Positions 1 through 64,000 of a stretch of 64,000 bases of DNA are shown here, one piece after another; position 1 is the first letter of the stretch; each line of letters opens with the position of its first letter. The notes beneath the pieces are model-generated. The model saw nothing but the letters and a program-made list of their open reading frames with translations, was not told where the DNA came from and searched no databases. The stretch comes from Oscillospiraceae bacterium (GTDB lineage: Bacteria > Bacillota > Clostridia > Oscillospirales > SIG627): positions 1-64,000 of the forward strand of contig SVQW01000002.1 of NCBI GenBank assembly GCA_015065085.1, read 5' to 3'. The position numbers were made by a program, and so were the translations under genes.

Positions 1-7
1 AAAACCA

Positions 8-412
8 TTAATTATGTCCGTGACAGTTTCCACCGCAACCGTGTTCACCGCAGGTGTGACCTTCACCGTGTTCGTGGTCGTGGTGGTCGCATTTTGCATC
101 GGGATCGTATTGGAGAGCATCGTTAAGATAAGCCTCCACTGCTTTGTCTGCATCACCCTGAACACCGCCGAACAACTTAATTCCTGCCTGAGCGAGAGCC
201 ATCTGTGCACCTCCGCCAATGCCACCGCAGATAAGCACATCTATGTCGAGTGCAGAGAGCATACCTGCAAGTGCTCCGTGTCCGCTTCCGTTTGTATCTA
301 CTACTTTTGATGAAAGTATTTTGCCGTTCTCGGTCTCGTATACCTTAAACTGTTTTGTGTGCCCAAAATGTCCGAAGATTTCTCCGTTTTCATAAGTTAC
401 TGCAATTTTCAT
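8..412 (-). CDS. NifX/NifB-associated family protein with His/Cys-rich tail
   Basis: 134 aa. The first ~100 residues match the dinitrogenase iron-molybdenum cofactor biosynthesis family (NifX/NafY fold): start MKIAVTYENGEIFGHFGHT, central glycine-rich ICGGIGGGAQMAL. Members bind Fe-S or Fe-Mo cofactor precursors, but in organisms without nitrogenase their role is unknown. The last ~30 residues are a metal-binding-looking tail (CDHHDHEH, TCGEHGCGGNCHGH). No nif structural gene is visible, so nitrogen fixation should not be inferred. It follows the PAS gene and the CoA-disulfide reductase gene on the same strand with short gaps, suggesting one redox-related transcript. Ribosome site AAGGAG sits 9-10 nt before the ATG. 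Confidence 0.85.
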   Translation of the reverse strand: MKIAVTYENGEIFGHFGHTKQFKVYETENGKILSSKVVDTNGSGHGALAGMLSALDIDVLICGGIGGGAQMALAQAGIKLFGGVQGDADKAVEAYLNDALQYDPDAKCDHHDHEHGEGHTCGEHGCGGNCHGHN

Positions 413-435
413 AGTGTTTTGTCTCCTTTTTAAAT

Positions 436-798
436 TTATTTTTTTGGCTGATAAAGCCCTACTGTTTCTTTATTTCTATACTCGTGCTTTTCGTAATAAC
501 CGATTAAGTTTTTGTCATCATCACGAAGAGCGACCATATACACATCTTTATTTTCCTCGTCATTGCGATAGGTGTATATGATGTTGTTATCCTTGCTTTC
601 GCGAAACCACGCAACCACTTTATCAATCTGCTCATTTGCTTTTGGCGGATGGCAGTCTTTAATACTTCTGCCTGTCAAGTCTTTGTGATAACGCTCTATT
701 GCTGACGGATTCATATATACAATGATATCATCTATATCGCAAACAACCACAGGGGCAAGGTCTTGATCTAATACACTTTTTAATAATTTATTTAACAT
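436..798 (-). CDS. Small stand-alone PAS-domain protein, copy 1
   Basis: 120 aa, essentially one PAS domain (VVVCDIDDIIVYMNPSAIE, then the loop CHPPKAN, then a C-terminal beta-sheet ending IGYYEKHEYRN). The CHPPK signature resembles the PAS domain at the end of DUF438/hemerythrin-type proteins; whether a cofactor is bound cannot be told. It starts 1 nt after the CoA-disulfide reductase stop, its ribosome site (GGAG) lying inside that gene, so the two are probably translationally coupled. A near-identical copy is at 23858-24229 and differs at only four of the first 92 residues; the C-terminal ends diverge. Likely a redox, gas or small-ligand sensor acting with neighbouring redox proteins (inference). 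Confidence 0.85.
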   Translation of the reverse strand: MLNKLLKSVLDQDLAPVVVCDIDDIIVYMNPSAIERYHKDLTGRSIKDCHPPKANEQIDKVVAWFRESKDNNIIYTYRNDEENKDVYMVALRDDDKNLIGYYEKHEYRNKETVGLYQPKK

Positions 799-2475
799 TT
801 ATTTCTCCATTCCGCAGTCATATGCATTTTTTGATACAACCTCATCATAGTACATCGTGCCATAAAGTCTGTATCCGCCTGCAAAATTGTAGGCGTCAAA
901 GCCGTTTTGCATAAGTATTCTTGTCGCAAGATAGCTCCTTAAACCGCTCTGGCACATCACATATACAGGCTTTGATTTATCAAGCTCTGTAAGTCTTTCA
1001 CGCAGTTCATCAACGGGAATATTGATAAAGCCCTCTGCATGACCGCGCATATATTCGTAGACGGTTCTTGTATCTAAAAGCGTGACATCGTCTCTTTTTT
1101 GAAGAAGAGGAATATCATTATAATAGAACTGCTTTACAATACCATTCTTCACGTTTTCAATGATAAAGCCTGCCATATTCACAGGGTCTTTTGCAGATGA
1201 ATACGGCGGTGCATAGGAAAGTTCAAGGTCTTTTAGCTTGTCCGCTGTAAGTCCCGCAAAAATTGCCGTAGCAATTACATCAATCCTTTTTTCAACACCC
1301 TCATAACCTACCGCTTGTGCACCAAGGATTTTATATGTTTCCTTTTCAAATATAACCTTTAATGTCATAACTGTTGCCCCCGGGTAATATCCCGCGTGAG
1401 AAAGGGGCGAAAGAATGACTTTTTCGTAAGCGATATTACTGTTTTTAAGCTGTGTTTCAGTCATTCCTGTTGATGCAACTGTCACATCAAATAGCTTAAT
1501 AACCGATGCGCCTTGCGTGCCTTTATAAGTGCTGTTAATCCCGCAAATATTATCTGCTGCGATTCGCCCCTGCTTATTGGCAGGGCCTGCTAATGTTATA
1601 ACTGCCTTATCATTTGAAATAAAGTTTATAACCTCTACCGCATCACCAACTGCATAAATGTCCTCGTCCGAGGTTTGCATATTGTCAGAAACTGAAATTG
1701 CACCCTTTACACCCAGGTTAAGACCTGCATCCTTTGCAAGCGTATTTTCAGGCGAAACACCAACAGATACAATGACCATATCGGCAGGTATTTCCTGACA
1801 ATCGGTAACAACCATATTATTCTCAATGCTTTTTACATTGGCATTTAAAAGAATATTGATGCCCTTTGTCCTTAAATTTGTGTGAACAAATGATGCAATG
1901 TCAGAATCTACTGTATTTAAAAGGTGGTCTCCTTTTTGAATGACAGTAACATCTATGCCGCGGTTTTTAAGATTTTCCGCCATCTCAAGTCCTATAAAAC
2001 CACCGCCGATGATAACTGCCGTCTTAATTGGATAGTTGTCTGTAAACTCACGGATTTTAAGCGTATCTTCTACTGTGCGCAGTGTAAAAATGTTACTGCA
2101 ATCACCAATGCAAAAATCAGGCATAACAGGCTTTGCACCGGGAGATAAAATGAGTTTGTCGTAGCTTTCTTCAAACACGTTTCCAGCATTCTTATCCAAA
2201 ACCGTAACAGTTTTTCTTTCGCGGTTTATTTTAGTTACCTCATGGAGCGTTCTTACATCAATTTTAAATCTCGACCAAAATCCTTCGGGAGTCTGCAAAA
2301 ACAAATCCTCTTTGTCAGCAATTTCTCCTCCGATATAGTAAGGGAGACCGCAATTTGCATAAGAAACATATCCGCTTCGTTCAAAAATGATTATCTCCGA
2401 ATTTTCATCAAGTCGCCTGATTCTTGCCGCAGCCGTAGCACCGCCTGCAACTCCTCCAATAATAACAACCTTCAT
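799..2475 (-). CDS. CoA-disulfide reductase-type flavoprotein with C-terminal rhodanese domain
   Basis: 558 aa. N-terminal FAD-binding motif IGGVAGGATAAAR, single redox-active Cys42 in SYANCGLPYY (typical of CoA-disulfide, persulfide and NADH oxidase-type reductases rather than a CxxxxC pair), a second dinucleotide motif IIGGGFIGLEMAE near residue 155, a dimerisation domain, then a rhodanese domain from about residue 460 with catalytic Cys near 508 (VMCQSGLRS). Proteins of this build reduce CoA disulfide or CoA persulfide with NAD(P)H and handle sulfane sulfur in the cytoplasm. The stop of the upstream MATE gene overlaps its ribosome site GGAGG, and the PAS gene follows at once. Substrate (CoA disulfide, polysulfide, oxygen) cannot be fixed from sequence. 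Confidence 0.93.
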   Translation of the reverse strand: MKVVIIGGVAGGATAAARIRRLDENSEIIIFERSGYVSYANCGLPYYIGGEIADKEDLFLQTPEGFWSRFKIDVRTLHEVTKINRERKTVTVLDKNAGNVFEESYDKLILSPGAKPVMPDFCIGDCSNIFTLRTVEDTLKIREFTDNYPIKTAVIIGGGFIGLEMAENLKNRGIDVTVIQKGDHLLNTVDSDIASFVHTNLRTKGINILLNANVKSIENNMVVTDCQEIPADMVIVSVGVSPENTLAKDAGLNLGVKGAISVSDNMQTSDEDIYAVGDAVEVINFISNDKAVITLAGPANKQGRIAADNICGINSTYKGTQGASVIKLFDVTVASTGMTETQLKNSNIAYEKVILSPLSHAGYYPGATVMTLKVIFEKETYKILGAQAVGYEGVEKRIDVIATAIFAGLTADKLKDLELSYAPPYSSAKDPVNMAGFIIENVKNGIVKQFYYNDIPLLQKRDDVTLLDTRTVYEYMRGHAEGFINIPVDELRERLTELDKSKPVYVMCQSGLRSYLATRILMQNGFDAYNFAGGYRLYGTMYYDEVVSKNAYDCGMEK

Positions 2476-2477
2476 TT

Positions 2478-3842
2478 TTACACCTCCGTTATTTCTTTTA
2501 ATGCCTTTTTAAACTGGAATGTAAACAGTATTGCCGTAAATGTAACTGCGATAATGTCTGCGACGGGTTCTGCCATATAGACCGCCTGTGTCTTGTCTGC
2601 CAAAATGCTTGGCATAATATAGATGAGCGGAAGTAGCAATACGAATTTACGCACAACTGCAACCACAATGGAGTTTGCCGCTTTGCCAAGTGATGTAAAT
2701 GTCATCTGGCAGGCAATCTGAATGCCAAAGAGACCAAGTCCGCCGAGATAAATTCTCAGCATTGGGGCTGCAAACTGTGCAAGGGATGCGTCCGATGTAA
2801 ATATCTTGACAAACACTTGCGGAGCTATCATAACCGCCGCCCAGAGTGCTATGGAATATGTTAAACAAGTGATTAAAAGCAGACGGAAGGTTTTCTTAAC
2901 TCTACCCGCATTTTTAGCCCCAAAATTGTAGCTTGTAATCGGCTGAGCACCCTGTGCAATTCCCTGAAGCGGAAGCATTGCAAACTGCATAACGCTTGTC
3001 ATAATGGTCATGGCACCGACTGCAATATCTCCGCCATATTTAAGGAGTGAAGAATTAAAGCAAACGGAAATCACGCTTTCGCTTGACTGCATAACAAACG
3101 CCGCTGTCCCGAGTGCGATGCAAGGCAGAATGATATCTGCCCGAAGTTTTAAGTTTTCTTTCTTTAGTTTAAGGAGTGTCTTCTTCCCGCAAAGGAAAGA
3201 GATAATCCATACACAAGAAAGCATTTGCGAAATAATAGTTGCAAGTGCCACACCCTTTACACCCATACCGAATCCAAAAATGAATATGGGGTCAAGCACA
3301 ATATTACACACCGCACCGATAATTACCGAAACCATAGATACAGTGGTAAAGCCTTGCGCTGTGATGAATGTGTTCATACCCAAGGTCATCTGCACAAACA
3401 AAGTGCCAAGAGCGTAAATGCTCATATAATCGGTTGCATAGCCGATTGTGTTTTCACTTGCACCAAAGGCAAGGAGCAAGTCCTTGTTCCAAATAAGTAA
3501 AACTGCGGTCAGGATAACCGACACAACAATCTGCAGACTAAAGCAGTTACCAAGCGTCTTTTCAGCAGATTCAATATCCTTTTCGCCCATAAAGATAGAT
3601 GCTCTCGGTGAACCGCCTGAACTTACCAATGCCGCAAACGCTGAAACAAGCATGATAATCGGCATACACACACCAACACCGGTAAGTGCTAAACTGCCAT
3701 CACCCGGCATATGACCTATGTATATGCGGTCAACAATATTGTAAAGCATATTGATAAGCTGTGCCACAACCGTCGGAATAGACAGTCTGAACAAAAGCTT
3801 ACCGATAGGCTCTGTCGCTAAAAATTCTTTTTTGTCATTCAT
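2478..3842 (-). CDS. MATE-family multidrug/Na+ exporter
   Basis: 454 aa, about twelve hydrophobic segments in two similar halves. The start (LFRLSIPTVVAQLINMLYN, then VDRIYIGHM) is the standard MatE opening. MATE proteins export cationic drugs or metabolites using Na+ or H+ gradients; clostridial genomes carry many and the substrate here is unknown. It is first in the apparent transcript MATE, CoA-disulfide reductase, PAS, NifX-like, with a 2-nt gap to the reductase. The ATG follows an AAGGTG ribosome site at about 9 nt. No regulatory site was recognised in the 42-bp gap to the Fic gene. Confidence 0.93.
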   Translation of the reverse strand: MNDKKEFLATEPIGKLLFRLSIPTVVAQLINMLYNIVDRIYIGHMPGDGSLALTGVGVCMPIIMLVSAFAALVSSGGSPRASIFMGEKDIESAEKTLGNCFSLQIVVSVILTAVLLIWNKDLLLAFGASENTIGYATDYMSIYALGTLFVQMTLGMNTFITAQGFTTVSMVSVIIGAVCNIVLDPIFIFGFGMGVKGVALATIISQMLSCVWIISFLCGKKTLLKLKKENLKLRADIILPCIALGTAAFVMQSSESVISVCFNSSLLKYGGDIAVGAMTIMTSVMQFAMLPLQGIAQGAQPITSYNFGAKNAGRVKKTFRLLLITCLTYSIALWAAVMIAPQVFVKIFTSDASLAQFAAPMLRIYLGGLGLFGIQIACQMTFTSLGKAANSIVVAVVRKFVLLLPLIYIMPSILADKTQAVYMAEPVADIIAVTFTAILFTFQFKKALKEITEV

Positions 3843-3884
3843 TTAATATAACACCTTATTTTCTTTTATAATTCATTCAAGCGA

Positions 3885-4931
3885 CTATTTTAATCTATAA
3901 TAACAAGTAGACTTGCCCGAACCTTCACGCTTTAGCTCTCCTTCGCTTACCATTTTACGAAGTGCCCCTTCAACGGAGCTTATGCTGAGTGACGGACAGA
4001 GTTCTCTGATATCCTGTTTGGTAAAGCGCCCCACCTTATTCAGTGATGCCTTTCTTACCATTTCGATTGCAGGAAGTTTTTCTTCTACGATGGAAAATCT
4101 GTCTTCAAAGTCTTTATATGCAGCAAGGATAGTACCAAGGATATATTTTATAAACGGTGTTGCATCCTCTAAACCCTCATGCCATCTATCCTGAGATTTG
4201 TTAAGGGAATCGTGATATAAATCTTTGCTCTTTGCAATTTTAGCTTCAAGCGAGATATATTTACCAACATAAAATCCGCTTCTGTAAAGTAACAAGGTGG
4301 TAAGCAGTCTTGACATTCTTCCATTACCGTCGTTAAAAGGATGAATGCAGAGAAAATCGTGAATGAATGTCGGAATTGCAATCAATGGTTCAAGTTCAAG
4401 ATTGCCGATAACTTTATTATATTCCTCGCAGATTTTATCAAGCGCCTCTTCAGTTTCATAAGGTGCCAGCGGCGTAAACAGAACTTCTGAATGTCCGTGA
4501 GGATAAGTTGCGCTTATATAATTTTGCACACTCTTTGTTTTGCCAGCCATAGGGTTATTCATATGAGTGTACATAATCTTATGGAGCCCGAGTATATAGT
4601 TTTTTGAAACAGGAATTGCATCAAAATTCTCGTGGATGATATTAAGAGCATCTCTGTATCCCGCAATTTCTTGTTCATCACGGGTTCTGGGAGTCGTCTT
4701 TTCTGCTACAAGTTGTTTAATACGTGTATTTGTTGTAACGATACCTTCGATTGCATTGGAAGACTCTGTGCTTTGTATCTTTGCGATTTCCACAAGCTTT
4801 TCAAGCTCTTCCGGGCGCATCTTTAAATAGAAGTCCTGTTTTCCTGCTTCTTTATATATGCCAGCTACGAGACCGAGAAGTTCAGAATCCCATTTATGTT
4901 CTTTGATTATCGAATAATTAAACATTCTCAT
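3885..4931 (-). CDS. Fic-domain protein (class II, self-inhibited) with C-terminal winged helix
   Basis: 348 aa. Catalytic motif HPFNDGNGRMSR begins at His197 and matches HPFx(D/E)GNGRxxR, so the AMP-transfer active site is intact. An N-terminal helix carries the inhibitory motif S58-N-A-I-E62-G63, matching (S/T)xxxE(G/N) of class II Fic proteins, whose glutamate blocks ATP binding. The last ~70 residues (TKQDIRELCPSLSISSVEGA) look like a winged helix. Fic enzymes usually AMPylate hydroxyl side chains of target proteins; the target is unknown. It has its own strong promoter, so it is probably monocistronic. No separate antitoxin gene is present. Start chosen at the ATG 8 nt after AGGAGG; a second ATG lies two codons in. 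Confidence 0.93.
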   Translation of the reverse strand: MRMFNYSIIKEHKWDSELLGLVAGIYKEAGKQDFYLKMRPEELEKLVEIAKIQSTESSNAIEGIVTTNTRIKQLVAEKTTPRTRDEQEIAGYRDALNIIHENFDAIPVSKNYILGLHKIMYTHMNNPMAGKTKSVQNYISATYPHGHSEVLFTPLAPYETEEALDKICEEYNKVIGNLELEPLIAIPTFIHDFLCIHPFNDGNGRMSRLLTTLLLYRSGFYVGKYISLEAKIAKSKDLYHDSLNKSQDRWHEGLEDATPFIKYILGTILAAYKDFEDRFSIVEEKLPAIEMVRKASLNKVGRFTKQDIRELCPSLSISSVEGALRKMVSEGELKREGSGKSTCYYRLK

Positions 4932-4951
4932 GCCCTTAACCTCCTTTCTTC

Positions 4952-4987
4952 CCCTTAAATATTATCACATATTAAGGGAATTGTCAA
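4952..4987 (-). promoter_or_regulatory. Sigma-A promoter of the Fic gene with inverted repeat over the -10
   Basis: On the minus strand TTGACA (4982-4987) and TAATAT (4959-4964) are separated by 17 bp, a near-consensus sigma-A promoter. Seven-bp inverted arms CCCTTAA (4952-4958 and 4972-4978 as read on opposite strands) bracket the -10 and look like an operator. Autoregulation by the winged helix of the Fic protein is possible but unproven. The rest of the 4932-5262 gap holds the two hairpins listed next and no gene. Confidence 0.7.
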
Positions 4988-5080
4988 TATGTTAAGAAAA
5001 TTTACCCTTATTTATTGTTTCTTTTTAAGGCAAAGTTATTCAAAACGGCGTTTCCAGAGTCGATTTTGCGTTTTTATAAT

Positions 5081-5106
5081 CAAAAAGAGGACCTATCTTG
5101 GTCCTC
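5081..5106 (-). terminator. Hairpin with U-run, second stop signal below the SLH gene
   Basis: GAGGACC and GGTCCTC pair around a 6-nt loop; on the minus strand the stem is followed by TTTTTG. It lies about 160 nt below the stop codon of the giant SLH gene and could catch transcripts before the Fic promoter. Confidence 0.55.
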
Positions 5107-5228
5107 CAATGTTTTTAGCTCTCATTTATCTTCTTCCCATACCCAACCTGATTTTAATTTAATTATTTCTGCTGAATTATAAATTGAAAAAGAATCATTT
5201 TATCGTAAAAAATATGTCGTAAAGACAT

Positions 5229-5260
5229 ACCAAAGGCACCCCGATTGGAGTGCCTTTGGT
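5229..5260 (-). terminator. Hairpin directly after the giant SLH gene
   Basis: A 14-bp stem with one mismatch (ACCAAAGGCACCCC against GGAGTGCCTTTGGT) and a 4-nt loop starts 3 nt after the stop codon. No clear U-run follows, so it may stabilise the 3' end or terminate together with the hairpin at 5081-5106. Confidence 0.6.
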
Positions 5261-5262
5261 GG

Positions 5263-8200
5263 TTAGTTTTGCGTTGATATTAAATTCGCTTTAACAAATC
5301 TGTAAAATATTGTTGCAGCTTCAGCTCTTGTTGCATTGTCAAGCGGATTTAATGTGCTTTCTGTTTTACCATTAATCAAGCCAATTCCGTTTGCCCACTG
5401 CAAAGAAGCCTTTGCATAATCGGAAATGCTGTCAGAATCATCATAAGAAAGAATATTTGTATTTTCTCCTGATTCCACATCATCGCCCTTATACATTGCG
5501 TAACGATGCATAATCGTTGCTATCTGTTCACGGGTAATATCAATATCCGGTGCAAATTCATTCTCTGTTACGCCGTTTACAATGCCGTTCTGCTTTGCCC
5601 ACAAAACTGCTTTTTCATACCATGCATTATCTTCTATATCCTCAAAGCTATTTGTTGCATCTACTTCGGGTTCACCTTCTGCACGGTAAAGCATTGTAAC
5701 AAGCATAGCTCTTGTCAAATGCGCATCCGGAGCAAATTTGTCTTCGCCAATACCTTTCATAATACCAAGCGCACTGACAAAATCTACAGATTTTGCTGCC
5801 CAATGATTATTATTATGAACATCTGTATAGAGTGCTCTTTCACTCTGTATTACCGAAATCTTAACATTACCGTTTGCTGTAACGGCTATACCCTCATCGC
5901 TTTCTATAAATTCATCGGTATATGTTGTTCTTCCGTTTTCGTCGGTGAAAGATACTACAACAATATCCTCGGTGGGTTCTATCGGCAAAACAACATCCTT
6001 TTCAGAATTTGCTTTAACTTCGGCAGTAACAGTACCGTCTTTTTCGCTTTTAACAGTTACAACATCACCATCAGGATAAGTTGTAACTTCGGTTACTGTT
6101 CCTGTCTTTTTATCTGTTGTTGTTTTGGTTGTAGAACCATCCTCGTTCTTTTCGGTTTTTGTAAAAATGAAACTACCTGATGAACCACCCGACGAACCTG
6201 ATGACAACACGTTTACATTAATAACATCAGAAATGCCGCTTTCAGTATAGTGAGCTGTAATCTGAGTGCTTCCAACTCCTACACCTGTAACAACACCATT
6301 TTCATCAACAGTTGCCACTTCATCATCAGCAGACGAATATGTTACCTGCCCTGCAAGACTGTTCCACGGTGCCGCAACACTGGTAAGAGTACTTGTTTTT
6401 CCTGCCGCCAAATCAAAGGTTTCTTTACCACCGTTTATCTCGGCAACAACGGGTTTAAGCGGTATGTAATCTCCAATGGCGGTTACTGTATTGTCCTCAC
6501 CGAAATCAGCAGTAGCTTTGACAATCATAACTCCTAAATTGCTGAAATACTCGTTCTTAAGTTCAATGGAAGCCGCTATGTCAACCGTCTCGCCCGGATT
6601 AAGAGCCTTTAATTTTGCCGTTGCAATCACATTATCATTTTCATCACAGATATTTACATCTGTTTCAGTTGATGCTGTGTTACCGCTGTTTGTTGCGGTT
6701 GTACTTACGATAAGCTGACCGTCATCCGCAAGTGCAAATTCCAGAGAATCCATTGTCACGCGTGGAGCACCCGAAAGTTCGCACTCAACTGTTTGAGGTC
6801 TTGCCTGAACAACTCCGCTGGCTTCGCTTACTGTTACTTTGATTATTGTGCCATCGACATTTTCGGGAACAGTCCAGGAAATGTTGTATGGTTCACTCTC
6901 GTTCGTATCAAGATATGTGCTGACAGTTTCTTCAAACAACACTTCTTCTGTGCCATTCTTTTCTGCCACAACTTTGAGATTATAATCCTTGAGCGTGTAA
7001 AGTCCGCGATTTTCAACATCAAATCCGATATTTACAATGCTTCCGGGCACCGAATCTCCACTAACGGATATATCATTATATTTGATATTGGCAGAACCCA
7101 TAGGCTCAAAATCAATTTCTACAAGCTTGTTCGGAGTATATTCTACTACACCGTCGTCATTTATAGACTGTCTGTAGAAGTTTGATACAAGGCTTATCTT
7201 ATTATCCTCGGTCATGAACATATCAAATTCATCTATAACCGCATCGTAATCTGTAATGGCAACAGCATCGGTAAAGCCCCATTCGCCCACGTTTGCATCA
7301 GCTTCGGCATAAACGTCTGTGCCAAGGCCGTCGTCTTCTTCGCCAATATAGCGTTTGTACCTTATACCATAAAGTTCCATACCTGTCTTTTCAGGATTTT
7401 CGTTCATCTTTGTAAAGAAGATATAAATATCGTTTCCGTTTGAAACAAGTTTATATTCTTCAATGGATAAATTATCCGTTTCACCAGTGGTTATGCTTGT
7501 ACCGGAGATTCGGAATGTTCCGTTATACAGGTCATTGTATATAGAGTCATCATATACGAGATGGCCATGACAATCAGATTCCGTGGCAGGACTAAATGAT
7601 TCCTCGGTGTGCATTTCAAGTTCTTTGGCTTTCTTTTTATACCATGCAGCATCATTCTCGTTGCTATCTGCATAAACGCTTCCTATGGCATCATTCATAA
7701 ACAGTGCTGATACAAGGTCGGAAACATCAAGAAGCTGAATCTCTCTTGTGTCTTTGAGCCATGAAAGGAATATTTCGTCACCGAGTTTTGTAAGCCTCGG
7801 AACAGATACAGTAACACCTGAACTAATTTTAATCGGATAGTACTCCTTGCCATTTGTTGCGTCTCTTATTGAGAGGTAAAGTTCTCTGTCAGATGCCGTA
7901 TCAATCTTACCGTCGGTATCTACTGTATATGTGGCAAGTGTGTATGTATTATCTCCGATTTTGCTTGTCAATGTGTTATAGTCCATTGTGAGCGGATCGT
8001 CGATTGCAGGATGCTTTATATCGACAAAAGCTCTCGGAATAACTTCTTTTGCCGCCATATCATATCCAACTGTTACCATAGTGCTGTAAAGTCCCGTCAC
8101 ATCAAGGATATCCTCGTCCTTGGTGACCGATTCAATATCACGTGCCATGTATGACACATATATTTTGTCATCGACCATACTTACCTGAGGAGCAAGATTA

Positions 8201-11200
8201 AAGTATTCATCCGAAACAAAATTAAGCTCGTCACTCATTGTGCCGCTTTCAAGATTATAGATTGCACCGCTTATACCAAGGGTATTGAGCTTGTCTTTAA
8301 GGGAATCTTCCGATGTAAGCTCTCTTGCGGAATCAGCCCATACGATGCCGATGTTCTCTTTGTTTGTTCCAAACACAATATCCGGCATAGTATCAAAAGT
8401 ACCGTCATCTGCAACAGGAACCGGCTCTGCCCAATTTCCGTTTTCATCACAGATTGAATAGAACAGACACATATCATTTGCGGGAAGCTCGGAATCCGTT
8501 CCTCTGTTTGCTATGAATACAACAAACTTTCTACCGTCACCCAAATCAAGAATTTGGGGGCGAGTTCTATCTGCAGCATCGTTTAGAAGGGTTTGCATAT
8601 TCACAGCTTCAGGCATACCTCTTAGCATTTTCATTCCAAAGGTGGACATATCATCCGTTCCTGCACCATAATCCGATGTTGATGTGCCGTCATTATTATT
8701 AATTTCTGTGGTATCACGAGCAGCAGACCTCAGACTCAACGGTACGCTTATCTTATCATTAAGGAATGAAACATGGATAGCGTTTTTTAAACTACCGACT
8801 CCCTGTGTGAATTTAGCAATGTTTATATCGATTGAGCCAAAAAACAAATCGAATCCGATACCGCCTCCTGCAGTCCATAAAAAACCCTCTCTTGCACCGG
8901 TTTCGAACTGCAGACCCAGATCAACAAAGCCTCTTGTACTGAAAACACCGTTCATACCGGCACCGGCCTGAAGCTTGCCCTTGATAACCATATCAGTTAA
9001 AGTCTCCCAGTCAGTTCCTTCAGCAGCATCATCAATAATGCTCTTTATGTTGCCGCTGTATGATTCAAAATCTGTACTGCTGAGCATACCGTCTTTGGTC
9101 CATGAGTTTGTTAAGTTAACCTGGATTGTTGTTGTAATGTTAATAAAAGTAGGAACAGAACCCAAAAGGAAATACTTGGTAGATACTACGGTTGCTGTAG
9201 CACCTACTGCGAAAGATGTACGGAAATGTTTGAATTCCTGCGTTTCAGGGTTGAGGATATAATCTAAAGTAAAACATATAATTGCGGATATAGTACCCAA
9301 ACTTTTATCCAATGCCGTAGCAGCATCTTTTGCCTGCTTTGAATAATCAGCGTGAATCTTCTTATATTGTTCTATCGTCCTTGTAATGTCAGTAAGCTGC
9401 GCCACGCTATTGTCAACATCCTTTTCATTTCCTTGAGCATGTGCCAGATTAATAATTTGTTGCAAAGTTCGTAACGAATTATCATAGTCATCTTTAGAGG
9501 ACTTTTCTAGCAAATTTGTAGTATGCGCCTTGTCTACAGCACCCTTAAAGTCTTTATATCCCTTTAATTTCTGCGCTGTTGTCATCGAAGGCGTATTTGT
9601 CCAGGAGCCTGCTGCATTTACCGCAAATGTTAATCCCGTTCCGTCTGCCCATTTTGTTTTTTCAATCTTCAAAAGTTTGGAGTTGGCAGATGGACTGGCT
9701 TTTCCGATAAGAGGAATATCTACTGTTGTAATATCATCTAAACTATATTCCTTTGGAGCGATAACCGCATTTTCAACATAGAAGACTATTCCGGTATCCA
9801 CCTTTGGATATACGATTGCCTCTGATGCCTCTGTTCCGTCAATTGTTTCTTCGTCAACAAGGTATACACTTACACGGTCGCCGTTATATGCTACTTCGGG
9901 AAGTGCGTCAATCTTGCATGAATAAACATTTGAACCGGTCATTTCGGGATATGCATCATAGGATGACACAATACCGTTTGTGGTGCGAATCTGGAATACC
10001 GCTTTCTTTATCTTTCTGCCATTGGAATTTACAACGGCACGGATTGTAAGATTATCGTCAAAAACACGGATAGAGTTTTCTCTTAAATCTATCTGCTCGT
10101 TGTTTGTGCTCTTGTCATAATAATAAGATATTCCACCTTCGGGGATATAAGGGAGATTTGGTGAATACTGCAGACAGAATTCCTCTGCGCCTACAGTTAC
10201 TTCCTTACCATTCGTACCTTTTGCGGGGAGCTTTACGTTTATGATATCCTCGGTATTTGTTCCGTTAGTAACCAAAAGGTTTATATATACATTCTTAAAG
10301 CCCTGAATTGCATCAAATTCAAAGCTTCCGTTTTCGTCAGTAATATCAATGGCAGTATCAACAACGGTAACAGTTTCCTTAACGCCATTTACTGATGTTT
10401 GTTCGATTTCCCTTTCGCCACTACCCATGATTACACTGTAGCCCTGAGCGCCCTCTTTGGAAAATTCAAGTCCGTTTGACAAAATCGGCTTGTAGGATGT
10501 CTTTACAGAGCCTTTAATTTTGTATTTTCCAACATTAGCTGCCTTAGCTTGATAAGCTGCAAGGTTTATCACATTGTCGCCGGGCATAGAGCGAGCCTTG
10601 AAGTAGTACCTGTTTGTTATATACTTATTGCCCGTCATTTTGTCAGTTATATACGGGAAATATGTGAAACTTTTGTTAGACCGATTATTCTTCCATATAA
10701 CATCAAGATAATAAATTTTTCCAACCTCGGGCGTCATCTGCTCAAGCACGGTTTCCTTTTCAGGATGAAGCTTCAGGATTGTTTTACCTGCAAATTCAGG
10801 ATAAGGCGCAAGCTCTTCCTCTGTGAAAACGTTGTTTCCAATTTCAAAATATTTCATAGCACCTTCAGATCTGGTAATCTCAATACAGTTGTTGATTTGA
10901 GAAATTACAGGTCTTATGGTGTATTTATTTCCGGGTAGCAGTACAAGTGTTTTTGTATCACGGATGGTGTTGAACACACCGTCATTTACCGAAACCTCGT
11001 AGCCTTCCGCCTTATAGGAATCATCATACGGCTCACCTGTAAGATCAAGTGAATCACCTGCATGGAAGCGATGCTCTCCAAGGGAAAGTTCCCGCCACTT
11101 AAAGCCGCCGAGAACAACATTCATGTCTGTTCCCTCAGTATATGGCTTTACAACGGTAACATCCACATCATAATAATCTACAATCGGCGTAAATTTAAGT

Positions 11201-13671
11201 TCCTGATGGTATGCTTTTCCACCGTCACTGATAACTCCCGGTGTCTTGTCCTGAGAGTTTTTCTCGTTCTGTACCGATTCTATCCATGCAGAAAAATACT
11301 TGTCTATCGGTATTGTATCAAGGTTGCTGTTTACCTTTTTCTTGACAGATTCCACAGCAGCACTTGTAAATGACAAAGATGTAGTACTTGCATTGGCTTT
11401 CACCTTAGAATCAAGGAAGCTAAAATAATCAGCAGGATAGCTCTTGTTGATGTAAGCCGAAGATGACCCTATACGGATTGTATACCCCGTTATTTTACCG
11501 AATTTTCCGTTTACACCATTTACACGGTTATCGCTGACACTGAACACAAGATTGGATTTTTTCTCATCATCATTGATGAAAATATCCATATTTTCTCTGT
11601 TTCCGAGTATCTGCGCTCCGCAGTTTACATTTACCTGAGCAGGGATATAGCCGGTAGTTACAGCTTCCCCTGTTTCTGAATTAACACCGGTAATAAACTG
11701 CTTTTCGGTAGGATATGTAACACTTATGCGATACTTCTTATAAAACGCCGCAACACCGTAGAATTTGGTTCTGATTTTAGGCGTTCTGCCCGTATACTTA
11801 TCCACCGCAGCAACCTTTACGCACATAGCGTTAAGAACATCTTTAATCTGAACGGCAGAATCCATACTTGTTTCTTTTGAAAATTTGCCTGTTCTTACAC
11901 CAGTACCAATTAAACCTTGTTCAAGGGCCTTTTTATTTAAAGCTCTGTCATAAACATCCATTGAGGATAACTGGCTGTCACTCACAATGACATTACCGAA
12001 GGTTCTGTCTTGCTCCCAATGCGGGATAAGATACTGATAGTACGGACCTTCTATTTTTGTAGTAGCATCAACGTTACTGTATGTATACATACTACCGGTT
12101 CTTTTTGTGTAAGAATGGTAATACTCCAACTGACCGTTACCGGTGGCGAAATCACCTTCGGTGATCGGCTCTGAATAGAAGGAATTATAATTACCCTTAT
12201 TGGAAGGCTTGGTGCCGGTACTGTTATCTCTGCTGTAGTTAAATATTCCACCTTTACTGTCAGGAGCAGAGAAATAGTACTTACCTACCAAAAGATGAGG
12301 ATCATAGCCGGTATCATATATTTCTCCGACTATATCGCCGGATTTGTATTTTACTGTATATGTTTTGTCTTTAACCGTAATGGAGAATTCAAGTCCATCA
12401 TTAACGGCTGCAAAAAGAGCAATACCTGCACCTTCGTCAATCTTGGCGGTAGCCTGACTTAAAGCACCTGCTTCACAACCTGTAAAATCTGAAAGTGTGA
12501 GCTTGAAATCGCCTTTTCCGCCAACAATAATATCTACTGTTTTTTCTTTTTCATAGGGTGCAAAAACAATCTCACCATATATACTTTCATAGTGTACATC
12601 TGCAATCGCACTGCCGTCTGTTGTCTCTAATATACATGTTGCAGGCGAATACTCTGCACCGTTTCTTTTTACGGTTACACTTACCATTCCGTCCTTTGAT
12701 TTGTATTCATCCGACGAAAAGGTTACCTTGGGAAGCACCACAGGTTCATCATCTGTGATGATTACATTTGTTGATGTCACCTGAGAAAGCTCGGCTCCAA
12801 TCGCTTCGGTCATAAGAAGAGTGAAATATTCTTCACCTTCTGAAATGCCGTCATCCATAATACGTATATTAACATATTTAACTTCCTCACCAGGGGCAAA
12901 GGTTAAAACAGTTTCGGATGAATAATTTACATATTCAAATATATCGCCAAGCAGTTCATCCCTGACAATATCGCCAAGTTCGTTATACACTTCTGTTTTC
13001 TGAACCTCTCTGGTGGGTTTTCCTGTCTGTGCCTCTTTTTCTAAAGCAAGTTTGCTTTTGCCCGAGGTTTCTTCAACTTCAATTTCAGGCACAACCGCAA
13101 AATATTCCTTGCTTTCATCAGGAGTTTCTTCTGTATTATCAGTTTCTGTTTCGACTTCGGTGTTAACAGTTTCATCAGCTGTTTCTTCTTCGACTTCAGC
13201 ATCCGGAGAATCGGGATCGTCGTCTGTCAGCACATCGCTGTTTTCTTCGATTGTTTCTCCAATTTGCTGACTGCCTTCCTCTATTTCGTTCAGAGCGGAG
13301 TCATCTATGATTGACTCCTCGCCGGTCATTGCCAGTTCAATAAGAGTTTTGTCTCTCTCTATGATTTCTATACTATCGCCTATAATACTGTAATCCTTAT
13401 TATAAAGTGCTGAAAAATCAAGAGTTCTGAGCACTACTGATGCTTCCTGCGAAACATCACCGCTTCTTAAAATCGGAAATGCATATACTTTGTCATTTTC
13501 GTCAAACACCGGTCCCGGTACACCAAAGTAAATAATATTGCCATCAAATTCCTGCCGTGTAATACCTATTGTTTCGTATGGAACCTCGCTATTCGCAAAA
13601 GCAGGTGCACTTGTGGACAGCAACATGCTCAGAACCAAGACCAGTGCAACCAGTGGCCTGGATTTAAACAT
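5263..13671 (-). CDS. Giant secreted S-layer-homology (SLH) surface protein
   Basis: About 2802 aa. Signal peptide with cleavage after AFA26. Approximate layout: Calx-beta-like domains 40-420 interrupted by a very acidic Thr/Glu linker (120-187); long beta-rich region to ~1360; helical segment 1365-1460; a glycine-rich stretch of alternating hydrophobic strands 1467-1645; beta-propeller-like repeats 1690-2175; CARDB-like domain 2190-2290; BIG_2-like Ig domain ~2404-2490; Gly/Ser linker (SSGSSGGSSGS); and three C-terminal SLH repeats from ~2614 (WAAKSVDFVSALGIMKG, WYEKAVLWAKQNGIVNG, YAKASLQWANGIGLING). SLH domains bind pyruvylated wall polymers, so the protein should sit on the cell surface. 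Start ATG follows GAGGTG; an upstream GTG lies inside that ribosome site. It follows the DUF3089 lipoprotein gene by 14 nt. The ligand is unknown; adhesion or polymer binding is plausible. Confidence 0.93.
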   Translation of the reverse strand: MFKSRPLVALVLVLSMLLSTSAPAFANSEVPYETIGITRQEFDGNIIYFGVPGPVFDENDKVYAFPILRSGDVSQEASVVLRTLDFSALYNKDYSIIGDSIEIIERDKTLIELAMTGEESIIDDSALNEIEEGSQQIGETIEENSDVLTDDDPDSPDAEVEEETADETVNTEVETETDNTEETPDESKEYFAVVPEIEVEETSGKSKLALEKEAQTGKPTREVQKTEVYNELGDIVRDELLGDIFEYVNYSSETVLTFAPGEEVKYVNIRIMDDGISEGEEYFTLLMTEAIGAELSQVTSTNVIITDDEPVVLPKVTFSSDEYKSKDGMVSVTVKRNGAEYSPATCILETTDGSAIADVHYESIYGEIVFAPYEKEKTVDIIVGGKGDFKLTLSDFTGCEAGALSQATAKIDEGAGIALFAAVNDGLEFSITVKDKTYTVKYKSGDIVGEIYDTGYDPHLLVGKYYFSAPDSKGGIFNYSRDNSTGTKPSNKGNYNSFYSEPITEGDFATGNGQLEYYHSYTKRTGSMYTYSNVDATTKIEGPYYQYLIPHWEQDRTFGNVIVSDSQLSSMDVYDRALNKKALEQGLIGTGVRTGKFSKETSMDSAVQIKDVLNAMCVKVAAVDKYTGRTPKIRTKFYGVAAFYKKYRISVTYPTEKQFITGVNSETGEAVTTGYIPAQVNVNCGAQILGNRENMDIFINDDEKKSNLVFSVSDNRVNGVNGKFGKITGYTIRIGSSSAYINKSYPADYFSFLDSKVKANASTTSLSFTSAAVESVKKKVNSNLDTIPIDKYFSAWIESVQNEKNSQDKTPGVISDGGKAYHQELKFTPIVDYYDVDVTVVKPYTEGTDMNVVLGGFKWRELSLGEHRFHAGDSLDLTGEPYDDSYKAEGYEVSVNDGVFNTIRDTKTLVLLPGNKYTIRPVISQINNCIEITRSEGAMKYFEIGNNVFTEEELAPYPEFAGKTILKLHPEKETVLEQMTPEVGKIYYLDVIWKNNRSNKSFTYFPYITDKMTGNKYITNRYYFKARSMPGDNVINLAAYQAKAANVGKYKIKGSVKTSYKPILSNGLEFSKEGAQGYSVIMGSGEREIEQTSVNGVKETVTVVDTAIDITDENGSFEFDAIQGFKNVYINLLVTNGTNTEDIINVKLPAKGTNGKEVTVGAEEFCLQYSPNLPYIPEGGISYYYDKSTNNEQIDLRENSIRVFDDNLTIRAVVNSNGRKIKKAVFQIRTTNGIVSSYDAYPEMTGSNVYSCKIDALPEVAYNGDRVSVYLVDEETIDGTEASEAIVYPKVDTGIVFYVENAVIAPKEYSLDDITTVDIPLIGKASPSANSKLLKIEKTKWADGTGLTFAVNAAGSWTNTPSMTTAQKLKGYKDFKGAVDKAHTTNLLEKSSKDDYDNSLRTLQQIINLAHAQGNEKDVDNSVAQLTDITRTIEQYKKIHADYSKQAKDAATALDKSLGTISAIICFTLDYILNPETQEFKHFRTSFAVGATATVVSTKYFLLGSVPTFINITTTIQVNLTNSWTKDGMLSSTDFESYSGNIKSIIDDAAEGTDWETLTDMVIKGKLQAGAGMNGVFSTRGFVDLGLQFETGAREGFLWTAGGGIGFDLFFGSIDINIAKFTQGVGSLKNAIHVSFLNDKISVPLSLRSAARDTTEINNNDGTSTSDYGAGTDDMSTFGMKMLRGMPEAVNMQTLLNDAADRTRPQILDLGDGRKFVVFIANRGTDSELPANDMCLFYSICDENGNWAEPVPVADDGTFDTMPDIVFGTNKENIGIVWADSARELTSEDSLKDKLNTLGISGAIYNLESGTMSDELNFVSDEYFNLAPQVSMVDDKIYVSYMARDIESVTKDEDILDVTGLYSTMVTVGYDMAAKEVIPRAFVDIKHPAIDDPLTMDYNTLTSKIGDNTYTLATYTVDTDGKIDTASDRELYLSIRDATNGKEYYPIKISSGVTVSVPRLTKLGDEIFLSWLKDTREIQLLDVSDLVSALFMNDAIGSVYADSNENDAAWYKKKAKELEMHTEESFSPATESDCHGHLVYDDSIYNDLYNGTFRISGTSITTGETDNLSIEEYKLVSNGNDIYIFFTKMNENPEKTGMELYGIRYKRYIGEEDDGLGTDVYAEADANVGEWGFTDAVAITDYDAVIDEFDMFMTEDNKISLVSNFYRQSINDDGVVEYTPNKLVEIDFEPMGSANIKYNDISVSGDSVPGSIVNIGFDVENRGLYTLKDYNLKVVAEKNGTEEVLFEETVSTYLDTNESEPYNISWTVPENVDGTIIKVTVSEASGVVQARPQTVECELSGAPRVTMDSLEFALADDGQLIVSTTATNSGNTASTETDVNICDENDNVIATAKLKALNPGETVDIAASIELKNEYFSNLGVMIVKATADFGEDNTVTAIGDYIPLKPVVAEINGGKETFDLAAGKTSTLTSVAAPWNSLAGQVTYSSADDEVATVDENGVVTGVGVGSTQITAHYTESGISDVINVNVLSSGSSGGSSGSFIFTKTEKNEDGSTTKTTTDKKTGTVTEVTTYPDGDVVTVKSEKDGTVTAEVKANSEKDVVLPIEPTEDIVVVSFTDENGRTTYTDEFIESDEGIAVTANGNVKISVIQSERALYTDVHNNNHWAAKSVDFVSALGIMKGIGEDKFAPDAHLTRAMLVTMLYRAEGEPEVDATNSFEDIEDNAWYEKAVLWAKQNGIVNGVTENEFAPDIDITREQIATIMHRYAMYKGDDVESGENTNILSYDDSDSISDYAKASLQWANGIGLINGKTESTLNPLDNATRAEAATIFYRFVKANLISTQN

Positions 13672-13685
13672 ATATATCACCTCAA

Positions 13686-14753
13686 TTACTTATTTTTAAA
13701 TGCTTCTATTCTTACCTTGGCATTTTCACGCAAATTCATATAATAGAAACCGTAATCATAACCGTGATAGCTTTCGGGTCCAAAAAGTGCATGTGCAGCT
13801 TCAGGAATTGCATACACTGCAGAATCGGCAGTTTCACAAACTACAACACCACGCTCTAAATCAATCTTTGCATCAGCAAGATTCTTTTCGATTTCTCCGT
13901 CTATATTAAGTGAACCGAGGTTTTCTTCTTTAGATGCATATGTATCATCTTTTTTCCAGTTAATCGGGTTAATGGAAATAGCGCCATCAGTTACAACCGC
14001 ATTGTGCTGATCCTTGTTTGCAGGACCTTCTGTATTGTATGAAATGATAACTCCTGTATCGTCAGCACCTTCTGCAAACTTAAGGTGCGGGTTTGCTGCA
14101 AGATATTTGTCGGTTACGGAGTATCCAATTACATATGCTGCAATCATATTTTTGTAGTGCTCAGGATGTTCTTTCATGTAGTCAGAAAGAATCATAGTCA
14201 AAATCTGAGAACCCTGAGAATGTCCCGCAAGAATGAAGGGTTTGCCGTTGTTATAGTTTTCAAAGTAGTAATCAAGTGCAGCGGACGGATCCTGTGATGC
14301 GGAATAACGGAGCAGATCGTCAGCTTCTTCATCACTGAGAGTGAGTGCATAGGCTGCATTTACCTGTCTGTAAAAAGGTGCATAGATATTGCAATCCTCT
14401 ATAAATACCGAAGCCTGATTTTTAAGTTCTCTCTGTGCTCCGCTACGCATAGATTCATCTGTAATATCTGCTACATCAGGAGCATCGTCAGATACCTTTG
14501 AAAAGGTTGTTGGATAAAAATATACAACGTCAACATCCTTGCCTGTGTCTTCTGCACTAAGCCAGTTATCTGCATTGGCATAGTCTATTTTTGTTTCCCA
14601 CTTTTCGCCGCCGTTAGTCTTTGCAATGACTGCCGGAACATTACTTACTTCAGTTTCTGCATTTGTATCAGTATTGTTTACCGTGCATCCTGTAAGCAAT
14701 GCCATTACCATAGCAAAAATTAAAATGGTTTGAAAGATTCTTTTACTTTTCAT
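13686..14753 (-). CDS. DUF3089 lipoprotein, alpha/beta-hydrolase-like
   Basis: 355 aa. Lipoprotein signal with lipobox LLTGC (Cys23), so it is anchored to the outer face of the membrane. The body matches DUF3089, an alpha/beta-hydrolase-like family: an early strand VDVVYFYPTTFS and nucleophile elbow AGHSQGSQI, with catalytic Ser in GHSQG. The enzymatic substrate is unknown. It is the first gene of a two-gene operon with the giant SLH protein and is preceded by the direct repeats at 14833-14867, so both are probably controlled together. Its ATG follows AGGAGG at 7 nt. A role in processing or modifying surface polymers is inference only. Confidence 0.88.
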   Translation of the reverse strand: MKSKRIFQTILIFAMVMALLTGCTVNNTDTNAETEVSNVPAVIAKTNGGEKWETKIDYANADNWLSAEDTGKDVDVVYFYPTTFSKVSDDAPDVADITDESMRSGAQRELKNQASVFIEDCNIYAPFYRQVNAAYALTLSDEEADDLLRYSASQDPSAALDYYFENYNNGKPFILAGHSQGSQILTMILSDYMKEHPEHYKNMIAAYVIGYSVTDKYLAANPHLKFAEGADDTGVIISYNTEGPANKDQHNAVVTDGAISINPINWKKDDTYASKEENLGSLNIDGEIEKNLADAKIDLERGVVVCETADSAVYAIPEAAHALFGPESYHGYDYGFYYMNLRENAKVRIEAFKNK

Positions 14754-14832
14754 AAAATTTCCTCCTAAAATACACTTTTAATTAAAATATACACTTTAAT
14801 TTTACCAAATTTATATAATAAATAGATAGCGT

Positions 14833-14867
14833 TGTCGTAATTTGTATGTTTTCTGTCGTAATTTGTA
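14833..14867 (-). promoter_or_regulatory. Paired direct repeats, candidate LytTR regulator binding site
   Basis: TGTCGTAATTTGTA occurs twice without mismatch, at 14833-14846 and 14854-14867, a 21-bp period (two helical turns). LytTR response regulators such as AgrA and ComE bind paired direct repeats with about 21-22 bp spacing upstream of weak promoters. A LytTR regulator is encoded at 16163-16873. Downstream towards the DUF3089 gene are candidate -10 boxes TATAAA (around 14810) and TAAAAT (14799-14804) without good -35 boxes, which fits activator dependence. Confidence 0.65.
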
Positions 14868-14898
14868 AAAAAACTCTCTTGACAAAGCAAGAGAGTTT
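14867..14898 (-). terminator. Rho-independent terminator of the two-component operon
   Basis: An 11-bp perfect stem (AAACTCTCTTG with CAAGAGAGTTT), 6-nt loop and a following T-run on the minus strand, 22 nt after the histidine kinase stop. The U-tract abuts the distal direct repeat, so transcription of the kinase gene ends exactly where control of the next operon begins. Confidence 0.9.
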
Positions 14899-14920
14899 TA
14901 TGAATTGATTAAATTTTTAC

Positions 14921-16156
14921 CTATGCATCCATGATAACGATACACTCAAACTGTCCCGCGCCCGCCACAAATCGACAGTTACCATTATGTTTTTCAACCA
15001 CAGAACATATACTTTTGATGCCTGTGCTTCGCATTTGCTCGGGCATATCATCAAAGTCAAGGTCTAAATCACAGGAATTTGAACATTTAAGAACGATTTT
15101 CTTCCCCTTGTGGAATATATCAAGTTTTATATATCTTCCGTTTTTAGGTGCCAGTTCCGCACCGTTCAAAGCATTTTCGATGACATTTGCAAACACCGTA
15201 ACAATATCAGGAGGAGCAATGCCAAGTGTTTTGCGTGTTGATGCCTGCACCTCGAAATCTATACCTTTATTTTTTGCTTTTTCCTGATAAACACCCAAAA
15301 TACTGTTGATTGTATGGTTTTCGCAAAATGTTTTTGGTGCATAAGAAGCAGTTTGTTCCATGTATTGTTTAATGTAGTCAATTATTCTTTCCGTTTCTCC
15401 GGCAGAAGCATAAGACATAAGTGCATCATAGTGATGATGCATATCATGCTTAAACTGCCTTGCATATTCGATTTCCTTTTCCTGTGCCTCCACCTGCAAA
15501 ATAAGTAGTTCAGAGTGGAGCTGTCTGCGTCGTTCCTTTTCGTGGTTTACCGCATCCTGCAAACTTGCAAACAACGCTACATACACCACAAAGAAGGATA
15601 CAACTGTAAGCATAAAATAGATAAACTGTGCGTTTGAAAGTGCAAGCTCATCCGGTAAGTATATGGACTGTGCCGCAATCATAATAAAGAAAGCTATTAC
15701 AATGGCATAATATTTTGCCCATCCACCATTTATATATGCACTAAATCGCTTAAACTTGGGCAAAAGCACATAGTAAAGTAAAAGCTGAAGCACAACCATA
15801 GTCAGAATTACGAATGTGATTTTAGCTGCAAGTGGTATTTGCCTTGCCGCTACATAAGTAACCATTGTAGAAAAGCAGGTGTATATACATACATAACTTA
15901 AAAACAGAAAGCCTTTTACCGACGGCTTTCCCTTCGTTGTGAAAAAGAACAAAACACCGTTAAGCACAATCGAGATAATGAAATTCTCACGGGGATGCTG
16001 TGCCGGCAAACCTAAAAACACAATACTGAATACAAGCCATATAAGTGCAGTTAGAACTCTGTTAAAGCGTGGCTTCGCAAGAAAAAGCGACATTCCAACG
16101 TGAGAAAGTACAGATAAAACCAAAAGTAGAATTTCAACAACGCCTATCTCTCTCAT
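14921..16156 (-). CDS. GHKL-type sensor histidine kinase (AgrC-like architecture)
   Basis: 411 aa. Six or seven hydrophobic segments in the first ~200 residues, a short coiled coil (VNHEKERRRQLHSELL), the phospho-acceptor region FKHDMHHHYDAL near residue 235, and a GHKL ATPase domain with N-box VFANVIENALNGAE and a reduced G-box around MRSTGIKSIC. This is the layout of kinases that pair with LytTR regulators and sense peptides or membrane ligands. The regulator gene lies 6 nt upstream; its stop codon is part of this gene's ribosome site (GGAGG), so the pair is co-translated. No AgrB or AgrD-like gene is nearby, so the signal is unknown. Confidence 0.92.
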   Translation of the reverse strand: MREIGVVEILLLVLSVLSHVGMSLFLAKPRFNRVLTALIWLVFSIVFLGLPAQHPRENFIISIVLNGVLFFFTTKGKPSVKGFLFLSYVCIYTCFSTMVTYVAARQIPLAAKITFVILTMVVLQLLLYYVLLPKFKRFSAYINGGWAKYYAIVIAFFIMIAAQSIYLPDELALSNAQFIYFMLTVVSFFVVYVALFASLQDAVNHEKERRRQLHSELLILQVEAQEKEIEYARQFKHDMHHHYDALMSYASAGETERIIDYIKQYMEQTASYAPKTFCENHTINSILGVYQEKAKNKGIDFEVQASTRKTLGIAPPDIVTVFANVIENALNGAELAPKNGRYIKLDIFHKGKKIVLKCSNSCDLDLDFDDMPEQMRSTGIKSICSVVEKHNGNCRFVAGAGQFECIVIMDA

Positions 16157-16162
16157 ATCCGC

Positions 16163-16873
16163 TTACCTCCTCCCGAAATAATCAAAATATGCAGTCTGCA
16201 AGCCCTTGAACGCAGTCCTCGGAATAACTAAATTATCGCCGCTTGTCAACGCTGCAGAATTTGATGACAGTTTATCAATATAATCAAGGTTTATGATATA
16301 TGTTTTTCCGCATTGATAGAAGCATCCGAAAGGAGAGAGTTTATCTGCAAGCTCGGTTGCAGAAATTCTGACAGAAAGTTTTTCACCATTTAACAGTGAT
16401 ATTATCTGATAATGGTCGTTTGATTCGCTCCACACAATATTGTAAACAAGAATGGTTTTATATCCGCCCTCAATTTTTAGCTTTATGGTTTTTGGTGAAT
16501 TGATGTTAATAGCCGCAAGTGCTTTATCTACACCTTTGAAGAATTCTTCTTTTGTGTAAGGTTTTACGATATAGTGTGTTGCGTTCACACCAAACGCCTG
16601 TACCGCGTAATCGGAATATGAAGTTAAAAACACTATCGGACTTTCAATGCGCTTTGCACGAAGCTCCGTTGCCAAACTCATACCCGTGATACCCGGCATA
16701 CAAACATCAAGCAAATAAATATCATATTCCACAGTTTCATCAAGCAAATCCGATGGATTTGAAAATTCAGTTATATCAAAAGGAACATCCTTTTCTGCTC
16801 CGTACTGGGTAATCAGATTTTTTGCAGTATCCAAATATTCTTTTTGGTCGTCGCAGATTGCTATTTTAATCAT
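16163..16873 (-). CDS. LytTR-family response regulator
   Basis: 236 aa. Receiver domain with acidic pocket D8/D9, phospho-acceptor D56 (YDIYLLDVCMPG) and the conserved Lys in HYIVKPY; from ~140 a LytTR DNA-binding domain (KTIKLKIEGGYKTILVYNI, ending in the typical YIINLDYIDKL). It partners the kinase downstream (6-nt gap). LytTR regulators bind paired direct repeats; the best candidate site in the window is 14833-14867, before the DUF3089-SLH operon, to which the pair is transcribed in the same direction. The symporter gene lies 87 nt upstream on the same strand; a short AT-rich hairpin (CTTAAA/TTTAAG) is the only structure seen between them. Confidence 0.93.
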   Translation of the reverse strand: MIKIAICDDQKEYLDTAKNLITQYGAEKDVPFDITEFSNPSDLLDETVEYDIYLLDVCMPGITGMSLATELRAKRIESPIVFLTSYSDYAVQAFGVNATHYIVKPYTKEEFFKGVDKALAAININSPKTIKLKIEGGYKTILVYNIVWSESNDHYQIISLLNGEKLSVRISATELADKLSPFGCFYQCGKTYIINLDYIDKLSSNSAALTSGDNLVIPRTAFKGLQTAYFDYFGRR

Positions 16874-16960
16874 TTCGCATTCACCTTACTTTCCCATTGA
16901 GTTCACCTTAAAGCTTTTCTTTTAAGCATCATGGTAAACAGGTCTAATTTAAGTGCTCCA

Positions 16961-18184
16961 TTAGAACGGAAGTTCTTTGCCTTGTTTCTGCCATTCGCGG
17001 AATTCTGCAGTTGCACAGAAGATTACATCGCCTGATGAATTTATTGCAGTTTCAAGCGAATCCTGAATAACACCGATTATAAAGCCTACTCCGACTACCT
17101 GCATTGCAATATCCTGACCTACACCAAGAAGCGAACATGCCATCGGGATAAGAAGAAGTGAGCCACCTGCAACACCTGATGCACCGCAAGCACCCAGCGT
17201 TGCCACAAAACTTAATAGTATTGCAAGAAAAATATTTACCTCTATACCCTGTGAAAAAGCTGCAGCAAGAGACATAACAGTGATAGTGATTGCAGCACCA
17301 TCCATATTAATAGTAGCACCAAGAGGAATGGAAACACTGTAATATTCTTTGTCGAGTCCAAGTTTTTCACATAAGTTCATATTTACCGGAATATTTGCAG
17401 CAGAACTTCTTGTAAAGAATGCTGTTACACCAGATTCCTTGAAACACTTAAATACGAGAGGGTATGGGTTTTTCTTTAATGCCAAAGCAACAATCAAGGG
17501 ATCAATCACAAGTGCCATCAAAATCATACATCCTACAAGAACTGCAAGAACTTTTCCATAATCAGTGAAAATTTCAAGGCCGTATTCACTTACAGAACTA
17601 TATACAAGCCCCATAATACCAAAGGGTGCAAGTTGGATTACCCATGCTACCGACCTTGATACAGCATTTGAAATATCAGTAAGTACTTCTTTTGTCTTTT
17701 CGCCGGCAACAATTCGAAGTGCAAGACCAAGAATGATAGACCAAGTGAGAATTCCCACATAGTTTGCGTTGATAAGTGCACTTACAGGATTCATAACCAT
17801 ATTTCCCATAAGTGTGCGGAAGACTTCGCCAAGTCCTGTCGGAGCGGTCTGCTCTACAGCCTGAGCAAGAGGGATTGTTGTGCGGAAAATAAAACTTAAA
17901 ACAACTGCAATTACTGCAGCAAGGAAAGTACTTAGCATATAGAAAAATATTACAGATTTAAATCTGTTTCCTATGCCCTTGCCCGCACTTGCCAAAGATG
18001 CCACTACAAGTACAAATACAAGTATTGGTGCGATTGCTTTAAGTGCACCGACAAAAATATCGCCAAAAACAGTTACAAAACCTGCTTCAGGAACCCAAAG
18101 CCCAAGGCATATACCTATAACAAGGCCTATCGCAATCCTCAAAATTAATGGGGTTTTTGTGTAAAAACCAAAAAACTTTTTCAT
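16961..18184 (-). CDS. sstT: SstT-type Na+/serine-threonine symporter
   Basis: 407 aa member of the dicarboxylate/amino-acid:cation symporter family. Signature stretches match SstT closely: FVGALKAIAPILVFVLV, FFTRSSAANIPVN, SIPLGATINMDGAAITIT, CGASGVAGGSLLLIP and IQDSLETAINSS, which form the re-entrant hairpins and substrate site. It should import serine and threonine with Na+. A longer reading begins 16 codons upstream, but the ATG at 18184 has a good GGAGG site 7 nt away and is the family start. It may be co-transcribed with the downstream two-component genes. Upstream (18185-18637) no gene was recognised. Confidence 0.92.
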   Translation of the reverse strand: MKKFFGFYTKTPLILRIAIGLVIGICLGLWVPEAGFVTVFGDIFVGALKAIAPILVFVLVVASLASAGKGIGNRFKSVIFFYMLSTFLAAVIAVVLSFIFRTTIPLAQAVEQTAPTGLGEVFRTLMGNMVMNPVSALINANYVGILTWSIILGLALRIVAGEKTKEVLTDISNAVSRSVAWVIQLAPFGIMGLVYSSVSEYGLEIFTDYGKVLAVLVGCMILMALVIDPLIVALALKKNPYPLVFKCFKESGVTAFFTRSSAANIPVNMNLCEKLGLDKEYYSVSIPLGATINMDGAAITITVMSLAAAFSQGIEVNIFLAILLSFVATLGACGASGVAGGSLLLIPMACSLLGVGQDIAMQVVGVGFIIGVIQDSLETAINSSGDVIFCATAEFREWQKQGKELPF

Positions 18185-18439
18185 ACTTTTTCCTCCGTAT
18201 AAATTCCATAAAAATATATTAATTAAAATCATTATCTATATACAGCAAATATATCACATAGTGTTGTCACAACAACATCTCCAAAGCCATAAAATAATTC
18301 ACTAAAATATATTTCATTATAACAGAAAAAAGTGATTTTGTAAATATGTATAATGTTTTTTATTCTAATTGAGAGTTTTAATTTTCCCATCGAATAGCTT
18401 CCTACGAATTTATTGCCATTGATATTTTTTTGCAAAACA

Positions 18440-18511
18440 AAATGCAATACCCGTTCGTAATTATAATTTATATACTCAAAAATATAAATCAAACAAACAA
18501 GTATTGCATTT
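18440..18511. repeat. Nested inverted repeat in a gene-free AT-rich gap
   Basis: Eleven-bp outer arms AAATGCAATAC / GTATTGCATTT (18440-18450, 18501-18511) enclose 8-bp inner arms ATTTATAT / ATATAAAT (18466-18473, 18482-18489). On the minus strand the outer stem is followed by TTTTGTTTTG, so it may end the eight-gene operon above it, or be a small mobile-element remnant or cruciform. The surrounding gap 18185-18637 otherwise shows no convincing gene; an 86-codon AT-rich frame there has no family resemblance. Confidence 0.5.
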
Positions 18512-18637
18512 CACTTTACAATTGAGGACATATATTAGATTGTTCATTTGCAACAATGACGTGTAATTCTTCTTTGTTCACAGTATGTAGCCTCATCTAC
18601 AAATTCTTATTTGTCAAACTGTTCAACATATCAGGAT

Positions 18638-19354
18638 TTATCTGTCTGCTATAAAATCTATTCCTGCTTTTCTTGCCTGACTACACAGGTCTTTTGTTTG
18701 CAATTTGTATTCTTTACCGTCCTTAATAAAATTAGTTCCGCATTGTCTGAACTCAAAGGATACATTTTTGTGAATACATTGCTCTCTGATATCAAGTGCC
18801 CAATCATAATCAAAAGGTCGTGCATATTTATCCGACTCTCCGCCGACAACTACAAGCTCAATACCATCAAGATACGGTTCAATATGTATTTTTTCAAGCA
18901 GCGGTTGTGCAGTAATGCATTTATGTTTTATTGGTAATGATCGAAAAACAGATAGCTTTTTCTCAGCATTTTTTTGGTTTTCTATGGTACAGCACACAAC
19001 AACATTCTCATATCCATCGCCCCAATCGTCAGGAACACAATCAGAGAATCTTTCTATTCGTTTAGTGAGAAAAAGAAAGGTACAATCTTGTCGCTCTTTT
19101 ATCATATCCCAGCACTCTTTGCGCCATACGTCTGCTTCTTCTATCAGAAAATCTGTTGAAAAGCAAAGATAAACTATCCCTGCTTTCATTTTGTAGTTTC
19201 CGCTTTTTAACCGTTCAACAGGTTTGTAAAAATCTTTTGTTTTTACAATGTCGTTTGTGTTAACACCACGTTTTGCATCGCCTTTGTGTATATAGCAATG
19301 CAGACAACCTTCACTGCATTTTTTGCAACCTCGCCATGGATTCCACATAGCCAT
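18638..19354 (-). CDS. DUF5131 (phage Gp37/Gp68-like) family protein
   Basis: 238 aa. The opening WNPWRGCKKCSEGCLHCY is the hallmark of the DUF5131 / phage Gp37-Gp68 family, whose Cys cluster looks like a metal or Fe-S site and which is distantly radical-SAM-like in fold prediction. Further conserved blocks are LCFSTDFLIEEADVWR, FLFLTKR and VVVGGESDKYARPFDYDW. The family is found in phages and bacteria; its reaction is not established. It is last in the tight eight-gene set running from the TetR promoter, 25 nt after the DUF3795 gene, with a GGAG-type ribosome site. No phage genes accompany it. Confidence 0.88.
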   Translation of the reverse strand: MAMWNPWRGCKKCSEGCLHCYIHKGDAKRGVNTNDIVKTKDFYKPVERLKSGNYKMKAGIVYLCFSTDFLIEEADVWRKECWDMIKERQDCTFLFLTKRIERFSDCVPDDWGDGYENVVVCCTIENQKNAEKKLSVFRSLPIKHKCITAQPLLEKIHIEPYLDGIELVVVGGESDKYARPFDYDWALDIREQCIHKNVSFEFRQCGTNFIKDGKEYKLQTKDLCSQARKAGIDFIADR

Positions 19355-19379
19355 AATAAATACTTCTCCAAATTCTTAT

Positions 19380-19835
19380 TTATCTTTTCTTATAAATCAC
19401 AAGTTCGGGATCAGCACAGTTTTCTCCGTACTCGGCTACAAGCAAAAAATCCATGCCTGCTACCAAGCCAAAGCACTTTATAAGTTCGCCATCGTTAAAT
19501 TCACACTCAACCTGATTGCAGAGGTAAATTTCTTTATCATCAAGCAATTTTACCTCATAACCGCTTGGCATAGGGTATGCTATATTTACATAAGAACCGT
19601 TTATTGGATACAAATCTTCTATTTTAGGCATACCAGGAACACTAAGATTGTTAAACTCGCCAATCAAAGTCTGTTTTAGTTCGTTATATTTTTCTATTCC
19701 ACCTAATTTTATGTACTTGTAAATAAAACACTCTTTTCCAAAGGGACAACCTTTTGATTCGGCACAACCTTTACAATTATTACTTGTTCCAAATCCACAA
19801 TCGGCACAATTAGCACCACAAATTGATTTATTCAT
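19380..19835 (-). CDS. DUF3795 family cysteine-rich protein
   Basis: 151 aa. Start MNKSICGANCADCGF followed by CKGC and GCPFGKEC: a dense Cys cluster typical of DUF3795, probably binding zinc or Fe-S. The C-terminal half (VNIAYPMPSGYEVKLLDDK) belongs to a longer subfamily version. Function unknown. The ATG at 19835 follows GGAGG at 6 nt and overlaps the end of the preceding small gene by 8 nt, so translation is probably coupled. A longer reading upstream would run further into that gene and is rejected. Confidence 0.85.
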   Translation of the reverse strand: MNKSICGANCADCGFGTSNNCKGCAESKGCPFGKECFIYKYIKLGGIEKYNELKQTLIGEFNNLSVPGMPKIEDLYPINGSYVNIAYPMPSGYEVKLLDDKEIYLCNQVECEFNDGELIKCFGLVAGMDFLLVAEYGENCADPELVIYKKR

Positions 19836-20151
19836 TTTTATCCTCCGATTTTTTAAACATTCTTTCAAGCTCAGGACCGGTATATTCACGATTTAGTCTG
19901 TCTGCATGGATTTCACTTTCTACCGGATACCAATCCTCATAAATTTTATCTGAACTTTCTGCAAATTTATTAAGCTTATAACACTGAACAAGAAAATATG
20001 CACCGCAATTTTTGCATCGCACAATCTTTCTATACCCATCCTTACCATCATCCCAACGGTACAAAAACCACCTTATACTTCCATCAGGATTTTTAGGCTT
20101 TGGCTCGTATTTTTTTATCAGTTCAAATTCTTCATTCTCACAGCATTTCAT
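19828..20151 (-). CDS. Small hypothetical protein with CxxC motif
   Basis: 107 aa, no family recognised with confidence. Visible features: an aromatic WFLYRWDDGKDGYRKIVRC segment, a single CKNC zinc-knuckle half (VRCKNCGAYFLVQ) and a charged C-terminus. It overlaps the TfoX-like gene by 4 nt at its start (ATGA) and the DUF3795 gene by 8 nt at its end, which supports it being real and co-translated. It looks like a short nucleic-acid or protein-binding adapter, but that is a guess. Confidence 0.7.
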   Translation of the reverse strand: MKCCENEEFELIKKYEPKPKNPDGSIRWFLYRWDDGKDGYRKIVRCKNCGAYFLVQCYKLNKFAESSDKIYEDWYPVESEIHADRLNREYTGPELERMFKKSEDKNE

Positions 20152-20462
20152 TTCTTTTTCCTCGGCATTGGCAGTTCATCATACATAGCTTTGAAAAGCT
20201 CTGTCAAGAAAGCTTTGTCATCGACATTCTCAACCAGTAACATATCCTTTGCACCGTCATAGGGCGGTTCCATTTTTGCATCGGGTAACATTTTAACAGC
20301 TGACTGAACAGGCTTTACCAAAAGTCTGTTATCGCAAAGATACGCCGAAATCTTGCCATTATAATAAATAATATATTCGCTCATCATCTGTTTTGCAGTA
20401 ATACCATCAAGTCCCGATAATTGGTCTAATATAAAGTTCAGGTATTCTTTTCTTGTCGCCAT
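20148..20462 (-). CDS. TfoX N-terminal domain protein
   Basis: 104 aa. Matches the TfoX_N family (EYLNFILDQLSGLDGITAKQ, MMSEYIIYYNGKISAYLCDNRLLVK), found alone in many Firmicutes. In Gammaproteobacteria, TfoX activates competence genes, but stand-alone N-domain proteins in Gram-positives have no known role and the name should not be read as competence. It starts 5 nt after the YoaP-like gene and overlaps the next gene by 4 nt, so it lies inside the operon. Ribosome site AAAGGA. Confidence 0.88.
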   Translation of the reverse strand: MATRKEYLNFILDQLSGLDGITAKQMMSEYIIYYNGKISAYLCDNRLLVKPVQSAVKMLPDAKMEPPYDGAKDMLLVENVDDKAFLTELFKAMYDELPMPRKKK

Positions 20463-20467
20463 ATCAA

Positions 20468-21223
20468 TTACAATCCTTTACTTTCAAGAATTTTTTCAAA
20501 CTTCTTTTCTGACAATATTTCGTGTGTTACAAGCTCTCCGTCATAAAAAAGTGAATATGTTGTAAATGGTGAAGGAGCATTTTGCGCTTTTTCTTTTGTA
20601 TCAATATGTATTACCTGAAAATCTGCTCCACGTTCTTTCGCCATACTTTCGATTATAGGCACATATTTAGCTGTAAAAGGACATTGATTTGTGTAATACA
20701 AAGCAAAGCCTTTCGGAATATTTTCATGAGTGTGTACCGACTTTTTAAAGCATGGCTTATCAGAGCTTTTGTCAAAAGGCAAATACATTAGCTCAAAATA
20801 CGGACTTGCTGTATCAACTGCTTCAAAGCCTTTATATTTCATATATTTCGGATCAGAAAGAAAGCCCATTTTCTTTTTGGAAGACAGAATTACAAGACCT
20901 TTTTTACCTTTTTCTTTAGCATCCTCTATGCACTTATCCAAAAGCAATGTAGAATATCCGTGCCCCCTAAACTGTCCCGATACCCACAAGCAATTGATAT
21001 ACATATATCCGTCTGCTTCGATTGGTGCCCATGCAAACTCTGCAGGTATATATTCAATAAAGCATTTGCCTCTGACATCACATTTTAAGAATACAAGTCC
21101 TTCGTCAAGTCTTTCTTTTAACCAATTCTTTTTTGACATAACCTGAATGTCTTTGTTATTTGCAATAGCACAACAGATGTGTTCATTTTCTATATTTTCA
21201 TGTGTCAGTTTTACGAAATCCAT
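20468..21223 (-). CDS. YoaP-like GNAT acetyltransferase
   Basis: 251 aa. N-terminal GNAT fold with the acetyl-CoA loop GQFRGHGYSTLLLDKC near residues 83-98; the C-terminal ~90 residues match the YoaP-type domain (ALYYTNQCPFTAKYVPIIES, a thioredoxin-like segment with one Cys). B. subtilis YoaP is uncharacterised. Acetyl transfer to a small amine or to protein is expected, but no substrate can be named. It is packed between the VOC gene (6-nt gap) and the TfoX gene (5-nt gap). Ribosome site GAGG 9 nt from the ATG. Confidence 0.88.
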   Translation of the reverse strand: MDFVKLTHENIENEHICCAIANNKDIQVMSKKNWLKERLDEGLVFLKCDVRGKCFIEYIPAEFAWAPIEADGYMYINCLWVSGQFRGHGYSTLLLDKCIEDAKEKGKKGLVILSSKKKMGFLSDPKYMKYKGFEAVDTASPYFELMYLPFDKSSDKPCFKKSVHTHENIPKGFALYYTNQCPFTAKYVPIIESMAKERGADFQVIHIDTKEKAQNAPSPFTTYSLFYDGELVTHEILSEKKFEKILESKGL

Positions 21224-21229
21224 AATATA

Positions 21230-21688
21230 TTACCTCATACATCCATTCACAAATTTTAGCGGTACATCCATTCGCTTTGCAACCTGCTCCGGTGTCATTC
21301 CGCTATCTAAAAAACGTTTGCAAACAGTTTTCATATTTTCTCCAACCTCGATAATATGCATATCAGGATCATAGAATCGAACCACACGCTGTCCCCATGA
21401 GTGTTCTTTAATTCCATGAACATATTTTATATCAAACGTCTCTAACTTTTGGGCAAAACTATCAAAATCATCTTCTTCAAAATATACTTCAAAGCTGTTA
21501 CTGCCAAAAAATATATTTTTATTATCAATAAATTCTTTAAAACTTTCTTTTGTTTGCAAACACAGACCTCCTGTAAGTGTTACATTTGCACCAAAATCCA
21601 TAATTTTACGAAGTCCTAAAACATTTTTATAAAACTCAACCGATTTATCTATATCAGTTACAACTAACAACGGATTTTTTAATTTCAT
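21230..21688 (-). CDS. VOC (glyoxalase/bleomycin-resistance) superfamily protein
   Basis: 152 aa. Standard VOC opening LKNPLLVVTDIDKSVEFYKNV and closing VVRFYDPDMHIIEVGE, two beta-alpha-beta-beta-beta modules. Members bind metals and act as glyoxalases, dioxygenases or drug-binding resistance proteins. A short helical tail (TPEQVAKRMDVPLKFV) resembles a helix-turn-helix and is an add-on. The ATG at 21688 overlaps the LiaF-like stop as ATGA, which fixes the start; a longer reading would extend 9 codons into that gene. Confidence 0.88.
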   Translation of the reverse strand: MKLKNPLLVVTDIDKSVEFYKNVLGLRKIMDFGANVTLTGGLCLQTKESFKEFIDNKNIFFGSNSFEVYFEEDDFDSFAQKLETFDIKYVHGIKEHSWGQRVVRFYDPDMHIIEVGENMKTVCKRFLDSGMTPEQVAKRMDVPLKFVNGCMR

Positions 21689-22353
21689 TTTATATCTGCG
21701 CCTCCGAATATGCAAAAGCCGTTAATTGTGAGTGTTACACCATCTTTATCGACAGATTTTATCGTTCTTTTATCGCTTATTCCGCCAAACAGACAGAAAG
21801 TATTGACTTTTACATTTACATTTTCAGGAACAATAATGTCAGCACCGCCAAAGGCACAGAAAAGGTCAAGCTGACTTCCATCCTTTATTTTAGCATCTGT
21901 TAGATTGCATTTTGCACCGCCGAAAACTGCTCCGATTTTTGCTACCGTAATTTCTTCGTCAGCATAATCAAAGTTTTGTGAGCTGAATGCTGCCATACTT
22001 TCCTTTTGTCCTTTTTCCGCATTCTCAATCTCCTTTTGGGGAGAAGCTGATTTCACAATCAACTTAATACCCAGCATAATGATAATAATCGGAACAATTA
22101 TTTTCCATATCATATCGTACTCAAATACATTCTGTGCTGCTAAAAGAAGGAGCACACCCACTGAAAGACCTATAAAATTGCCAAATTTATCTTTGCTTGT
22201 GAAAAGTCCATTCAGACATGGAATAATGATAAATAATGTCCACCATCCATCAAGAGAAATGTTAACATCTGCTATTCCAAAGGCACCTAAAATATAGACG
22301 ACACCACACGCAATTAAAATTGCTCCCATAATAATTCTTGTTACGTTTTTCAT
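21685..22353 (-). CDS. LiaF-like membrane protein
   Basis: 222 aa. Four hydrophobic segments in the first ~105 residues (DUF5668-type LiaI/LiaF membrane region), then a cytoplasmic-looking beta domain with repeated FGGAK, FGGADI, LFGGIS and IFGGADIK turns, as in the LiaF C-terminal cell-wall-antibiotic response domain. LiaF restrains the LiaRS cell-envelope stress system in Bacillus; no LiaRS is adjacent here. Its ATG overlaps the TetR stop (TAATG) with GGAGG just upstream, so it is coupled to the regulator and may be its main target. Confidence 0.88.
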   Translation of the reverse strand: MKNVTRIIMGAILIACGVVYILGAFGIADVNISLDGWWTLFIIIPCLNGLFTSKDKFGNFIGLSVGVLLLLAAQNVFEYDMIWKIIVPIIIIMLGIKLIVKSASPQKEIENAEKGQKESMAAFSSQNFDYADEEITVAKIGAVFGGAKCNLTDAKIKDGSQLDLFCAFGGADIIVPENVNVKVNTFCLFGGISDKRTIKSVDKDGVTLTINGFCIFGGADIK

Positions 22354-22952
22354 TATCTCTTACCTCCGTTTTTTTCTGGTTTGTTTGTGTTTACTTTCTT
22401 TAAATCTGATTTCATCATCATAACAGCTCCGGTAAATTCACAAGTCAGCATATCCGAAATCTGTTCTTCTGTATACTCATATACTTTCATTGCAGACAGA
22501 GTTGCAAGTCCAAATGTAAATATCCACACCTGTTCAAAAAGCATTCTTGCCTGCTCAGCACCTAACCCATAGTCTTTTGAAATTACATCTATGCAGGTAT
22601 CCTCAACAGTTTTGAGACCTTGTACTGCTTCGGGATTTTTGTGCATAAACAAAAATTCAAACAGTTTTGGCTCGATGGTAGCAAAAGAAATAATCTGCAT
22701 ACCCACTTGCTTAAACGCAGGTGTGTAATCGGTAAAATTCTTTGAATACTCCTTAAACATTTCAACACCTGCATCTGTTACGGCATTTTTCAAATCATCC
22801 ATATTTTCAAACGCCGTAAAAATGGGTCTTGATGAAGTACCAAGTTTTGCTCCTAAATCTCTTGCGGTCAGGGAGTTCTCACCTTGCTCTCTTACCATAT
22901 CAAGCGCAACCTTTACAACCTCTTCCTTAGTATATTTTGGTTTTGGGGGCAT
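22353..22952 (-). CDS. TetR/AcrR-family transcriptional regulator
   Basis: 199 aa from the ATG at 22952. N-terminal helix-turn-helix KYTKEEVVKVALDMV ... SLTARDLGAKLGTSSRPIF, then a helical ligand domain. In-frame ATGs 6 and 9 nt upstream are possible; 22952 has the best spacing from AAAGG. It is first in a run of eight genes with overlaps or gaps of at most 25 nt, downstream of a near-consensus promoter with two tandem 14-bp repeats between promoter and start, so it probably represses its own operon until a ligand binds. The ligand is unknown. Confidence 0.9.
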   Translation of the reverse strand: MPPKPKYTKEEVVKVALDMVREQGENSLTARDLGAKLGTSSRPIFTAFENMDDLKNAVTDAGVEMFKEYSKNFTDYTPAFKQVGMQIISFATIEPKLFEFLFMHKNPEAVQGLKTVEDTCIDVISKDYGLGAEQARMLFEQVWIFTFGLATLSAMKVYEYTEEQISDMLTCEFTGAVMMMKSDLKKVNTNKPEKNGGKR

Positions 22953-22969
22953 TTCCATCATCCTTTCAA

Positions 22970-23035
22970 AGTCGTTATGCAACAATCGTTGTGCAACATT
23001 TGTTTTATTATAACTCATATTCTTTTGCTTGTCAA
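22970..23035 (-). promoter_or_regulatory. Sigma-A promoter and tandem operator of the TetR operon
   Basis: TTGACA (23030-23035), 17 bp, TATAAT (23007-23012) on the minus strand: full consensus. Just downstream are two adjacent 14-bp near-repeats, AATCGTTGTGCAAC (22984-22997) and AGTCGTTATGCAAC (22970-22983), 12 of 14 identical, each with GTTG/CAAC dyad character. Placed over the transcription start and 5' end they fit a TetR repression site. Confidence 0.8.
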
Positions 23036-23045
23036 TATCTATTAA

Positions 23046-23076
23046 CAAAAACAGCCGATGAAAACGCATCGGCTGT
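23046..23076 (-). terminator. Rho-independent terminator after the rhodanese lipoprotein
   Basis: ACAGCCGATG pairs with CATCGGCTGT around a 6-nt loop; a T-run follows on the minus strand. It lies 17 nt below the rhodanese stop and just above the TetR promoter, separating two transcripts. Confidence 0.9.
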
Positions 23077-23092
23077 CGGTGTTTTTATAGGT

Positions 23093-23539
23093 TTATTTTT
23101 CTATCTCATACGGCCAATCAATGATTCCGCCGAACTCTTTTACATTGGTGTAGCCGAGTTTTGCAAGGCTTTCGGCTGCAATTTTGCTTCGTCTGCCCGA
23201 ACGGCAATATACTAAAATCAGCTTGTCCTTATCGGGGATCATTTCTTCTGCCTTGTTTTCAATTTCTGTGTATGGAATCAGAATTGCATTTGGAATGTGT
23301 CCCTCGTCAAATTCGTCCTGTTCTCTTGTGTCTAAAATGATATGCTCTTCGCCTGAGTCCATTATCTTTTTTGCTTCCTCTGCCGTAATTTGTTCGTACA
23401 TTGCTTTTTCTCCTTTTTCTGCGACTATTATAGATGTCGGCCCGTCCGCACCGCTGATAATTCCGACACTGCTATCATTTCCGCAGGCTATCAGCAGTAT
23501 GCAAAGTGAGATTGTTATAACACATAATAATTTTTTCAT
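23093..23539 (-). CDS. Rhodanese-domain lipoprotein with GADGPT motif
   Basis: 148 aa. Lipoprotein signal ending LLIACG, then a linker holding GIISGADGPTSIIVA, then a rhodanese domain with DTREQDEFDEGHIPNA and active-site loop VYCRSGRRSKIAA (catalytic Cys). A surface sulfur transferase or sulfide/persulfide-handling protein is likely. The GADGPT stretch is otherwise a signature of the beta subunit of Na+-translocating decarboxylases, yet nothing else of that protein is here; its purpose is unclear. The ATG at 23539 follows AGGTGA; an upstream GTG lies inside that site. It is last in the Crp-PAS-methyltransferase-rhodanese run. Confidence 0.88.
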   Translation of the reverse strand: MKKLLCVITISLCILLIACGNDSSVGIISGADGPTSIIVAEKGEKAMYEQITAEEAKKIMDSGEEHIILDTREQDEFDEGHIPNAILIPYTEIENKAEEMIPDKDKLILVYCRSGRRSKIAAESLAKLGYTNVKEFGGIIDWPYEIEK

Positions 23540-23561
23540 AGCTTTCACCTGATTTTCATAT

Positions 23562-23861
23562 TTAAATACTATATTTCCCCAAATTTATTCTGCCGTCTGT
23601 TTCAAAAACAATGCCTTCTGATTCGAGCAGTTCTCTTTGAATTCCTTCGCCGCCAAATGCAAAACCAGGTGCAACCCTGCCCTCACGGTTTACCACTCTA
23701 TGGCAGGGAATGATACCCGGCTCAGGATTCACATGCAAGGCATATCCTACAACTCTTGCCCAGCGTGGATTTCCCGCAAGCAGTGCTACTTGTCCATAGC
23801 TTGCAACTCTGCCTTCGGGGATGCTTTTCACAACCTCATATATCTTTTCAAATGTGTTCAT
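23562..23861 (-). CDS. Short MGMT/ATL-family DNA alkylation protein
   Basis: 99 aa, only the DNA-binding and active-site domain of O6-alkylguanine methyltransferases: helix-turn-helix VASYGQVALLAG, arginine finger region GNPRWARVVGYAL, and PCHRVV with the acceptor Cys intact. True ATL proteins replace that Cys with Trp or Ala, so this short form might still accept alkyl groups. It overlaps the PAS gene by 4 nt (ATGA) and precedes the rhodanese gene by 22 nt, an unusual place for a repair gene that hints at control by the Crp-family regulator. Confidence 0.9.
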   Translation of the reverse strand: MNTFEKIYEVVKSIPEGRVASYGQVALLAGNPRWARVVGYALHVNPEPGIIPCHRVVNREGRVAPGFAFGGEGIQRELLESEGIVFETDGRINLGKYSI

Positions 23862-24229
23862 AGACTTACCTGCTTAAAGTTGTACAATGTGTTTGTTTCT
23901 CTGTTTCTGTATTCGTGCTTTTCGTAATAGCCGATTAGACTACCGTTATCATCACGAAGTGCGACCATATACACATCCTTATTTTCCTCGTCATTGCGAT
24001 AGGTGTATATGATGTTGTTATCCTTGCTTTCCCGAAACCACGCAACCACCTTGTCAATCATTTCATTAGCTTTTGGCGGGTGACAGTCTTTAATGCTTTT
24101 GCCTGTTAAATCCTTATGATAATGCTCTATCGCAGATGGATTCATATACACAATGATATCATCTGTATCACAAACAACAACAGGGGCAAGGTCTTGGTCT
24201 AATACACTTTTTAATAATTTATTTAACAT
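23858..24229 (-). CDS. Small stand-alone PAS-domain protein, copy 2
   Basis: 123 aa, near-identical paralogue of the PAS protein at 436-798: same length to residue ~110, same CHPPKAN loop, only four changes in the first 92 residues, then a different C-terminal tail (NTLYNFKQVSL). The DNA immediately upstream, including the GGAGAAATAA ribosome site within the end of the preceding gene, is also shared between copies. Here it follows the Crp-family gene by 1 nt and overlaps the methyltransferase gene. Probably a sensor module serving redox control; no cofactor can be assigned. Start at the ATG equivalent to copy 1. Confidence 0.88.
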   Translation of the reverse strand: MLNKLLKSVLDQDLAPVVVCDTDDIIVYMNPSAIEHYHKDLTGKSIKDCHPPKANEMIDKVVAWFRESKDNNIIYTYRNDEENKDVYMVALRDDNGSLIGYYEKHEYRNRETNTLYNFKQVSL

Positions 24230-24230
24230 T

Positions 24231-24902
24231 TTATTTCTCCGTTTCAAATAAAACAAATTGATTTTTCTCAAACTCTAAAAGTCCTTCGTCGCGCATCTTG
24301 CATAATTCGTTCGACATGGCACTTCTGTCAACCGACAAAAAGTCTGCAAGTTGTTGGCGGTTAAAAGGGATTGTGATTTTAGAACTGTTTTGTTTTTTCG
24401 CCTCTTCAGACAAATATGAAATCAGTTTTTCCCTTGTCGTACGCCTTGACATATGACCGAGCTTTTGCACAAGGGTTCTGTTTTTCTCAGAAATTGCAAA
24501 AAACATATTCATGACTACCATAGAATGAAATCGGCAGGCAGTAGAACAGGTGGTTAAAATCCGTTTCACATCAAAAAATATTACCTTACTGTCTTCCACC
24601 GCAACGACATCATTTAGCATAGCACCACTCTCCAGGCCGGCATACGCCTCGCCAAACATTTCTCCGACGGAAATCTGACCCAATATACTGCGGTTCCCCC
24701 AGTAATCATCTTTTTGTATGTGCAGATTTCCCTCTGCCAGAATCATAATGTCAGAGATGTGTTCCCCTTGTCTTAAAACATACTCACCCTTTTGGTATTC
24801 TAAAATTCTTGCGCCAAGGCAGGAAAGCAGAGAGTCAATTTCATCTTCACCTATGCCTGCGAACAATCGGGTGCGTTTTAATATTGAAATAAATTTTTTC
24901 AT
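24231..24902 (-). CDS. Crp/Fnr-family transcriptional regulator
   Basis: 223 aa. Cyclic-nucleotide-binding-like beta roll (QKGEYVLRQGEHISDIMILAEG, GEMFGEAYAGLE), dimer helix, and a C-terminal winged helix with recognition region RQQLADFLSVDRSAMSNELCK. It lacks the N-terminal Cys set of Fnr and a cAMP-type pocket is not obvious; proteins of this type in Clostridia often respond to nitrosative or redox stress. The ATG at 24902 follows AGAGGTG; a TTG-started longer frame would run across the promoter. It heads the Crp-PAS-methyltransferase-rhodanese run and diverges from the ferredoxin gene across a palindromic site. Confidence 0.9.
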   Translation of the reverse strand: MKKFISILKRTRLFAGIGEDEIDSLLSCLGARILEYQKGEYVLRQGEHISDIMILAEGNLHIQKDDYWGNRSILGQISVGEMFGEAYAGLESGAMLNDVVAVEDSKVIFFDVKRILTTCSTACRFHSMVVMNMFFAISEKNRTLVQKLGHMSRRTTREKLISYLSEEAKKQNSSKITIPFNRQQLADFLSVDRSAMSNELCKMRDEGLLEFEKNQFVLFETEK

Positions 24903-24915
24903 TAAATTCACCTCT

Positions 24916-24974
24916 TGTTGTAAATACAACAGACTTGTTACAATTATTATACTATAATGTACATAGAAAATCAA
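24916..24974. promoter_or_regulatory. Divergent promoter region with perfect Crp/Fnr-type palindrome
   Basis: TGTTGTA-AA-TACAACA (24916-24931) is a perfect 7-2-7 dyad. Plus strand: TATAAT at 24953-24958 predicts a start near 24965, placing the palindrome centre at about -41.5, the class II activation position, and no good -35 is present. Minus strand: TTGATT (24969-24974), 17 bp, TATAAT (24946-24951); the palindrome then lies just after the start of the regulator's own transcript, fitting autorepression. Confidence 0.75.
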
Positions 24975-24988
24975 GGAGGTAACCTTTT

Positions 24989-25687
24989 ATGATAAGAAAA
25001 ATTATAAAAATTGATGAGAAAAAATGTAACGGATGCGGATTATGTGCCGCAGCCTGCCACGAAGGAGCAATTGAAATGATAAACGGAAAGGCAAAGCTTA
25101 CCCGCGAGGATTATTGCGACGGGCTTGGTGATTGTCTGCCGGCTTGCCCTACGGGTGCAATTACCTTTGAAGAAAGAGAGGCACCTGCCTACGATGAAGA
25201 GGCTGTAAAAAAGGCAAAAGAACAAAAGGTATCAGCACCGCTCCCTTGCGGTTGTCCCGGAACAAAATCAAAGTCAATAAAGAGAGAAATCCGCGATATA
25301 AATGCGCCTCTTGCACCTTTGGCAAGTCAGCTCACGCAGTGGCCTGTTCAGATCAAGCTTGTCCCTGTGAATGCACCATACTTTGACGGAGCAAAACTTT
25401 TGGTGGCCGCCGATTGTACAGCTTATGCTTATGGAAGCTTTCACAATGAATTTATCAGAGGGCATATAACCCTTATTGGATGCCCGAAACTTGACGAAGG
25501 CGATTACACAGAAAAGCTTACCGCTATTATAGCAAACAACAATATAAAAAGTGTAACCGTTGTTCGCATGGAGGTTCCTTGTTGCGGGGGCATTGAAAAT
25601 GCAGTTAAAAATGCCCTTTTAGCAAGCGGAAAATTTATTCCGTGGCGAGTTGTAACCATTTCAACGGACGGGAATATACTTGATTAA
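24989..25687 (+). CDS. Ferredoxin-domain protein with C-terminal Cys motifs
   Basis: 232 aa. N-terminal cluster motif CNGCGLCAAACHEGAI and a second, spaced motif CDGLGDCLPACPTGAI, giving two probable 4Fe-4S sites in residues 1-65; a further CGCPG near residue 90; then a domain with YGSFHNEF, IGCPKLDE and VPCCGGIENAV. Proteins of this build are common beside Crp-type regulators and hybrid-cluster proteins in anaerobes and are thought to carry electrons for stress reductases. No hybrid-cluster gene follows here. Preceded by AAGGAGGT; expression is probably activated by the divergent Crp-family regulator. Confidence 0.9.
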   Translation: MIRKIIKIDEKKCNGCGLCAAACHEGAIEMINGKAKLTREDYCDGLGDCLPACPTGAITFEEREAPAYDEEAVKKAKEQKVSAPLPCGCPGTKSKSIKREIRDINAPLAPLASQLTQWPVQIKLVPVNAPYFDGAKLLVAADCTAYAYGSFHNEFIRGHITLIGCPKLDEGDYTEKLTAIIANNNIKSVTVVRMEVPCCGGIENAVKNALLASGKFIPWRVVTISTDGNILD

Positions 25688-25827
25688 GCGGTTTTTATCG
25701 CTTTTAAGTTCTTTTAACTTCCGCCAATTTTCTCTATCTAAAAAGACTCTCTAAAAGCTCAAAAATGACATACACTTCAAGATAATAACTTCAGAAGCCA
25801 CGCAGAGTTACTAAAACAGCAATACGG

Positions 25828-25859
25828 CAAAAAGGAGTGAGTCGCACGACTCACTCCTT
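25828..25859 (-). terminator. Terminator between the ferredoxin and EAL genes
   Basis: A 13-bp perfect stem (AAGGAGTGAGTCG / CGACTCACTCCTT). On the minus strand TTTTT follows, so it ends the EAL transcript; its position may also stop plus-strand transcription from the ferredoxin gene. Confidence 0.85.
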
Positions 25860-25903
25860 GATGTATACACATGTTTTACTTTTAATTCCGATTTATCACT
25901 CGG

Positions 25904-27307
25904 TCAAATCGAATTATAACTTCTCACAAACCTTTCGCACTCATCAAGCGGAAGTGCTTTTGAATAATACCATCCCTGAATATAATTGCAGCCGGATCCC
26001 GATACAAGCGCGTTTTGCTCTTCCGTTTCAACGCCTTCGCAAATAACTTTTATATCCATGTTATGAGCGAGGGCAATTATTCCGGCGAATAATTGTCTGC
26101 CATTTTCAGACTCGGTTTTAAGCAATATATCGCGGTCAATTTTGACCACATCGATAGGATAGTCACAAAGATTTGAAAGCGATGTATATCCGCTTCCAAG
26201 GTCATCAAGGTAAATTCTAAAGCCCAGTTCTTTTGCACGAACCACGTTTTTTGTTGCAGCTTCCCAGTCCTTTTCAATAGCATCTTCTGTAATTTCTATG
26301 GCAATTTTTGATTTGTCAAAATTGTAGCTGTCAGAAATCATCTTTAGCTTATCTATAAAGTTTTCTTCGGAAAGAGTTATTCTTGTAAAATTGCAGGAAA
26401 CAGTGATATGGTCGTATTCAGTATCCTTCCATTTTTCAAGCTGACGACAAACGAGATCAAATATATGAAAATCATGCCTTGAGATAAGCCCGGAATTCTC
26501 CATACTTTCAATATATTTACCCGGACCTATCAGTCCGTTTTCAGTGCTTTCCCATCTTGAAAGTGCTTCTGCCGACACAAATCTTTTTGTTTTGTTATCG
26601 ACAATGAACTGCATATACATTTTGAACTCATTATTTTCAAGACCTTTTAATATGCTTTCAGTAATTTTCTTTTCTTCCTGAACCATATTCATAGAATGTA
26701 TGTCGCAACACACCATCTGCCGGTCGGTCCCCAAAATACTGTTACAGTTCTTTCTCAGATTAAATAACAATATCTCACAATTTTCGTCCATCTGCGCAAG
26801 GTGATAGGTAGCGGCATGGAACACAAGCTTGCTGCTTTTATCATTCACGCCCGCAAAACCGTTAAGCTTATCCATAATCCCTTTTAGTCTTATTCGGGCA
26901 TCTTCATCATTGGTTGACTGATATACAAGAGCAAAATCGTTTTCCGTAATCCGTGCAACTATTTCTTTGTCACCCGTGTTTTCCGACAGCACAGATGATG
27001 TGTATTTTAAGACCTCATCAAATGAAGTGTCGCTATGGTAGGAACGCAGATAGCTACTGTCTAAAACGATATATGCAATATGATACAGATTTCTTGAGCT
27101 ATCACATATAGTGTGCCTGAAATGATATTTGAAATATTGTAGATTGCCCATTCCGGTTTCCGCATCCGTCATTTTTTCAATTTCGTTTTCTTTTCGTATT
27201 TTTCTGATTTGTAAAAACAAAATTCCGACCCAAACCATAAGGGAAAAGGACAATATCAATGTACTTACAAACCATTTATATGAACCAATCATTATCTCAA
27301 TTTCCAT
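25904..27307 (-). CDS. c-di-GMP phosphodiesterase (degenerate GGDEF plus EAL)
   Basis: 467 aa. One N-terminal membrane helix (STLILSFSLMVWVGILFLQI), a GGDEF-like domain whose signature is lost (ENDFA in place of GGDEF), and an EAL domain from about residue 210. Catalytic features are present: SAEALSRW, SCNFTR, IEITED, YLDDLGSGYTSL, VVKIDRD, CEGVETEEQ and YIQGWYYSK, so cleavage of c-di-GMP to pGpG is expected at the membrane. The next gene up is a diguanylate cyclase, giving a making/breaking pair. It has GGAGGTGA 9 nt before the ATG. Confidence 0.92.
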   Translation of the reverse strand: MEIEIMIGSYKWFVSTLILSFSLMVWVGILFLQIRKIRKENEIEKMTDAETGMGNLQYFKYHFRHTICDSSRNLYHIAYIVLDSSYLRSYHSDTSFDEVLKYTSSVLSENTGDKEIVARITENDFALVYQSTNDEDARIRLKGIMDKLNGFAGVNDKSSKLVFHAATYHLAQMDENCEILLFNLRKNCNSILGTDRQMVCCDIHSMNMVQEEKKITESILKGLENNEFKMYMQFIVDNKTKRFVSAEALSRWESTENGLIGPGKYIESMENSGLISRHDFHIFDLVCRQLEKWKDTEYDHITVSCNFTRITLSEENFIDKLKMISDSYNFDKSKIAIEITEDAIEKDWEAATKNVVRAKELGFRIYLDDLGSGYTSLSNLCDYPIDVVKIDRDILLKTESENGRQLFAGIIALAHNMDIKVICEGVETEEQNALVSGSGCNYIQGWYYSKALPLDECERFVRSYNSI

Positions 27308-27392
27308 TCTTCACACTCACCTCCCTAATCCGGTATTATATAATATGAGGTTTTTATATTTCGTGATATGTAACCTTGTTTCAACCTTTTTG

Positions 27393-27417
27393 AATGGTTT
27401 CATCAAGTGAAACCATT
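27393..27417. repeat. Perfect inverted repeat between the two c-di-GMP genes
   Basis: AATGGTTTCA / TGAAACCATT with a 5-nt spacer in the 204-bp gap. There is no T-run, and a TATAAT (27335-27340, minus strand) lies downstream towards the EAL gene, so an operator is as likely as a 3'-end hairpin. Confidence 0.45.
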
Positions 27418-27511
27418 TCATTTCAATAATGACAACTGCATACGTTTTGTTGAGGCAATATATTCATTGCACTGATTCCGGCGCGAACACATAAGCTTTA
27501 TAAAACAGTAC

Positions 27512-29809
27512 TTATTCTCTGGCGAACACCCAAAGGGTATCCTTGATATTGTCTGTTTCGCCACCAAGCTTATACACACTTAAAACGACAGTTTCGCCGT
27601 TTATCTTTTTGTAAGTAATTCTGGGAGTTTTATTCTCTTCAAGCTCTCTCTTGATAGCATCATAGTTCAGGAAACTCATAACAGATCTATGGAAGTCAGG
27701 ATGAACAAATTCATCTATATATTTTGTCAAAAGCTTTGAGAAATTGTTTTCCTCCTCGTTGTACCCAAGATAAGCCGGCATAAGAATTCTATGTGCATTA
27801 TCAGCTTCAAGAGAAACTCTGTAAATTCCGTTATAATGGTCCTTCAGAAGAGACAGAATCGTATCAATTTCTCTTATACCGGTTTTTGTCTGAACATACT
27901 TTTTATCTGTGTCTTTCGATACACTGGTTTGTTCCTTGTTCTGATAATACTGTGCTTTCGCCTCATACATTCTTATTTCGGCTTCTCTTACCATTTCTTC
28001 GCAGTTCATATTCTGCTTTCTGTAAGACATGCCGATTGCAACATTGTAATCCGTAGTTTTTAATTGTTCAACAAATGCTTCAATATGTTTCTTTACTTGT
28101 TCATGGTCAATATTTTTCACAAAAACCAAAAATTCATCGCCACCCATACGGTATATGTAATGACCGTAGAATGTCTCTTTCAATGTGTTGGCAATATAGA
28201 TGAGCATCGCATCGCCTGCCGCGTGGCCATATTTATTGTTGCGCAAATGAAGCTCGTTGACATCAATATAAATGCAGGAAAAATCATTCGGCATTTCCTC
28301 ATCGAATACTAAAATATCCTTTTTATATGCCACACGATTCATTGCCCCGGTCAGAGAATCTGTTGTTGCGGCAAGCTCGGTTTTGTTAAGATGCTTTTTA
28401 TTGTAAATGGCAATTGAAAAGCAAATCGCAACATCTTCAATAAGATTTTTCACGGCAAAGGCTTTCTTCGGGTTAATCGTACCTAATATGCTGACATGGT
28501 TATTCTTGTCCGCAATAATCGCAAAAGATATTTCTTTGATATCTTGACTTAACAAAAAGCCATGCAACTCGGGATTGGTTTTTAAAAGGTGGTTGTTGGG
28601 AACGATTTGCAAAAATCCGGTAGATGAATCATCGGTATGAATATTTGCGGCATACCTGAAAAGCTCACTGACAAAGTATTTTCTGTCGTCTCCGAACAAA
28701 CATTTTTCTTTTAAGGACGGCTTGATATAGTAATAATCTTCTCCGTCGGTATCTGCGAAAAAGCAAGAACGGGCGCCTGAGAATTCTTTTATTCTTTTTA
28801 ACGCCGAATTTATATTTTCTTGTTGTCGATTCACTTCCAATAGAAGATGTCTGATAATGGAAGATTCTGAATTCAATTTCGTTCTGTTTTTCTCGTTCTT
28901 TAATACTATCTCAAGATAAATTGCCATAATCAAAACAATTGCGGTAAAAGCAATAACTAAATTGCGGGATATTTTATGCGTTTCTTCAAACACCTGAGTT
29001 TCGTAACGGGCAAGAATAATCCCCCAGTTAAAATCCTCAATAGTAGAATAATGTATATACAGATCCTCGCCTGTGCGTATTGACTTGAAGGAAGAATAAC
29101 CTTTATCGGAATTAGCCAACAGTTCGTAAGAGTAACCGTCATTGTACTCTCTGTTTTTTAAGCTTGATAATTCATTGGGAGTTTCATTTATAGTATCTAT
29201 AATGAATTTTCCGCTTTCCTTATCGTACACAAAAAGCTGAGCATCAAGCTCTTGTGCCATATTACTGTATTTTTCATTGATAGTTTCAATCTTTATGATT
29301 CCGTATATAATACCGACAGTTTCCCCATTCACAAGAATAGGGACAGAGCTTCTTACCACCTGCTCATCGGGAATTGAATAACTGTAAGTTCTTCCGGTAA
29401 CGTGCTCTCCCAAAAGAGCTTGTTCTTCAAATGATATTTTACCTTTTAAATCATAGTTACCGTCTTTTGTAATAAAGGTGCCGTCCGGATTAAGAATACC
29501 GATTCTTGAAAACAAGCCGATCGGCTTAAACGAATCAAACATACGTTCATAGCCTTTTCCGTCGGCATAAAGCTTTGACGCAAAGTTTGCCATAGTAATA
29601 AGATTTTCTCTGTCTGATTTCAGCTGCAAAGTGAGATCGTCTTTAATCTGCTTTGTCTGGATATGAAGCATTTCATAAGCATCATCCTCAGCTTTAATAA
29701 AGAAAGATACAACAATTGCCAAAAAAACTACACATATTAAAATTACAGCGGCTATTGTATATAAAATATTATTATGTCCCTGTTTTTTTCTTTCGTATGT
29801 CGTTGCCAT
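27512..29809 (-). CDS. Membrane diguanylate cyclase with extracellular Cache-type sensor
   Basis: 765 aa. TM helix near residues 17-40, an extracellular Cache-like domain to ~290 (IGILNPDGTFITKDGNYDLK, VRSSVPILVNGETVGIIYGI), a second TM (VIAFTAIVLIMAIYLEIVL), a ~150-residue GAF-like segment, a GGDEF domain (DSLTGAMNRVAY; intact RMGGDEF), and a C-terminal PAS-like domain of ~100 residues. No RxxD inhibitory site precedes GGDEF. It should make c-di-GMP on binding an external small ligand. Start is the ATG after AGAGGTAA; a longer frame is rejected. Confidence 0.92.
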   Translation of the reverse strand: MATTYERKKQGHNNILYTIAAVILICVVFLAIVVSFFIKAEDDAYEMLHIQTKQIKDDLTLQLKSDRENLITMANFASKLYADGKGYERMFDSFKPIGLFSRIGILNPDGTFITKDGNYDLKGKISFEEQALLGEHVTGRTYSYSIPDEQVVRSSVPILVNGETVGIIYGIIKIETINEKYSNMAQELDAQLFVYDKESGKFIIDTINETPNELSSLKNREYNDGYSYELLANSDKGYSSFKSIRTGEDLYIHYSTIEDFNWGIILARYETQVFEETHKISRNLVIAFTAIVLIMAIYLEIVLKNEKNRTKLNSESSIIRHLLLEVNRQQENINSALKRIKEFSGARSCFFADTDGEDYYYIKPSLKEKCLFGDDRKYFVSELFRYAANIHTDDSSTGFLQIVPNNHLLKTNPELHGFLLSQDIKEISFAIIADKNNHVSILGTINPKKAFAVKNLIEDVAICFSIAIYNKKHLNKTELAATTDSLTGAMNRVAYKKDILVFDEEMPNDFSCIYIDVNELHLRNNKYGHAAGDAMLIYIANTLKETFYGHYIYRMGGDEFLVFVKNIDHEQVKKHIEAFVEQLKTTDYNVAIGMSYRKQNMNCEEMVREAEIRMYEAKAQYYQNKEQTSVSKDTDKKYVQTKTGIREIDTILSLLKDHYNGIYRVSLEADNAHRILMPAYLGYNEEENNFSKLLTKYIDEFVHPDFHRSVMSFLNYDAIKRELEENKTPRITYKKINGETVVLSVYKLGGETDNIKDTLWVFARE

Positions 29810-29862
29810 GTCGATTACCTCTAAATATGTATTACGTAAAATGTTATAATTACCCACATAGA

Positions 29863-29891
29863 ATTATATCATATATATTTAATTTTTTCAA
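29863..29891 (-). promoter_or_regulatory. Sigma-A promoter of the diguanylate cyclase gene
   Basis: TTGAAA (29886-29891), 17 bp, TATAAT (29863-29868) on the minus strand, about 54 nt before the ATG. Between 29892 and 30107 nothing further was recognised apart from a small stem CGTTTTC/GAAAACG near 30038-30053. Confidence 0.75.
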
Positions 29892-30104
29892 TATGATTCA
29901 CTGTTTTTCTACAAAAATGACAATAAACACAGAAAAAACTGTTTACTTTTCAAGAAAAAGCCTCTTATTGCCGTCGGTATTCAGTTATATTATCAAAAAT
30001 CATATGACAAACCTATGATAAAAATCACTATTCCATCGTTTTCCAGAAAACGTAATGACTTCACCTGATATATAAAAATCGGTTGTATGTTTATAAAACT
30101 AACA

Positions 30105-30162
30105 CAAAACAAAAATGATATGCGCCCAAAAGCTTGAGTGTTTCGTCAGCGCATATCATTTT
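30105..30162 (-). terminator. Terminator of the rubrerythrin-rubredoxin-perR operon
   Basis: Fourteen-bp perfect arms AAAATGATATGCGC / GCGCATATCATTTT (30112-30125, 30149-30162) with a 23-nt loop; on the minus strand TTTTTGTTTTG follows. It lies 22 nt past the perR-like stop. Confidence 0.85.
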
Positions 30163-30184
30163 CGCGTAATTTTCAGTTTTTCAG

Positions 30185-30586
30185 TTAAATTTTATTGCAA
30201 TTCTGGCATTTTCCAAAAAATATGACAGTGTGAGCTTCGACCGTTGCCGCGGTGTGCTTCTCGGCATAGGAATTGACGTATTCCGAAAAGCTTTTTTCCT
30301 CGCTCTCATCCATGAATATATCTATCACTGCTCCGCATTCACGGCAAACCATATGATGGTGCGGTAACGTATTGCCGTCAAAATGGTCGCGCCCGTCATT
30401 CACATTAAGCTTAAGGATTGTACCGTCCTGCGACATTTTTGCAAGATTTCGATACACGGTTCCAAGGCTGATGTTGGGGATTTCCTGTCTCACCTGTTCA
30501 TATATCCAGTCTGCATCCGGATGGCATTCGGTAGAGCAAAGAACCTTTAATAAAGTCTCTTTCTGCTTACTGTACTTTCCGTTCAT
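30185..30586 (-). CDS. Fur-family regulator, PerR-like
   Basis: 133 aa. Winged helix (TVYRNLAKMSQDG), then the Fur metal region HHHMVCRECGAVIDIF and the second structural zinc pair CQNC. Family members sense iron, zinc or peroxide; its position as third gene after rubrerythrin and rubredoxin, behind a PerR-box-like operator, points to peroxide sensing. Fur and PerR cannot be separated by sequence alone here. It starts 21 nt after the rubredoxin stop with an AAAGGAGG ribosome site. Confidence 0.9.
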   Translation of the reverse strand: MNGKYSKQKETLLKVLCSTECHPDADWIYEQVRQEIPNISLGTVYRNLAKMSQDGTILKLNVNDGRDHFDGNTLPHHHMVCRECGAVIDIFMDESEEKSFSEYVNSYAEKHTAATVEAHTVIFFGKCQNCNKI

Positions 30587-30607
30587 TTGCGCCTCCTTTC
30601 GGGGAGA

Positions 30608-30763
30608 TCACTCTTCTTCAAAGGCGTCCTTTCCCAATCCGCAGGTGGGGCACTCCCAATCCTCGGGTACATCCTCCCAGGGGGTTCCGGGAGCAATACC
30701 GTTGTCCGGATCTCCAACTGCAGGATCATAAACATAGCCACAGGGGCAAACATACTTTTTCAT
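30608..30763 (-). CDS. Rubredoxin with shortened first Cys motif
   Basis: 51 aa, a one-iron electron carrier. Typical features: [26 protein letters not shown], second metal knuckle [11 protein letters not shown]. The first knuckle reads CPCGY, that is C-x-C, where classical rubredoxins have C-x-x-C; I checked the codons (TGC CCC TGT GGC). The iron site may be strained, or this is a known subfamily variant. It is the usual electron donor to rubrerythrin, whose gene lies immediately upstream in the same operon. Ribosome site AAAGGAGA. Confidence 0.93.
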
Positions 30764-30831
30764 TTATATAAATCTCCTTTGGTGTGATGAATTTTTGAAC
30801 ACATATCAAGATATGATATATGTAAAATCTA

Positions 30832-31380
30832 TTATTTATTGAAAAATCTCTTGAGAAGACCTTCAAAACCGCAACCATGGCGAGCTTCATCGCGTGCCAT
30901 TTCATGTACGGTGTCATGGATTGCGTCGTAACCAAGTTCTTTTGCAAGCTTTGCAAGCTCTACCTTACCTGCGGTAGCGCCGTTTTCTGCCTCGGTACGC
31001 AGTTCAAGGTTCTTCTTGGTGTCAGCGTGAACAACCTCGCCCAGAAGCTCAGCGAACTTTGCAGCGTGCTCTGCTTCTTCAAAAGCTGCCTGCTGATAGA
31101 AAGCGCCGATTTCGGGATAGCCTTCTCTTATCGCCTGACGGGACATAGCAAGATACATACCAACCTCGGTGCACTCGCCGGTGAAGTTTGCTCTGAGACC
31201 TTCGATAACTCTGGGATCAACATCCTTTGCTACGCCGATAACATGCTCAGCAGCCCAGGTAAGACCCTCGCCGCTCTTTTCCAGAAACTTTTCAGCAGGT
31301 GCTTTGCACTGGGGGCATTTTTCGGGAGCAGCATCTCCGTTGTGAACATAACCGCAAATTGAACATACAAACTTTTTCAT
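30832..31380 (-). CDS. Reverse rubrerythrin (rubredoxin domain first)
   Basis: 182 aa. Rubredoxin-like domain at the N-terminus ([20 protein letters not shown]) followed by a four-helix diiron domain ([57 protein letters not shown]). This reverse order is typical of anaerobic Clostridia, where the protein reduces H2O2 and O2 with NADH-derived electrons passed by rubredoxin. First gene of the operon with rubredoxin and the PerR-like regulator; controlled by the promoter/operator at 31425-31472. A small stem (CATATC/GATATG) sits in the gap before the rubredoxin gene. Confidence 0.95.
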
Positions 31381-31424
31381 TTTTAATACCTCTCAAATAT
31401 AATTATTTTTCGTTTTGTGAAAGT

Positions 31425-31472
31425 AGTAATGATTACTGTTATTATATTATCACAACTTTTTGATTTTGTCAA
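31425..31472 (-). promoter_or_regulatory. Promoter and PerR-box-like operator of the rubrerythrin operon
   Basis: Minus strand TTGACA (31467-31472), 17 bp, TAATAT (31444-31449). The perfect 6-1-6 dyad AGTAATGATTACT (31425-31437) covers the predicted transcription start, as Fur/PerR operators do. With the PerR-like gene in the same operon this implies peroxide-relieved autorepression. Confidence 0.75.
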
Positions 31473-31521
31473 TAGGTTTTTGAAAAAAATTATAAAAATT
31501 TTTTTGGAAGATTTTTTTCAA

Positions 31522-31554
31522 CAAAAACGGCGGAGCATGGATTGCTCCGCCGTT
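31522..31554 (-). terminator. Terminator after the M28 peptidase gene
   Basis: AACGGCGGAGCA / TGCTCCGCCGTT with a 5-nt loop, immediately below the stop, followed by TTTTTG on the minus strand. The opposite strand also carries a T-run. Confidence 0.92.
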
Positions 31555-31561
31555 CTTTTTT

Positions 31562-32728
31562 TCAATTATATTTTTCGCAATTTGCGAGTGTATCAATTAT
31601 TTTTACGTAGTCCGTTGTATGCTGTGCCATTCTTTCTATATCCACATTATCCATATTATCCAGCTCGGTATGGAGCAGTGAATATATCAGTTTTTCTTTA
31701 AGCCATACGGTAGGAATACCGTTTTGCGAGAATGTCTTGTCATCTCCCGACAGAACCGCATTCCGCGTCACACTCGCCTCAACATTGAAAGAAGGAAGAT
31801 TCTCGCCGTGGGATATTTCAAGCACTCTGTCAGCCATGATACCGCCCATGCCGTCAAGATTTACAAACCATTTTATATCCTCGTTCTTGTGGCGCTTAAC
31901 ATAATCCTTACTGCCCTCGGGGTAATTGTCAACTATGTATTCCTCTGCCGAAAAAGCGCAGAAATCAAATGACCAGTCGGGATATTTATCCTTGAAGATA
32001 CGCGCAAGCTCAATAACTCCGCAGGTACCTGAGGCATCGTCGCTTGCGCCCTGGATAAACGGTGCGGTATCGTAATGAGCACCGATTACACCCTTTTTTG
32101 CTCCGCCGTTCCGACGTGCAACAACGTTGCAGGAAACATGGTCAAATTTTTCCGCCGTTATTTTCAAGCGGTAAATGTCGTTGCGGTTGGCATACAAATC
32201 ATATGCGGCGGTCTGATTGACCGTAACTGTCGCCATGGTTTTCATCAAAGGCGAACGGGGAAGCTTAGTGCTGGGCATATATGCCGTATGCTCGGAAGAA
32301 ACAAATACCGCGCCCGCCGCGCCATATGAATCCAACAGCTCGGCAACGGCGTTCATTCCCCCTCCGATAGAAATTATGTGCGCTTCCACAAAGCAGAGCT
32401 TGCCTTTTAGGTCCATTGTGTCAAGCTTATTCAGCTCTATGCCCGTAAGCCACACAAGAGGTGCCTCGATATCCACAGAATTGGAAAAATATCCCGCAGT
32501 GGCAAATTCGATTTTGCGGTTTTTTGTCACATTCCGGAATGAAAACTCGGTACAGTTCCAGCCGATAGTGGAAAATTCCTCGCGGAATGTTTCATATCCG
32601 AGCTTTCTGAATTCGCTCTCAATATAGTCCGATGCCATTTTTTCGCCTGCCGAACCGCACTGACGGGGTCCGCATTCAAGGCACAGCTTTTCCATGTGAC
32701 GTTTTAAGTTCTGGTAAATCTTATTCAT
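31562..32728 (-). CDS. M28-family zinc aminopeptidase-like protein
   Basis: 388 aa from the ATG at 32728. Metal-binding blocks of family M28: IGAHYDTAPF (His, Asp), GASDDASGTCGVIELAR (Asp), FSAEEY (catalytic Glu and ligand Glu); an inserted PA-like domain occupies about residues 100-180. No signal peptide, so probably an intracellular peptidase or amidohydrolase. It begins 1 nt after the nitrilase-family gene stop without a strong ribosome site, so it probably depends on translational coupling; a longer frame using an earlier ATG would overlap that gene. Confidence 0.9.
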   Translation of the reverse strand: MNKIYQNLKRHMEKLCLECGPRQCGSAGEKMASDYIESEFRKLGYETFREEFSTIGWNCTEFSFRNVTKNRKIEFATAGYFSNSVDIEAPLVWLTGIELNKLDTMDLKGKLCFVEAHIISIGGGMNAVAELLDSYGAAGAVFVSSEHTAYMPSTKLPRSPLMKTMATVTVNQTAAYDLYANRNDIYRLKITAEKFDHVSCNVVARRNGGAKKGVIGAHYDTAPFIQGASDDASGTCGVIELARIFKDKYPDWSFDFCAFSAEEYIVDNYPEGSKDYVKRHKNEDIKWFVNLDGMGGIMADRVLEISHGENLPSFNVEASVTRNAVLSGDDKTFSQNGIPTVWLKEKLIYSLLHTELDNMDNVDIERMAQHTTDYVKIIDTLANCEKYN

Positions 32729-32729
32729 T

Positions 32730-33953
32730 TTATTTTTTCTCAGTTTCGGACAGTACGTCATATATATCGGGGCGGCGTTCGTTCATGAACACATCCTTTC
32801 CCTCGCCGTAGTAAAGTCCCACCGAAAGACGTGCGCGCCAACGGGGTTTGTTTATATCAACAGTAGCTATTGTATAGCCTCTCTCCCCTGCCTCATCGAC
32901 CACGTCTCCGTTTTTATCAAAAATGCAGGTGGTATCGGGTGCATACGCCGCAGCTACAATGTAGGAAGCACTTGTAAATGCCGCCGCGTTGTTCTGACAT
33001 CTTGCATTTCCTCTTGTAGGAAGCACCAGTATGTCACAGCCTTTCACAAAGTACATACGGCTGATTTCAGGGAAGAAAACATCCCAGCATATCATAAAGC
33101 CAATTCGTCCGATGTCGGTATCAACGCATACTATTTCGTTTCCGCGCTTTATTCCCCATTCGTATTCCATAATAGTAAGATGGGTTTTATCGTACTGAGC
33201 AATATTTTTGCCTTGACGGTCAAAAAGTATGGCTCTGTTATAGCGACAGCCGTTTTCAAGGATATGATACGAACCGCAGATGTATATGCCATGCTGTTTC
33301 GCTTTATCGGAAATAAGCTTTATAATCTCGCTGTCGGGTGGGAGAAATCTGTTTTCAAGCGTCAGATTGCGCACAGCCATATTGTGAAAATGCTCAGTAA
33401 GCACAATGAGGTCGGGCTTTTCTTTTGCCACAATTTCATCTATTTTTTTGCAGTATGCCATGGTAAGGTCATACTGAGATCCAAGTGCCTCACGGGGCAT
33501 AACGTCGTCGCCTATTGCGCAGATACGTACATTTTTGGGCTGATAATCCTTTACATATTCGTATGTTACATCGCCAAGCGATATTTCTTCCTTTTTATCG
33601 GAACACACGACAACGGAAACCGAGAAGCAGTCCATTCCTTCCGGAGCACACACCTCTTCCCCGCTTTTCACATACATACGATATCCGTAATTTTCTTCGC
33701 GGATATGTCCTCCTGCCTCGTAAAGCGGCAGGTCATTTTTATTGAAAAACTGAACTAGGGTTCTGAAATCGGTTTTTCCGCCGTCGGCATCGATGTTGAT
33801 TTTATATATCTTATTCTGTTCACAGTCAAAGTAATTGCTGACAAGGTTGATGTGAGACCACACATCACTGTTCATGCGGAGCAAAAGCTTTCCGGCGTTT
33901 TCTTCAACAATTACGCTGTCATTTTTTTCGATAACATTCCATTTTGTATCCAT
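32730..33953 (-). CDS. Carbon-nitrogen hydrolase (nitrilase superfamily) with extra N-terminal domain
   Basis: 407 aa. Residues ~140-400 are a nitrilase-fold domain with the Glu-Lys-Cys triad visible in VLTEHFHN, QYDKTHLTI and GFMICWDVFF, plus DILVLPTRGNARCQN. The first ~135 residues are beta-rich and look like a carbohydrate-binding-type or jelly-roll domain. Expected to hydrolyse an amide or carbamoyl group of an unknown substrate. It forms a group with the M28 peptidase (1-nt gap) and the double GNAT protein (16-nt gap), suggesting processing of an amide-bearing compound. Confidence 0.88.
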   Translation of the reverse strand: MDTKWNVIEKNDSVIVEENAGKLLLRMNSDVWSHINLVSNYFDCEQNKIYKINIDADGGKTDFRTLVQFFNKNDLPLYEAGGHIREENYGYRMYVKSGEEVCAPEGMDCFSVSVVVCSDKKEEISLGDVTYEYVKDYQPKNVRICAIGDDVMPREALGSQYDLTMAYCKKIDEIVAKEKPDLIVLTEHFHNMAVRNLTLENRFLPPDSEIIKLISDKAKQHGIYICGSYHILENGCRYNRAILFDRQGKNIAQYDKTHLTIMEYEWGIKRGNEIVCVDTDIGRIGFMICWDVFFPEISRMYFVKGCDILVLPTRGNARCQNNAAAFTSASYIVAAAYAPDTTCIFDKNGDVVDEAGERGYTIATVDINKPRWRARLSVGLYYGEGKDVFMNERRPDIYDVLSETEKK

Positions 33954-33969
33954 GATAAAATCCCCCTCA

Positions 33970-34974
33970 TCAAAACATCTGATAATAGTTTACAGAGCCA
34001 ATAGAGGTATTACGGTCAAAGCCGACTCTTTCATATGCCTTTCGGGCAGGCGCATGAGCATCGTCCAATCCTGTATGTACGCTTGCGTATTTTGCCCCAT
34101 TTTCCTGTGCTTTATCCAAAACAAATTTATACATTGCACTGCCAATCCCCTTACCGGCATACTCGGGATTTACCGCATTGTTACAAAGAGTCAGCATTTC
34201 GCCGTTAGGACCTGATATGCGTACGGTAATAAAGCCTACAACCTTGCCGTTCAGCATTGCGGCATATACCTCGTTTGCCAGAACGGCTTTTTTAACGCTT
34301 TCGCACTTTGGTATTTCCCATCCGGTGAACAAACGCTTATGAAGCTGTTCGCCGAGCAATTTCTTACGCAAGTCATATATGGGAGTCCATGCCGCTACGG
34401 TTATTTTCAGAATTTCATCAAGATGTTTCTCTGTCGCAGGTACCATTACAACATCTTCATTAACCTTGACATCGGGTCTCTTATCGAGGTGCATATAGTA
34501 AATAATTTCTTCAAGCCCTCTGTCAAAGCCTGCCTTAGCATAGGATCGGCGTGCAGGAGCATGATTGTCATCAAGGTCGGTATGAACCCTGGCGTATTTA
34601 TAGCCGTTCTTCTTAGCCTCGCCCAGCACGAGGTCATACATTTTTGTCCCAAGCCCTCTGCCCTTATAGGAGGTATCAACAGCGTTATAGCCTATCTGTA
34701 TCATGTCGCCTATACTGTCGGCATCACGGTAAGTAACAAATCCCGCTACGTTTGCGTCAACCAGCGCTACATATCCGCAACCCGCATCAATTCGTTCTTT
34801 TATGGTTGAAAACTGATTTTCTTTCCAGTCCCCCACTGCATTAAAAGAAGCTATGTCTTCTCCTATTCTTTCGTGCTTTGATTTTCTGATAGGCGTCCAT
34901 GCCTGAACCATTATTCTTTTTACATCATCATAATGTGATGCATCGGCCTTGACGATTTTTATTTCTTCACTCAT
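33970..34974 (-). CDS. Tandem GNAT acetyltransferase (two copies in one chain)
   Basis: 334 aa made of two homologous GNAT domains. Each ends in the same pattern: YKGRGLGTKMYDLVLGEA with DDNHAPARRSYAKAGFDRG (first) and YAGKGIGSAMYKFVLDKA with DDAHAPARKAYERVGFDRN (second), so both acetyl-CoA loops look intact. The repeat arose by internal duplication. Substrate unknown; the neighbouring peptidase and nitrilase-like genes suggest small-molecule modification. It is first in the three-gene set; no clear promoter was picked out in the 242-bp gap upstream. Confidence 0.9.
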   Translation of the reverse strand: MSEEIKIVKADASHYDDVKRIMVQAWTPIRKSKHERIGEDIASFNAVGDWKENQFSTIKERIDAGCGYVALVDANVAGFVTYRDADSIGDMIQIGYNAVDTSYKGRGLGTKMYDLVLGEAKKNGYKYARVHTDLDDNHAPARRSYAKAGFDRGLEEIIYYMHLDKRPDVKVNEDVVMVPATEKHLDEILKITVAAWTPIYDLRKKLLGEQLHKRLFTGWEIPKCESVKKAVLANEVYAAMLNGKVVGFITVRISGPNGEMLTLCNNAVNPEYAGKGIGSAMYKFVLDKAQENGAKYASVHTGLDDAHAPARKAYERVGFDRNTSIGSVNYYQMF

Positions 34975-35148
34975 TTTACATTCTCCTTAATACTGAGAGT
35001 AGCATTCATACAGGATAATTATAATTCTTTATTTTGTACAAAATGTAAACAAATCTCTAAAACATCGTATTACAAAAAAACTAGACTATTTTTAAGGCTA
35101 AGGTATAAAAAATATGCAATATTATATGTAGATATTTGTAGCTGGGTA

Positions 35149-35177
35149 TTGCATTTTCCGAAGATTTGTGGTAAAAT
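35149..35177 (+). promoter_or_regulatory. Sigma-A promoter of the DUF1015-valS-folC operon
   Basis: TTGCAT (35149-35154), 17 bp, TAAAAT (35172-35177), about 40 nt before the DUF1015 ATG. The rest of 34975-35148 shows no feature. Confidence 0.65.
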
Positions 35178-35216
35178 AAAACTTAATAATACTTTTATAT
35201 TTGAAAGGGAAACAAA

Positions 35217-36491
35217 ATGGCAGAAATCAAAACCTTCAAAGCCTTGAGATTTACCGATAAAGCGGGCGACATTGCCAAAAACGTATGTCCGCCGTATGAT
35301 ATTATCAGCGATGCGCAGCGAGTGGAGTACCTCAATGACAGCCGGTACAACATTATACGTCTTGAGCTTCCTAAGGGTGATGACCCATACGCGCAGGCAG
35401 GCGAAACTCTTGAAAAATGGCTGCAAGACGGCATTCTCAAGCAGGACGACAAGGACGGTCTTTACATCTACGAGGAAGAGTTTGAGGCTTACGGTCAAAA
35501 ATACACCATTCGAGGAATGGTATGCCTTGTTAAGCTTGAAGAGTTCTCAAAAGGAGTTGTACTTCCTCATGAGGAAACACTTTCGAAAGCAAAAACCGAC
35601 CGTTTCAACCTTATGAGCGCTACCTACTGTAACTTTTCTCAGATATATTCCATGTATATCGATGAAACCAACGAGATAAGCGGTAAAGTAAACGAAATCG
35701 GAAACCGCAAGCCCGATATTGAATTCAAGACAGCCGACGGTGTTATCCAGAGACTTTGGGTGAGCCAGAACGATGCAGACAACGAATTCATTACATCGCG
35801 TTTTAAAGACAAGCAGCTTTACATTGCAGACGGTCATCATCGTTACGAGACTGCACTCAACTTCAAAAAGAAGATGATTGAAGACGGTACTCTTACCGAT
35901 GAGACCCAGGGCGGCAACTATGTAATGATGTTCCTTATCGACATTGACAATCCCGGTCTGGTTATATTCCCCACCCACCGTTTTGTACGCGACCTTGCAA
36001 ATTATGACGAGGCTAAAACGGTTGAAGGTATCAAAAAGTACTTTGATGTGGAGAAAATAAACGGCATAGATAAGCTGGACGAAACTCTCAGAAAAAGTGA
36101 CGACAAAAGAACCTACGCTTATTATACCGGCAAGGATTATTACTACCTATGCCGCATAAAGGACGAAAGCATTGTCAAGCAGAAGCTTGCCGACAAATCC
36201 GAAGCATACTGTTCTCTGGATGTTACCGCACTTCATACTCTTATTCTGGAGGAAGTATTCGGAATCGACAAGGAAAACATGGCAAAGCAGATAAACCTGA
36301 CCTATACACGCGACTTCAGCGAAGCTATTGAAAAGGTCAAGGATGGTACCTTCCAGTGCAGCTTTATACTTAACTCCACCAAGATTCATCAGATAAAGGA
36401 CGTGGCTCTGGCGGGCGAAAAAATGCCTCAGAAATCCACCTACTTCTATCCCAAGCTTATCACCGGTCTTGTAATGAATAAGCTTAAATAA
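35217..36491 (+). CDS. DUF1015 family protein
   Basis: 424 aa. Conserved family opening ([22 protein letters not shown]) and the motif [17 protein letters not shown] near residue 204. The family is widespread in anaerobes, often beside serine-biosynthesis genes, and its biochemical role is not established; a kinase-like or HTH assignment is not supported here. It precedes valS by 22 nt on the same strand and shares its promoter. Ribosome site AAAGGGA. Confidence 0.92.
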
Positions 36492-36513
36492 CAGAAAGGA
36501 TTTTTACATCACA

Positions 36514-39144
36514 ATGGCAAAAGAATTGAACAAGGTATATAATCCCAAGGATTTCGAGGACAGACTGTATGCAGAATGGACTGAAAAAGGTTATTTTACT
36601 CCCTCGGAAGATCATACAAAGAAGCCCTTTTCCATCGTTATTCCGCCCCCAAATGTAACAGGTCAGCTTCACATGGGTCACGCACTCAACAACACTCTGC
36701 AGGATATTATTATCCGTACCAAGCGTATGCAGGGCTACAATGCGCTGTGGGTGCCCGGTACAGACCATGCGGGCATTGCTACCCAGATAAAGGTTGAGGA
36801 GGACCTGAGAGTAAATCACAACGGTCTTACCCGTTACGACCTGGGACGCGAAGAATTTCTCAAGCGTGTTTGGGAATGGAAAGGCAAATACGGCGACCGT
36901 ATTATCAGTCAGCTCAAAAAGCTGGGATCCAGCTGTGACTGGACACGCGAGCGCTTCACAATGGACGAAACCTGCTCAAAGGCGGTTAAAAAGACTTTTA
37001 TCACCCTTTTCAACAAAGGACTTATATACAAGGGCTACCGTATTATAAACTGGTGCCCCAAGTGTGCAACCGCTCTTTCCGACGCGGAGGTAGATTACAA
37101 AGAGCTTGACGGCAATTTCTGGCATATCAGATATCCCATTGAGGGAACAGATGATTATATGATAGTTGCCACAACACGTCCCGAAACCATGCTGGGTGAT
37201 ACAGGCATCGCCGTTCATCCCGAGGATGAAAGATATGCTCACCTTGTAGGTAAGTACGCAATTCTTCCCCTTGTGGGCAGAAGAATCCCCATTGTAGCAG
37301 ACGAATATGTTGACAAGGAATTCGGTACGGGATGCGTTAAGATGACTCCCTGCCACGACCCCAACGACTTTGAGGTAGGCAAGCGTCACAACCTTGAACA
37401 GATTAAAGTTATTGACGAGGAAGCCAAAATCAACAAAAACGGCGGTGTTTACGAAGGTCTTGACCGTTACGAAGCACGTAAAAAGATTGTGGAAGATCTT
37501 GAAAAAGGCGGATATCTGGTAAAGGTAGAGCCTCATGTACACAACGTTGGTCACTGCTACCGTTGCAAGACGGTCGTTGAGCCTACTGCTTCCGAACAAT
37601 GGTTCGTTTCCATGAAACCTCTTGCAAAGCCTGCTATTGACATTGTAAAAAGCGGCGAGCTTGAGTATATCCCCGAAAGATTTGCAAAAATATATCTCAA
37701 CTGGATGGAAAACATTCAGGACTGGTGCATTTCCCGTCAGCTTTGGTGGGGTCACCGTATTCCGGTTTATTACTGTCAGGATTGCGGTGAGATTATTGCC
37801 GCTGAGGACACGCCCGATGTTTGTCCCAAGTGCGGATGCAAGGAGTTCAAGCAGGAGGAGGACGTTCTGGATACATGGTTCTCGTCCGCTTTGTGGCCCT
37901 TCTCTACTCTGGGCTGGCCCGAAAAGACCACCGACCTGGAGTATTTCTACCCCACAAACGTACTTGTTACAGCATATGACATAATCACATTCTGGGTAAG
38001 TAAGATGATATTCTCCGCACTGGAATTCATGGATGAAAAGCCCTTCAAATACGTTCTCATCCATGGCCTGGTACGCGACGAGCAAGGACGCAAGATGTCC
38101 AAATCTCTGGGCAATGGTATTGACCCGCTTGAAATCGTTGACCAGTACGGTGCAGATGCGCTGAGATTTACCCTTGCAACAGGCAACTCCCCCGGAAATG
38201 ACATGAGATTCTCCGAAAAGCGTGTTGAAGCCTCCAGAAACTTTGCCAACAAAATCTGGAATGCAGCAAGATTTATCATGATGAATCTTGATATTGAAAG
38301 CTTCACCGACCCTGTGGTAAGCGAGCTTGAAGATGAGGACAAATGGATTCTCAACGCTTACAACACACTGGTAAGCGAAGTTACCGAAAACATCGACAAA
38401 TACGAATTAGGTATTGCAGTTTCCAAGCTGTACGACTTTATATGGGACGTATTCTGCGACTGGTACATTGAACTTGTAAAGCCCCGTCTTAACGACAAAG
38501 GCTCCAAAACAAATGCTGTTGCACAGAACACCATTGTTTACGTGTTCTCCAACACATTAAAGCTTTTACATCCCATTATGCCGTTTATCACAGAAGAAAT
38601 CTGGCTCACATTGCCTCATGAGGGCGAAAGCATTATGATTTCCGCTTGGCCGGTTGCGAAGGATGAATTCAACTTTGCACCCGAAACCGAAAAGATAAAC
38701 TGCATAATTGATGCCATTAAGGCTATAAGAAACCGCCGTGCCGAAATGAACGTTGCCCCCTCCAAAAAGGCGCATGTTTATATCGAAACCGCAAACAAGG
38801 ATATTTACAAGGGAAGCGGCGTGTTCTTTGAAAAGCTGGCTTCCGCTTCGGGCATCACTCTTACCGATGATTACTCCGACGAAAATTCGGTAACCATAAT
38901 CACAGATAATGCAAAATTCTACATTCCGCTTAACGAAATGCTGGACTTCGCAAAAGAGCTGGAGCGTCTGACTAAAGAGAAGGAAAAGACACAAGGCGAG
39001 ATAGACCGTATTGAAAAGAAGCTTTCCAATCAGGCATTTGTAGCAAAAGCGCCTGCAGCCGTTGTTGCCGCAGAGAACGAAAAGCTTGAAAAATACAAAG
39101 AAACTCTTGCCAACATTCTGAGTGCTATTGAAAGAATAAAATGA
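36514..39144 (+). CDS. valS: Valyl-tRNA synthetase
   Basis: 876 aa, the usual bacterial length. Class I signature [17 protein letters not shown] (HIGH motif) near residue 48, editing (CP1) domain, zinc-type Cys pairs ([16 protein letters not shown]), and [12 protein letters not shown] near residue 528. The last ~65 residues form the C-terminal coiled-coil arm ([20 protein letters not shown]). Charges tRNA-Val. Its stop overlaps the folC start by 4 nt (ATGA). No T-box leader was seen upstream; transcription comes from the DUF1015 promoter. Confidence 0.98.
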
Positions 39145-40415
39145 ACTACACCGAAGCGCTGAACTATATTCACGGCGCAAAGAAATTTCCCAAAACAGGA
39201 CTTGAACGCTTTAAAAGCTTTTTAAATCTCATAGGAAATCCGCACAAGAAGCTGAAATTCATACACGTGGCAGGCACTAACGGAAAGGGCTCAACCTGCG
39301 CCATGCTTTCCTCGGTGCTGTCATGTGCGGGGTATAAAACCGGGCTTTTCATATCCCCTTTCATAGTCCGTTTCAACGAGCGCATTTCCATAAATCAGAT
39401 TAATATTCCCGATGATACTCTTGCAAGGCTGTGCGAGTATATTGTGCCATTCAATAAGCAAAATGCGGCTCTTGGCTACGAGGAGCTTGCCGAGTTCGAG
39501 ATAAATACAGCCATTGCATTTCTTTATTTTCTTGAAGAAAAGTGCGATGTGGTTGTGTTGGAAACAGGTATGGGCGGACGTCTGGACGCCACCAATGTTC
39601 AAGACCCTTTACTATCGGTTATAACGCTTATTGACTATGACCATATGGCAATACTTGGCGACACCATAGAAAAAATCGCCTACGAAAAAAGCGGTATAGT
39701 AAAACCGCATGTGCCTGTGGTAATGTACCCGGTTCAATCTGAGGGTGCTTATAACACTGTAAAAACAGCGGCGCATACAAATCAAACGCAGATTTTCATG
39801 CCCGACACAACTTCTCTATCGGACATATCTTCGGATGGTCTGGGCTCTGATTTTATATATTTTGGAAAAAGCTACCGCGTATCTTTACCGGGCAAGCATC
39901 AGGTATATAACGCGTTGACCGTATTGGAAGCACTGAAGCATCTTGAAGGCTTTGATATTTCGGAGGACGACATAAAAAACGGCCTTTCGGATGTACGTTT
40001 CCCCGCAAGAATGGAAAAGCTGTGTGATACTCCCCTTGTGTATTTCGACGGTGCACACAACATTTCGGGGGCAAAAATGCTGTATGACAACATAAAAGCA
40101 ATTTTCCCCGACAGTGAGCTTATCCTGGTACTGGGCGTTCTCAAGGAAAAAGGTGTAAGCATGTTTGAGCCCCTGATACGGCATGCAAATCAGGTAATAA
40201 ACGTTACTCCCGACAGTTATCGTTCAATGGACAGCGTTGAAGCGTTGCAGGAAACCTTGCAATATACATCAAGCGCCGTTTCTTATGACAGTATACCGCA
40301 AGCTCTGCGATATGCACATGACCGGGCAAAGCTTTTGAGCAAACCACTGATTGTGTGCACGGGGTCATTATATCTGGCTTCGGATATAAAAAATTACTAT
40401 TCGCGCATAATATGA
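39141..40415 (+). CDS. folC: Folylpolyglutamate/dihydrofolate synthase
   Basis: 424 aa. ATP loop [16 protein letters not shown] near residue 44, substrate stretch [13 protein letters not shown], and a C-terminal Rossmann-like ligase domain ([14 protein letters not shown]). Adds glutamate to folates, or joins glutamate to dihydropteroate. Translationally coupled to valS, a pairing common in Firmicutes. Ends 15 nt before a strong terminator hairpin. Confidence 0.96.
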
Positions 40416-40430
40416 CATAAAATTCAAATG

Positions 40431-40468
40431 AAAAGTTGTATTCTATATATGTAGAATACAACTTTTTT
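40431..40468 (+). terminator. Rho-independent terminator after folC
   Basis: Fifteen-bp perfect stem AAAAGTTGTATTCTA / TAGAATACAACTTTT with a 6-nt loop followed by T's. It stands only about 26 nt before the spoIIAA start. Confidence 0.9.
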
Positions 40469-40494
40469 ATTTAAAAAAACGGAGGTGCAAAATC

Positions 40495-40812
40495 ATGCCG
40501 AATGTTATCCGAAAAGAAAACGGTGTTATGACAGTAAAAATCACGGGAGATATAGACCATCACACTTGCAAGGATTTGCGGAACGAAATTGACAGTATAC
40601 TTTTATGCGAATCACCCGAATGTATGCTATTCGACCTTACCGAGTGCGATTTTATGGATAGTTCAGGGCTGGGGCTTATTTTGGGAAGATTCCGAAAATG
40701 CACGGAAAACGGATGTGAATTCAAAATAGTGAATCCAAGCGGAAAAACCCTTAAAATACTTCGCATGGCGGGAGTTGACAAACTTATCAAGGTTGAAAGT
40801 ATTGAAATATGA
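40495..40812 (+). CDS. spoIIAA: Anti-sigma F factor antagonist SpoIIAA
   Basis: 105 aa STAS-domain protein. DFMDSSGLGLILGRF holds the regulatory serine that SpoIIAB phosphorylates; start KENGVMTVKITGDIDHHTC is typical. Unphosphorylated SpoIIAA frees sigma F in the forespore. First of the three-gene spoIIA set; ribosome site CGGAGGTG. A terminator lies just upstream, so its promoter must overlap or precede that hairpin; no sigma-H or Spo0A site was identified with confidence. Confidence 0.95.
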   Translation: MPNVIRKENGVMTVKITGDIDHHTCKDLRNEIDSILLCESPECMLFDLTECDFMDSSGLGLILGRFRKCTENGCEFKIVNPSGKTLKILRMAGVDKLIKVESIEI

Positions 40813-40825
40813 AAGGAATGAAAAA

Positions 40826-41266
40826 ATGAAAGCAGTAAATGAATTTAAAATACGTTTTGTTTCAAAAAGCGAAAACGAAGCATTTTCCCGAATAGTTATA
40901 ACAGCATTCACGGCACAGTTCTCTCCGACGGTAGAGGACATTGCCGACATAAAGACTGCCGTATCGGAAGCGGTTACCAACTGCGTAGTGCACGCCTACC
41001 GTGATACGGTAGGTTACATACAGCTTTCAGCACAGTATTTTGAAAACGGGAAACTGAGAATTACCATAAAGGATAACGGTTGCGGCATACAGGATGTAGA
41101 CACAGCGCGAACGGCGATGTTCACCACCGATGCAGAAAACGAACGCAGCGGTATGGGCTTTTCAATAATGGAAAGTTTTACCGACAAACTGAAGGTAAAA
41201 TCTGTTGTAGGCAAAGGCACTACCGTAATTATGGAGAAAAAAATCGGATGCAAACACAGCACATAA
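40826..41266 (+). CDS. spoIIAB: Anti-sigma F factor and SpoIIAA kinase SpoIIAB
   Basis: 146 aa GHKL ATPase. N-box SEAVTNCVVHAYR, G1 box IKDNGCGIQD, G2 region ERSGMGFSIMESF. It binds and silences sigma F and phosphorylates SpoIIAA. Start is the ATG 13 nt after the spoIIAA stop with GAAAGGAA before it; longer readings run into spoIIAA. Overlaps sigF by 19 nt. Confidence 0.95.
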   Translation: MKAVNEFKIRFVSKSENEAFSRIVITAFTAQFSPTVEDIADIKTAVSEAVTNCVVHAYRDTVGYIQLSAQYFENGKLRITIKDNGCGIQDVDTARTAMFTTDAENERSGMGFSIMESFTDKLKVKSVVGKGTTVIMEKKIGCKHST

Positions 41267-41961
41267 ACGATTATAAAGCGATTAACGCCGCCCGCAACGG
41301 CGACGAGGCAGCCTTGGCACAAATAATAGAGTCAAATCTAGGGCTTGTACGACGGTTGGCGGTTCGTTTTACAGACCGCGGAACCGAGTACGAAGATTTA
41401 GTACAAATTGGCACCATAGGCATGATAAAAGCTATCCGCAAATTTGATATATCGTACAACACAGCCTTTTCCACATATGCGGTTCCTATGATAATTGGTG
41501 AAATAAAGCGCTTTTTGCGGGACGACGGCATTATCAAGATAGGCCGCACCGCAAAAAAAAACGCATCCGATATTGCACATTTCTGCCACGAATACAGAAA
41601 TGCCAACGGATGCGAGCCAACTATTGATGAAATTATTACTTCACTGGGACTTACAAAGGAGGACGCTGTTTTTGCTTTGGAAGCCACACAGCCCGTTTCT
41701 TCTATTTACAGAAATGATGATGATGATTCGCCCGGTGTTGAGGATATAGTGGGCGAACAAGATGAAATAGAAAAGCTTTGCGATAATTTGTCGCTCAGAG
41801 AATCGCTATCACAGCTTGAAGCATCGGAGCGTATGCTCATAACCCTTCGCTACTTCAAAAATCTCACACAACAACAAACTGCAAAGGTCATGGGGTGTTC
41901 GCAGGTCAAAATTTCACGGGAGGAAAAACGCATATTTCAGAAACTCAAAAAATATCTTTAG
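41248..41961 (+). CDS. sigF: Forespore RNA polymerase sigma factor F
   Basis: 237 aa. Sigma-70 region 2 (GLVRRLAVRFTDRGTEYEDL, TAFSTYAVPMIIGEIKRFLRDDG), region 3, and region 4 with helix-turn-helix LTQQQTAKVMGCSQVKISREE. Directs the first forespore genes in sporulation. The ATG lies within the end of spoIIAB, 11 nt after GGAG, so translation is coupled. The frame stays open upstream but that part is a shadow of spoIIAB. Presence of all three spoIIA genes implies an endospore-forming lineage. Confidence 0.95.
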   Translation: MQTQHINDYKAINAARNGDEAALAQIIESNLGLVRRLAVRFTDRGTEYEDLVQIGTIGMIKAIRKFDISYNTAFSTYAVPMIIGEIKRFLRDDGIIKIGRTAKKNASDIAHFCHEYRNANGCEPTIDEIITSLGLTKEDAVFALEATQPVSSIYRNDDDDSPGVEDIVGEQDEIEKLCDNLSLRESLSQLEASERMLITLRYFKNLTQQQTAKVMGCSQVKISREEKRIFQKLKKYL

Positions 41962-42054
41962 GTACTGATTTATGCTTCAAATCAGGATTTCCTGCCATTG
42001 CGGCTATTAAGTTATGTCGACACATGTTATTTCGTGTATCAACACAAAAAATCA

Positions 42055-42082
42055 AAAGGCTTGCAGATTTCTGCAAGCCTTT
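42055..42082 (-). terminator. Terminator of the ribosomal protein cluster
   Basis: AAAGGCTTGCAG / CTGCAAGCCTTT with a 4-nt loop; T-rich sequence follows on the minus strand. It ends the 15-kb cluster 12 nt after rplQ and faces sigF. A weaker stem (CTGATTT/AAATCAG, 41964-41984) may stop sigF. Confidence 0.88.
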
Positions 42083-42094
42083 ATGTTTGTAAAA

Positions 42095-42439
42095 TTATTT
42101 TACAAGCTCGATTATCGCCATTTCAGCAGCATCACCGCGACGGGGACCGATCTTGATGATACGGGTGTAACCGCCGTTACGGTCAGCGTAAGAGGGAGCG
42201 ATAGTATCGAAAAGATTCTTAACAACGTCTTCCTTGGTAATGAAGGCGAGTGCCTGTCTCTTGGAAGCAAGTGTGTTTGCTTTTCCGAGAGTTATCATTT
42301 TTTCGGTAAGACTTCTGACTTCTTTAGCACGTGTAACAGTGGTCTGGATGCTGCCCTTTTCCAAAAGCAGTGTTACCATACCGCGGAGCATTGCCATTCT
42401 GTGGTCAGTTGTTCTTCCGAGTTTTCTTGTTCCGGGCAT
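42095..42439 (-). CDS. rplQ: 50S ribosomal protein L17 (bL17)
   Basis: 114 aa, short bacterial form. Opens [17 protein letters not shown], ends [10 protein letters not shown]. Part of the large subunit near the exit tunnel. Last gene of the cluster, 49 nt after rpoA, directly before the terminator. Confidence 0.98.
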
Positions 42440-42488
42440 TTATTTTACCTCCTATGTGAGATTCTTAAAACCTTGAGTTTACTCTGAA

Positions 42489-43433
42489 TTATTCTTCTTC
42501 CTTCTTGAGGCCTAAGCCCAAAGAATGAAGCTTGTGTATAACTTCCTCAAGCGATTTTTTGCCGAGGTTTCTGACCTTTATCATATCCTCTTCGGTACGG
42601 TTGGTCAGGTCCTCAACGGTATCAATACCTGCGCGCTTCAAGCAGTTAAACGAACGAACCGACATGTCAAGCTCCTCAATGGTCATCTCAAGGACTTTTT
42701 CTTTGATGGTTTCCTCTCTGTCAACCATGATTTCAGCCTTCTTAGCTTCATCAGAAAGGTCTATGAAGAGGTTGAGATGTTCGTTGAGAATCTTGGCTGC
42801 AAGCGAAATTGATTCCTTAGCAGTTATAATTCCGTTGGTGGTTACATCCAGCGTTAACTTATCAAAATCAATGCTGTTGCCCACACGGGTATTACCTACT
42901 GTATAGTTTACCTTGTAAACAGGTGTGAATATGGAGTCGGTGTAAATAACACCGATGGTAGGAGTACCGTTTTGCTTGTTCTTATCGCTGGACACGTAGC
43001 CGCGGCCATTGTCGAATACAAGCTCCATATAAAGATTTGCACTGGAAGACAAGGTTGCTATATGATGATCCGGGTTGATTATTTCAAGTTCCGAATCGGA
43101 AACGATGTCGCCTGCTGTAACTTTACATTCACCGTGGGCATCAATGATTGCCGTTTTGGGTACGGTTGAATGAAGTTTAGCGGTAATTCCCTTGATGTTC
43201 AGGATTATTTCGGTTACATCCTCTTTAACACCCGGAATTGTGGAAATTTCGTGCAAAACACCATCTATTTTAACACGAGTTACCGCTACACCGGGTAACG
43301 AGCTGAGCAATATTCTGCGTAAAGAATTGCCGAGAGTCATTCCGAAACCGCGTTCAAGTGGCTCTACAACAAATACGCCGTGAGAACCGTCCTCCGAGGT
43401 TTCCAGGGTGGTAATGCTCGGTCTTTCAATCAT
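42489..43433 (-). CDS. rpoA: RNA polymerase alpha subunit
   Basis: 314 aa, usual length. N-terminal assembly domain ([20 protein letters not shown]) and C-terminal domain for UP-element and activator contacts ([30 protein letters not shown]). Lies between rpsD and rplQ as in all Firmicutes. Confidence 0.98.
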
Positions 43434-43508
43434 AAAAATACCCTCCTTAATTTAATATTTTTCAAATACAAACTGCCGAGAAATAAGAAATGTACGGCGA
43501 GGGTGTTA

Positions 43509-44135
43509 TTATTTGGAATACAGCTCGACGATGAGGTTTTCTTCGAACGGGAAGTCGATATCATCACGCTGAGGGTTCTGAGCGATTTTCGCAACAAAGT
43601 TGGTCTTATCAAGCTCAATCCACTTAGGTGTGTTGGTAGCTTCTACGCCTTCGAGAATTTCCTTAATACGAGGCTTTGCACGGCTGGTATCCTTTATGGA
43701 AATAACATCACCGGGTTTAACGATAAGAGAAGGAATGTTAACCTTCTTGCCGTTGAGGGTGAAGTGACCATGAAGAACAAACTGTCTTGCTTCTCTGCGG
43801 CTATCTGCGAATCCCAGTCTGTAAACTACGTTATCAAGACGCTTTTCGATCATGGTGAGCAGGTTTTCACCGGCTTTACCTTCCTGTCTGGAAGCCTTGT
43901 CGTAGTAGTTTCTGAACTGCTTTTCGAGAATACCGTAGTATCTCTTGGCCTTCTGCTTTTCACGAAGCTGTAAGCCGTATTCTTTTACTGTTTTTCTGCC
44001 TGCGCCATGCTGACCGGGAACGGTAGAACGGCGGGTTATAGCGCACTTGTCGCTAAAGCAGCGGTCGCCCTTGAGGAAAAGCTTAACGCCTTCTCTGCGG
44101 CACTGTCTGCAAGCAGGACCTGTATATTTTGCCAT
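43509..44135 (-). CDS. rpsD: 30S ribosomal protein S4 (uS4), zinc form
   Basis: 208 aa. The start [14 protein letters not shown] with a later CFSDKC gives the four-Cys zinc site of the C+ type; S4 domain near 100-160 ([20 protein letters not shown]). Binds 16S rRNA early in assembly and in some Firmicutes represses its own mRNA; here it is inside the alpha operon, 25 nt after rpsK. Confidence 0.98.
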
Positions 44136-44160
44136 AGTTTTTGCTCCTCCTTATTATAAA

Positions 44161-44562
44161 TTATACACGTCTTCTCTTGGGAGGACGGCATCCGTTATGC
44201 GGAATAGGTGTTACGTCTTTGATGAGGTTGATGCTGAGACCTGCGGTCTGAAGTGCGCGGATTGCGCTTTCTCTTCCCTGACCGGGACCTTTTACATAAA
44301 CTTCAACAGTCTTCAAGCCATGTTCCATAGCGGCTTTGGCAGCAGTTTCTGCAGCCATCTGTGCGGCAAAGGGAGTGGACTTCTTAGAACCTTTAAAGCC
44401 GAGCTCGCCTGCCGATGCCCATGATAATGCATTTCCGTTCGTATCAGTGATTGTAACGATGGTATTGTTGTAAGTAGAACGGATGTGCGCAGCGCCTGCC
44501 TCGACGTTTTTACGTTCGCGGCGTTTTCTGATTACTTTCTTAGCCTGTGCTTTTGCAGCCAT
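44161..44562 (-). CDS. rpsK: 30S ribosomal protein S11 (uS11)
   Basis: 133 aa. Typical [20 protein letters not shown] and basic end [10 protein letters not shown]. Platform protein of the small subunit, paired with S13 (15-nt gap upstream). Confidence 0.98.
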
Positions 44563-44577
44563 CTAATTATTCACTCC

Positions 44578-44943
44578 TTACTTCTTCTTATTTGCTATTG
44601 TTTTAGCGGGTCCCTTACGTGTACGAGCGTTTGTTTTGGTACGCTGTCCGCGAACAGGAAGACCCTTTCTGTGTCTTACGCCTCTGTAACAACCGATTTC
44701 AACCATTCTCTTAATATCATAAGCGATATTTCTGCGAAGGTCACCTTCAACGGTGTATTCTTCGATGATGTCACGGAGCTTAGCGACTTCGTCATCGGTG
44801 AGGTCCTTACATCTGGTGTCAGGGTTTACACCGGCTTTGGCAAGGATTTTGTTAGAGGTCGTTCTGCCTATACCGTAAATATAGGTAAGACCAATCTCAA
44901 CACGTTTCTCTCTTGGGATATCTACGCCTGCTATACGAGCCAT
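44578..44943 (-). CDS. rpsM: 30S ribosomal protein S13 (uS13)
   Basis: 121 aa. Opens [20 protein letters not shown]; ends in the Lys/Arg-rich tail ([14 protein letters not shown]) that reaches the tRNA sites. Follows rpmJ by 12 nt. Confidence 0.98.
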
Positions 44944-44955
44944 TTATTTGCCTCC

Positions 44956-45069
44956 TTATCCTTGTTTCTGTTTATGCTTGGGGTTCTCGCAGATTACCAT
45001 GATGTTGCCTTTTCTCTTGATAATCTTGCACTTTTCGCAAATTTTCTTTACAGAAGGTTTAACTTTCAT
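44956..45069 (-). CDS. rpmJ: 50S ribosomal protein L36 (bL36), zinc form
   Basis: 37 aa: [20 protein letters not shown] and an end with [11 protein letters not shown]. The CxxC, Cys and His zinc ligands are all present (C+ form). Ribosome site GGAGG lies before the ATG. Located between infA and rpsM as usual. Confidence 0.96.
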
Positions 45070-45101
45070 TCTCTAATCGACCTCCATGTCTTTCGATTTA
45101 A

Positions 45102-45317
45102 TTACAATCTCCGGGTAATTCTACCCTTGGTAGGATCATATACCGAAACATCTACCAATACTCTGTCACCCGGGATTATCTTGATATAGTTCATGCGCAT
45201 CTTGCCGGATACATGCGCCAAGATGATCATGTCGTTGGGTAACTTAACTTTGAAATTTGCACTGGGCAATGTCTCAACAACTGTGCCCTCAAATTCCATT
45301 ACATCGTCTTTAGCCAG
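45102..45317 (-). CDS. infA: Translation initiation factor IF-1, apparent CTG start
   Basis: 71 aa if begun at 45317. The body ([52 protein letters not shown]) is clearly IF-1. The first in-frame ATG (45299) would cut off the conserved start AKDDV and has no ribosome site. At the expected position the codon is CTG (preceded by two ATT codons), with GAGGG 6 nt upstream; no ATG, GTG or TTG is present in frame above it. A CTG or ATT start is therefore likely. IF-1 blocks the A site during initiation. Confidence 0.9.
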
Positions 45318-45333
45318 AATAATCCCTCTTTCT

Positions 45334-45591
45334 TCAATACATGATAACAGAAAGCTCTTTTTTCAAGATGTTGTTTGTGAGCTTGCCGTCAGAAATCTTT
45401 TGAGCAATTTCTTCACTCTGAGAAATGAACTTCAAATGCTTAAGCTTCTTTTTCTTTGGAGTTTCAAGCCGTCTGACACGTCCATCCGAAATAAGAACAT
45501 AGTTTTCATCTATAATTCCAACTACTGCGAACATTCTGTCAGAATCGCGGCCTGCCGTGGAAAGCACTATACTTCCACTTATAATGTCCAT
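45334..45591 (-). CDS. KOW-domain RNA-binding protein
   Basis: 85 aa. Starts [20 protein letters not shown] and has [19 protein letters not shown], matching the small KOW/L14e-like proteins that sit between map and infA in many Firmicutes. The KOW fold suggests rRNA or mRNA binding; no precise role is known. Ends 16 nt before the infA start. Confidence 0.92.
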
Positions 45592-45618
45592 TAAATCAAG
45601 CCTCCGTTTAAATTTGAC

Positions 45619-46365
45619 TCATATCAAAGTCAGCAGCTCTACACCGTTATCCGTAAGTGCTATTGTGTGTTCGTAATGCGCTGAAATCGACCCGTCAACT
45701 GTAACAACCGTCCAGTCATTTTCCAGCGTACGGACATGATAATCACCAACGCAAACCATAGGTTCTATGGCGAATGTCATACCCGGAACAACCCTGGGAC
45801 CTCTGCCGGCTCTGCCGAAATTAGGTACATCAGGCTCCTCGTGAAGATTCTTTCCGACCCCGTGACCGATAAAGTCGCGGACTACCGAAAAGCCGTTATC
45901 TTCAACCGTTGCCTGTATTGCCGCGGAAATATCTCCGATACGGCAATTTTCCTTGATTATGGCAACTCCGTCGTAAAAGCTTTGTCGGGTTACTTCTATA
46001 AGTTTTTTGGCTTCTTCGGTTACCTCGCCTACCGCAAAGGTGTTTGCGCTGTCACCGTGGTAGCCCTTATAAAACGCACCTACGTCGATTTTAACGATGT
46101 CACCGTTTTTAAGAACTCTGTCATCAGGTATACCGTGAATAACCTCGCTGTTTACGCTGATGCATGCTGAAGCGGGGAAACCGGCATATCCGAGAAATGA
46201 TGGCTTAGCGCCGTGGGATTCAATAAAAGATCGGATCTTTTTATCAATGGCGAGAAGGGATACACCCTCTTTTGCCATCTCGCCACCCAGTTGAAGAGCA
46301 GCCCCCGTTATCTTTCCCGCCTCACGCATAAGTTCTATTTGACTTGCTGTTTTTAAAATGATCAT
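45619..46365 (-). CDS. map: Methionine aminopeptidase, type I
   Basis: 248 aa. Metal ligands visible in DIVKIDVGAFYKGYHGDSAN (two Asp), GHGVGKNLHEEPDVPN (His), FAIEPM (Glu) and the final YEHTIALT (Glu). No N-terminal zinc extension. Removes initiator methionine. Its ATG overlaps the adk stop by 4 nt. Confidence 0.98.
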   Translation of the reverse strand: MIILKTASQIELMREAGKITGAALQLGGEMAKEGVSLLAIDKKIRSFIESHGAKPSFLGYAGFPASACISVNSEVIHGIPDDRVLKNGDIVKIDVGAFYKGYHGDSANTFAVGEVTEEAKKLIEVTRQSFYDGVAIIKENCRIGDISAAIQATVEDNGFSVVRDFIGHGVGKNLHEEPDVPNFGRAGRGPRVVPGMTFAIEPMVCVGDYHVRTLENDWTVVTVDGSISAHYEHTIALTDNGVELLTLI

Positions 46366-46997
46366 TTGATGTTTAAAGCCTCAAGCGTTAACTTTGTAGT
46401 ATCTTCAAGCTTTTCCTGGCCAACAACTGTGACAAGTAACTTTTTGTCATTGTAGAACGCTTCAAGCGGTGCGGTTTGCTCGTGGTAAACGGCAAGACGG
46501 CTCTTAACAACCTCGGGATCATCATCCTTGCGGATAATAAGCTCAGCAGAGCATTTATCACAGGTTTTGTTATCCTTGGTCGGCTTGAAAACCGTATGAT
46601 AACTTGTACCGCAAGCCGAACAAACACGTCTTCCGCTCATGCGCTGTACAATATCTTCATCAGATACGAAAATGTTAACGACTTTATCGATTTTTACACC
46701 CATTTTCTCGAGTGCTTCTGCCTGAGCTATTGTCCTTGGGAAACCGTCTAAAATAAATCCGTTTTTGCAGTCGCTTTCAGCAAGTCTGTCCTTGATAATT
46801 CCGATAACGACATCGTCTGAAACAAGCTCACCTTTTTCGATAGCTGCCTGCGCTGAAAGACCCATAGGAGTCTTGTTTTTGATTGCCTCACGAATTATGG
46901 CACCGGTGGATATTGTCGGAATTGCGAGTCTTTCACTTACGATTTCGGCCTGTGTTCCTTTTCCCGCGCCGGGGGCACCCAAAAAGATTATATTCAT
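46362..46997 (-). CDS. adk: Adenylate kinase, zinc-LID form
   Basis: 211 aa. P-loop FLGAPGAGKGTQ, LID domain with CSACG and CDKC zinc pairs as in Gram-positive adenylate kinases, and DGFPRTIAQAEAL. Interconverts AMP, ADP and ATP. Between secY and map. Confidence 0.98.
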   Translation of the reverse strand: MNIIFLGAPGAGKGTQAEIVSERLAIPTISTGAIIREAIKNKTPMGLSAQAAIEKGELVSDDVVIGIIKDRLAESDCKNGFILDGFPRTIAQAEALEKMGVKIDKVVNIFVSDEDIVQRMSGRRVCSACGTSYHTVFKPTKDNKTCDKCSAELIIRKDDDPEVVKSRLAVYHEQTAPLEAFYNDKKLLVTVVGQEKLEDTTKLTLEALNIK

Positions 46998-47022
46998 ATA
47001 TTTCCCTTTCTAATTCAAGCTT

Positions 47023-48330
47023 TTAACCGAGAAAACCTTTGTAATGTCTCATGGTAATCTGCGCTTCGATTTCTCTCACAGTCTCAAGTGCAACACCTAC
47101 GATAATCAGCAGTGAGGTACCGCCGAATGCCATTGCACCCAGGCTGCCCCAACCTGCAGCAGTAAACACTGCATTGAGAATGAAGGGAATGATAGCGATT
47201 ATACCAAGGAAGAAAGCACCTATTAAGGTGATACGGTTGAGAGACTTGGTAATGTAGTCAACCGTGGGCTTACCGGGACGGATACCTGGTATGAAGCCGC
47301 CGTTTCTCTTAAGATTGTTCGCAACTTCGGTGGGATTAAAGGAAATCGCCAGATAGAAGTAAGAGAACGCAATGATAAGAATAAACAACAGTGCCGAGTA
47401 CAGGGGTCCTGTGTAAGCAAATACACGTTCAAATCCCGCCCAGAATGCATTCTTGTTGGGGAAGAACATGAGGATTGTTGTGGGTATGGAAACGATGGAA
47501 GAAGCGAAGATGATTGGCATAACGCCGGACATATTCAGCTTGAGAGGCAGGTTTGTGCTCTGACCGCCGTACATTTTTCTTCCAACCTGTTTCTTTGCAT
47601 ACTGTACCGGGAGACGTCTTTCGGAATTGGTCATAAATACTACAAATGCAATGATAGCAACGAAGATAACGATAACAACCGCACCTACGATAATGCCCTT
47701 AAGCGCGTTATCCTTCATCATCATGGGGATACCCGAGAAGGATGCGGGAAGGCTTGCTACGATGTTTGCAAAGAGTATGATGGAGATACCGTTTCCGACA
47801 CCGTTTTCGTTTACTTTTTCACCCAGCCACATAATAAGAGAAGCACCTGCAGAATAGCACGCTACAATTACGATAGCTTCGAAGAGACCGCTCTTGGTCT
47901 GGAGAAGAAGCAAATCATAGCTCTTAAGGTAGATATAGTAGCCGATACCGGTTATAACACCGAGAATAACGGTAAGATATCTGGTGATCTGGTTAATCTT
48001 CTTTCTACCCTCTTCGCCTTCCTTCTGCAGTCTTTCCAGTGCAGGAATTGCAATGGCAAGAAGCTGCATAACGATGGAAGCAGTAATATAGGGAGAAATA
48101 GAAAGTGCGAACAGTGTTGCCTTGGAAAGGGCGTCACCGGAAATGATGTTCATATACTGAAGAATGGAGCCATCCGCGGTTACCGCAAACATGTTCTGCA
48201 ATGCAGGAGCGTTAATAAACGGTACCGGAATTGCACATCCGATTCTGTACAGCACGATGATGATAAGTGTGAAAATCAGCTTATTTCTGATCTCGGGAAT
48301 TTTCCAAGCGTTTTGAAGAGTTTTCAGCAA
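47023..48330 (-). CDS. secY: Protein translocase subunit SecY
   Basis: 435 aa, ten membrane segments; opening LKTLQNAWKIPEIRNKLIFT and plug/gate region GIGYYIYL, IFANIVASLPAS. Core of the Sec channel that would export the SLH proteins and lipoproteins of this window. The start codon is TTG, directly abutting the rplO stop, with GAGGTGA inside the rplO end. Confidence 0.98.
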   Translation of the reverse strand: MLKTLQNAWKIPEIRNKLIFTLIIIVLYRIGCAIPVPFINAPALQNMFAVTADGSILQYMNIISGDALSKATLFALSISPYITASIVMQLLAIAIPALERLQKEGEEGRKKINQITRYLTVILGVITGIGYYIYLKSYDLLLLQTKSGLFEAIVIVACYSAGASLIMWLGEKVNENGVGNGISIILFANIVASLPASFSGIPMMMKDNALKGIIVGAVVIVIFVAIIAFVVFMTNSERRLPVQYAKKQVGRKMYGGQSTNLPLKLNMSGVMPIIFASSIVSIPTTILMFFPNKNAFWAGFERVFAYTGPLYSALLFILIIAFSYFYLAISFNPTEVANNLKRNGGFIPGIRPGKPTVDYITKSLNRITLIGAFFLGIIAIIPFILNAVFTAAGWGSLGAMAFGGTSLLIIVGVALETVREIEAQITMRHYKGFLG

Positions 48331-48774
48331 TTAAATCACCTCTGCCTTTCCGCCTGCAGCTTCTATTTTAGCCTTTGCGGATGCGGAGAAGATTTTAGCC
48401 TGAACGGTCAGCTTTTTGGTGATTTCGCCGTCACCCAAAACCTTTAAACCGTCAAATACCTTGCTGATCATACCGTTTTCAACGAGGTTTACTATGCTGA
48501 TCACAGCACCGTCCTCAAAAACGTTTAAATCGCCGATGTTAATGATAGCATATTTGGTTGCAAATCTGCTATTATCAAAGCCGCGCTTGGGAAGTCTTCT
48601 GTAGGTCGGGATCTGACCGCCCTCGAAACCGGGTCTTACACCGCCGCCGGAGCGAGCGTTCTGACCCTTGTGGCCTCTGCCGGCAGTCTTACCGTTACCG
48701 GAACCGGCACCTCTACCTTTGCGCCAAGCCGGTGTGTTGGAACCGGGAGCCGGTGAAAGTTCATGAAGCTTCAT
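48331..48774 (-). CDS. rplO: 50S ribosomal protein L15 (uL15)
   Basis: 147 aa. Gly/Arg-rich N-terminus ([20 protein letters not shown]) typical of L15. Its last codons carry the secY ribosome site. Confidence 0.98.
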
Positions 48775-48815
48775 GGATTGTCCTCCTTGTCAACAAATTT
48801 GTTTTACTTTTTGAA

Positions 48816-48998
48816 TTAGTCAACCTTTTCAACTGTAACAAGGTGACCGATAGTAACGAGTTTGCCCTGAGTTGCTGCATTGTCGGGCTGAACGGTAAAA
48901 TCATTTACCTTCTTGAGTCCGAAAGAAGCAGCAGTCTTTATCTGCTTGTCAAGACGACCGATAAGGCTCTTGGTAAGCGTAATCTTTAAAGATGCCAT
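48816..48998 (-). CDS. rpmD: 50S ribosomal protein L30 (uL30)
   Basis: 60 aa, short bacterial form: LKITLTKSLIGRLDKQIKTA and a C-terminal GHLVTVEKVD. Between rpsE and rplO. Confidence 0.97.
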   Translation of the reverse strand: MASLKITLTKSLIGRLDKQIKTAASFGLKKVNDFTVQPDNAATQGKLVTIGHLVTVEKVD

Positions 48999-49031
48999 AA
49001 TACCATTCCTTTCAACAACTAAGTTTGATTA

Positions 49032-49538
49032 TCAGTCTGTGATCTGCTCAGGCTCAAGATCTCTCATCTTGGCAACCTGCTCAACTGTTCTCAAAGCACG
49101 AAGACCTTCAAAGGTTGCTTTCACAACGTTTGTAGGGTTGTTGGAACGAAGGCATTTTGTACGAACATCGCGAATACCTACCATGTCGAGTACGCTTCTT
49201 ACCTTACCGCCTGCGATAACGCCGGTACCGGGAGCTGCGGGCTTGAGAAGAACTTCGCCTGCGCCGAATTTACCGATGATTTCGTGGGGAATGGTTGTTC
49301 CTTTAAGAGAAACCTCTATGATGTTTTTCTTAGCGTCTTCAATGCCTTTTCTAACAGCTTCAGGTCTTTCAGCCGCTTTGCCGAGACCACAGCCTACATG
49401 ACCGTTTTCGTCGCCTACAACAACAAGTGCAGTGAACTTACGAACACGTCCGCCCTTAACTGTCTTGGAAACGCTCTTGCAATCTACGACAATTTCCTTC
49501 AAATCCTTAAGGTTTGCCGCATCTATTCTTACTGCCAT
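49032..49538 (-). CDS. rpsE: 30S ribosomal protein S5 (uS5)
   Basis: 168 aa. dsRBD-like N-domain ([20 protein letters not shown]) and C-domain with [20 protein letters not shown]. Accuracy-related small-subunit protein; classic spectinomycin-contact loop lies in the N-domain. Confidence 0.98.
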
Positions 49539-49563
49539 AATTACCTCCTATTACGTTAAATTC

Positions 49564-49923
49564 TTAGAATTTAAGTCCGCCTTCTCTTGCACCGTCTGCG
49601 AGCTCTTTAACACGTCCGTGGTACAGATAACCGCCGCGGTCAAATACCACTTCTTCAATGCCCTTTGACTTAGCTCTTTCAGCTACGATGATGCCGAGTT
49701 TTTTGGCAGCTTCTTTGTTACCGCCGTATACTTCAAAATCCTTTTCAATGGTAGAAGCGGAAACAAGTGTCGTGCCGGCTACGTCGTCAATAATCTGAAC
49801 GTATATGTTCTTGAGAGAACGGAATACGCAAAGACGGGGGGTAGCAGCAGTACCGGAGATTTTCGCACGTACTCTCTTATGTCTTTTAAGTCTCTTTTTG
49901 TTTGTATCAACTCTGGTGACCAT
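49564..49923 (-). CDS. rplR: 50S ribosomal protein L18 (uL18)
   Basis: 119 aa. [20 protein letters not shown] and the end [20 protein letters not shown] are diagnostic. Binds 5S rRNA with L5. Confidence 0.98.
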
Positions 49924-49941
49924 TCAATTCCACTCCTTTCT

Positions 49942-50478
49942 TTATTTACCGGCTTTACCGGATTTACGACGGATAGTTTCGGTGGTATACTTGATACCCT
50001 TGCCCAGATAGGGTTCCGGAGGTCTCTTGGATCTGATCTCAGCGGCAACCTGACCTACCTGCTGCTTGTCTGCACCGGAAACTACCAGATGGTTAGGATC
50101 GGGTACGTCAACAGTGATACCGGCAATCTCGGGAATTACAACGTCATGAGAGAAGCCAAGGTTGAGAACAACATTCTTGCCGCTCTTCTGAGCTCTGTAA
50201 CCAACACCGTTGATTTCCAGTTCCTTTTTGTATCCTTCGGTAACACCTACAACCATGTTGTAGATAAGAGTGCGGGTAAGACCGTGAAGGGACTTGTGCA
50301 CCTTTTCTTCGGAAGGACGAGTAACAGTAATTTCTTTTTCAGTAACATTAATAGCCATATCGCTGTGAAGTGCCTGTGTGAGCTCACCCTTGGGGCCCTT
50401 TACCTTGATAACGTTGCCGTCCAAAGTAACCTTTACACCGGCGGGAATAGCGACCGGCATTCTACCTATTCTTGACAT
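49942..50478 (-). CDS. rplF: 50S ribosomal protein L6 (uL6)
   Basis: 178 aa from the ATG at 50478 (after GGAGGAAT). SRIGRMPVAIPAGVKVTLDG start and the C-terminal signature RSKRPPEPYLGKGI. A longer upstream frame is rejected because it crosses into rpsH. Confidence 0.98.
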   Translation of the reverse strand: MSRIGRMPVAIPAGVKVTLDGNVIKVKGPKGELTQALHSDMAINVTEKEITVTRPSEEKVHKSLHGLTRTLIYNMVVGVTEGYKKELEINGVGYRAQKSGKNVVLNLGFSHDVVIPEIAGITVDVPDPNHLVVSGADKQQVGQVAAEIRSKRPPEPYLGKGIKYTTETIRRKSGKAGK

Positions 50479-50497
50479 AGTCGTATTCCTCCTACCT

Positions 50498-50896
50498 TTA
50501 CCATATGAAGGCGAGAACTTCACCGCCAACATTCTGTTTTCTTGCATTCTTGTCGGTCATGATACCCTTGGAAGTGGAAATGATAGCCACACCCAGACCT
50601 CTCATAACGCGGGGGAGTTCTTCGCAGCCGGCGTAGATACGCAGACCGGGCTTAGATACTCTCTTAATGCCCTGAATGATTCTCTGCTTCTTGGGACCGT
50701 ATTTCAGAGTAACGCGAATGATACCCTGCTTGGAGTCCTCGATGAGTTGGTAACCCTTGATGTAGCCTTCGTCAACAAGGATGTCGGCAATAGCCTTCTT
50801 TACCTTGGAGCAAGGAATATCAACGGTTTCGTGTTTTGCTGAGTTTGCGTTACGTATTCTTGTGAGCATATCAGCAATTGCATCAGTGATTTGCAT
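50498..50896 (-). CDS. rpsH: 30S ribosomal protein S8 (uS8)
   Basis: 132 aa. [20 protein letters not shown] start and [19 protein letters not shown] end. In other bacteria S8 represses this operon at the L5 mRNA; no such site was identified here. Confidence 0.98.
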
Positions 50897-50958
50897 TTAT
50901 ATATCCTCCATTTCGCGCATAGTATGCATTTTTGCACTTGTGCGCATATTTTACGGGT

Positions 50959-51144
50959 TTACCAGCTTGCTTTTCTTACGCCGGGGATCTGACCTTTGTA
51001 AGCAAGTTCGCGGAAGCAAATTCGGCAGATGCCGTATTTGCGAAGATAAGCATGGGGACGGCCGCAGATTTTGCATCTGTTATATTCTCTGGTAGAGAAT
51101 TTCTGCTCTTTCTGCTGCTTTAAGATCATTGCTTTCTTTGCCAT
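50959..51144 (-). CDS. rpsN: 30S ribosomal protein S14 (uS14), zinc form
   Basis: 61 aa, the short zinc-binding S14 (type Z): [20 protein letters not shown] supplies the four Cys. Ends PGVRKASW. Between L5 and S8. Confidence 0.97.
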
Positions 51145-51158
51145 TGTGTTCCCCTCCC

Positions 51159-51701
51159 TTAGTTCTTAGCGAACGGTGCGCCCATAAGGGTCAGCAGCTC
51201 GCGCGCTTCTTCGTCGGTTTTTGCAGTTGTAACAAAAGCTATATCCATACCTCTGATTTTATCGATCTTATCGTAGTCGATTTCAGGGAATATAAGCTGT
51301 TCCTTGATACCCAGAGAATAGTTTCCGCGGCCATCAAAGCCATCGGGGTTAATTCCCTTGAAGTCACGAACGCGGGGCAGTGCGAGGTTGAACAGTCTGT
51401 CCATGAACTCGTACATTCTTTCGCCGCGGAGAGTAACCTTCGCGCCGATCTTCATGCCGGCACGGATTTTGAAGTTTGCAACGGACTTTTTAGCAACGGT
51501 AGCAACTGCTGCCTGTCCGGTGATTGCGGTAAGGTCGGTGATGATGCTGTCGATAACCTTAGAGTTATCCTTAGCTTCGCCTGCACCGATGTTAACAACA
51601 ATCTTGTCAAACTTAGGTATCTGCATGGGGCTCTTGTACTCGAACTTCTTCATCAGCGCGGGAGCAACTTCCTGTTTGTAAAAATCTTTCAATCTAGACA
51701 T
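51159..51701 (-). CDS. rplE: 50S ribosomal protein L5 (uL5)
   Basis: 180 aa. [19 protein letters not shown] start, [20 protein letters not shown] near the end. Binds 5S rRNA and bridges to S13. Confidence 0.98.
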
Positions 51702-51719
51702 TGTTATTCCTCCCTCGTA

Positions 51720-52037
51720 TTAAAGATTTTCGCCGCATTTAGCGCAAACGCGAACTTTTTCGCCGCTTGCGAGTACGGTGTGCTTAACTCTTACGCCCTT
51801 ATCGCACTTGGGGCAGTAGATCTGAACCTTGGATGCGTAGATAGCGCCCTCGGTCTTAACAATTCCGCCTGCCTCCCCCTGCTTACGGGGCTTAACATGC
51901 TTGGATACAATGTTAGCGCCTTCTACGATAACTTTGCCTTCCTTGGGAGCAACTTCAACAACCTTGCCTTTTTTGCCCTTGGAATTACCGGAGATAACAA
52001 CTACTGTATCATCCTTTTTAATGTGAAGCTTATTCAT
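51720..52037 (-). CDS. rplX: 50S ribosomal protein L24 (uL24) with C-terminal zinc-ribbon motif
   Basis: 105 aa. KOW domain (DTVVVISGNSKGKKGKVVEV) at the start; the C-terminal half contains YCPKCDKGVRVKH and VCAKCGENL, two CxxC pairs that probably hold zinc. Bacillus and Escherichia L24 lack these pairs, so this is the ribbon-bearing subtype. Confidence 0.97.
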   Translation of the reverse strand: MNKLHIKKDDTVVVISGNSKGKKGKVVEVAPKEGKVIVEGANIVSKHVKPRKQGEAGGIVKTEGAIYASKVQIYCPKCDKGVRVKHTVLASGEKVRVCAKCGENL

Positions 52038-52052
52038 TTTCTTTACCCCCTA

Positions 52053-52421
52053 TCAAAGTACTTCGGGTGCCAAGGATAATATCTTAAGATAATCCTTTTC
52101 ACGAAGCTCTCTTGCAACAGGGCCAAATATACGTGTACCCCTGGGATTCTTGTCCTCTTTGATTATGACAGCTGCGTTCTCGTCGAATTTGACATAAGAA
52201 CCGTCTGCTCTGCGAATGCCTTTTACGCTTCTGACGATGACTGCTTTAACAACCTCGCCTTTTTTTACAACGCCGCCGGGTGTTGCTTTTTTAACAGAAG
52301 CTACTACGACATCGCCGATGTTCGCATAACGTCTTCCTGTACCGCCGAGCACGCGGATGCACATTAATTCTTTGGCGCCGGTATTGTCGGCAACCTTCAT
52401 AAAGCTTTGCTGCTGTATCAT
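52053..52421 (-). CDS. rplN: 50S ribosomal protein L14 (uL14)
   Basis: 122 aa. [20 protein letters not shown] start, [14 protein letters not shown] and the end [10 protein letters not shown] are standard. Confidence 0.98.
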
Positions 52422-52449
52422 TTTTTGTGTATCCTCCTTCTAACGGTAA

Positions 52450-52710
52450 TTATTTAGCTTTTTCTATGATTTCAACAAGACGCCATCTTTTCTCTTTGGA
52501 AAGAGGTCTTGTTTCCATGATTTCAACCTTGTCGCCGATGCGGCATTCATTGTTTTCGTCATGGGCTTTGAACTTAACAGTTCTCTTAACGATCTTATTA
52601 TAAACAGGGTGCTTAATGTTGTCCTGGATAGCTACAACAATGGTCTTGTCCATCTTGTCGCTGACAACCTTACCAACTCTTGTCTTTCTGAGAGTTCTTT
52701 CCTGTGCCAT
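52450..52710 (-). CDS. rpsQ: 30S ribosomal protein S17 (uS17)
   Basis: 86 aa. [20 protein letters not shown] start, oligonucleotide-binding fold ending [18 protein letters not shown]. Confidence 0.98.
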
Positions 52711-52742
52711 TTTGAATACTCCTTTCCGTAATTATAAATAAA

Positions 52743-52946
52743 TTATTTATTTGCCGCAATTTCCTTTTCACGAAGAACGGTAAGTATCTTCGCAATGGTT
52801 TTCTTGGTTTCAACAATCTTCTGAGGATTGTCCAACTGATTTACGGCATGCTGGAAGCGGAGATTGAAAAGTTCGTTTTTAAGTTCAAGAAGCTGTTTGT
52901 TCAGCTCGTCGGTAGACTTTTCACGTATTTCATTAATCTTTATCAT
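52743..52946 (-). CDS. rpmC: 50S ribosomal protein L29 (uL29)
   Basis: 67 aa, two-helix hairpin: EIREKSTDELNKQLLELKNE then LFNLRFQHAVNQLDNP. Its first base overlaps the rplP stop codon. Confidence 0.97.
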   Translation of the reverse strand: MIKINEIREKSTDELNKQLLELKNELFNLRFQHAVNQLDNPQKIVETKKTIAKILTVLREKEIAANK

Positions 52947-53374
52947 TATTTCGCTACCTCCTCAAGCTGTTCTTTGGTGTAGAATTTGCATTTGATAGGA
53001 AGTTTGTGGGAAGCAAGACGCATAGCTTCTTTTGCCTGCTCCTCGGTAATACCATCCATTTCAAACATAACTCTGCCCGGTTTTACAACCGCTACCCAAT
53101 ATTCGGGAGAACCTTTACCGGAACCCATTCGGGTTTCAGCAGGCTTTTCGGTGATGGGCTTATCGGGGAATATTTTAATCCAAACGTTACCGCCACGTTT
53201 TACGTATCTGGTCATCGCAATACGGGCTGCTTCAATCTGGTTAGAGGTGATCCATGCGGGTTCCATTGCTACGAGACCGAAGGAACCGTTGGTGATCTTA
53301 TTGCCTCTGTACGCGCGGCCGGTAAGTCTGCCTCTGTGAACGCGTCTGTATTTAACTCTCTTAGGCATTAACAT
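52946..53374 (-). CDS. rplP: 50S ribosomal protein L16 (uL16)
   Basis: 142 aa. [20 protein letters not shown] start, [20 protein letters not shown] middle. Its ATG overlaps the rpsC stop by one base (TAATG). Confidence 0.98.
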
Positions 53375-54078
53375 TATCTGTTACCTCCCTCTCGCGTATT
53401 GCGGGGACGTTCTCTACGGGTGTTCTGTCTTCTTACTTCGTTGAGAACCTCGCCCTTGTATATCCATACCTTGATACCGATTTTACCATAAGTGGTATCT
53501 GCTTCAGCAAAGCCGTAGTCAATATCAGCTCTGATAGTCTGCAGCGGAATTGTACCTTCATGATAGTGCTCGGTACGAGCAATTTCAGCACCGCCGAGAC
53601 GGCCGCTGCACTGAATCTTGATACCTCTTGCACCAAGCTTCATTGTTCTGCCGATGCACTGCTTCATAGCACGTCTGAAGGAAATTCTCTTTTCAAGCTG
53701 AGAAGCAATATTTTCTGCAACCAGCTGAGAATTGAGGTCGGGATTTTTAACTTCGACAACGTTAACAGAAACCTGTTTGCCGTCATTGAGGAAGTTAACG
53801 ATCTCGGTACGCAGCTTTTCGATTTCGCTGCCCTGATGACCGATTACCAGACCGGGTTTTGCACAGTGAAGAATAACTCTTACACGTGCAGCATCACGTT
53901 CGATTTCTATCTTTGCTATACCTGCCTGAGCAAGGTTAGCCTTGGCGTTTAAAAACTTTCTAAGGTTGTAGTCGGAAACGAGAACATCGCCGAACTCTTC
54001 GTCCTTGGCATACCATCTCGAATCCCAGCCTTTGATAACACCTACACGTAAGCCGTGAGGATTAACTTTCTGACCCAT
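53374..54078 (-). CDS. rpsC: 30S ribosomal protein S3 (uS3)
   Basis: 234 aa from [20 protein letters not shown] at 54078. KH domain with the GxxG loop in [14 protein letters not shown]-domain [15 protein letters not shown] longer frame upstream overlaps rplV and is rejected. Confidence 0.98.
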
Positions 54079-54101
54079 TACATTTACCTCCTTCTTTAAA
54101 A

Positions 54102-54449
54102 TTAGTCTCTCTCTGCGACCTTGATGGTCACGTGAGAAGATCTCTTCAATATACGGAATCCGCGGCCCTGAGCTCTGGGCATCATGCGCTTCATTGTTCT
54201 GCCTGCAGTTGCGTTGCATTCGCAAACATAAAGCTTTTCGGGATCCATATTGAAATTATTCTGAGCGTTTGCCACAGCCTCATCAAGCATCTTTATGAGG
54301 TAAGGCGAAGCACTCTTAGGTGTGTTCTTTAATATGGCACGTGCAAGCTTAGTATCTTTATTTCTTATAAGATCAAGCACAATCGCTATTTTTCTGGGGG
54401 AAATTCTGATTCCCTCGCGATATGCTCTGGCAATCTTAACTTCTGCCAT
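54102..54449 (-). CDS. rplV: 50S ribosomal protein L22 (uL22)
   Basis: 115 aa. [20 protein letters not shown] start; tunnel hairpin tip [18 protein letters not shown], a macrolide-contact region with no obvious insertion. Confidence 0.98.
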
Positions 54450-54508
54450 GCAGTGTTGCCTCCTTTCGCTTTGTCGAAAAAAATCACGTCCGGGTATTTA
54501 CCGGCTTA

Positions 54509-54787
54509 TTATTTAGAGTTGGCTGTCTTGGAGCCGGAATGGCCCTTGAAGGTTCTGGTGGGAGCAAATTCGCCGAGCTTGTGACCTACCATGTCTTCTG
54601 TCACATAAACCGGGATATGCTTTCTGCCGTCGTAGACAGCGATTGTGTGTCCTACAAATTCAGGGAATATTGTAGAAGAGCGGGACCAGGTCTTAACGAC
54701 CTTCTTTTCCTTGTTTGCATTCATAGCTTCGATCTGTGCGAACAGCTTTTCATGCACGAAGGGGCCTTTTTTAACGCTTCTGCTCAT
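54509..54787 (-). CDS. rpsS: 30S ribosomal protein S19 (uS19)
   Basis: 92 aa. [16 protein letters not shown] start and [19 protein letters not shown] end. Confidence 0.98.
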
Positions 54788-54811
54788 TATGCTTTCTCCT
54801 TTCGTGACAGA

Positions 54812-55642
54812 TTATTTGTCATTTCTGCGCTTTACAATAAACTTATTGGTACGCGCTTTCTTGTTTCTGGTCTTGTAACCCAGAGTAGGTTTACCCCAAG
54901 GAGTAACAGGAGTGGGACGACCGATAGGAGAACGTCCTTCACCACCACCGTGAGGATGGTCTACGGGGTTCATAACGGAACCGCGGACGGTAGGACGGAT
55001 GCCCATGTGGCGCTTCTTACCTGCTTTACCGATGTTCACGTTTTCATATTCGAGGTTGCCGACCTGACCGATGGTAGCCTTGCAGTCGTAGCGAATGTAA
55101 CGAACTTCGCCGGAAGGAAGACGTACCTGAGCAATGCCGTCCTCTTTAGCCATAAGCTGAGCTGCTGTACCTGCACTTCTTACGAGCTGAGCGCCCTTAC
55201 CGGGATAAAGCTCGATGTTGTGAATAAAGGTACCCAGAGGAATGTTTGCGATAGGAAGTGTGTTTCCGGGTTTGATATCTGCGGTTGCATCGGACACAAT
55301 CTTGTCGCCGACGCTGATTCCCAGAGGAGCGATAATGTAGCTCTTTGCACCGTCTTCATACTGGATGAGAGCGATGTGTGCCGAACGGTTAGGGTCATAG
55401 TGAATGCCGATAACGGTTGCGGGAGCAGCATTAAGTCTCTTGAAATCGATGATTCTGTACTTCTGACGATTTCCGCCGCCCTGATGACGTACGGTAATGC
55501 GTCCGGTATTGTTACGTCCTGCGTGCTTCTTGAGAACTGTCAATAAGCTTTTTTCGGGAACTCTGGATGTAATTTCTTCAAAAGACTGAACAGTCATCTG
55601 TCTTCTTGCAGGAGTTGTAGGTTTGTAAGTTTTATTTGCCAT
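54812..55642 (-). CDS. rplB: 50S ribosomal protein L2 (uL2)
   Basis: 276 aa. [20 protein letters not shown] and the conserved [20 protein letters not shown], with the His essential for peptidyl-transfer-centre integrity. Confidence 0.98.
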
Positions 55643-55658
55643 TTATCTTCCCTCCCGA

Positions 55659-55952
55659 TTACATCATTCCGTCGAAGAACTCGATGGTCTTGGAATCAGC
55701 TTTGAGAGTAACGATAGCTTTCTTCCATGCACTTGTAGTGCCCATATGAACGCCGAGTCTCTTAGGTTTGCTTTTCATCATTATAGTGTTGACTTTTTCT
55801 ACTTCAACCTTGAATGCTTCTTCTACAGCATTCTTGATTTCGATTTTGGTTGCAGACTTATCTACCTCAAAGGTATATCTCTTGTCTGCGATACCTGCCA
55901 TGCTGGCTTCGGTAATAACCGGTCTCTTTATAATATCGTAGGATGTTTTCAT
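55659..55952 (-). CDS. rplW: 50S ribosomal protein L23 (uL23)
   Basis: 97 aa. [20 protein letters not shown] start; tunnel-exit protein that docks trigger factor and SRP. Overlaps the rplD stop by 4 nt. Confidence 0.97.
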
Positions 55953-56572
55953 GCGTACACCTCCTCGATGATCTGAACTGCCGGCTGAGCTACGATGAAC
56001 TTATCGCAGTTGATAACATCGTATACGCTGATGCTGTCCGCAGTGGTTGTCTTAACACCGGGAATGTTTGCAAAAGATTTGATAATCTTCTGGTCTGCAT
56101 TGGGGATAACAACCAGTGCCTTTTTGTCAGCACCGACAGCTTTGAGCATCTGAACCATTGTTTTGGTCTTGTACTCAGTTGCTTCAAGGTTGGAAATAAC
56201 GATCATTTCGTCTGCCAGAACCTTGCTGGAAAGTGCGCTCTTAAGAGCAAGTCTCTTAACCTTCTTATTGAGGGTCAGCTTGTAGCTTCTCGGCTTAGGT
56301 CCGAGAGCAATACCGCCGTGAGTCCACTGAGGAGAACGGGTAGAGCCCTGTCTTGCGCGGCCTGTGCCCTTCTGACGCCACGGCTTGATACCGCCGCCGG
56401 AAACTTCTGCACGGGTCAGAGTAGACTGAGTGCCCTGTCTCTGATTTGCTAAATATGCTTTTACAGCCATGTGAAGGACGGAAGCATTTACCTCTACGCC
56501 GAATATTTCATCGGACAGAGCCAAAGTACCATTTTCCTTACCGGCCATATCATAAATCTTTACACTTGGCAT
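55949..56572 (-). CDS. rplD: 50S ribosomal protein L4 (uL4)
   Basis: 207 aa. Tunnel loop [20 protein letters not shown] intact. In enterobacteria L4 represses the S10 operon through its leader; a similar loop is possible here with the leader at 57611-57931 but unproven. Confidence 0.98.
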
Positions 56573-56593
56573 TTTATATCCTCCCTTCTGTCA

Positions 56594-57223
56594 TTAAGCC
56601 TTTACGGTATTGCGAATGAACACGATACCGCCCTTAGCACCGGGAACGGCGCCCTTAACGGCGATAAGGTTCTTTTCTGCATCTACCTTAACTACATCGA
56701 GGTTGAGAACGGTAATCTGCTCGTTACCATACTGACCTGCCATCTTCTTGTTCTTGAAGATTCTGGCGGGGTCGATAACACCCATAGAACCGGACTGACG
56801 GTGAACAGGACCTGTACCGTGAGTCATACGGAGTCTGTGAAGGTTCCATCTCTTGATGGCACCGGTGTAACCGTGACCTTTGGAGATACCGATTACGTCA
56901 ACAGCCTCGCCCGCTGCGAATGCGTCAGCCTTTACTTCGTCGCCAACATTCATGGAAGCGGCGTCGTCAAGTCTGAATTCCTTGAGGTGCTTCTTGCAAG
57001 CGATATTAGCTTTCTTGAAGTGACCTGCCAGGGGCTTGGTGACCTTTTTCTCAGCTACATCGATGAAGCCGAGCTGAACAGAAGAGTAACCGTCGGTTTC
57101 TACTGTCTTCTTCTGTGTTACAACACAGGGACCGGCCTGAATAATGGTAACGGGAATAACCTGACCATTGTCGCCGAAAAGCTGTGTCATACCGAGTTTT
57201 TTGCCGATAATTGCTTTTTTCAT
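56594..57223 (-). CDS. rplC: 50S ribosomal protein L3 (uL3)
   Basis: 209 aa. AIIGKKLGMTQLFGDNGQVI start, RQSGSMGVIDPARIFKNKKM and GQYGNEQITVLNLDVV. Second gene of the cluster, 75 nt after rpsJ. Confidence 0.98.
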   Translation of the reverse strand: MKKAIIGKKLGMTQLFGDNGQVIPVTIIQAGPCVVTQKKTVETDGYSSVQLGFIDVAEKKVTKPLAGHFKKANIACKKHLKEFRLDDAASMNVGDEVKADAFAAGEAVDVIGISKGHGYTGAIKRWNLHRLRMTHGTGPVHRQSGSMGVIDPARIFKNKKMAGQYGNEQITVLNLDVVKVDAEKNLIAVKGAVPGAKGGIVFIRNTVKA

Positions 57224-57298
57224 GGTTAAAAAATCCTCCTAAACAGTTATTGGTTGAGTACTTGGCTCAACGTGACCGTGAATTTGCTTCGATCGCTT

Positions 57299-57610
57299 TT
57301 AGTCCATCTTGATTTCAAGATCAACGCCGGCGGGAAGCTCGAGACCCATGAGTGCATCAACCGCTTCTTTGGAAGGATTGATGATGTCAATCAGTCTCTT
57401 GTGAGTACGATACTCAAATTGCTCACGAGAGTCTTTATACTTATGGACAGCTCTGAGAATGGTGATAATTTCCTTGTCGGTCGGGAGCGGAATGGGACCG
57501 GAAACCTTAGCGCCGAAACGCTTAGCAGTTTCAACTATCTTCTCGGAAGACTGGTCGATAAGTGTGTGGTCGTAAGCCTTGAGTCTTACTCTGATTTTCT
57601 GCTTTGCCAT
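57299..57610 (-). CDS. rpsJ: 30S ribosomal protein S10 (uS10, NusE)
   Basis: 103 aa from the ATG at 57610, 7 nt after [27 protein letters not shown] start, [20 protein letters not shown] middle. Ribosomal protein that also acts as NusE in antitermination. First gene of the cluster, downstream of a long structured leader. Confidence 0.98.
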
Positions 57611-57931
57611 AGTTTTGCCTCCTTCAAAAATTGCTGCACGCCCTCGTGGCGGAGCTATGCAGATATTTGTTGGGGACACAGAAAATTCTGAACAACGCAT
57701 CCGGGTGTTTCATACCACCCTATTACAAAACCGAACTTTAAGTTTCCTTAAAATTCGGGTACACAAATATAAAATTGCATAAGGAACCGCGCGGGCACGC
57801 CCACGGGTTATCCAAACAAAAAAATATTTTGTGTTCAGCTAAGTTCTGCTGTCGCCCGGTTTTTCGGACATACTCTGCGGAAATTACCTGCATATTTCAG
57901 CAGCAACCTCCCGCTTCATCGCACATCAAGC
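57611..57931 (-). promoter_or_regulatory. Structured 5' leader of the S10 operon
   Basis: About 320 nt between the predicted start of transcription and rpsJ. RNA order: a compact element with GCGGGAGGUUGC and a CUGC/GCAG inner stem closed by a UUUCCGC strand; a GC-rich hairpin at 57783-57813 (GGA, AACC and GUGGGC arms); a 12-bp stem capped by a GAAA tetraloop at 57731-57758 followed by UUUUGU; a GGGUG/CACCC stem at 57703-57720; and a CUGCA/UGCAG hairpin at 57634-57662 followed by AAUUUUUG next to the ribosome site. Two stems resemble terminators, so attenuation or ribosomal-protein feedback is likely. No gene is seen in this stretch. Confidence 0.65.
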
Positions 57932-57937
57932 CTGATT

Positions 57938-57966
57938 ATTATACTATATATAGAGAAAAAAAGCAA
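57938..57966 (-). promoter_or_regulatory. Sigma-A promoter of the S10 operon
   Basis: TTGCTT (57961-57966), 17 bp, TATAAT (57938-57943) on the minus strand. The -35 lies within the stem of the sortase terminator, so terminator and promoter share DNA. Predicted start near 57931. Confidence 0.75.
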
Positions 57967-57984
57967 TACGAACGATTGCTTTTT
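57953..57984 (-). terminator. Terminator of the sortase gene
   Basis: AAAAAGCAAT / ATTGCTTTTT around a 7-nt loop; the minus strand continues with T's. It begins 22 nt after the sortase stop and overlaps the S10 promoter -35. Confidence 0.88.
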
Positions 57985-58006
57985 AACAAAATATTTACAA
58001 TTATTT

Positions 58007-58978
58007 TTACTGATTTTTCGCTTCTTCCGGCGGTTCCATCTTGGGATATATAAGTTTTGCATGTACCGCAAATCTTTCATAATCCCGGATATTTGTACAT
58101 GTACTGAGTGTCAGTATCCTGTCATAAGGCGTAAAGGTCAGTTTTTTGGTGAATATCGACTGATCCTGCATGGAATTTGCAAAGGCAATAAAAGCCTCCT
58201 CGTTTTCAAATGTTGTGACAAAATACGGGTCGGTTTCATGTACAACATGTGCTGAAAATATCTCATATATATGAAGTCCATCATCAGTGGTTATTTCCAC
58301 AAGACCGTTTTCAAAGAATTTTTTATCTCTGAAATTGAACAGTGTGTGGAACATCGAGCCATCGGTCATATTATGACCATAAATAACGGTATTATAATTA
58401 TCGGTAAGCTTTTTGGAATTTGCACAATCAACAAACAGCGCGCCCGAGTACATATACTGCTTCGCAAAGGTGTAATGCAGATAATAATCATTATCAACCC
58501 CTTGCACAACAGGATAGTCAACCCTTGTGCCGTCAATTTTTATCCAGCCGTAAACGTCCTGGTTGATGGATTTAAGTGTATTAAGCTTGCTTCGTATCAA
58601 AAACTGTTCATCCACGGTTTCACTTCCGCCGTCATCATACACATTGCCGGTAATGGGAGAAACAACAGGACTCTGGAGCGATGTTACCAATGCACCATCG
58701 GGCGCAATACCGCTATTATCATAAAACAAGTCGCGTATGTCCTCATATGCGTTATTTGCACGCACCTTTGAAGTGAGCTGATCCGCCATAAGCCACGCAC
58801 TGTACGCGAAAACCGCAACGCAAATAAACATAATCGACTTACGCAGAATATTTGCAATATCAGTTTTCTCGCTTTCAGATTGCTCGCTCGATATATCCTC
58901 AGGCGCGAGCTGTTCCAGTGACAGCGCAAAAGCATTTTCGTCAATCACTGCATTGCGGTTTCTTTTATTTGCCGACAC
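58007..58978 (-). CDS. Class B sortase
   Basis: 323 aa. One membrane helix near residues 45-65 (SIMFICVAVFAYSAWLM), then the sortase barrel: VYGWIKIDGTRVDYPVVQG, catalytic His in VIYGHNMTDG, catalytic Cys in ILTLSTCTN and Arg in YERFAVHAKL. The TLSTC region and the pre-barrel helices place it in class B, which anchors surface or pilin-like proteins to peptidoglycan. No sorting-signal substrate is adjacent. The GTG at 58978 sits 8 nt after AAAGGTG; another GTG three codons upstream is too close to that site. It has its own promoter at 59012-59040. Confidence 0.92.
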   Translation of the reverse strand: MSANKRNRNAVIDENAFALSLEQLAPEDISSEQSESEKTDIANILRKSIMFICVAVFAYSAWLMADQLTSKVRANNAYEDIRDLFYDNSGIAPDGALVTSLQSPVVSPITGNVYDDGGSETVDEQFLIRSKLNTLKSINQDVYGWIKIDGTRVDYPVVQGVDNDYYLHYTFAKQYMYSGALFVDCANSKKLTDNYNTVIYGHNMTDGSMFHTLFNFRDKKFFENGLVEITTDDGLHIYEIFSAHVVHETDPYFVTTFENEEAFIAFANSMQDQSIFTKKLTFTPYDRILTLSTCTNIRDYERFAVHAKLIYPKMEPPEEAKNQ

Positions 58979-59011
58979 AAGCCTCACACCTTTCGATAAA
59001 TCTACAATATT

Positions 59012-59040
59012 ATTTTATTGCAAAGCAGGCATTTTTTCAA
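59012..59040 (-). promoter_or_regulatory. Sigma-A promoter of the sortase gene
   Basis: TTGAAA (59035-59040), 17 bp, TAAAAT (59012-59017) on the minus strand, 34 nt before the sortase start. Confidence 0.7.
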
Positions 59041-59062
59041 TACAGAATTTTTAAAGATATTT

Positions 59063-59929
59063 TTAATATTTTAAAATGCCTATCCCCCTGCCCACGGGTT
59101 TACCGGCTTTTATCCACTTCACAAGATTTTTTTGGAGCGTGGTGTTCTGCGGATAGTCGTCGGGTTTTTCCTTGTAGGGTCCGAATACCCACTGAATAGG
59201 CGCCGCAGGCTCATTCGTAACTCCGTAAATATAAAAATCGCGTCCGAACTTTGCAATAGCAGAATCTGCGGGAAGCAGTTCCTGCAGATTTGGGTGTATC
59301 ATCCAGCTGTTGCAGATTATGGGTATATCCTTGAGTCCCAAAGATTTGTCGAAGAATATCTTCGCCTTTTCATAGGATTCGAGACATGCCTCATGAGTGA
59401 ATTTGAGATACGACGGAATATGTATTGTCATTGCCTTTTGACCGTTTTTGTATTGAACGCCGTTATACTCAAAATCGGTCTTTATTTCAAATGTCTCATA
59501 TTCAAGACGGCCGAATTTGAAATATATGGGATTGGGTCTTACAAAACCGGAAAGCCATTGAAAATTATCTATTCCGACAACCTCGGATTTCTTTTCCTTG
59601 TAGTTGCGCATAATACGCACACAAATATCAGACATGCTGTCGTAGTACACATCCATATCCCATCCGTTTTTCATGTACACATCATATGCTTTTTCGCACA
59701 AAAGAAGCTGTATATATAATAGGAAGGAACAAGACGGCATTTCAAGTTTTTCGGCGAGCGCAACCGCATTTTTGTGGCACGTTTCAAAGTCCTCGCCGTG
59801 AAGCACCAACAGTTTTGCAATTTCCTCCTTCAAGAGAGGATCGGAATTTTTCTTTGCTTCCATTTCCCAAAAAAGCACAACAGCCTCTTCCGGCAGAGAT
59901 ATTCTTTCAAACAAAACCTTGTAATCCAT
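59063..59929 (-). CDS. GNAT-like acyltransferase-domain protein (DUF5596-type)
   Basis: 288 aa. An N-terminal helical domain (LFERISLPEEAVVLFWEMEA) and a C-terminal GNAT-like domain with MTIHIPSYLKFTHEACLESY, NSWMIHPNLQELLPADSAI and QWVFGPYKEKP, as in DUF5596-type acyltransferase proteins of gut Firmicutes. Function is not established; partners are often carbohydrate-active genes. Start ATG at 59929 follows GAGGTG; a TTG five codons up is rejected. It follows the small export protein gene by 39 nt. Confidence 0.8.
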   Translation of the reverse strand: MDYKVLFERISLPEEAVVLFWEMEAKKNSDPLLKEEIAKLLVLHGEDFETCHKNAVALAEKLEMPSCSFLLYIQLLLCEKAYDVYMKNGWDMDVYYDSMSDICVRIMRNYKEKKSEVVGIDNFQWLSGFVRPNPIYFKFGRLEYETFEIKTDFEYNGVQYKNGQKAMTIHIPSYLKFTHEACLESYEKAKIFFDKSLGLKDIPIICNSWMIHPNLQELLPADSAIAKFGRDFYIYGVTNEPAAPIQWVFGPYKEKPDDYPQNTTLQKNLVKWIKAGKPVGRGIGILKY

Positions 59930-59968
59930 TTTTATACACCTCAATATTCGAGTATTTCCGGGACGCCT

Positions 59969-60436
59969 CTAGAAGCTCCCCACAGCCCACGCAACAATGT
60001 ACGAGCCAAATGTCATAATAAGTCCCGCCAGAACAACGCCGAGGAATATTGCGGGAACGGCAATTTTGAGGCGCATATTGAGAAGCGTAGCAATAACAGC
60101 ACCCGACCACGCTCCGGTGCCGGGCGCAGGTATAGCAACAAAGGTTATGAGTCCGATTATGGCATAACCCATTATCTTATCGGCTTTTTCAGCCAAACGC
60201 TTTTCGTATTTGGTAGCTGTCTCACCCAAAAGCCTCGTCGTCTGAAGCCAAGAAATGATCCTGCGCCCAAAAAGCATAATAAACGGCACAGGGAGCATAT
60301 TTCCGATTATACAAATAATAAGTGCTATCACCGGATTCACACCCATAGTCGCCGCGACAGGTATAGCACCTCTCAGCTCTATTACCGGCACCATAGATAT
60401 GCCAAAAAGTATGGCGGCATTTTTCAAATTAAGCAT
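59969..60436 (-). CDS. Small multidrug export family protein (COG2426)
   Basis: 155 aa, four hydrophobic segments. Conserved stretches: VPVIELRGAIPVAATMGVNP and AIPAPGTGAWSGAVIATLL, typical of the Sm_multidrug_ex family. The name rests on weak old evidence; true transport activity is unknown. Ribosome site AAGGTG. Confidence 0.88.
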   Translation of the reverse strand: MLNLKNAAILFGISMVPVIELRGAIPVAATMGVNPVIALIICIIGNMLPVPFIMLFGRRIISWLQTTRLLGETATKYEKRLAEKADKIMGYAIIGLITFVAIPAPGTGAWSGAVIATLLNMRLKIAVPAIFLGVVLAGLIMTFGSYIVAWAVGSF

Positions 60437-60447
60437 TTCACACCTTA

Positions 60448-60469
60448 TGATGTCATCAAAGTGACATCA
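60448..60469 (-). terminator. Short hairpin after the hydrolase gene
   Basis: TGATGTCA / TGACATCA with a 6-nt loop, 13 nt below the hydrolase stop and just above the next ribosome site. No T-run, so it may only partly stop transcription or protect the 3' end. Confidence 0.4.
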
Positions 60470-60481
60470 CCCTTTTAAAAA

Positions 60482-61501
60482 TCAGTCTATCCAGCCGGTA
60501 AGCTTTTTAAATACAGGCCACGCATCGTCGGCATAGAATCGATGTCCCTCCGAACCGATAACATGAGCACAGTTGTCGGGAACTCCTGCCGCGGCATATA
60601 TTTTTTCAACCGTTTCGTAAGCCTTATTTGCCGCATCAAGCGGGAATATCTCATCCTTTGCACCATTTACGATTATGAGCTTTTTGGGCGCAAGAAGGCA
60701 GGCAAGATCCTGCATTTCAAAGTATTTATACTGATCCGGCATTAAATTACATGGGCAATGGGCAATAGAGTAAATAGAAGCCTCCAGTGTACAGAACGCG
60801 CACGAGGGCATTACAGCCTTTATCCTGTCCTCTGTACAGCTTGCGTAATATGTTGCAGTTCCGCCGCCCGAGTTACCCATGCAGGCAATACGGTCGGTAT
60901 CAAGCTGTTCAAAATAATAAAGAGTATCAATTGCTTGAGAAATATCCAACGCGCGCTCTCCGATAACCGTTCTGCCCACGAGAATAGCCTGCATGGCTAT
61001 CAGATGGCATCTTCCCAATTCATGATCTTTTTTATCGCTTTCGCACTCACCGAATGCTCGCTGTTCCATGACAAGCGCAGCATAGCCTTCTTTCACGGCA
61101 CGGATGGCAAAATCACGGTCGCCACCGGAAATTTTAGCTTCATCACCGGGATATTTGGCTATACCCAGAGAAATATGCATACCCGTGGAATGCCCCTGCA
61201 AACAGATAACCACAGGGCAGGGCTTTTTAGCCGCCTTGGGAATAAGCAAATGGCAGGGCACAAAATAGCCGGGCTCACTTTCAAAGGAATAGCGGATTTC
61301 GGTATAAGTTTCCTTGTCCTCGGTATATTCTATCTCAGGTTTAGCGTCAATAGTTTTGGCAGGCTTTTTGATTATTTCGGCATATTTATTCTTTACCTTT
61401 TCACGCCATTCGGCATAATCACAACCGTCATTATACGTGAATTCGGGAGTGATGGTTTTTATTAACTCCTTGTGGAAGGTTGAAGGATTGTAATTCTTCA
61501 T
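60482..61501 (-). CDS. Alpha/beta hydrolase, acetylxylan-esterase-like
   Basis: 339 aa. Nucleophile elbow CMGNSGGGTATYYAS (Ser), later VNGAKDEIFPLDAAN (Asp) and GSEGHRFYADDAWP (His) give a complete triad; VVICLQGHSTGMHISLG forms the oxyanion side. No signal peptide, so cytoplasmic. Such proteins remove acetyl or other esters from sugars. The ATG at 61501 follows AAGGAGA; a longer frame upstream has no ribosome site. Confidence 0.88.
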   Translation of the reverse strand: MKNYNPSTFHKELIKTITPEFTYNDGCDYAEWREKVKNKYAEIIKKPAKTIDAKPEIEYTEDKETYTEIRYSFESEPGYFVPCHLLIPKAAKKPCPVVICLQGHSTGMHISLGIAKYPGDEAKISGGDRDFAIRAVKEGYAALVMEQRAFGECESDKKDHELGRCHLIAMQAILVGRTVIGERALDISQAIDTLYYFEQLDTDRIACMGNSGGGTATYYASCTEDRIKAVMPSCAFCTLEASIYSIAHCPCNLMPDQYKYFEMQDLACLLAPKKLIIVNGAKDEIFPLDAANKAYETVEKIYAAAGVPDNCAHVIGSEGHRFYADDAWPVFKKLTGWID

Positions 61502-61632
61502 AACACTTTCTCCTTGAAAATAAAAAATGGAAATACGGCTGTCAATAAAATACCGCAAAATTCTATATTAATAATATCACAACATTGCCCCGAAGTCAAG
61601 GTTTTACCGTAATTTTTCTGATATTCAGGTAC

Positions 61633-61660
61633 AAAAAAGGCTCCTTACGGAGCCTTTTTT
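61633..61660 (-). terminator. Rho-independent terminator of the second SLH gene
   Basis: AAAAAAGGCTCC / GGAGCCTTTTTT with a 4-nt loop, 12 nt after the stop; T-runs on both strands. Confidence 0.95.
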
Positions 61661-61672
61661 ATATCTGATTAT

Positions 61673-64000
61673 TTATGCGGTTTCCTGCACCTCGAACCAT
61701 TCTTCGGGAAGAATTACCGCGTAGTACATCTTGTAGTTATTGGAAGAAGAAGTGTAGGTACGGATCGTCTGTCCCTGCATTTCCTCTGCATCAACCTGTT
61801 CAACAACATATTCTTCGTTTTCATCAATAGAAAGCTTGAATATGGGAGTGTTGCCTATGGTAACACTTCTTTCGGCACCGTCGATGAATACTACGTTACC
61901 GTCGTACACGCCGTTTTCGCCGATTGTTGCGAGACCTGCTGCGGTTGCATTGTTAAGGCTTTCAAACTTCTGGTCTGCATCGGATACCAGAGTAATGGAA
62001 CCGTTTGCAGCCTGACGTACAACAGAACCTATTGCAAAGAACTCGTCATCCACCGCAACATATGCATCGGTAATTGTTTCAATAGTACCGGTGAACACGT
62101 TAAGAACATCGTAAGTCTTGTAGGTCTTACCGTTATCAAGAACCGTTCCATGAGAAAGAACTATTCTGTTACCGGTGTACTGGGTAGAACCTGCAAAATC
62201 GTCGCCGTTGGTAAGGTAAGCAACAACAAGAGTGTAAACAGAGCTGTTTTCGTTCTTGCGGAGAACAGCGGATTGAAGCTTGCCGGAAGCATTTTCGGGC
62301 ATGTTAACCTTGGTGTAACGCTTTACGCTTTCATACTCGCCCTCGGGAGAGAACTTAGCTACATACACCTCGGAGTTTTCGTCCAGATTGATATATTTAC
62401 CGTCAATCTTGTAAAGTCCGGTGTAACGGTCATATTCAAGATTTCCGTTAACCTTGATTTCATGTTCCTCATCCTTGACAATTATTTCTGGATAAAGAAC
62501 GTATTTACCGTCAATAGCATCGGTGATGGTAACAACACGGTGTATATACAGTGATATTTCATACTTTTCATGAATGGGCATTGTAACCGCCTTGCCATTC
62601 ATGAAGCCGATGAAATTATTAACATTCTGTACAGCACCGGTCTCGGGATCAACACTTACCTCGCTGTCGCCCTCGTTAATAATAAACGCATAGCTGTAAG
62701 GATTGTAGCCGATAGCATCGGAGCCTGTGGAGTAAAGAACCTTGTCATTCACAACATATATTGCTTTTTCAGCAGATTCAACAGTGAGATACTTACCGGA
62801 ATGGTCAATATTCTTCACAGGGTTATTGGCAGTAGCATAAGTGACCACCATACCGTTGCCGAGGGTGTACTTAGTATTTTTACCTGTGCCGCGGCGAGAA
62901 GCTACGTTGGTGATTTCAGGCTCAACAACTTCCTCGATTACGGTGAAGCCGCCTCTGTTGTACACCAGTACATAGTCCTTTTCTTCAGCCTCAGTGTTGA
63001 GAAGAATGTTTTCTTCGTCAATGGTTTCGGACTGAGATGCATCGGGATCTCTGAGGATGTATGCGCCCTTGGAGGTAATATCCTTGATCTGCTTGAAGGA
63101 CATTTCAAAAATGAGAACTATGTCATCCTTGCCGTCGTTATCAAGGTCAATTGTCTGCTGTGCGTATTTGCCGTTGCCACTGTAAAATACGGGGTATACT
63201 TCGGACAAGTCCTTGTCGGATGCGATGGGAGCGATAACGCCCTTGTCGGAAACGGTGTAAACAATTTCATGAACATTGTAATGTTTACCGTTTACGGAGA
63301 TAAGCTCGGGATTTCTCAGGTCTGTAGAAGAGGTGGTGTTCTTATCGGGCTCATCATAAGCCACTTCAAGCTCGGACTCGGTGTCGAGCGCGGAGGTGAT
63401 AACGGAGCCAAGAACAATCGAGTTCTTTTCACCGATTTTGCCTCTGGACATAACGCGCAGATATCCAAGAATATTGTCATCAGATTCGACATCCTCGCTT
63501 ATTTCAAGCTCGTCAAAGTCGTAATATACGCCTTTATTTGAAACCTCGCCCTTGGCGTTTACTTCCGCCAGGTAATAAGCATTCTTTTCGCCGGACTTGT
63601 TGTAACCATCAAGATTGAAGTTTTCTGTACCAACTATCTGATAGGTGATTTTTTTGAAGTTATAGATGTCTTCTGCAATGGTGAAGGGTCTTGTGGTGGT
63701 TATGGGGAAGTTTTCAAAGTAGATGGTCTCTTTTACTTCCTGTGCGTTAGGCGCCTCCAGTGCGTTGTAAAGTATCTTCGCCATTTCTCCTCTGGTAAGC
63801 AGCTTGTCAAACGCTATGCCCTCAAGACCTTCGGTAAGTCCTACGGTGCGTGCCTTGGTTATGTAACCCAAGGGATATGAAAGATTCTTATAACCGATAA
63901 GCCTTGTCACCATGGTAAGTGCATCCTGATAAATGATATTTTCGGAAGGCTCAAAGGTGGTTGGGGTGGTTCCGTCTACCACGCCCTGGTCATAGCACCA
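61673..64000 (-). CDS. SLH-domain surface protein, N-terminus beyond the window
   Basis: About 775 aa visible; the frame is open to the window edge (the first visible codons read WCYDQG), so the start and probably the signal peptide and earlier SLH repeats are missing. The visible N-terminal ~90 residues hold SLH-type repeats (VVDGTTPTTFEPSENI, DALTMVTRLIGY, LLTRGEMAKILYNAL). The rest is beta-rich with no recognised domain; a segment KYAQQTIDLDNDGKDDIVLI resembles a calcium-binding DxDxDG loop. SLH at the start rather than the end contrasts with the giant protein at 5263-13671. Likely an S-layer or surface-associated protein. Confidence 0.85.
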   Translation of the reverse strand, partial: WCYDQGVVDGTTPTTFEPSENIIYQDALTMVTRLIGYKNLSYPLGYITKARTVGLTEGLEGIAFDKLLTRGEMAKILYNALEAPNAQEVKETIYFENFPITTTRPFTIAEDIYNFKKITYQIVGTENFNLDGYNKSGEKNAYYLAEVNAKGEVSNKGVYYDFDELEISEDVESDDNILGYLRVMSRGKIGEKNSIVLGSVITSALDTESELEVAYDEPDKNTTSSTDLRNPELISVNGKHYNVHEIVYTVSDKGVIAPIASDKDLSEVYPVFYSGNGKYAQQTIDLDNDGKDDIVLIFEMSFKQIKDITSKGAYILRDPDASQSETIDEENILLNTEAEEKDYVLVYNRGGFTVIEEVVEPEITNVASRRGTGKNTKYTLGNGMVVTYATANNPVKNIDHSGKYLTVESAEKAIYVVNDKVLYSTGSDAIGYNPYSYAFIINEGDSEVSVDPETGAVQNVNNFIGFMNGKAVTMPIHEKYEISLYIHRVVTITDAIDGKYVLYPEIIVKDEEHEIKVNGNLEYDRYTGLYKIDGKYINLDENSEVYVAKFSPEGEYESVKRYTKVNMPENASGKLQSAVLRKNENSSVYTLVVAYLTNGDDFAGSTQYTGNRIVLSHGTVLDNGKTYKTYDVLNVFTGTIETITDAYVAVDDEFFAIGSVVRQAANGSITLVSDADQKFESLNNATAAGLATIGENGVYDGNVVFIDGAERSVTIGNTPIFKLSIDENEEYVVEQVDAEEMQGQTIRTYTSSSNNYKMYYAVILPEEWFEVQETA

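Follow-up and report, generated by a model that had tools for sequence, protein, structure and literature searches.

Why a perfect 14-bp direct repeat should stand between a two-component operon and the genes for a very large surface protein is the question raised by this locus, which lies within a window (the whole stretch of DNA that was analysed) of 64,000 nucleotides. On the plus strand, the repeat TGTCGTAATTTGTA occupies 14833-14846 and 14854-14867, with an offset of 21 bp and no mismatch. Read on the minus strand from 14867 to 14833, towards the putative target operon, it becomes TACAAATTACGACA-GAAAACA-TACAAATTACGACA, made up of a promoter-distal half-site (14854..14867, scoring 16.1 bits with the position matrix described below) and a promoter-proximal half-site (14833..14846, placed by its sequence and matrix score). 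The preliminary description of this DNA had given the repeats, their 21-bp period and their place exactly, and its account of the gene context, with the pair lying between a LytTR two-component operon and a DUF3089-SLH operon, was likewise accurate. In line with the proposal made there, the pair very probably binds the LytTR response regulator encoded next to it and serves as the upstream activating element of the promoter for the DUF3089-SLH operon.

The repeat pair and its neighbouring genes

All of the features concerned lie on the minus strand. A sodium:dicarboxylate symporter (18232-16961) is followed by the LytTR response regulator (RR, 16873-16163) and a GHKL sensor histidine kinase (HK, 16156-14921) with at least five hydrophobic segments. 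Next comes a terminator-like hairpin with a T-run (approximately 14903-14868, fold z -3.4), which was not listed by a consensus terminator scan and which would end the RR-HK transcript just upstream of the repeats. Beyond the repeats are the two predicted target genes. The first (14753-13686) encodes a putative lipoprotein with an LTGC lipobox, a DUF3089 domain match of 6e-46 and, in its translation, the GHSQG motif, so that it appears similar to the family XV esterases. The second (13680-5263) begins 5 bp after the first, an interval consistent with a single transcript for both, and encodes a surface protein of 2805 amino acids with a signal peptide, Calx-beta and Big_2 domains and three C-terminal SLH stretches. 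On the same strand, the SLH gene is followed directly by a gene for a Fic-domain protein (window 3885-4931).

The DUF3089 domain, the GHSQG nucleophile elbow and secretion are shared with Est10, one of the family XV esterases, the authors of which would restrict that family to close relatives (PMC4431682). The window protein differs from Est10 in being a predicted lipoprotein, probably co-transcribed with the SLH protein; as an esterase it is putative.

At up to three mismatches, the repeat pair occurs once in the genome, which comprises 2.45 Mb in 22 contigs at 95% completeness; it gave no match in 100 dinucleotide shuffles of the window and, across 295 genomes of the order, was found only as the window copy itself. 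A relaxed version of the pair showed no excess elsewhere in the window's genome (34 matches versus 103 for a reversed-pattern control). The spacers that accompany the two copies, TGTTTTC and AAAAAAC, agree at only one of seven positions, as against 14 of 14 within the repeats, a pattern that favours selection acting on the repeated words over duplication of a 21-bp unit in the recent past. With the reading ACMAATYACGNCA, the half-site is no more than loosely similar to the consensus of AgrA or of LytTR regulators in general, and a search of the open-access literature for the motif letters returned nothing relevant. Since the letters of the pair are not conserved at the near-exact level, the comparison was shifted to the architecture of the locus and to a relaxed motif.

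Recurrence of the architecture and promoter geometry

Homologues of the RR at E ≤ 1e-30 occur in 26 of 394 genomes of the order, the window's own included, and are 29-42% identical to it. The genus-mate and most other family members have no close homologue of either the RR or the DUF3089 protein, the locus being mostly absent altogether, and an orthologue of the whole locus was not found within the genus or family. When the fetched neighbourhoods of the RR homologues were examined for ungapped direct repeats in non-coding gaps, an offset of 21 came first in 13 of the 45 gaps that adjoin RR-HK operons and in 4 of the 51 other gaps of the same loci (Fisher p 0.007; binomial 2e-10 for the flanks against a uniform choice of 36 offsets). 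Direct repeats beside homologous RR-HK operons are mostly spaced by 21 bp and sometimes by 20 bp, while their letters vary by locus, being GTCGTCTTGTGGCAGAAT in L066, GCATTTCGTGCACRGA in L088 and TGCGCAAAWTTA in L080. In L073, the RR of which is 30-33% identical, GACCAATTACGTCA and GACCAATCACGAAA stand in the same orientation just after the HK. In L069, which belongs to the same family as the window, TGCAATCTGCGCC and TGCAATTTGTGCC were recognised by eye at a spacing of 20 bp, and TATAAT lies 28 bp beyond the A that follows the second repeat.

A relaxed motif was then built from L073 and the window and searched for without the use of gene context. Within the order (394 genomes), the other non-coding matches whose surroundings were read, L107 and L108, both adjoin an RR-HK operon, and the remaining matches appeared coding by their letters or were confirmed as coding (L109). 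Among 85,000 genomes, the non-coding, non-satellite matches L112, L117, L118 and L119 each immediately follow the HK gene of an RR-HK operon; in L122, 20.6 kb separate the site from an RR with 56% identity to that of L117. Within the class (391 genomes), L175 is beside an RR-HK operon, and no such operon occurs on the 10-kb contig of L173. Altogether, in the 85,000 genomes and some 800 clostridial genomes searched, seven of nine independent non-coding matches adjoin an RR-HK operon, nine being a small count. L111 was not counted as independent, being the same locus as the L073 used for motif design, and L115 was left out since its contig ends 14 bp past the site. Matches in coding sequence (L109, L110, L116, L121 and L174) or in tandem repeats (L113, L114 and L120) were discarded. 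Each of five named other genomes tested holds exactly one site.

The distance from the repeats to the -10 element, counted in a 13-mer half-site frame, is fixed. A TATAAT-like hexamer starts 28 bp after the second half-site in L107, L111, L112, L122 and L173 and 27 bp after it in L117, L118 and L119, with 28 bp also in L108 (TATACA) and 29 bp in L175. Averaged over ten sites, the hexamer at 27-28 bp agrees with TATAAT at 5.3 of its 6 positions, a value reached by none of 20,000 random placements. In the window, the predicted -10 is TAAAAT (14799..14804, minus strand), 28 bp from the proximal half-site and preceded by TGG, giving an extended -10, TGGTAAAAT, downstream of the repeat pair. Other hexamers matching the -10 at five of six positions are present in the gap and, as the gap is AT-rich, the choice among them rests on the conserved distance. 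A scan of the minus strand of the gap found no sigma-70-type promoter with both hexamers, so the earlier remark that the DUF3089-SLH operon lacks a good -35 was right. If the -10 hexamer is set at -12 to -7, the pair would span approximately -75 to -41.

A half-site position matrix was derived from the ten sites, with the window left out, and combined with a standard -10 matrix. In the window, the single strong site that it recovered was the repeat pair (39.8 bits, offset 21, distance 28), the best scores being 22.1 on the reversed sequence and 20.5 on the other strand; position 3 of the window half-site is A, where all training sites have C. Among loci outside the training set, the best scores of L065 (29.6), L079 (33.8) and L078 (24.2) all fall in the RR-HK flank, and the match in L065 lies before a giant gene. 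Direct repeats about 21 bp apart in a fixed place immediately before the core promoter are the features of a LytTR direct-repeat promoter and, judged by this architecture, the window site is a predicted member of that already known class. A difference in hairpin placement was also observed: in L111 and L119, the RR-HK terminator hairpin lies between the repeat site and the -10, doubling as a spacer, whereas in the window it lies just upstream of the repeats.

The relatives' genomes are drafts in which many giant genes, defined here as open frames of at least 1000 amino acids, are cut by contig ends. An SLH giant lies downstream of the site in the window, L069 and L173, and giants with Listeria-Bacteroides repeats in L117, where the site falls between the HK and a surface protein of 1,088 residues, and in L119. 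The downstream gene in L122/L177 encodes a 2084-aa BspA-LRR protein, while L065 has an MBG/GLUG giant and L066 a giant with InlB-like repeats. Other sites precede genes for AgrB (L108, L112), a CAAX protease-like protein (L118, L175), a GGDEF protein (L107) or a small protein ahead of a phage-type integrase (L073). L080 carries a 33%-identical homologue of the window SLH protein right after its RR-HK pair; there, the 21-bp pair is found in the opposite flank of the RR-HK operon and faces a second giant gene, and the gap that belongs to the SLH homologue seems to contain an ordinary promoter. DUF3089 was rejected as a conserved partner, its homologues in L003 and L004 (= L085 and L086) having no adjoining RR-HK operon. 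The large surface protein of the originally proposed target operon is thus the partner that recurs, and its DUF3089 lipoprotein is not. Likewise, the expectation that the repeats would be conserved in relatives held for the architecture, the related half-sites and the distance of 27-28 bp to the -10 in distant RR-HK operons, where the sites often precede a giant surface-protein gene; the genus-mate and other family members mostly lack the locus.

Three loci carry, after the repeat promoter and ahead of the giant gene, a gene for a small cysteine-rich protein of some 65-100 residues (L065 4740-4423, minus strand; L066 8984-9262, plus strand; L178 9889-9608, minus strand). The pattern is C..C..[AY]K/G[YF]...G.C.[YF], the two proteins scanned had no Pfam match and no such gene occupies the corresponding place in the window.

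Regulator, proposed circuit and rival readings

The window RR matches Response_reg at 1.6e-16 and LytTR at 3.1e-7 (31.0 bits against a cut-off of 22.6), which places it in the LytTR family, and it is the only LytTR protein detected in the 2.45-Mb genome. The FxRxHRS motif contacts DNA in AgrA, where it reads FFRCHNS, and in VirR, where it reads FxRxHrS (PMC4227749). The motif is typical of LytTR regulators without being universal, AgrA itself deviating from it. In the window RR, it is absent, with FYQCGKTYIIN in its place; the closest RR relatives have FYLCGKTFIIN and FYKCGSTYIIN at this position, and relatives with the same kind of sites also lack FxRxHRS. The label "AgrA/ComE-type" given to this regulator in the preliminary description is thus apt for its presumed mode of action and does not extend to close kinship. 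FxxCGxS, found in many RR relatives and corresponding to FYQCGKT in the window RR, is a candidate subfamily mark. The closest relative found in the analysis, the 54%-identical RR of L117, was reached only via the DNA pattern.

In the proposed mechanism, the GHKL kinase would sense a signal and phosphorylate the RR, on which phosphorylation the response would depend. Two RR molecules would then occupy the pair of half-sites, which are separated by two helical turns and face the same side of the DNA, and the bound RR would recruit RNA polymerase to a promoter with an extended -10 and no usable -35, acting as an activator rather than a repressor. The whole looks like a dedicated circuit of one regulator, one site and one operon per genome.

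Three other readings were weighed. The site could be a LytTR site at which the RR represses the operon, or one that serves chiefly for feedback control of the RR-HK genes; autoregulation is frequent among published LytTR systems (PMC6193735), and bsaA is a gene that AgrA is able to repress by way of a site downstream (PMC4227749). This was judged improbable, given that the site follows the 3' end of the HK gene, with the terminator-like hairpin between them, that no 21-bp pair is found upstream of the RR, and that the half-sites are oriented towards, and spaced 28 bp from, the -10 of the downstream operon, an arrangement shared with ten other loci; the absence of a -35 fits activation. Binding by a transcription factor other than the neighbouring RR seems less probable still: adjacency alone is no proof, but this motif with its spacing also accompanies LytTR RR-HK operons on unrelated contigs, and a single LytTR protein was detected in the genome.

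That the repeats arose by chance, or by a neutral tandem duplication without function, would accord with two perfect copies for which a search of the order (295 genomes, up to three mismatches allowed) gave no other counterpart. It is, however, the least credible of the readings, as the spacers differ at six of seven positions between identical repeats, the motif, offset and -10 distance recur independently, and a matrix score so far above the controls makes it very unlikely.

Known systems and a possible wider module

Published LytTR systems have repeats 12 bp apart just upstream of the -35, with variable letters and conserved spacing (PMC6193735). The window site shares with the HdrRM and BrsRM promoters of Streptococcus mutans two direct repeats approximately 21 bp apart immediately before the -35 region, letters that vary while spacing and position are conserved, and an extended -10 as reported there (PMC6193735). 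It differs from them in its regulator, a phosphorelay RR with a GHKL kinase instead of a regulator with a membrane inhibitor, and in its target, a surface-protein operon instead of the system's own operon or bacteriocins. The closest well-studied parallel is offered by the VirR promoters of Clostridium perfringens, with two direct repeats (imperfect in VirR) on the same helical face before the -35; the boxes cover 34 nt, and their function depends strictly on helical phasing (PMC2838878). VirR serves several unlinked genes, whereas the window's genome holds one site, with different letters and an RR lacking FxRxHrS, and thus no VirR-like regulon with several paired-box targets.

The new elements are the repeatedly found one-to-one link to giant surface proteins and the predictive geometry; no description of such wiring between an RR and a giant surface protein was found in the open-access literature. 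It is tentatively suggested, with rather less confidence than the reading of the window site itself, that these loci may represent an undescribed, widespread module of Clostridia, in which a GHKL-LytTR subfamily marked by FxxCGxS acts through a single 21-bp promoter on one giant SLH, Listeria-Bacteroides-repeat or BspA-LRR protein each. Were this so, regulator, site letters and surface protein would diversify together under a fixed promoter geometry. The window site itself offers a candidate switch for giant surface proteins in uncultured Clostridia of the gut. It also provides a searchable signature, ACMAATYACGNCA twice at 21 bp with 27-28 bp to the -10, by which regulator-target pairs are predicted from sequence alone.

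The AgrA sites at agr P2/P3 (PMC4227749) are also direct repeats upstream of a promoter, bound there by a LytTR RR, and they differ from the window site in consensus and DNA-contact motif. A Pfam scan of the larger window ORFs found no AgrB, so the agrB/agrD pair that marks an agr system was not recovered there and, on present evidence, the window system is not agr. Sites of the same class do precede agrB, beside a LytTR RR-GHKL HK operon, in L108 (5112-5145) and L112 (3830-3863), a link to agr-type peptide signalling. The occurrence of one site class before both agrB and giant surface proteins suggests that regulators of the peptide-signalling type have been re-wired to control single surface structures. 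The L112 record is assigned to Alistipes sp. (JAMPAJ010000002.1, Bacteroidota) and carries a LytTR RR with a GHKL HK, the repeat site, AgrB and an RHS protein; the contig looks clostridial, pointing to either mis-binning or transfer.
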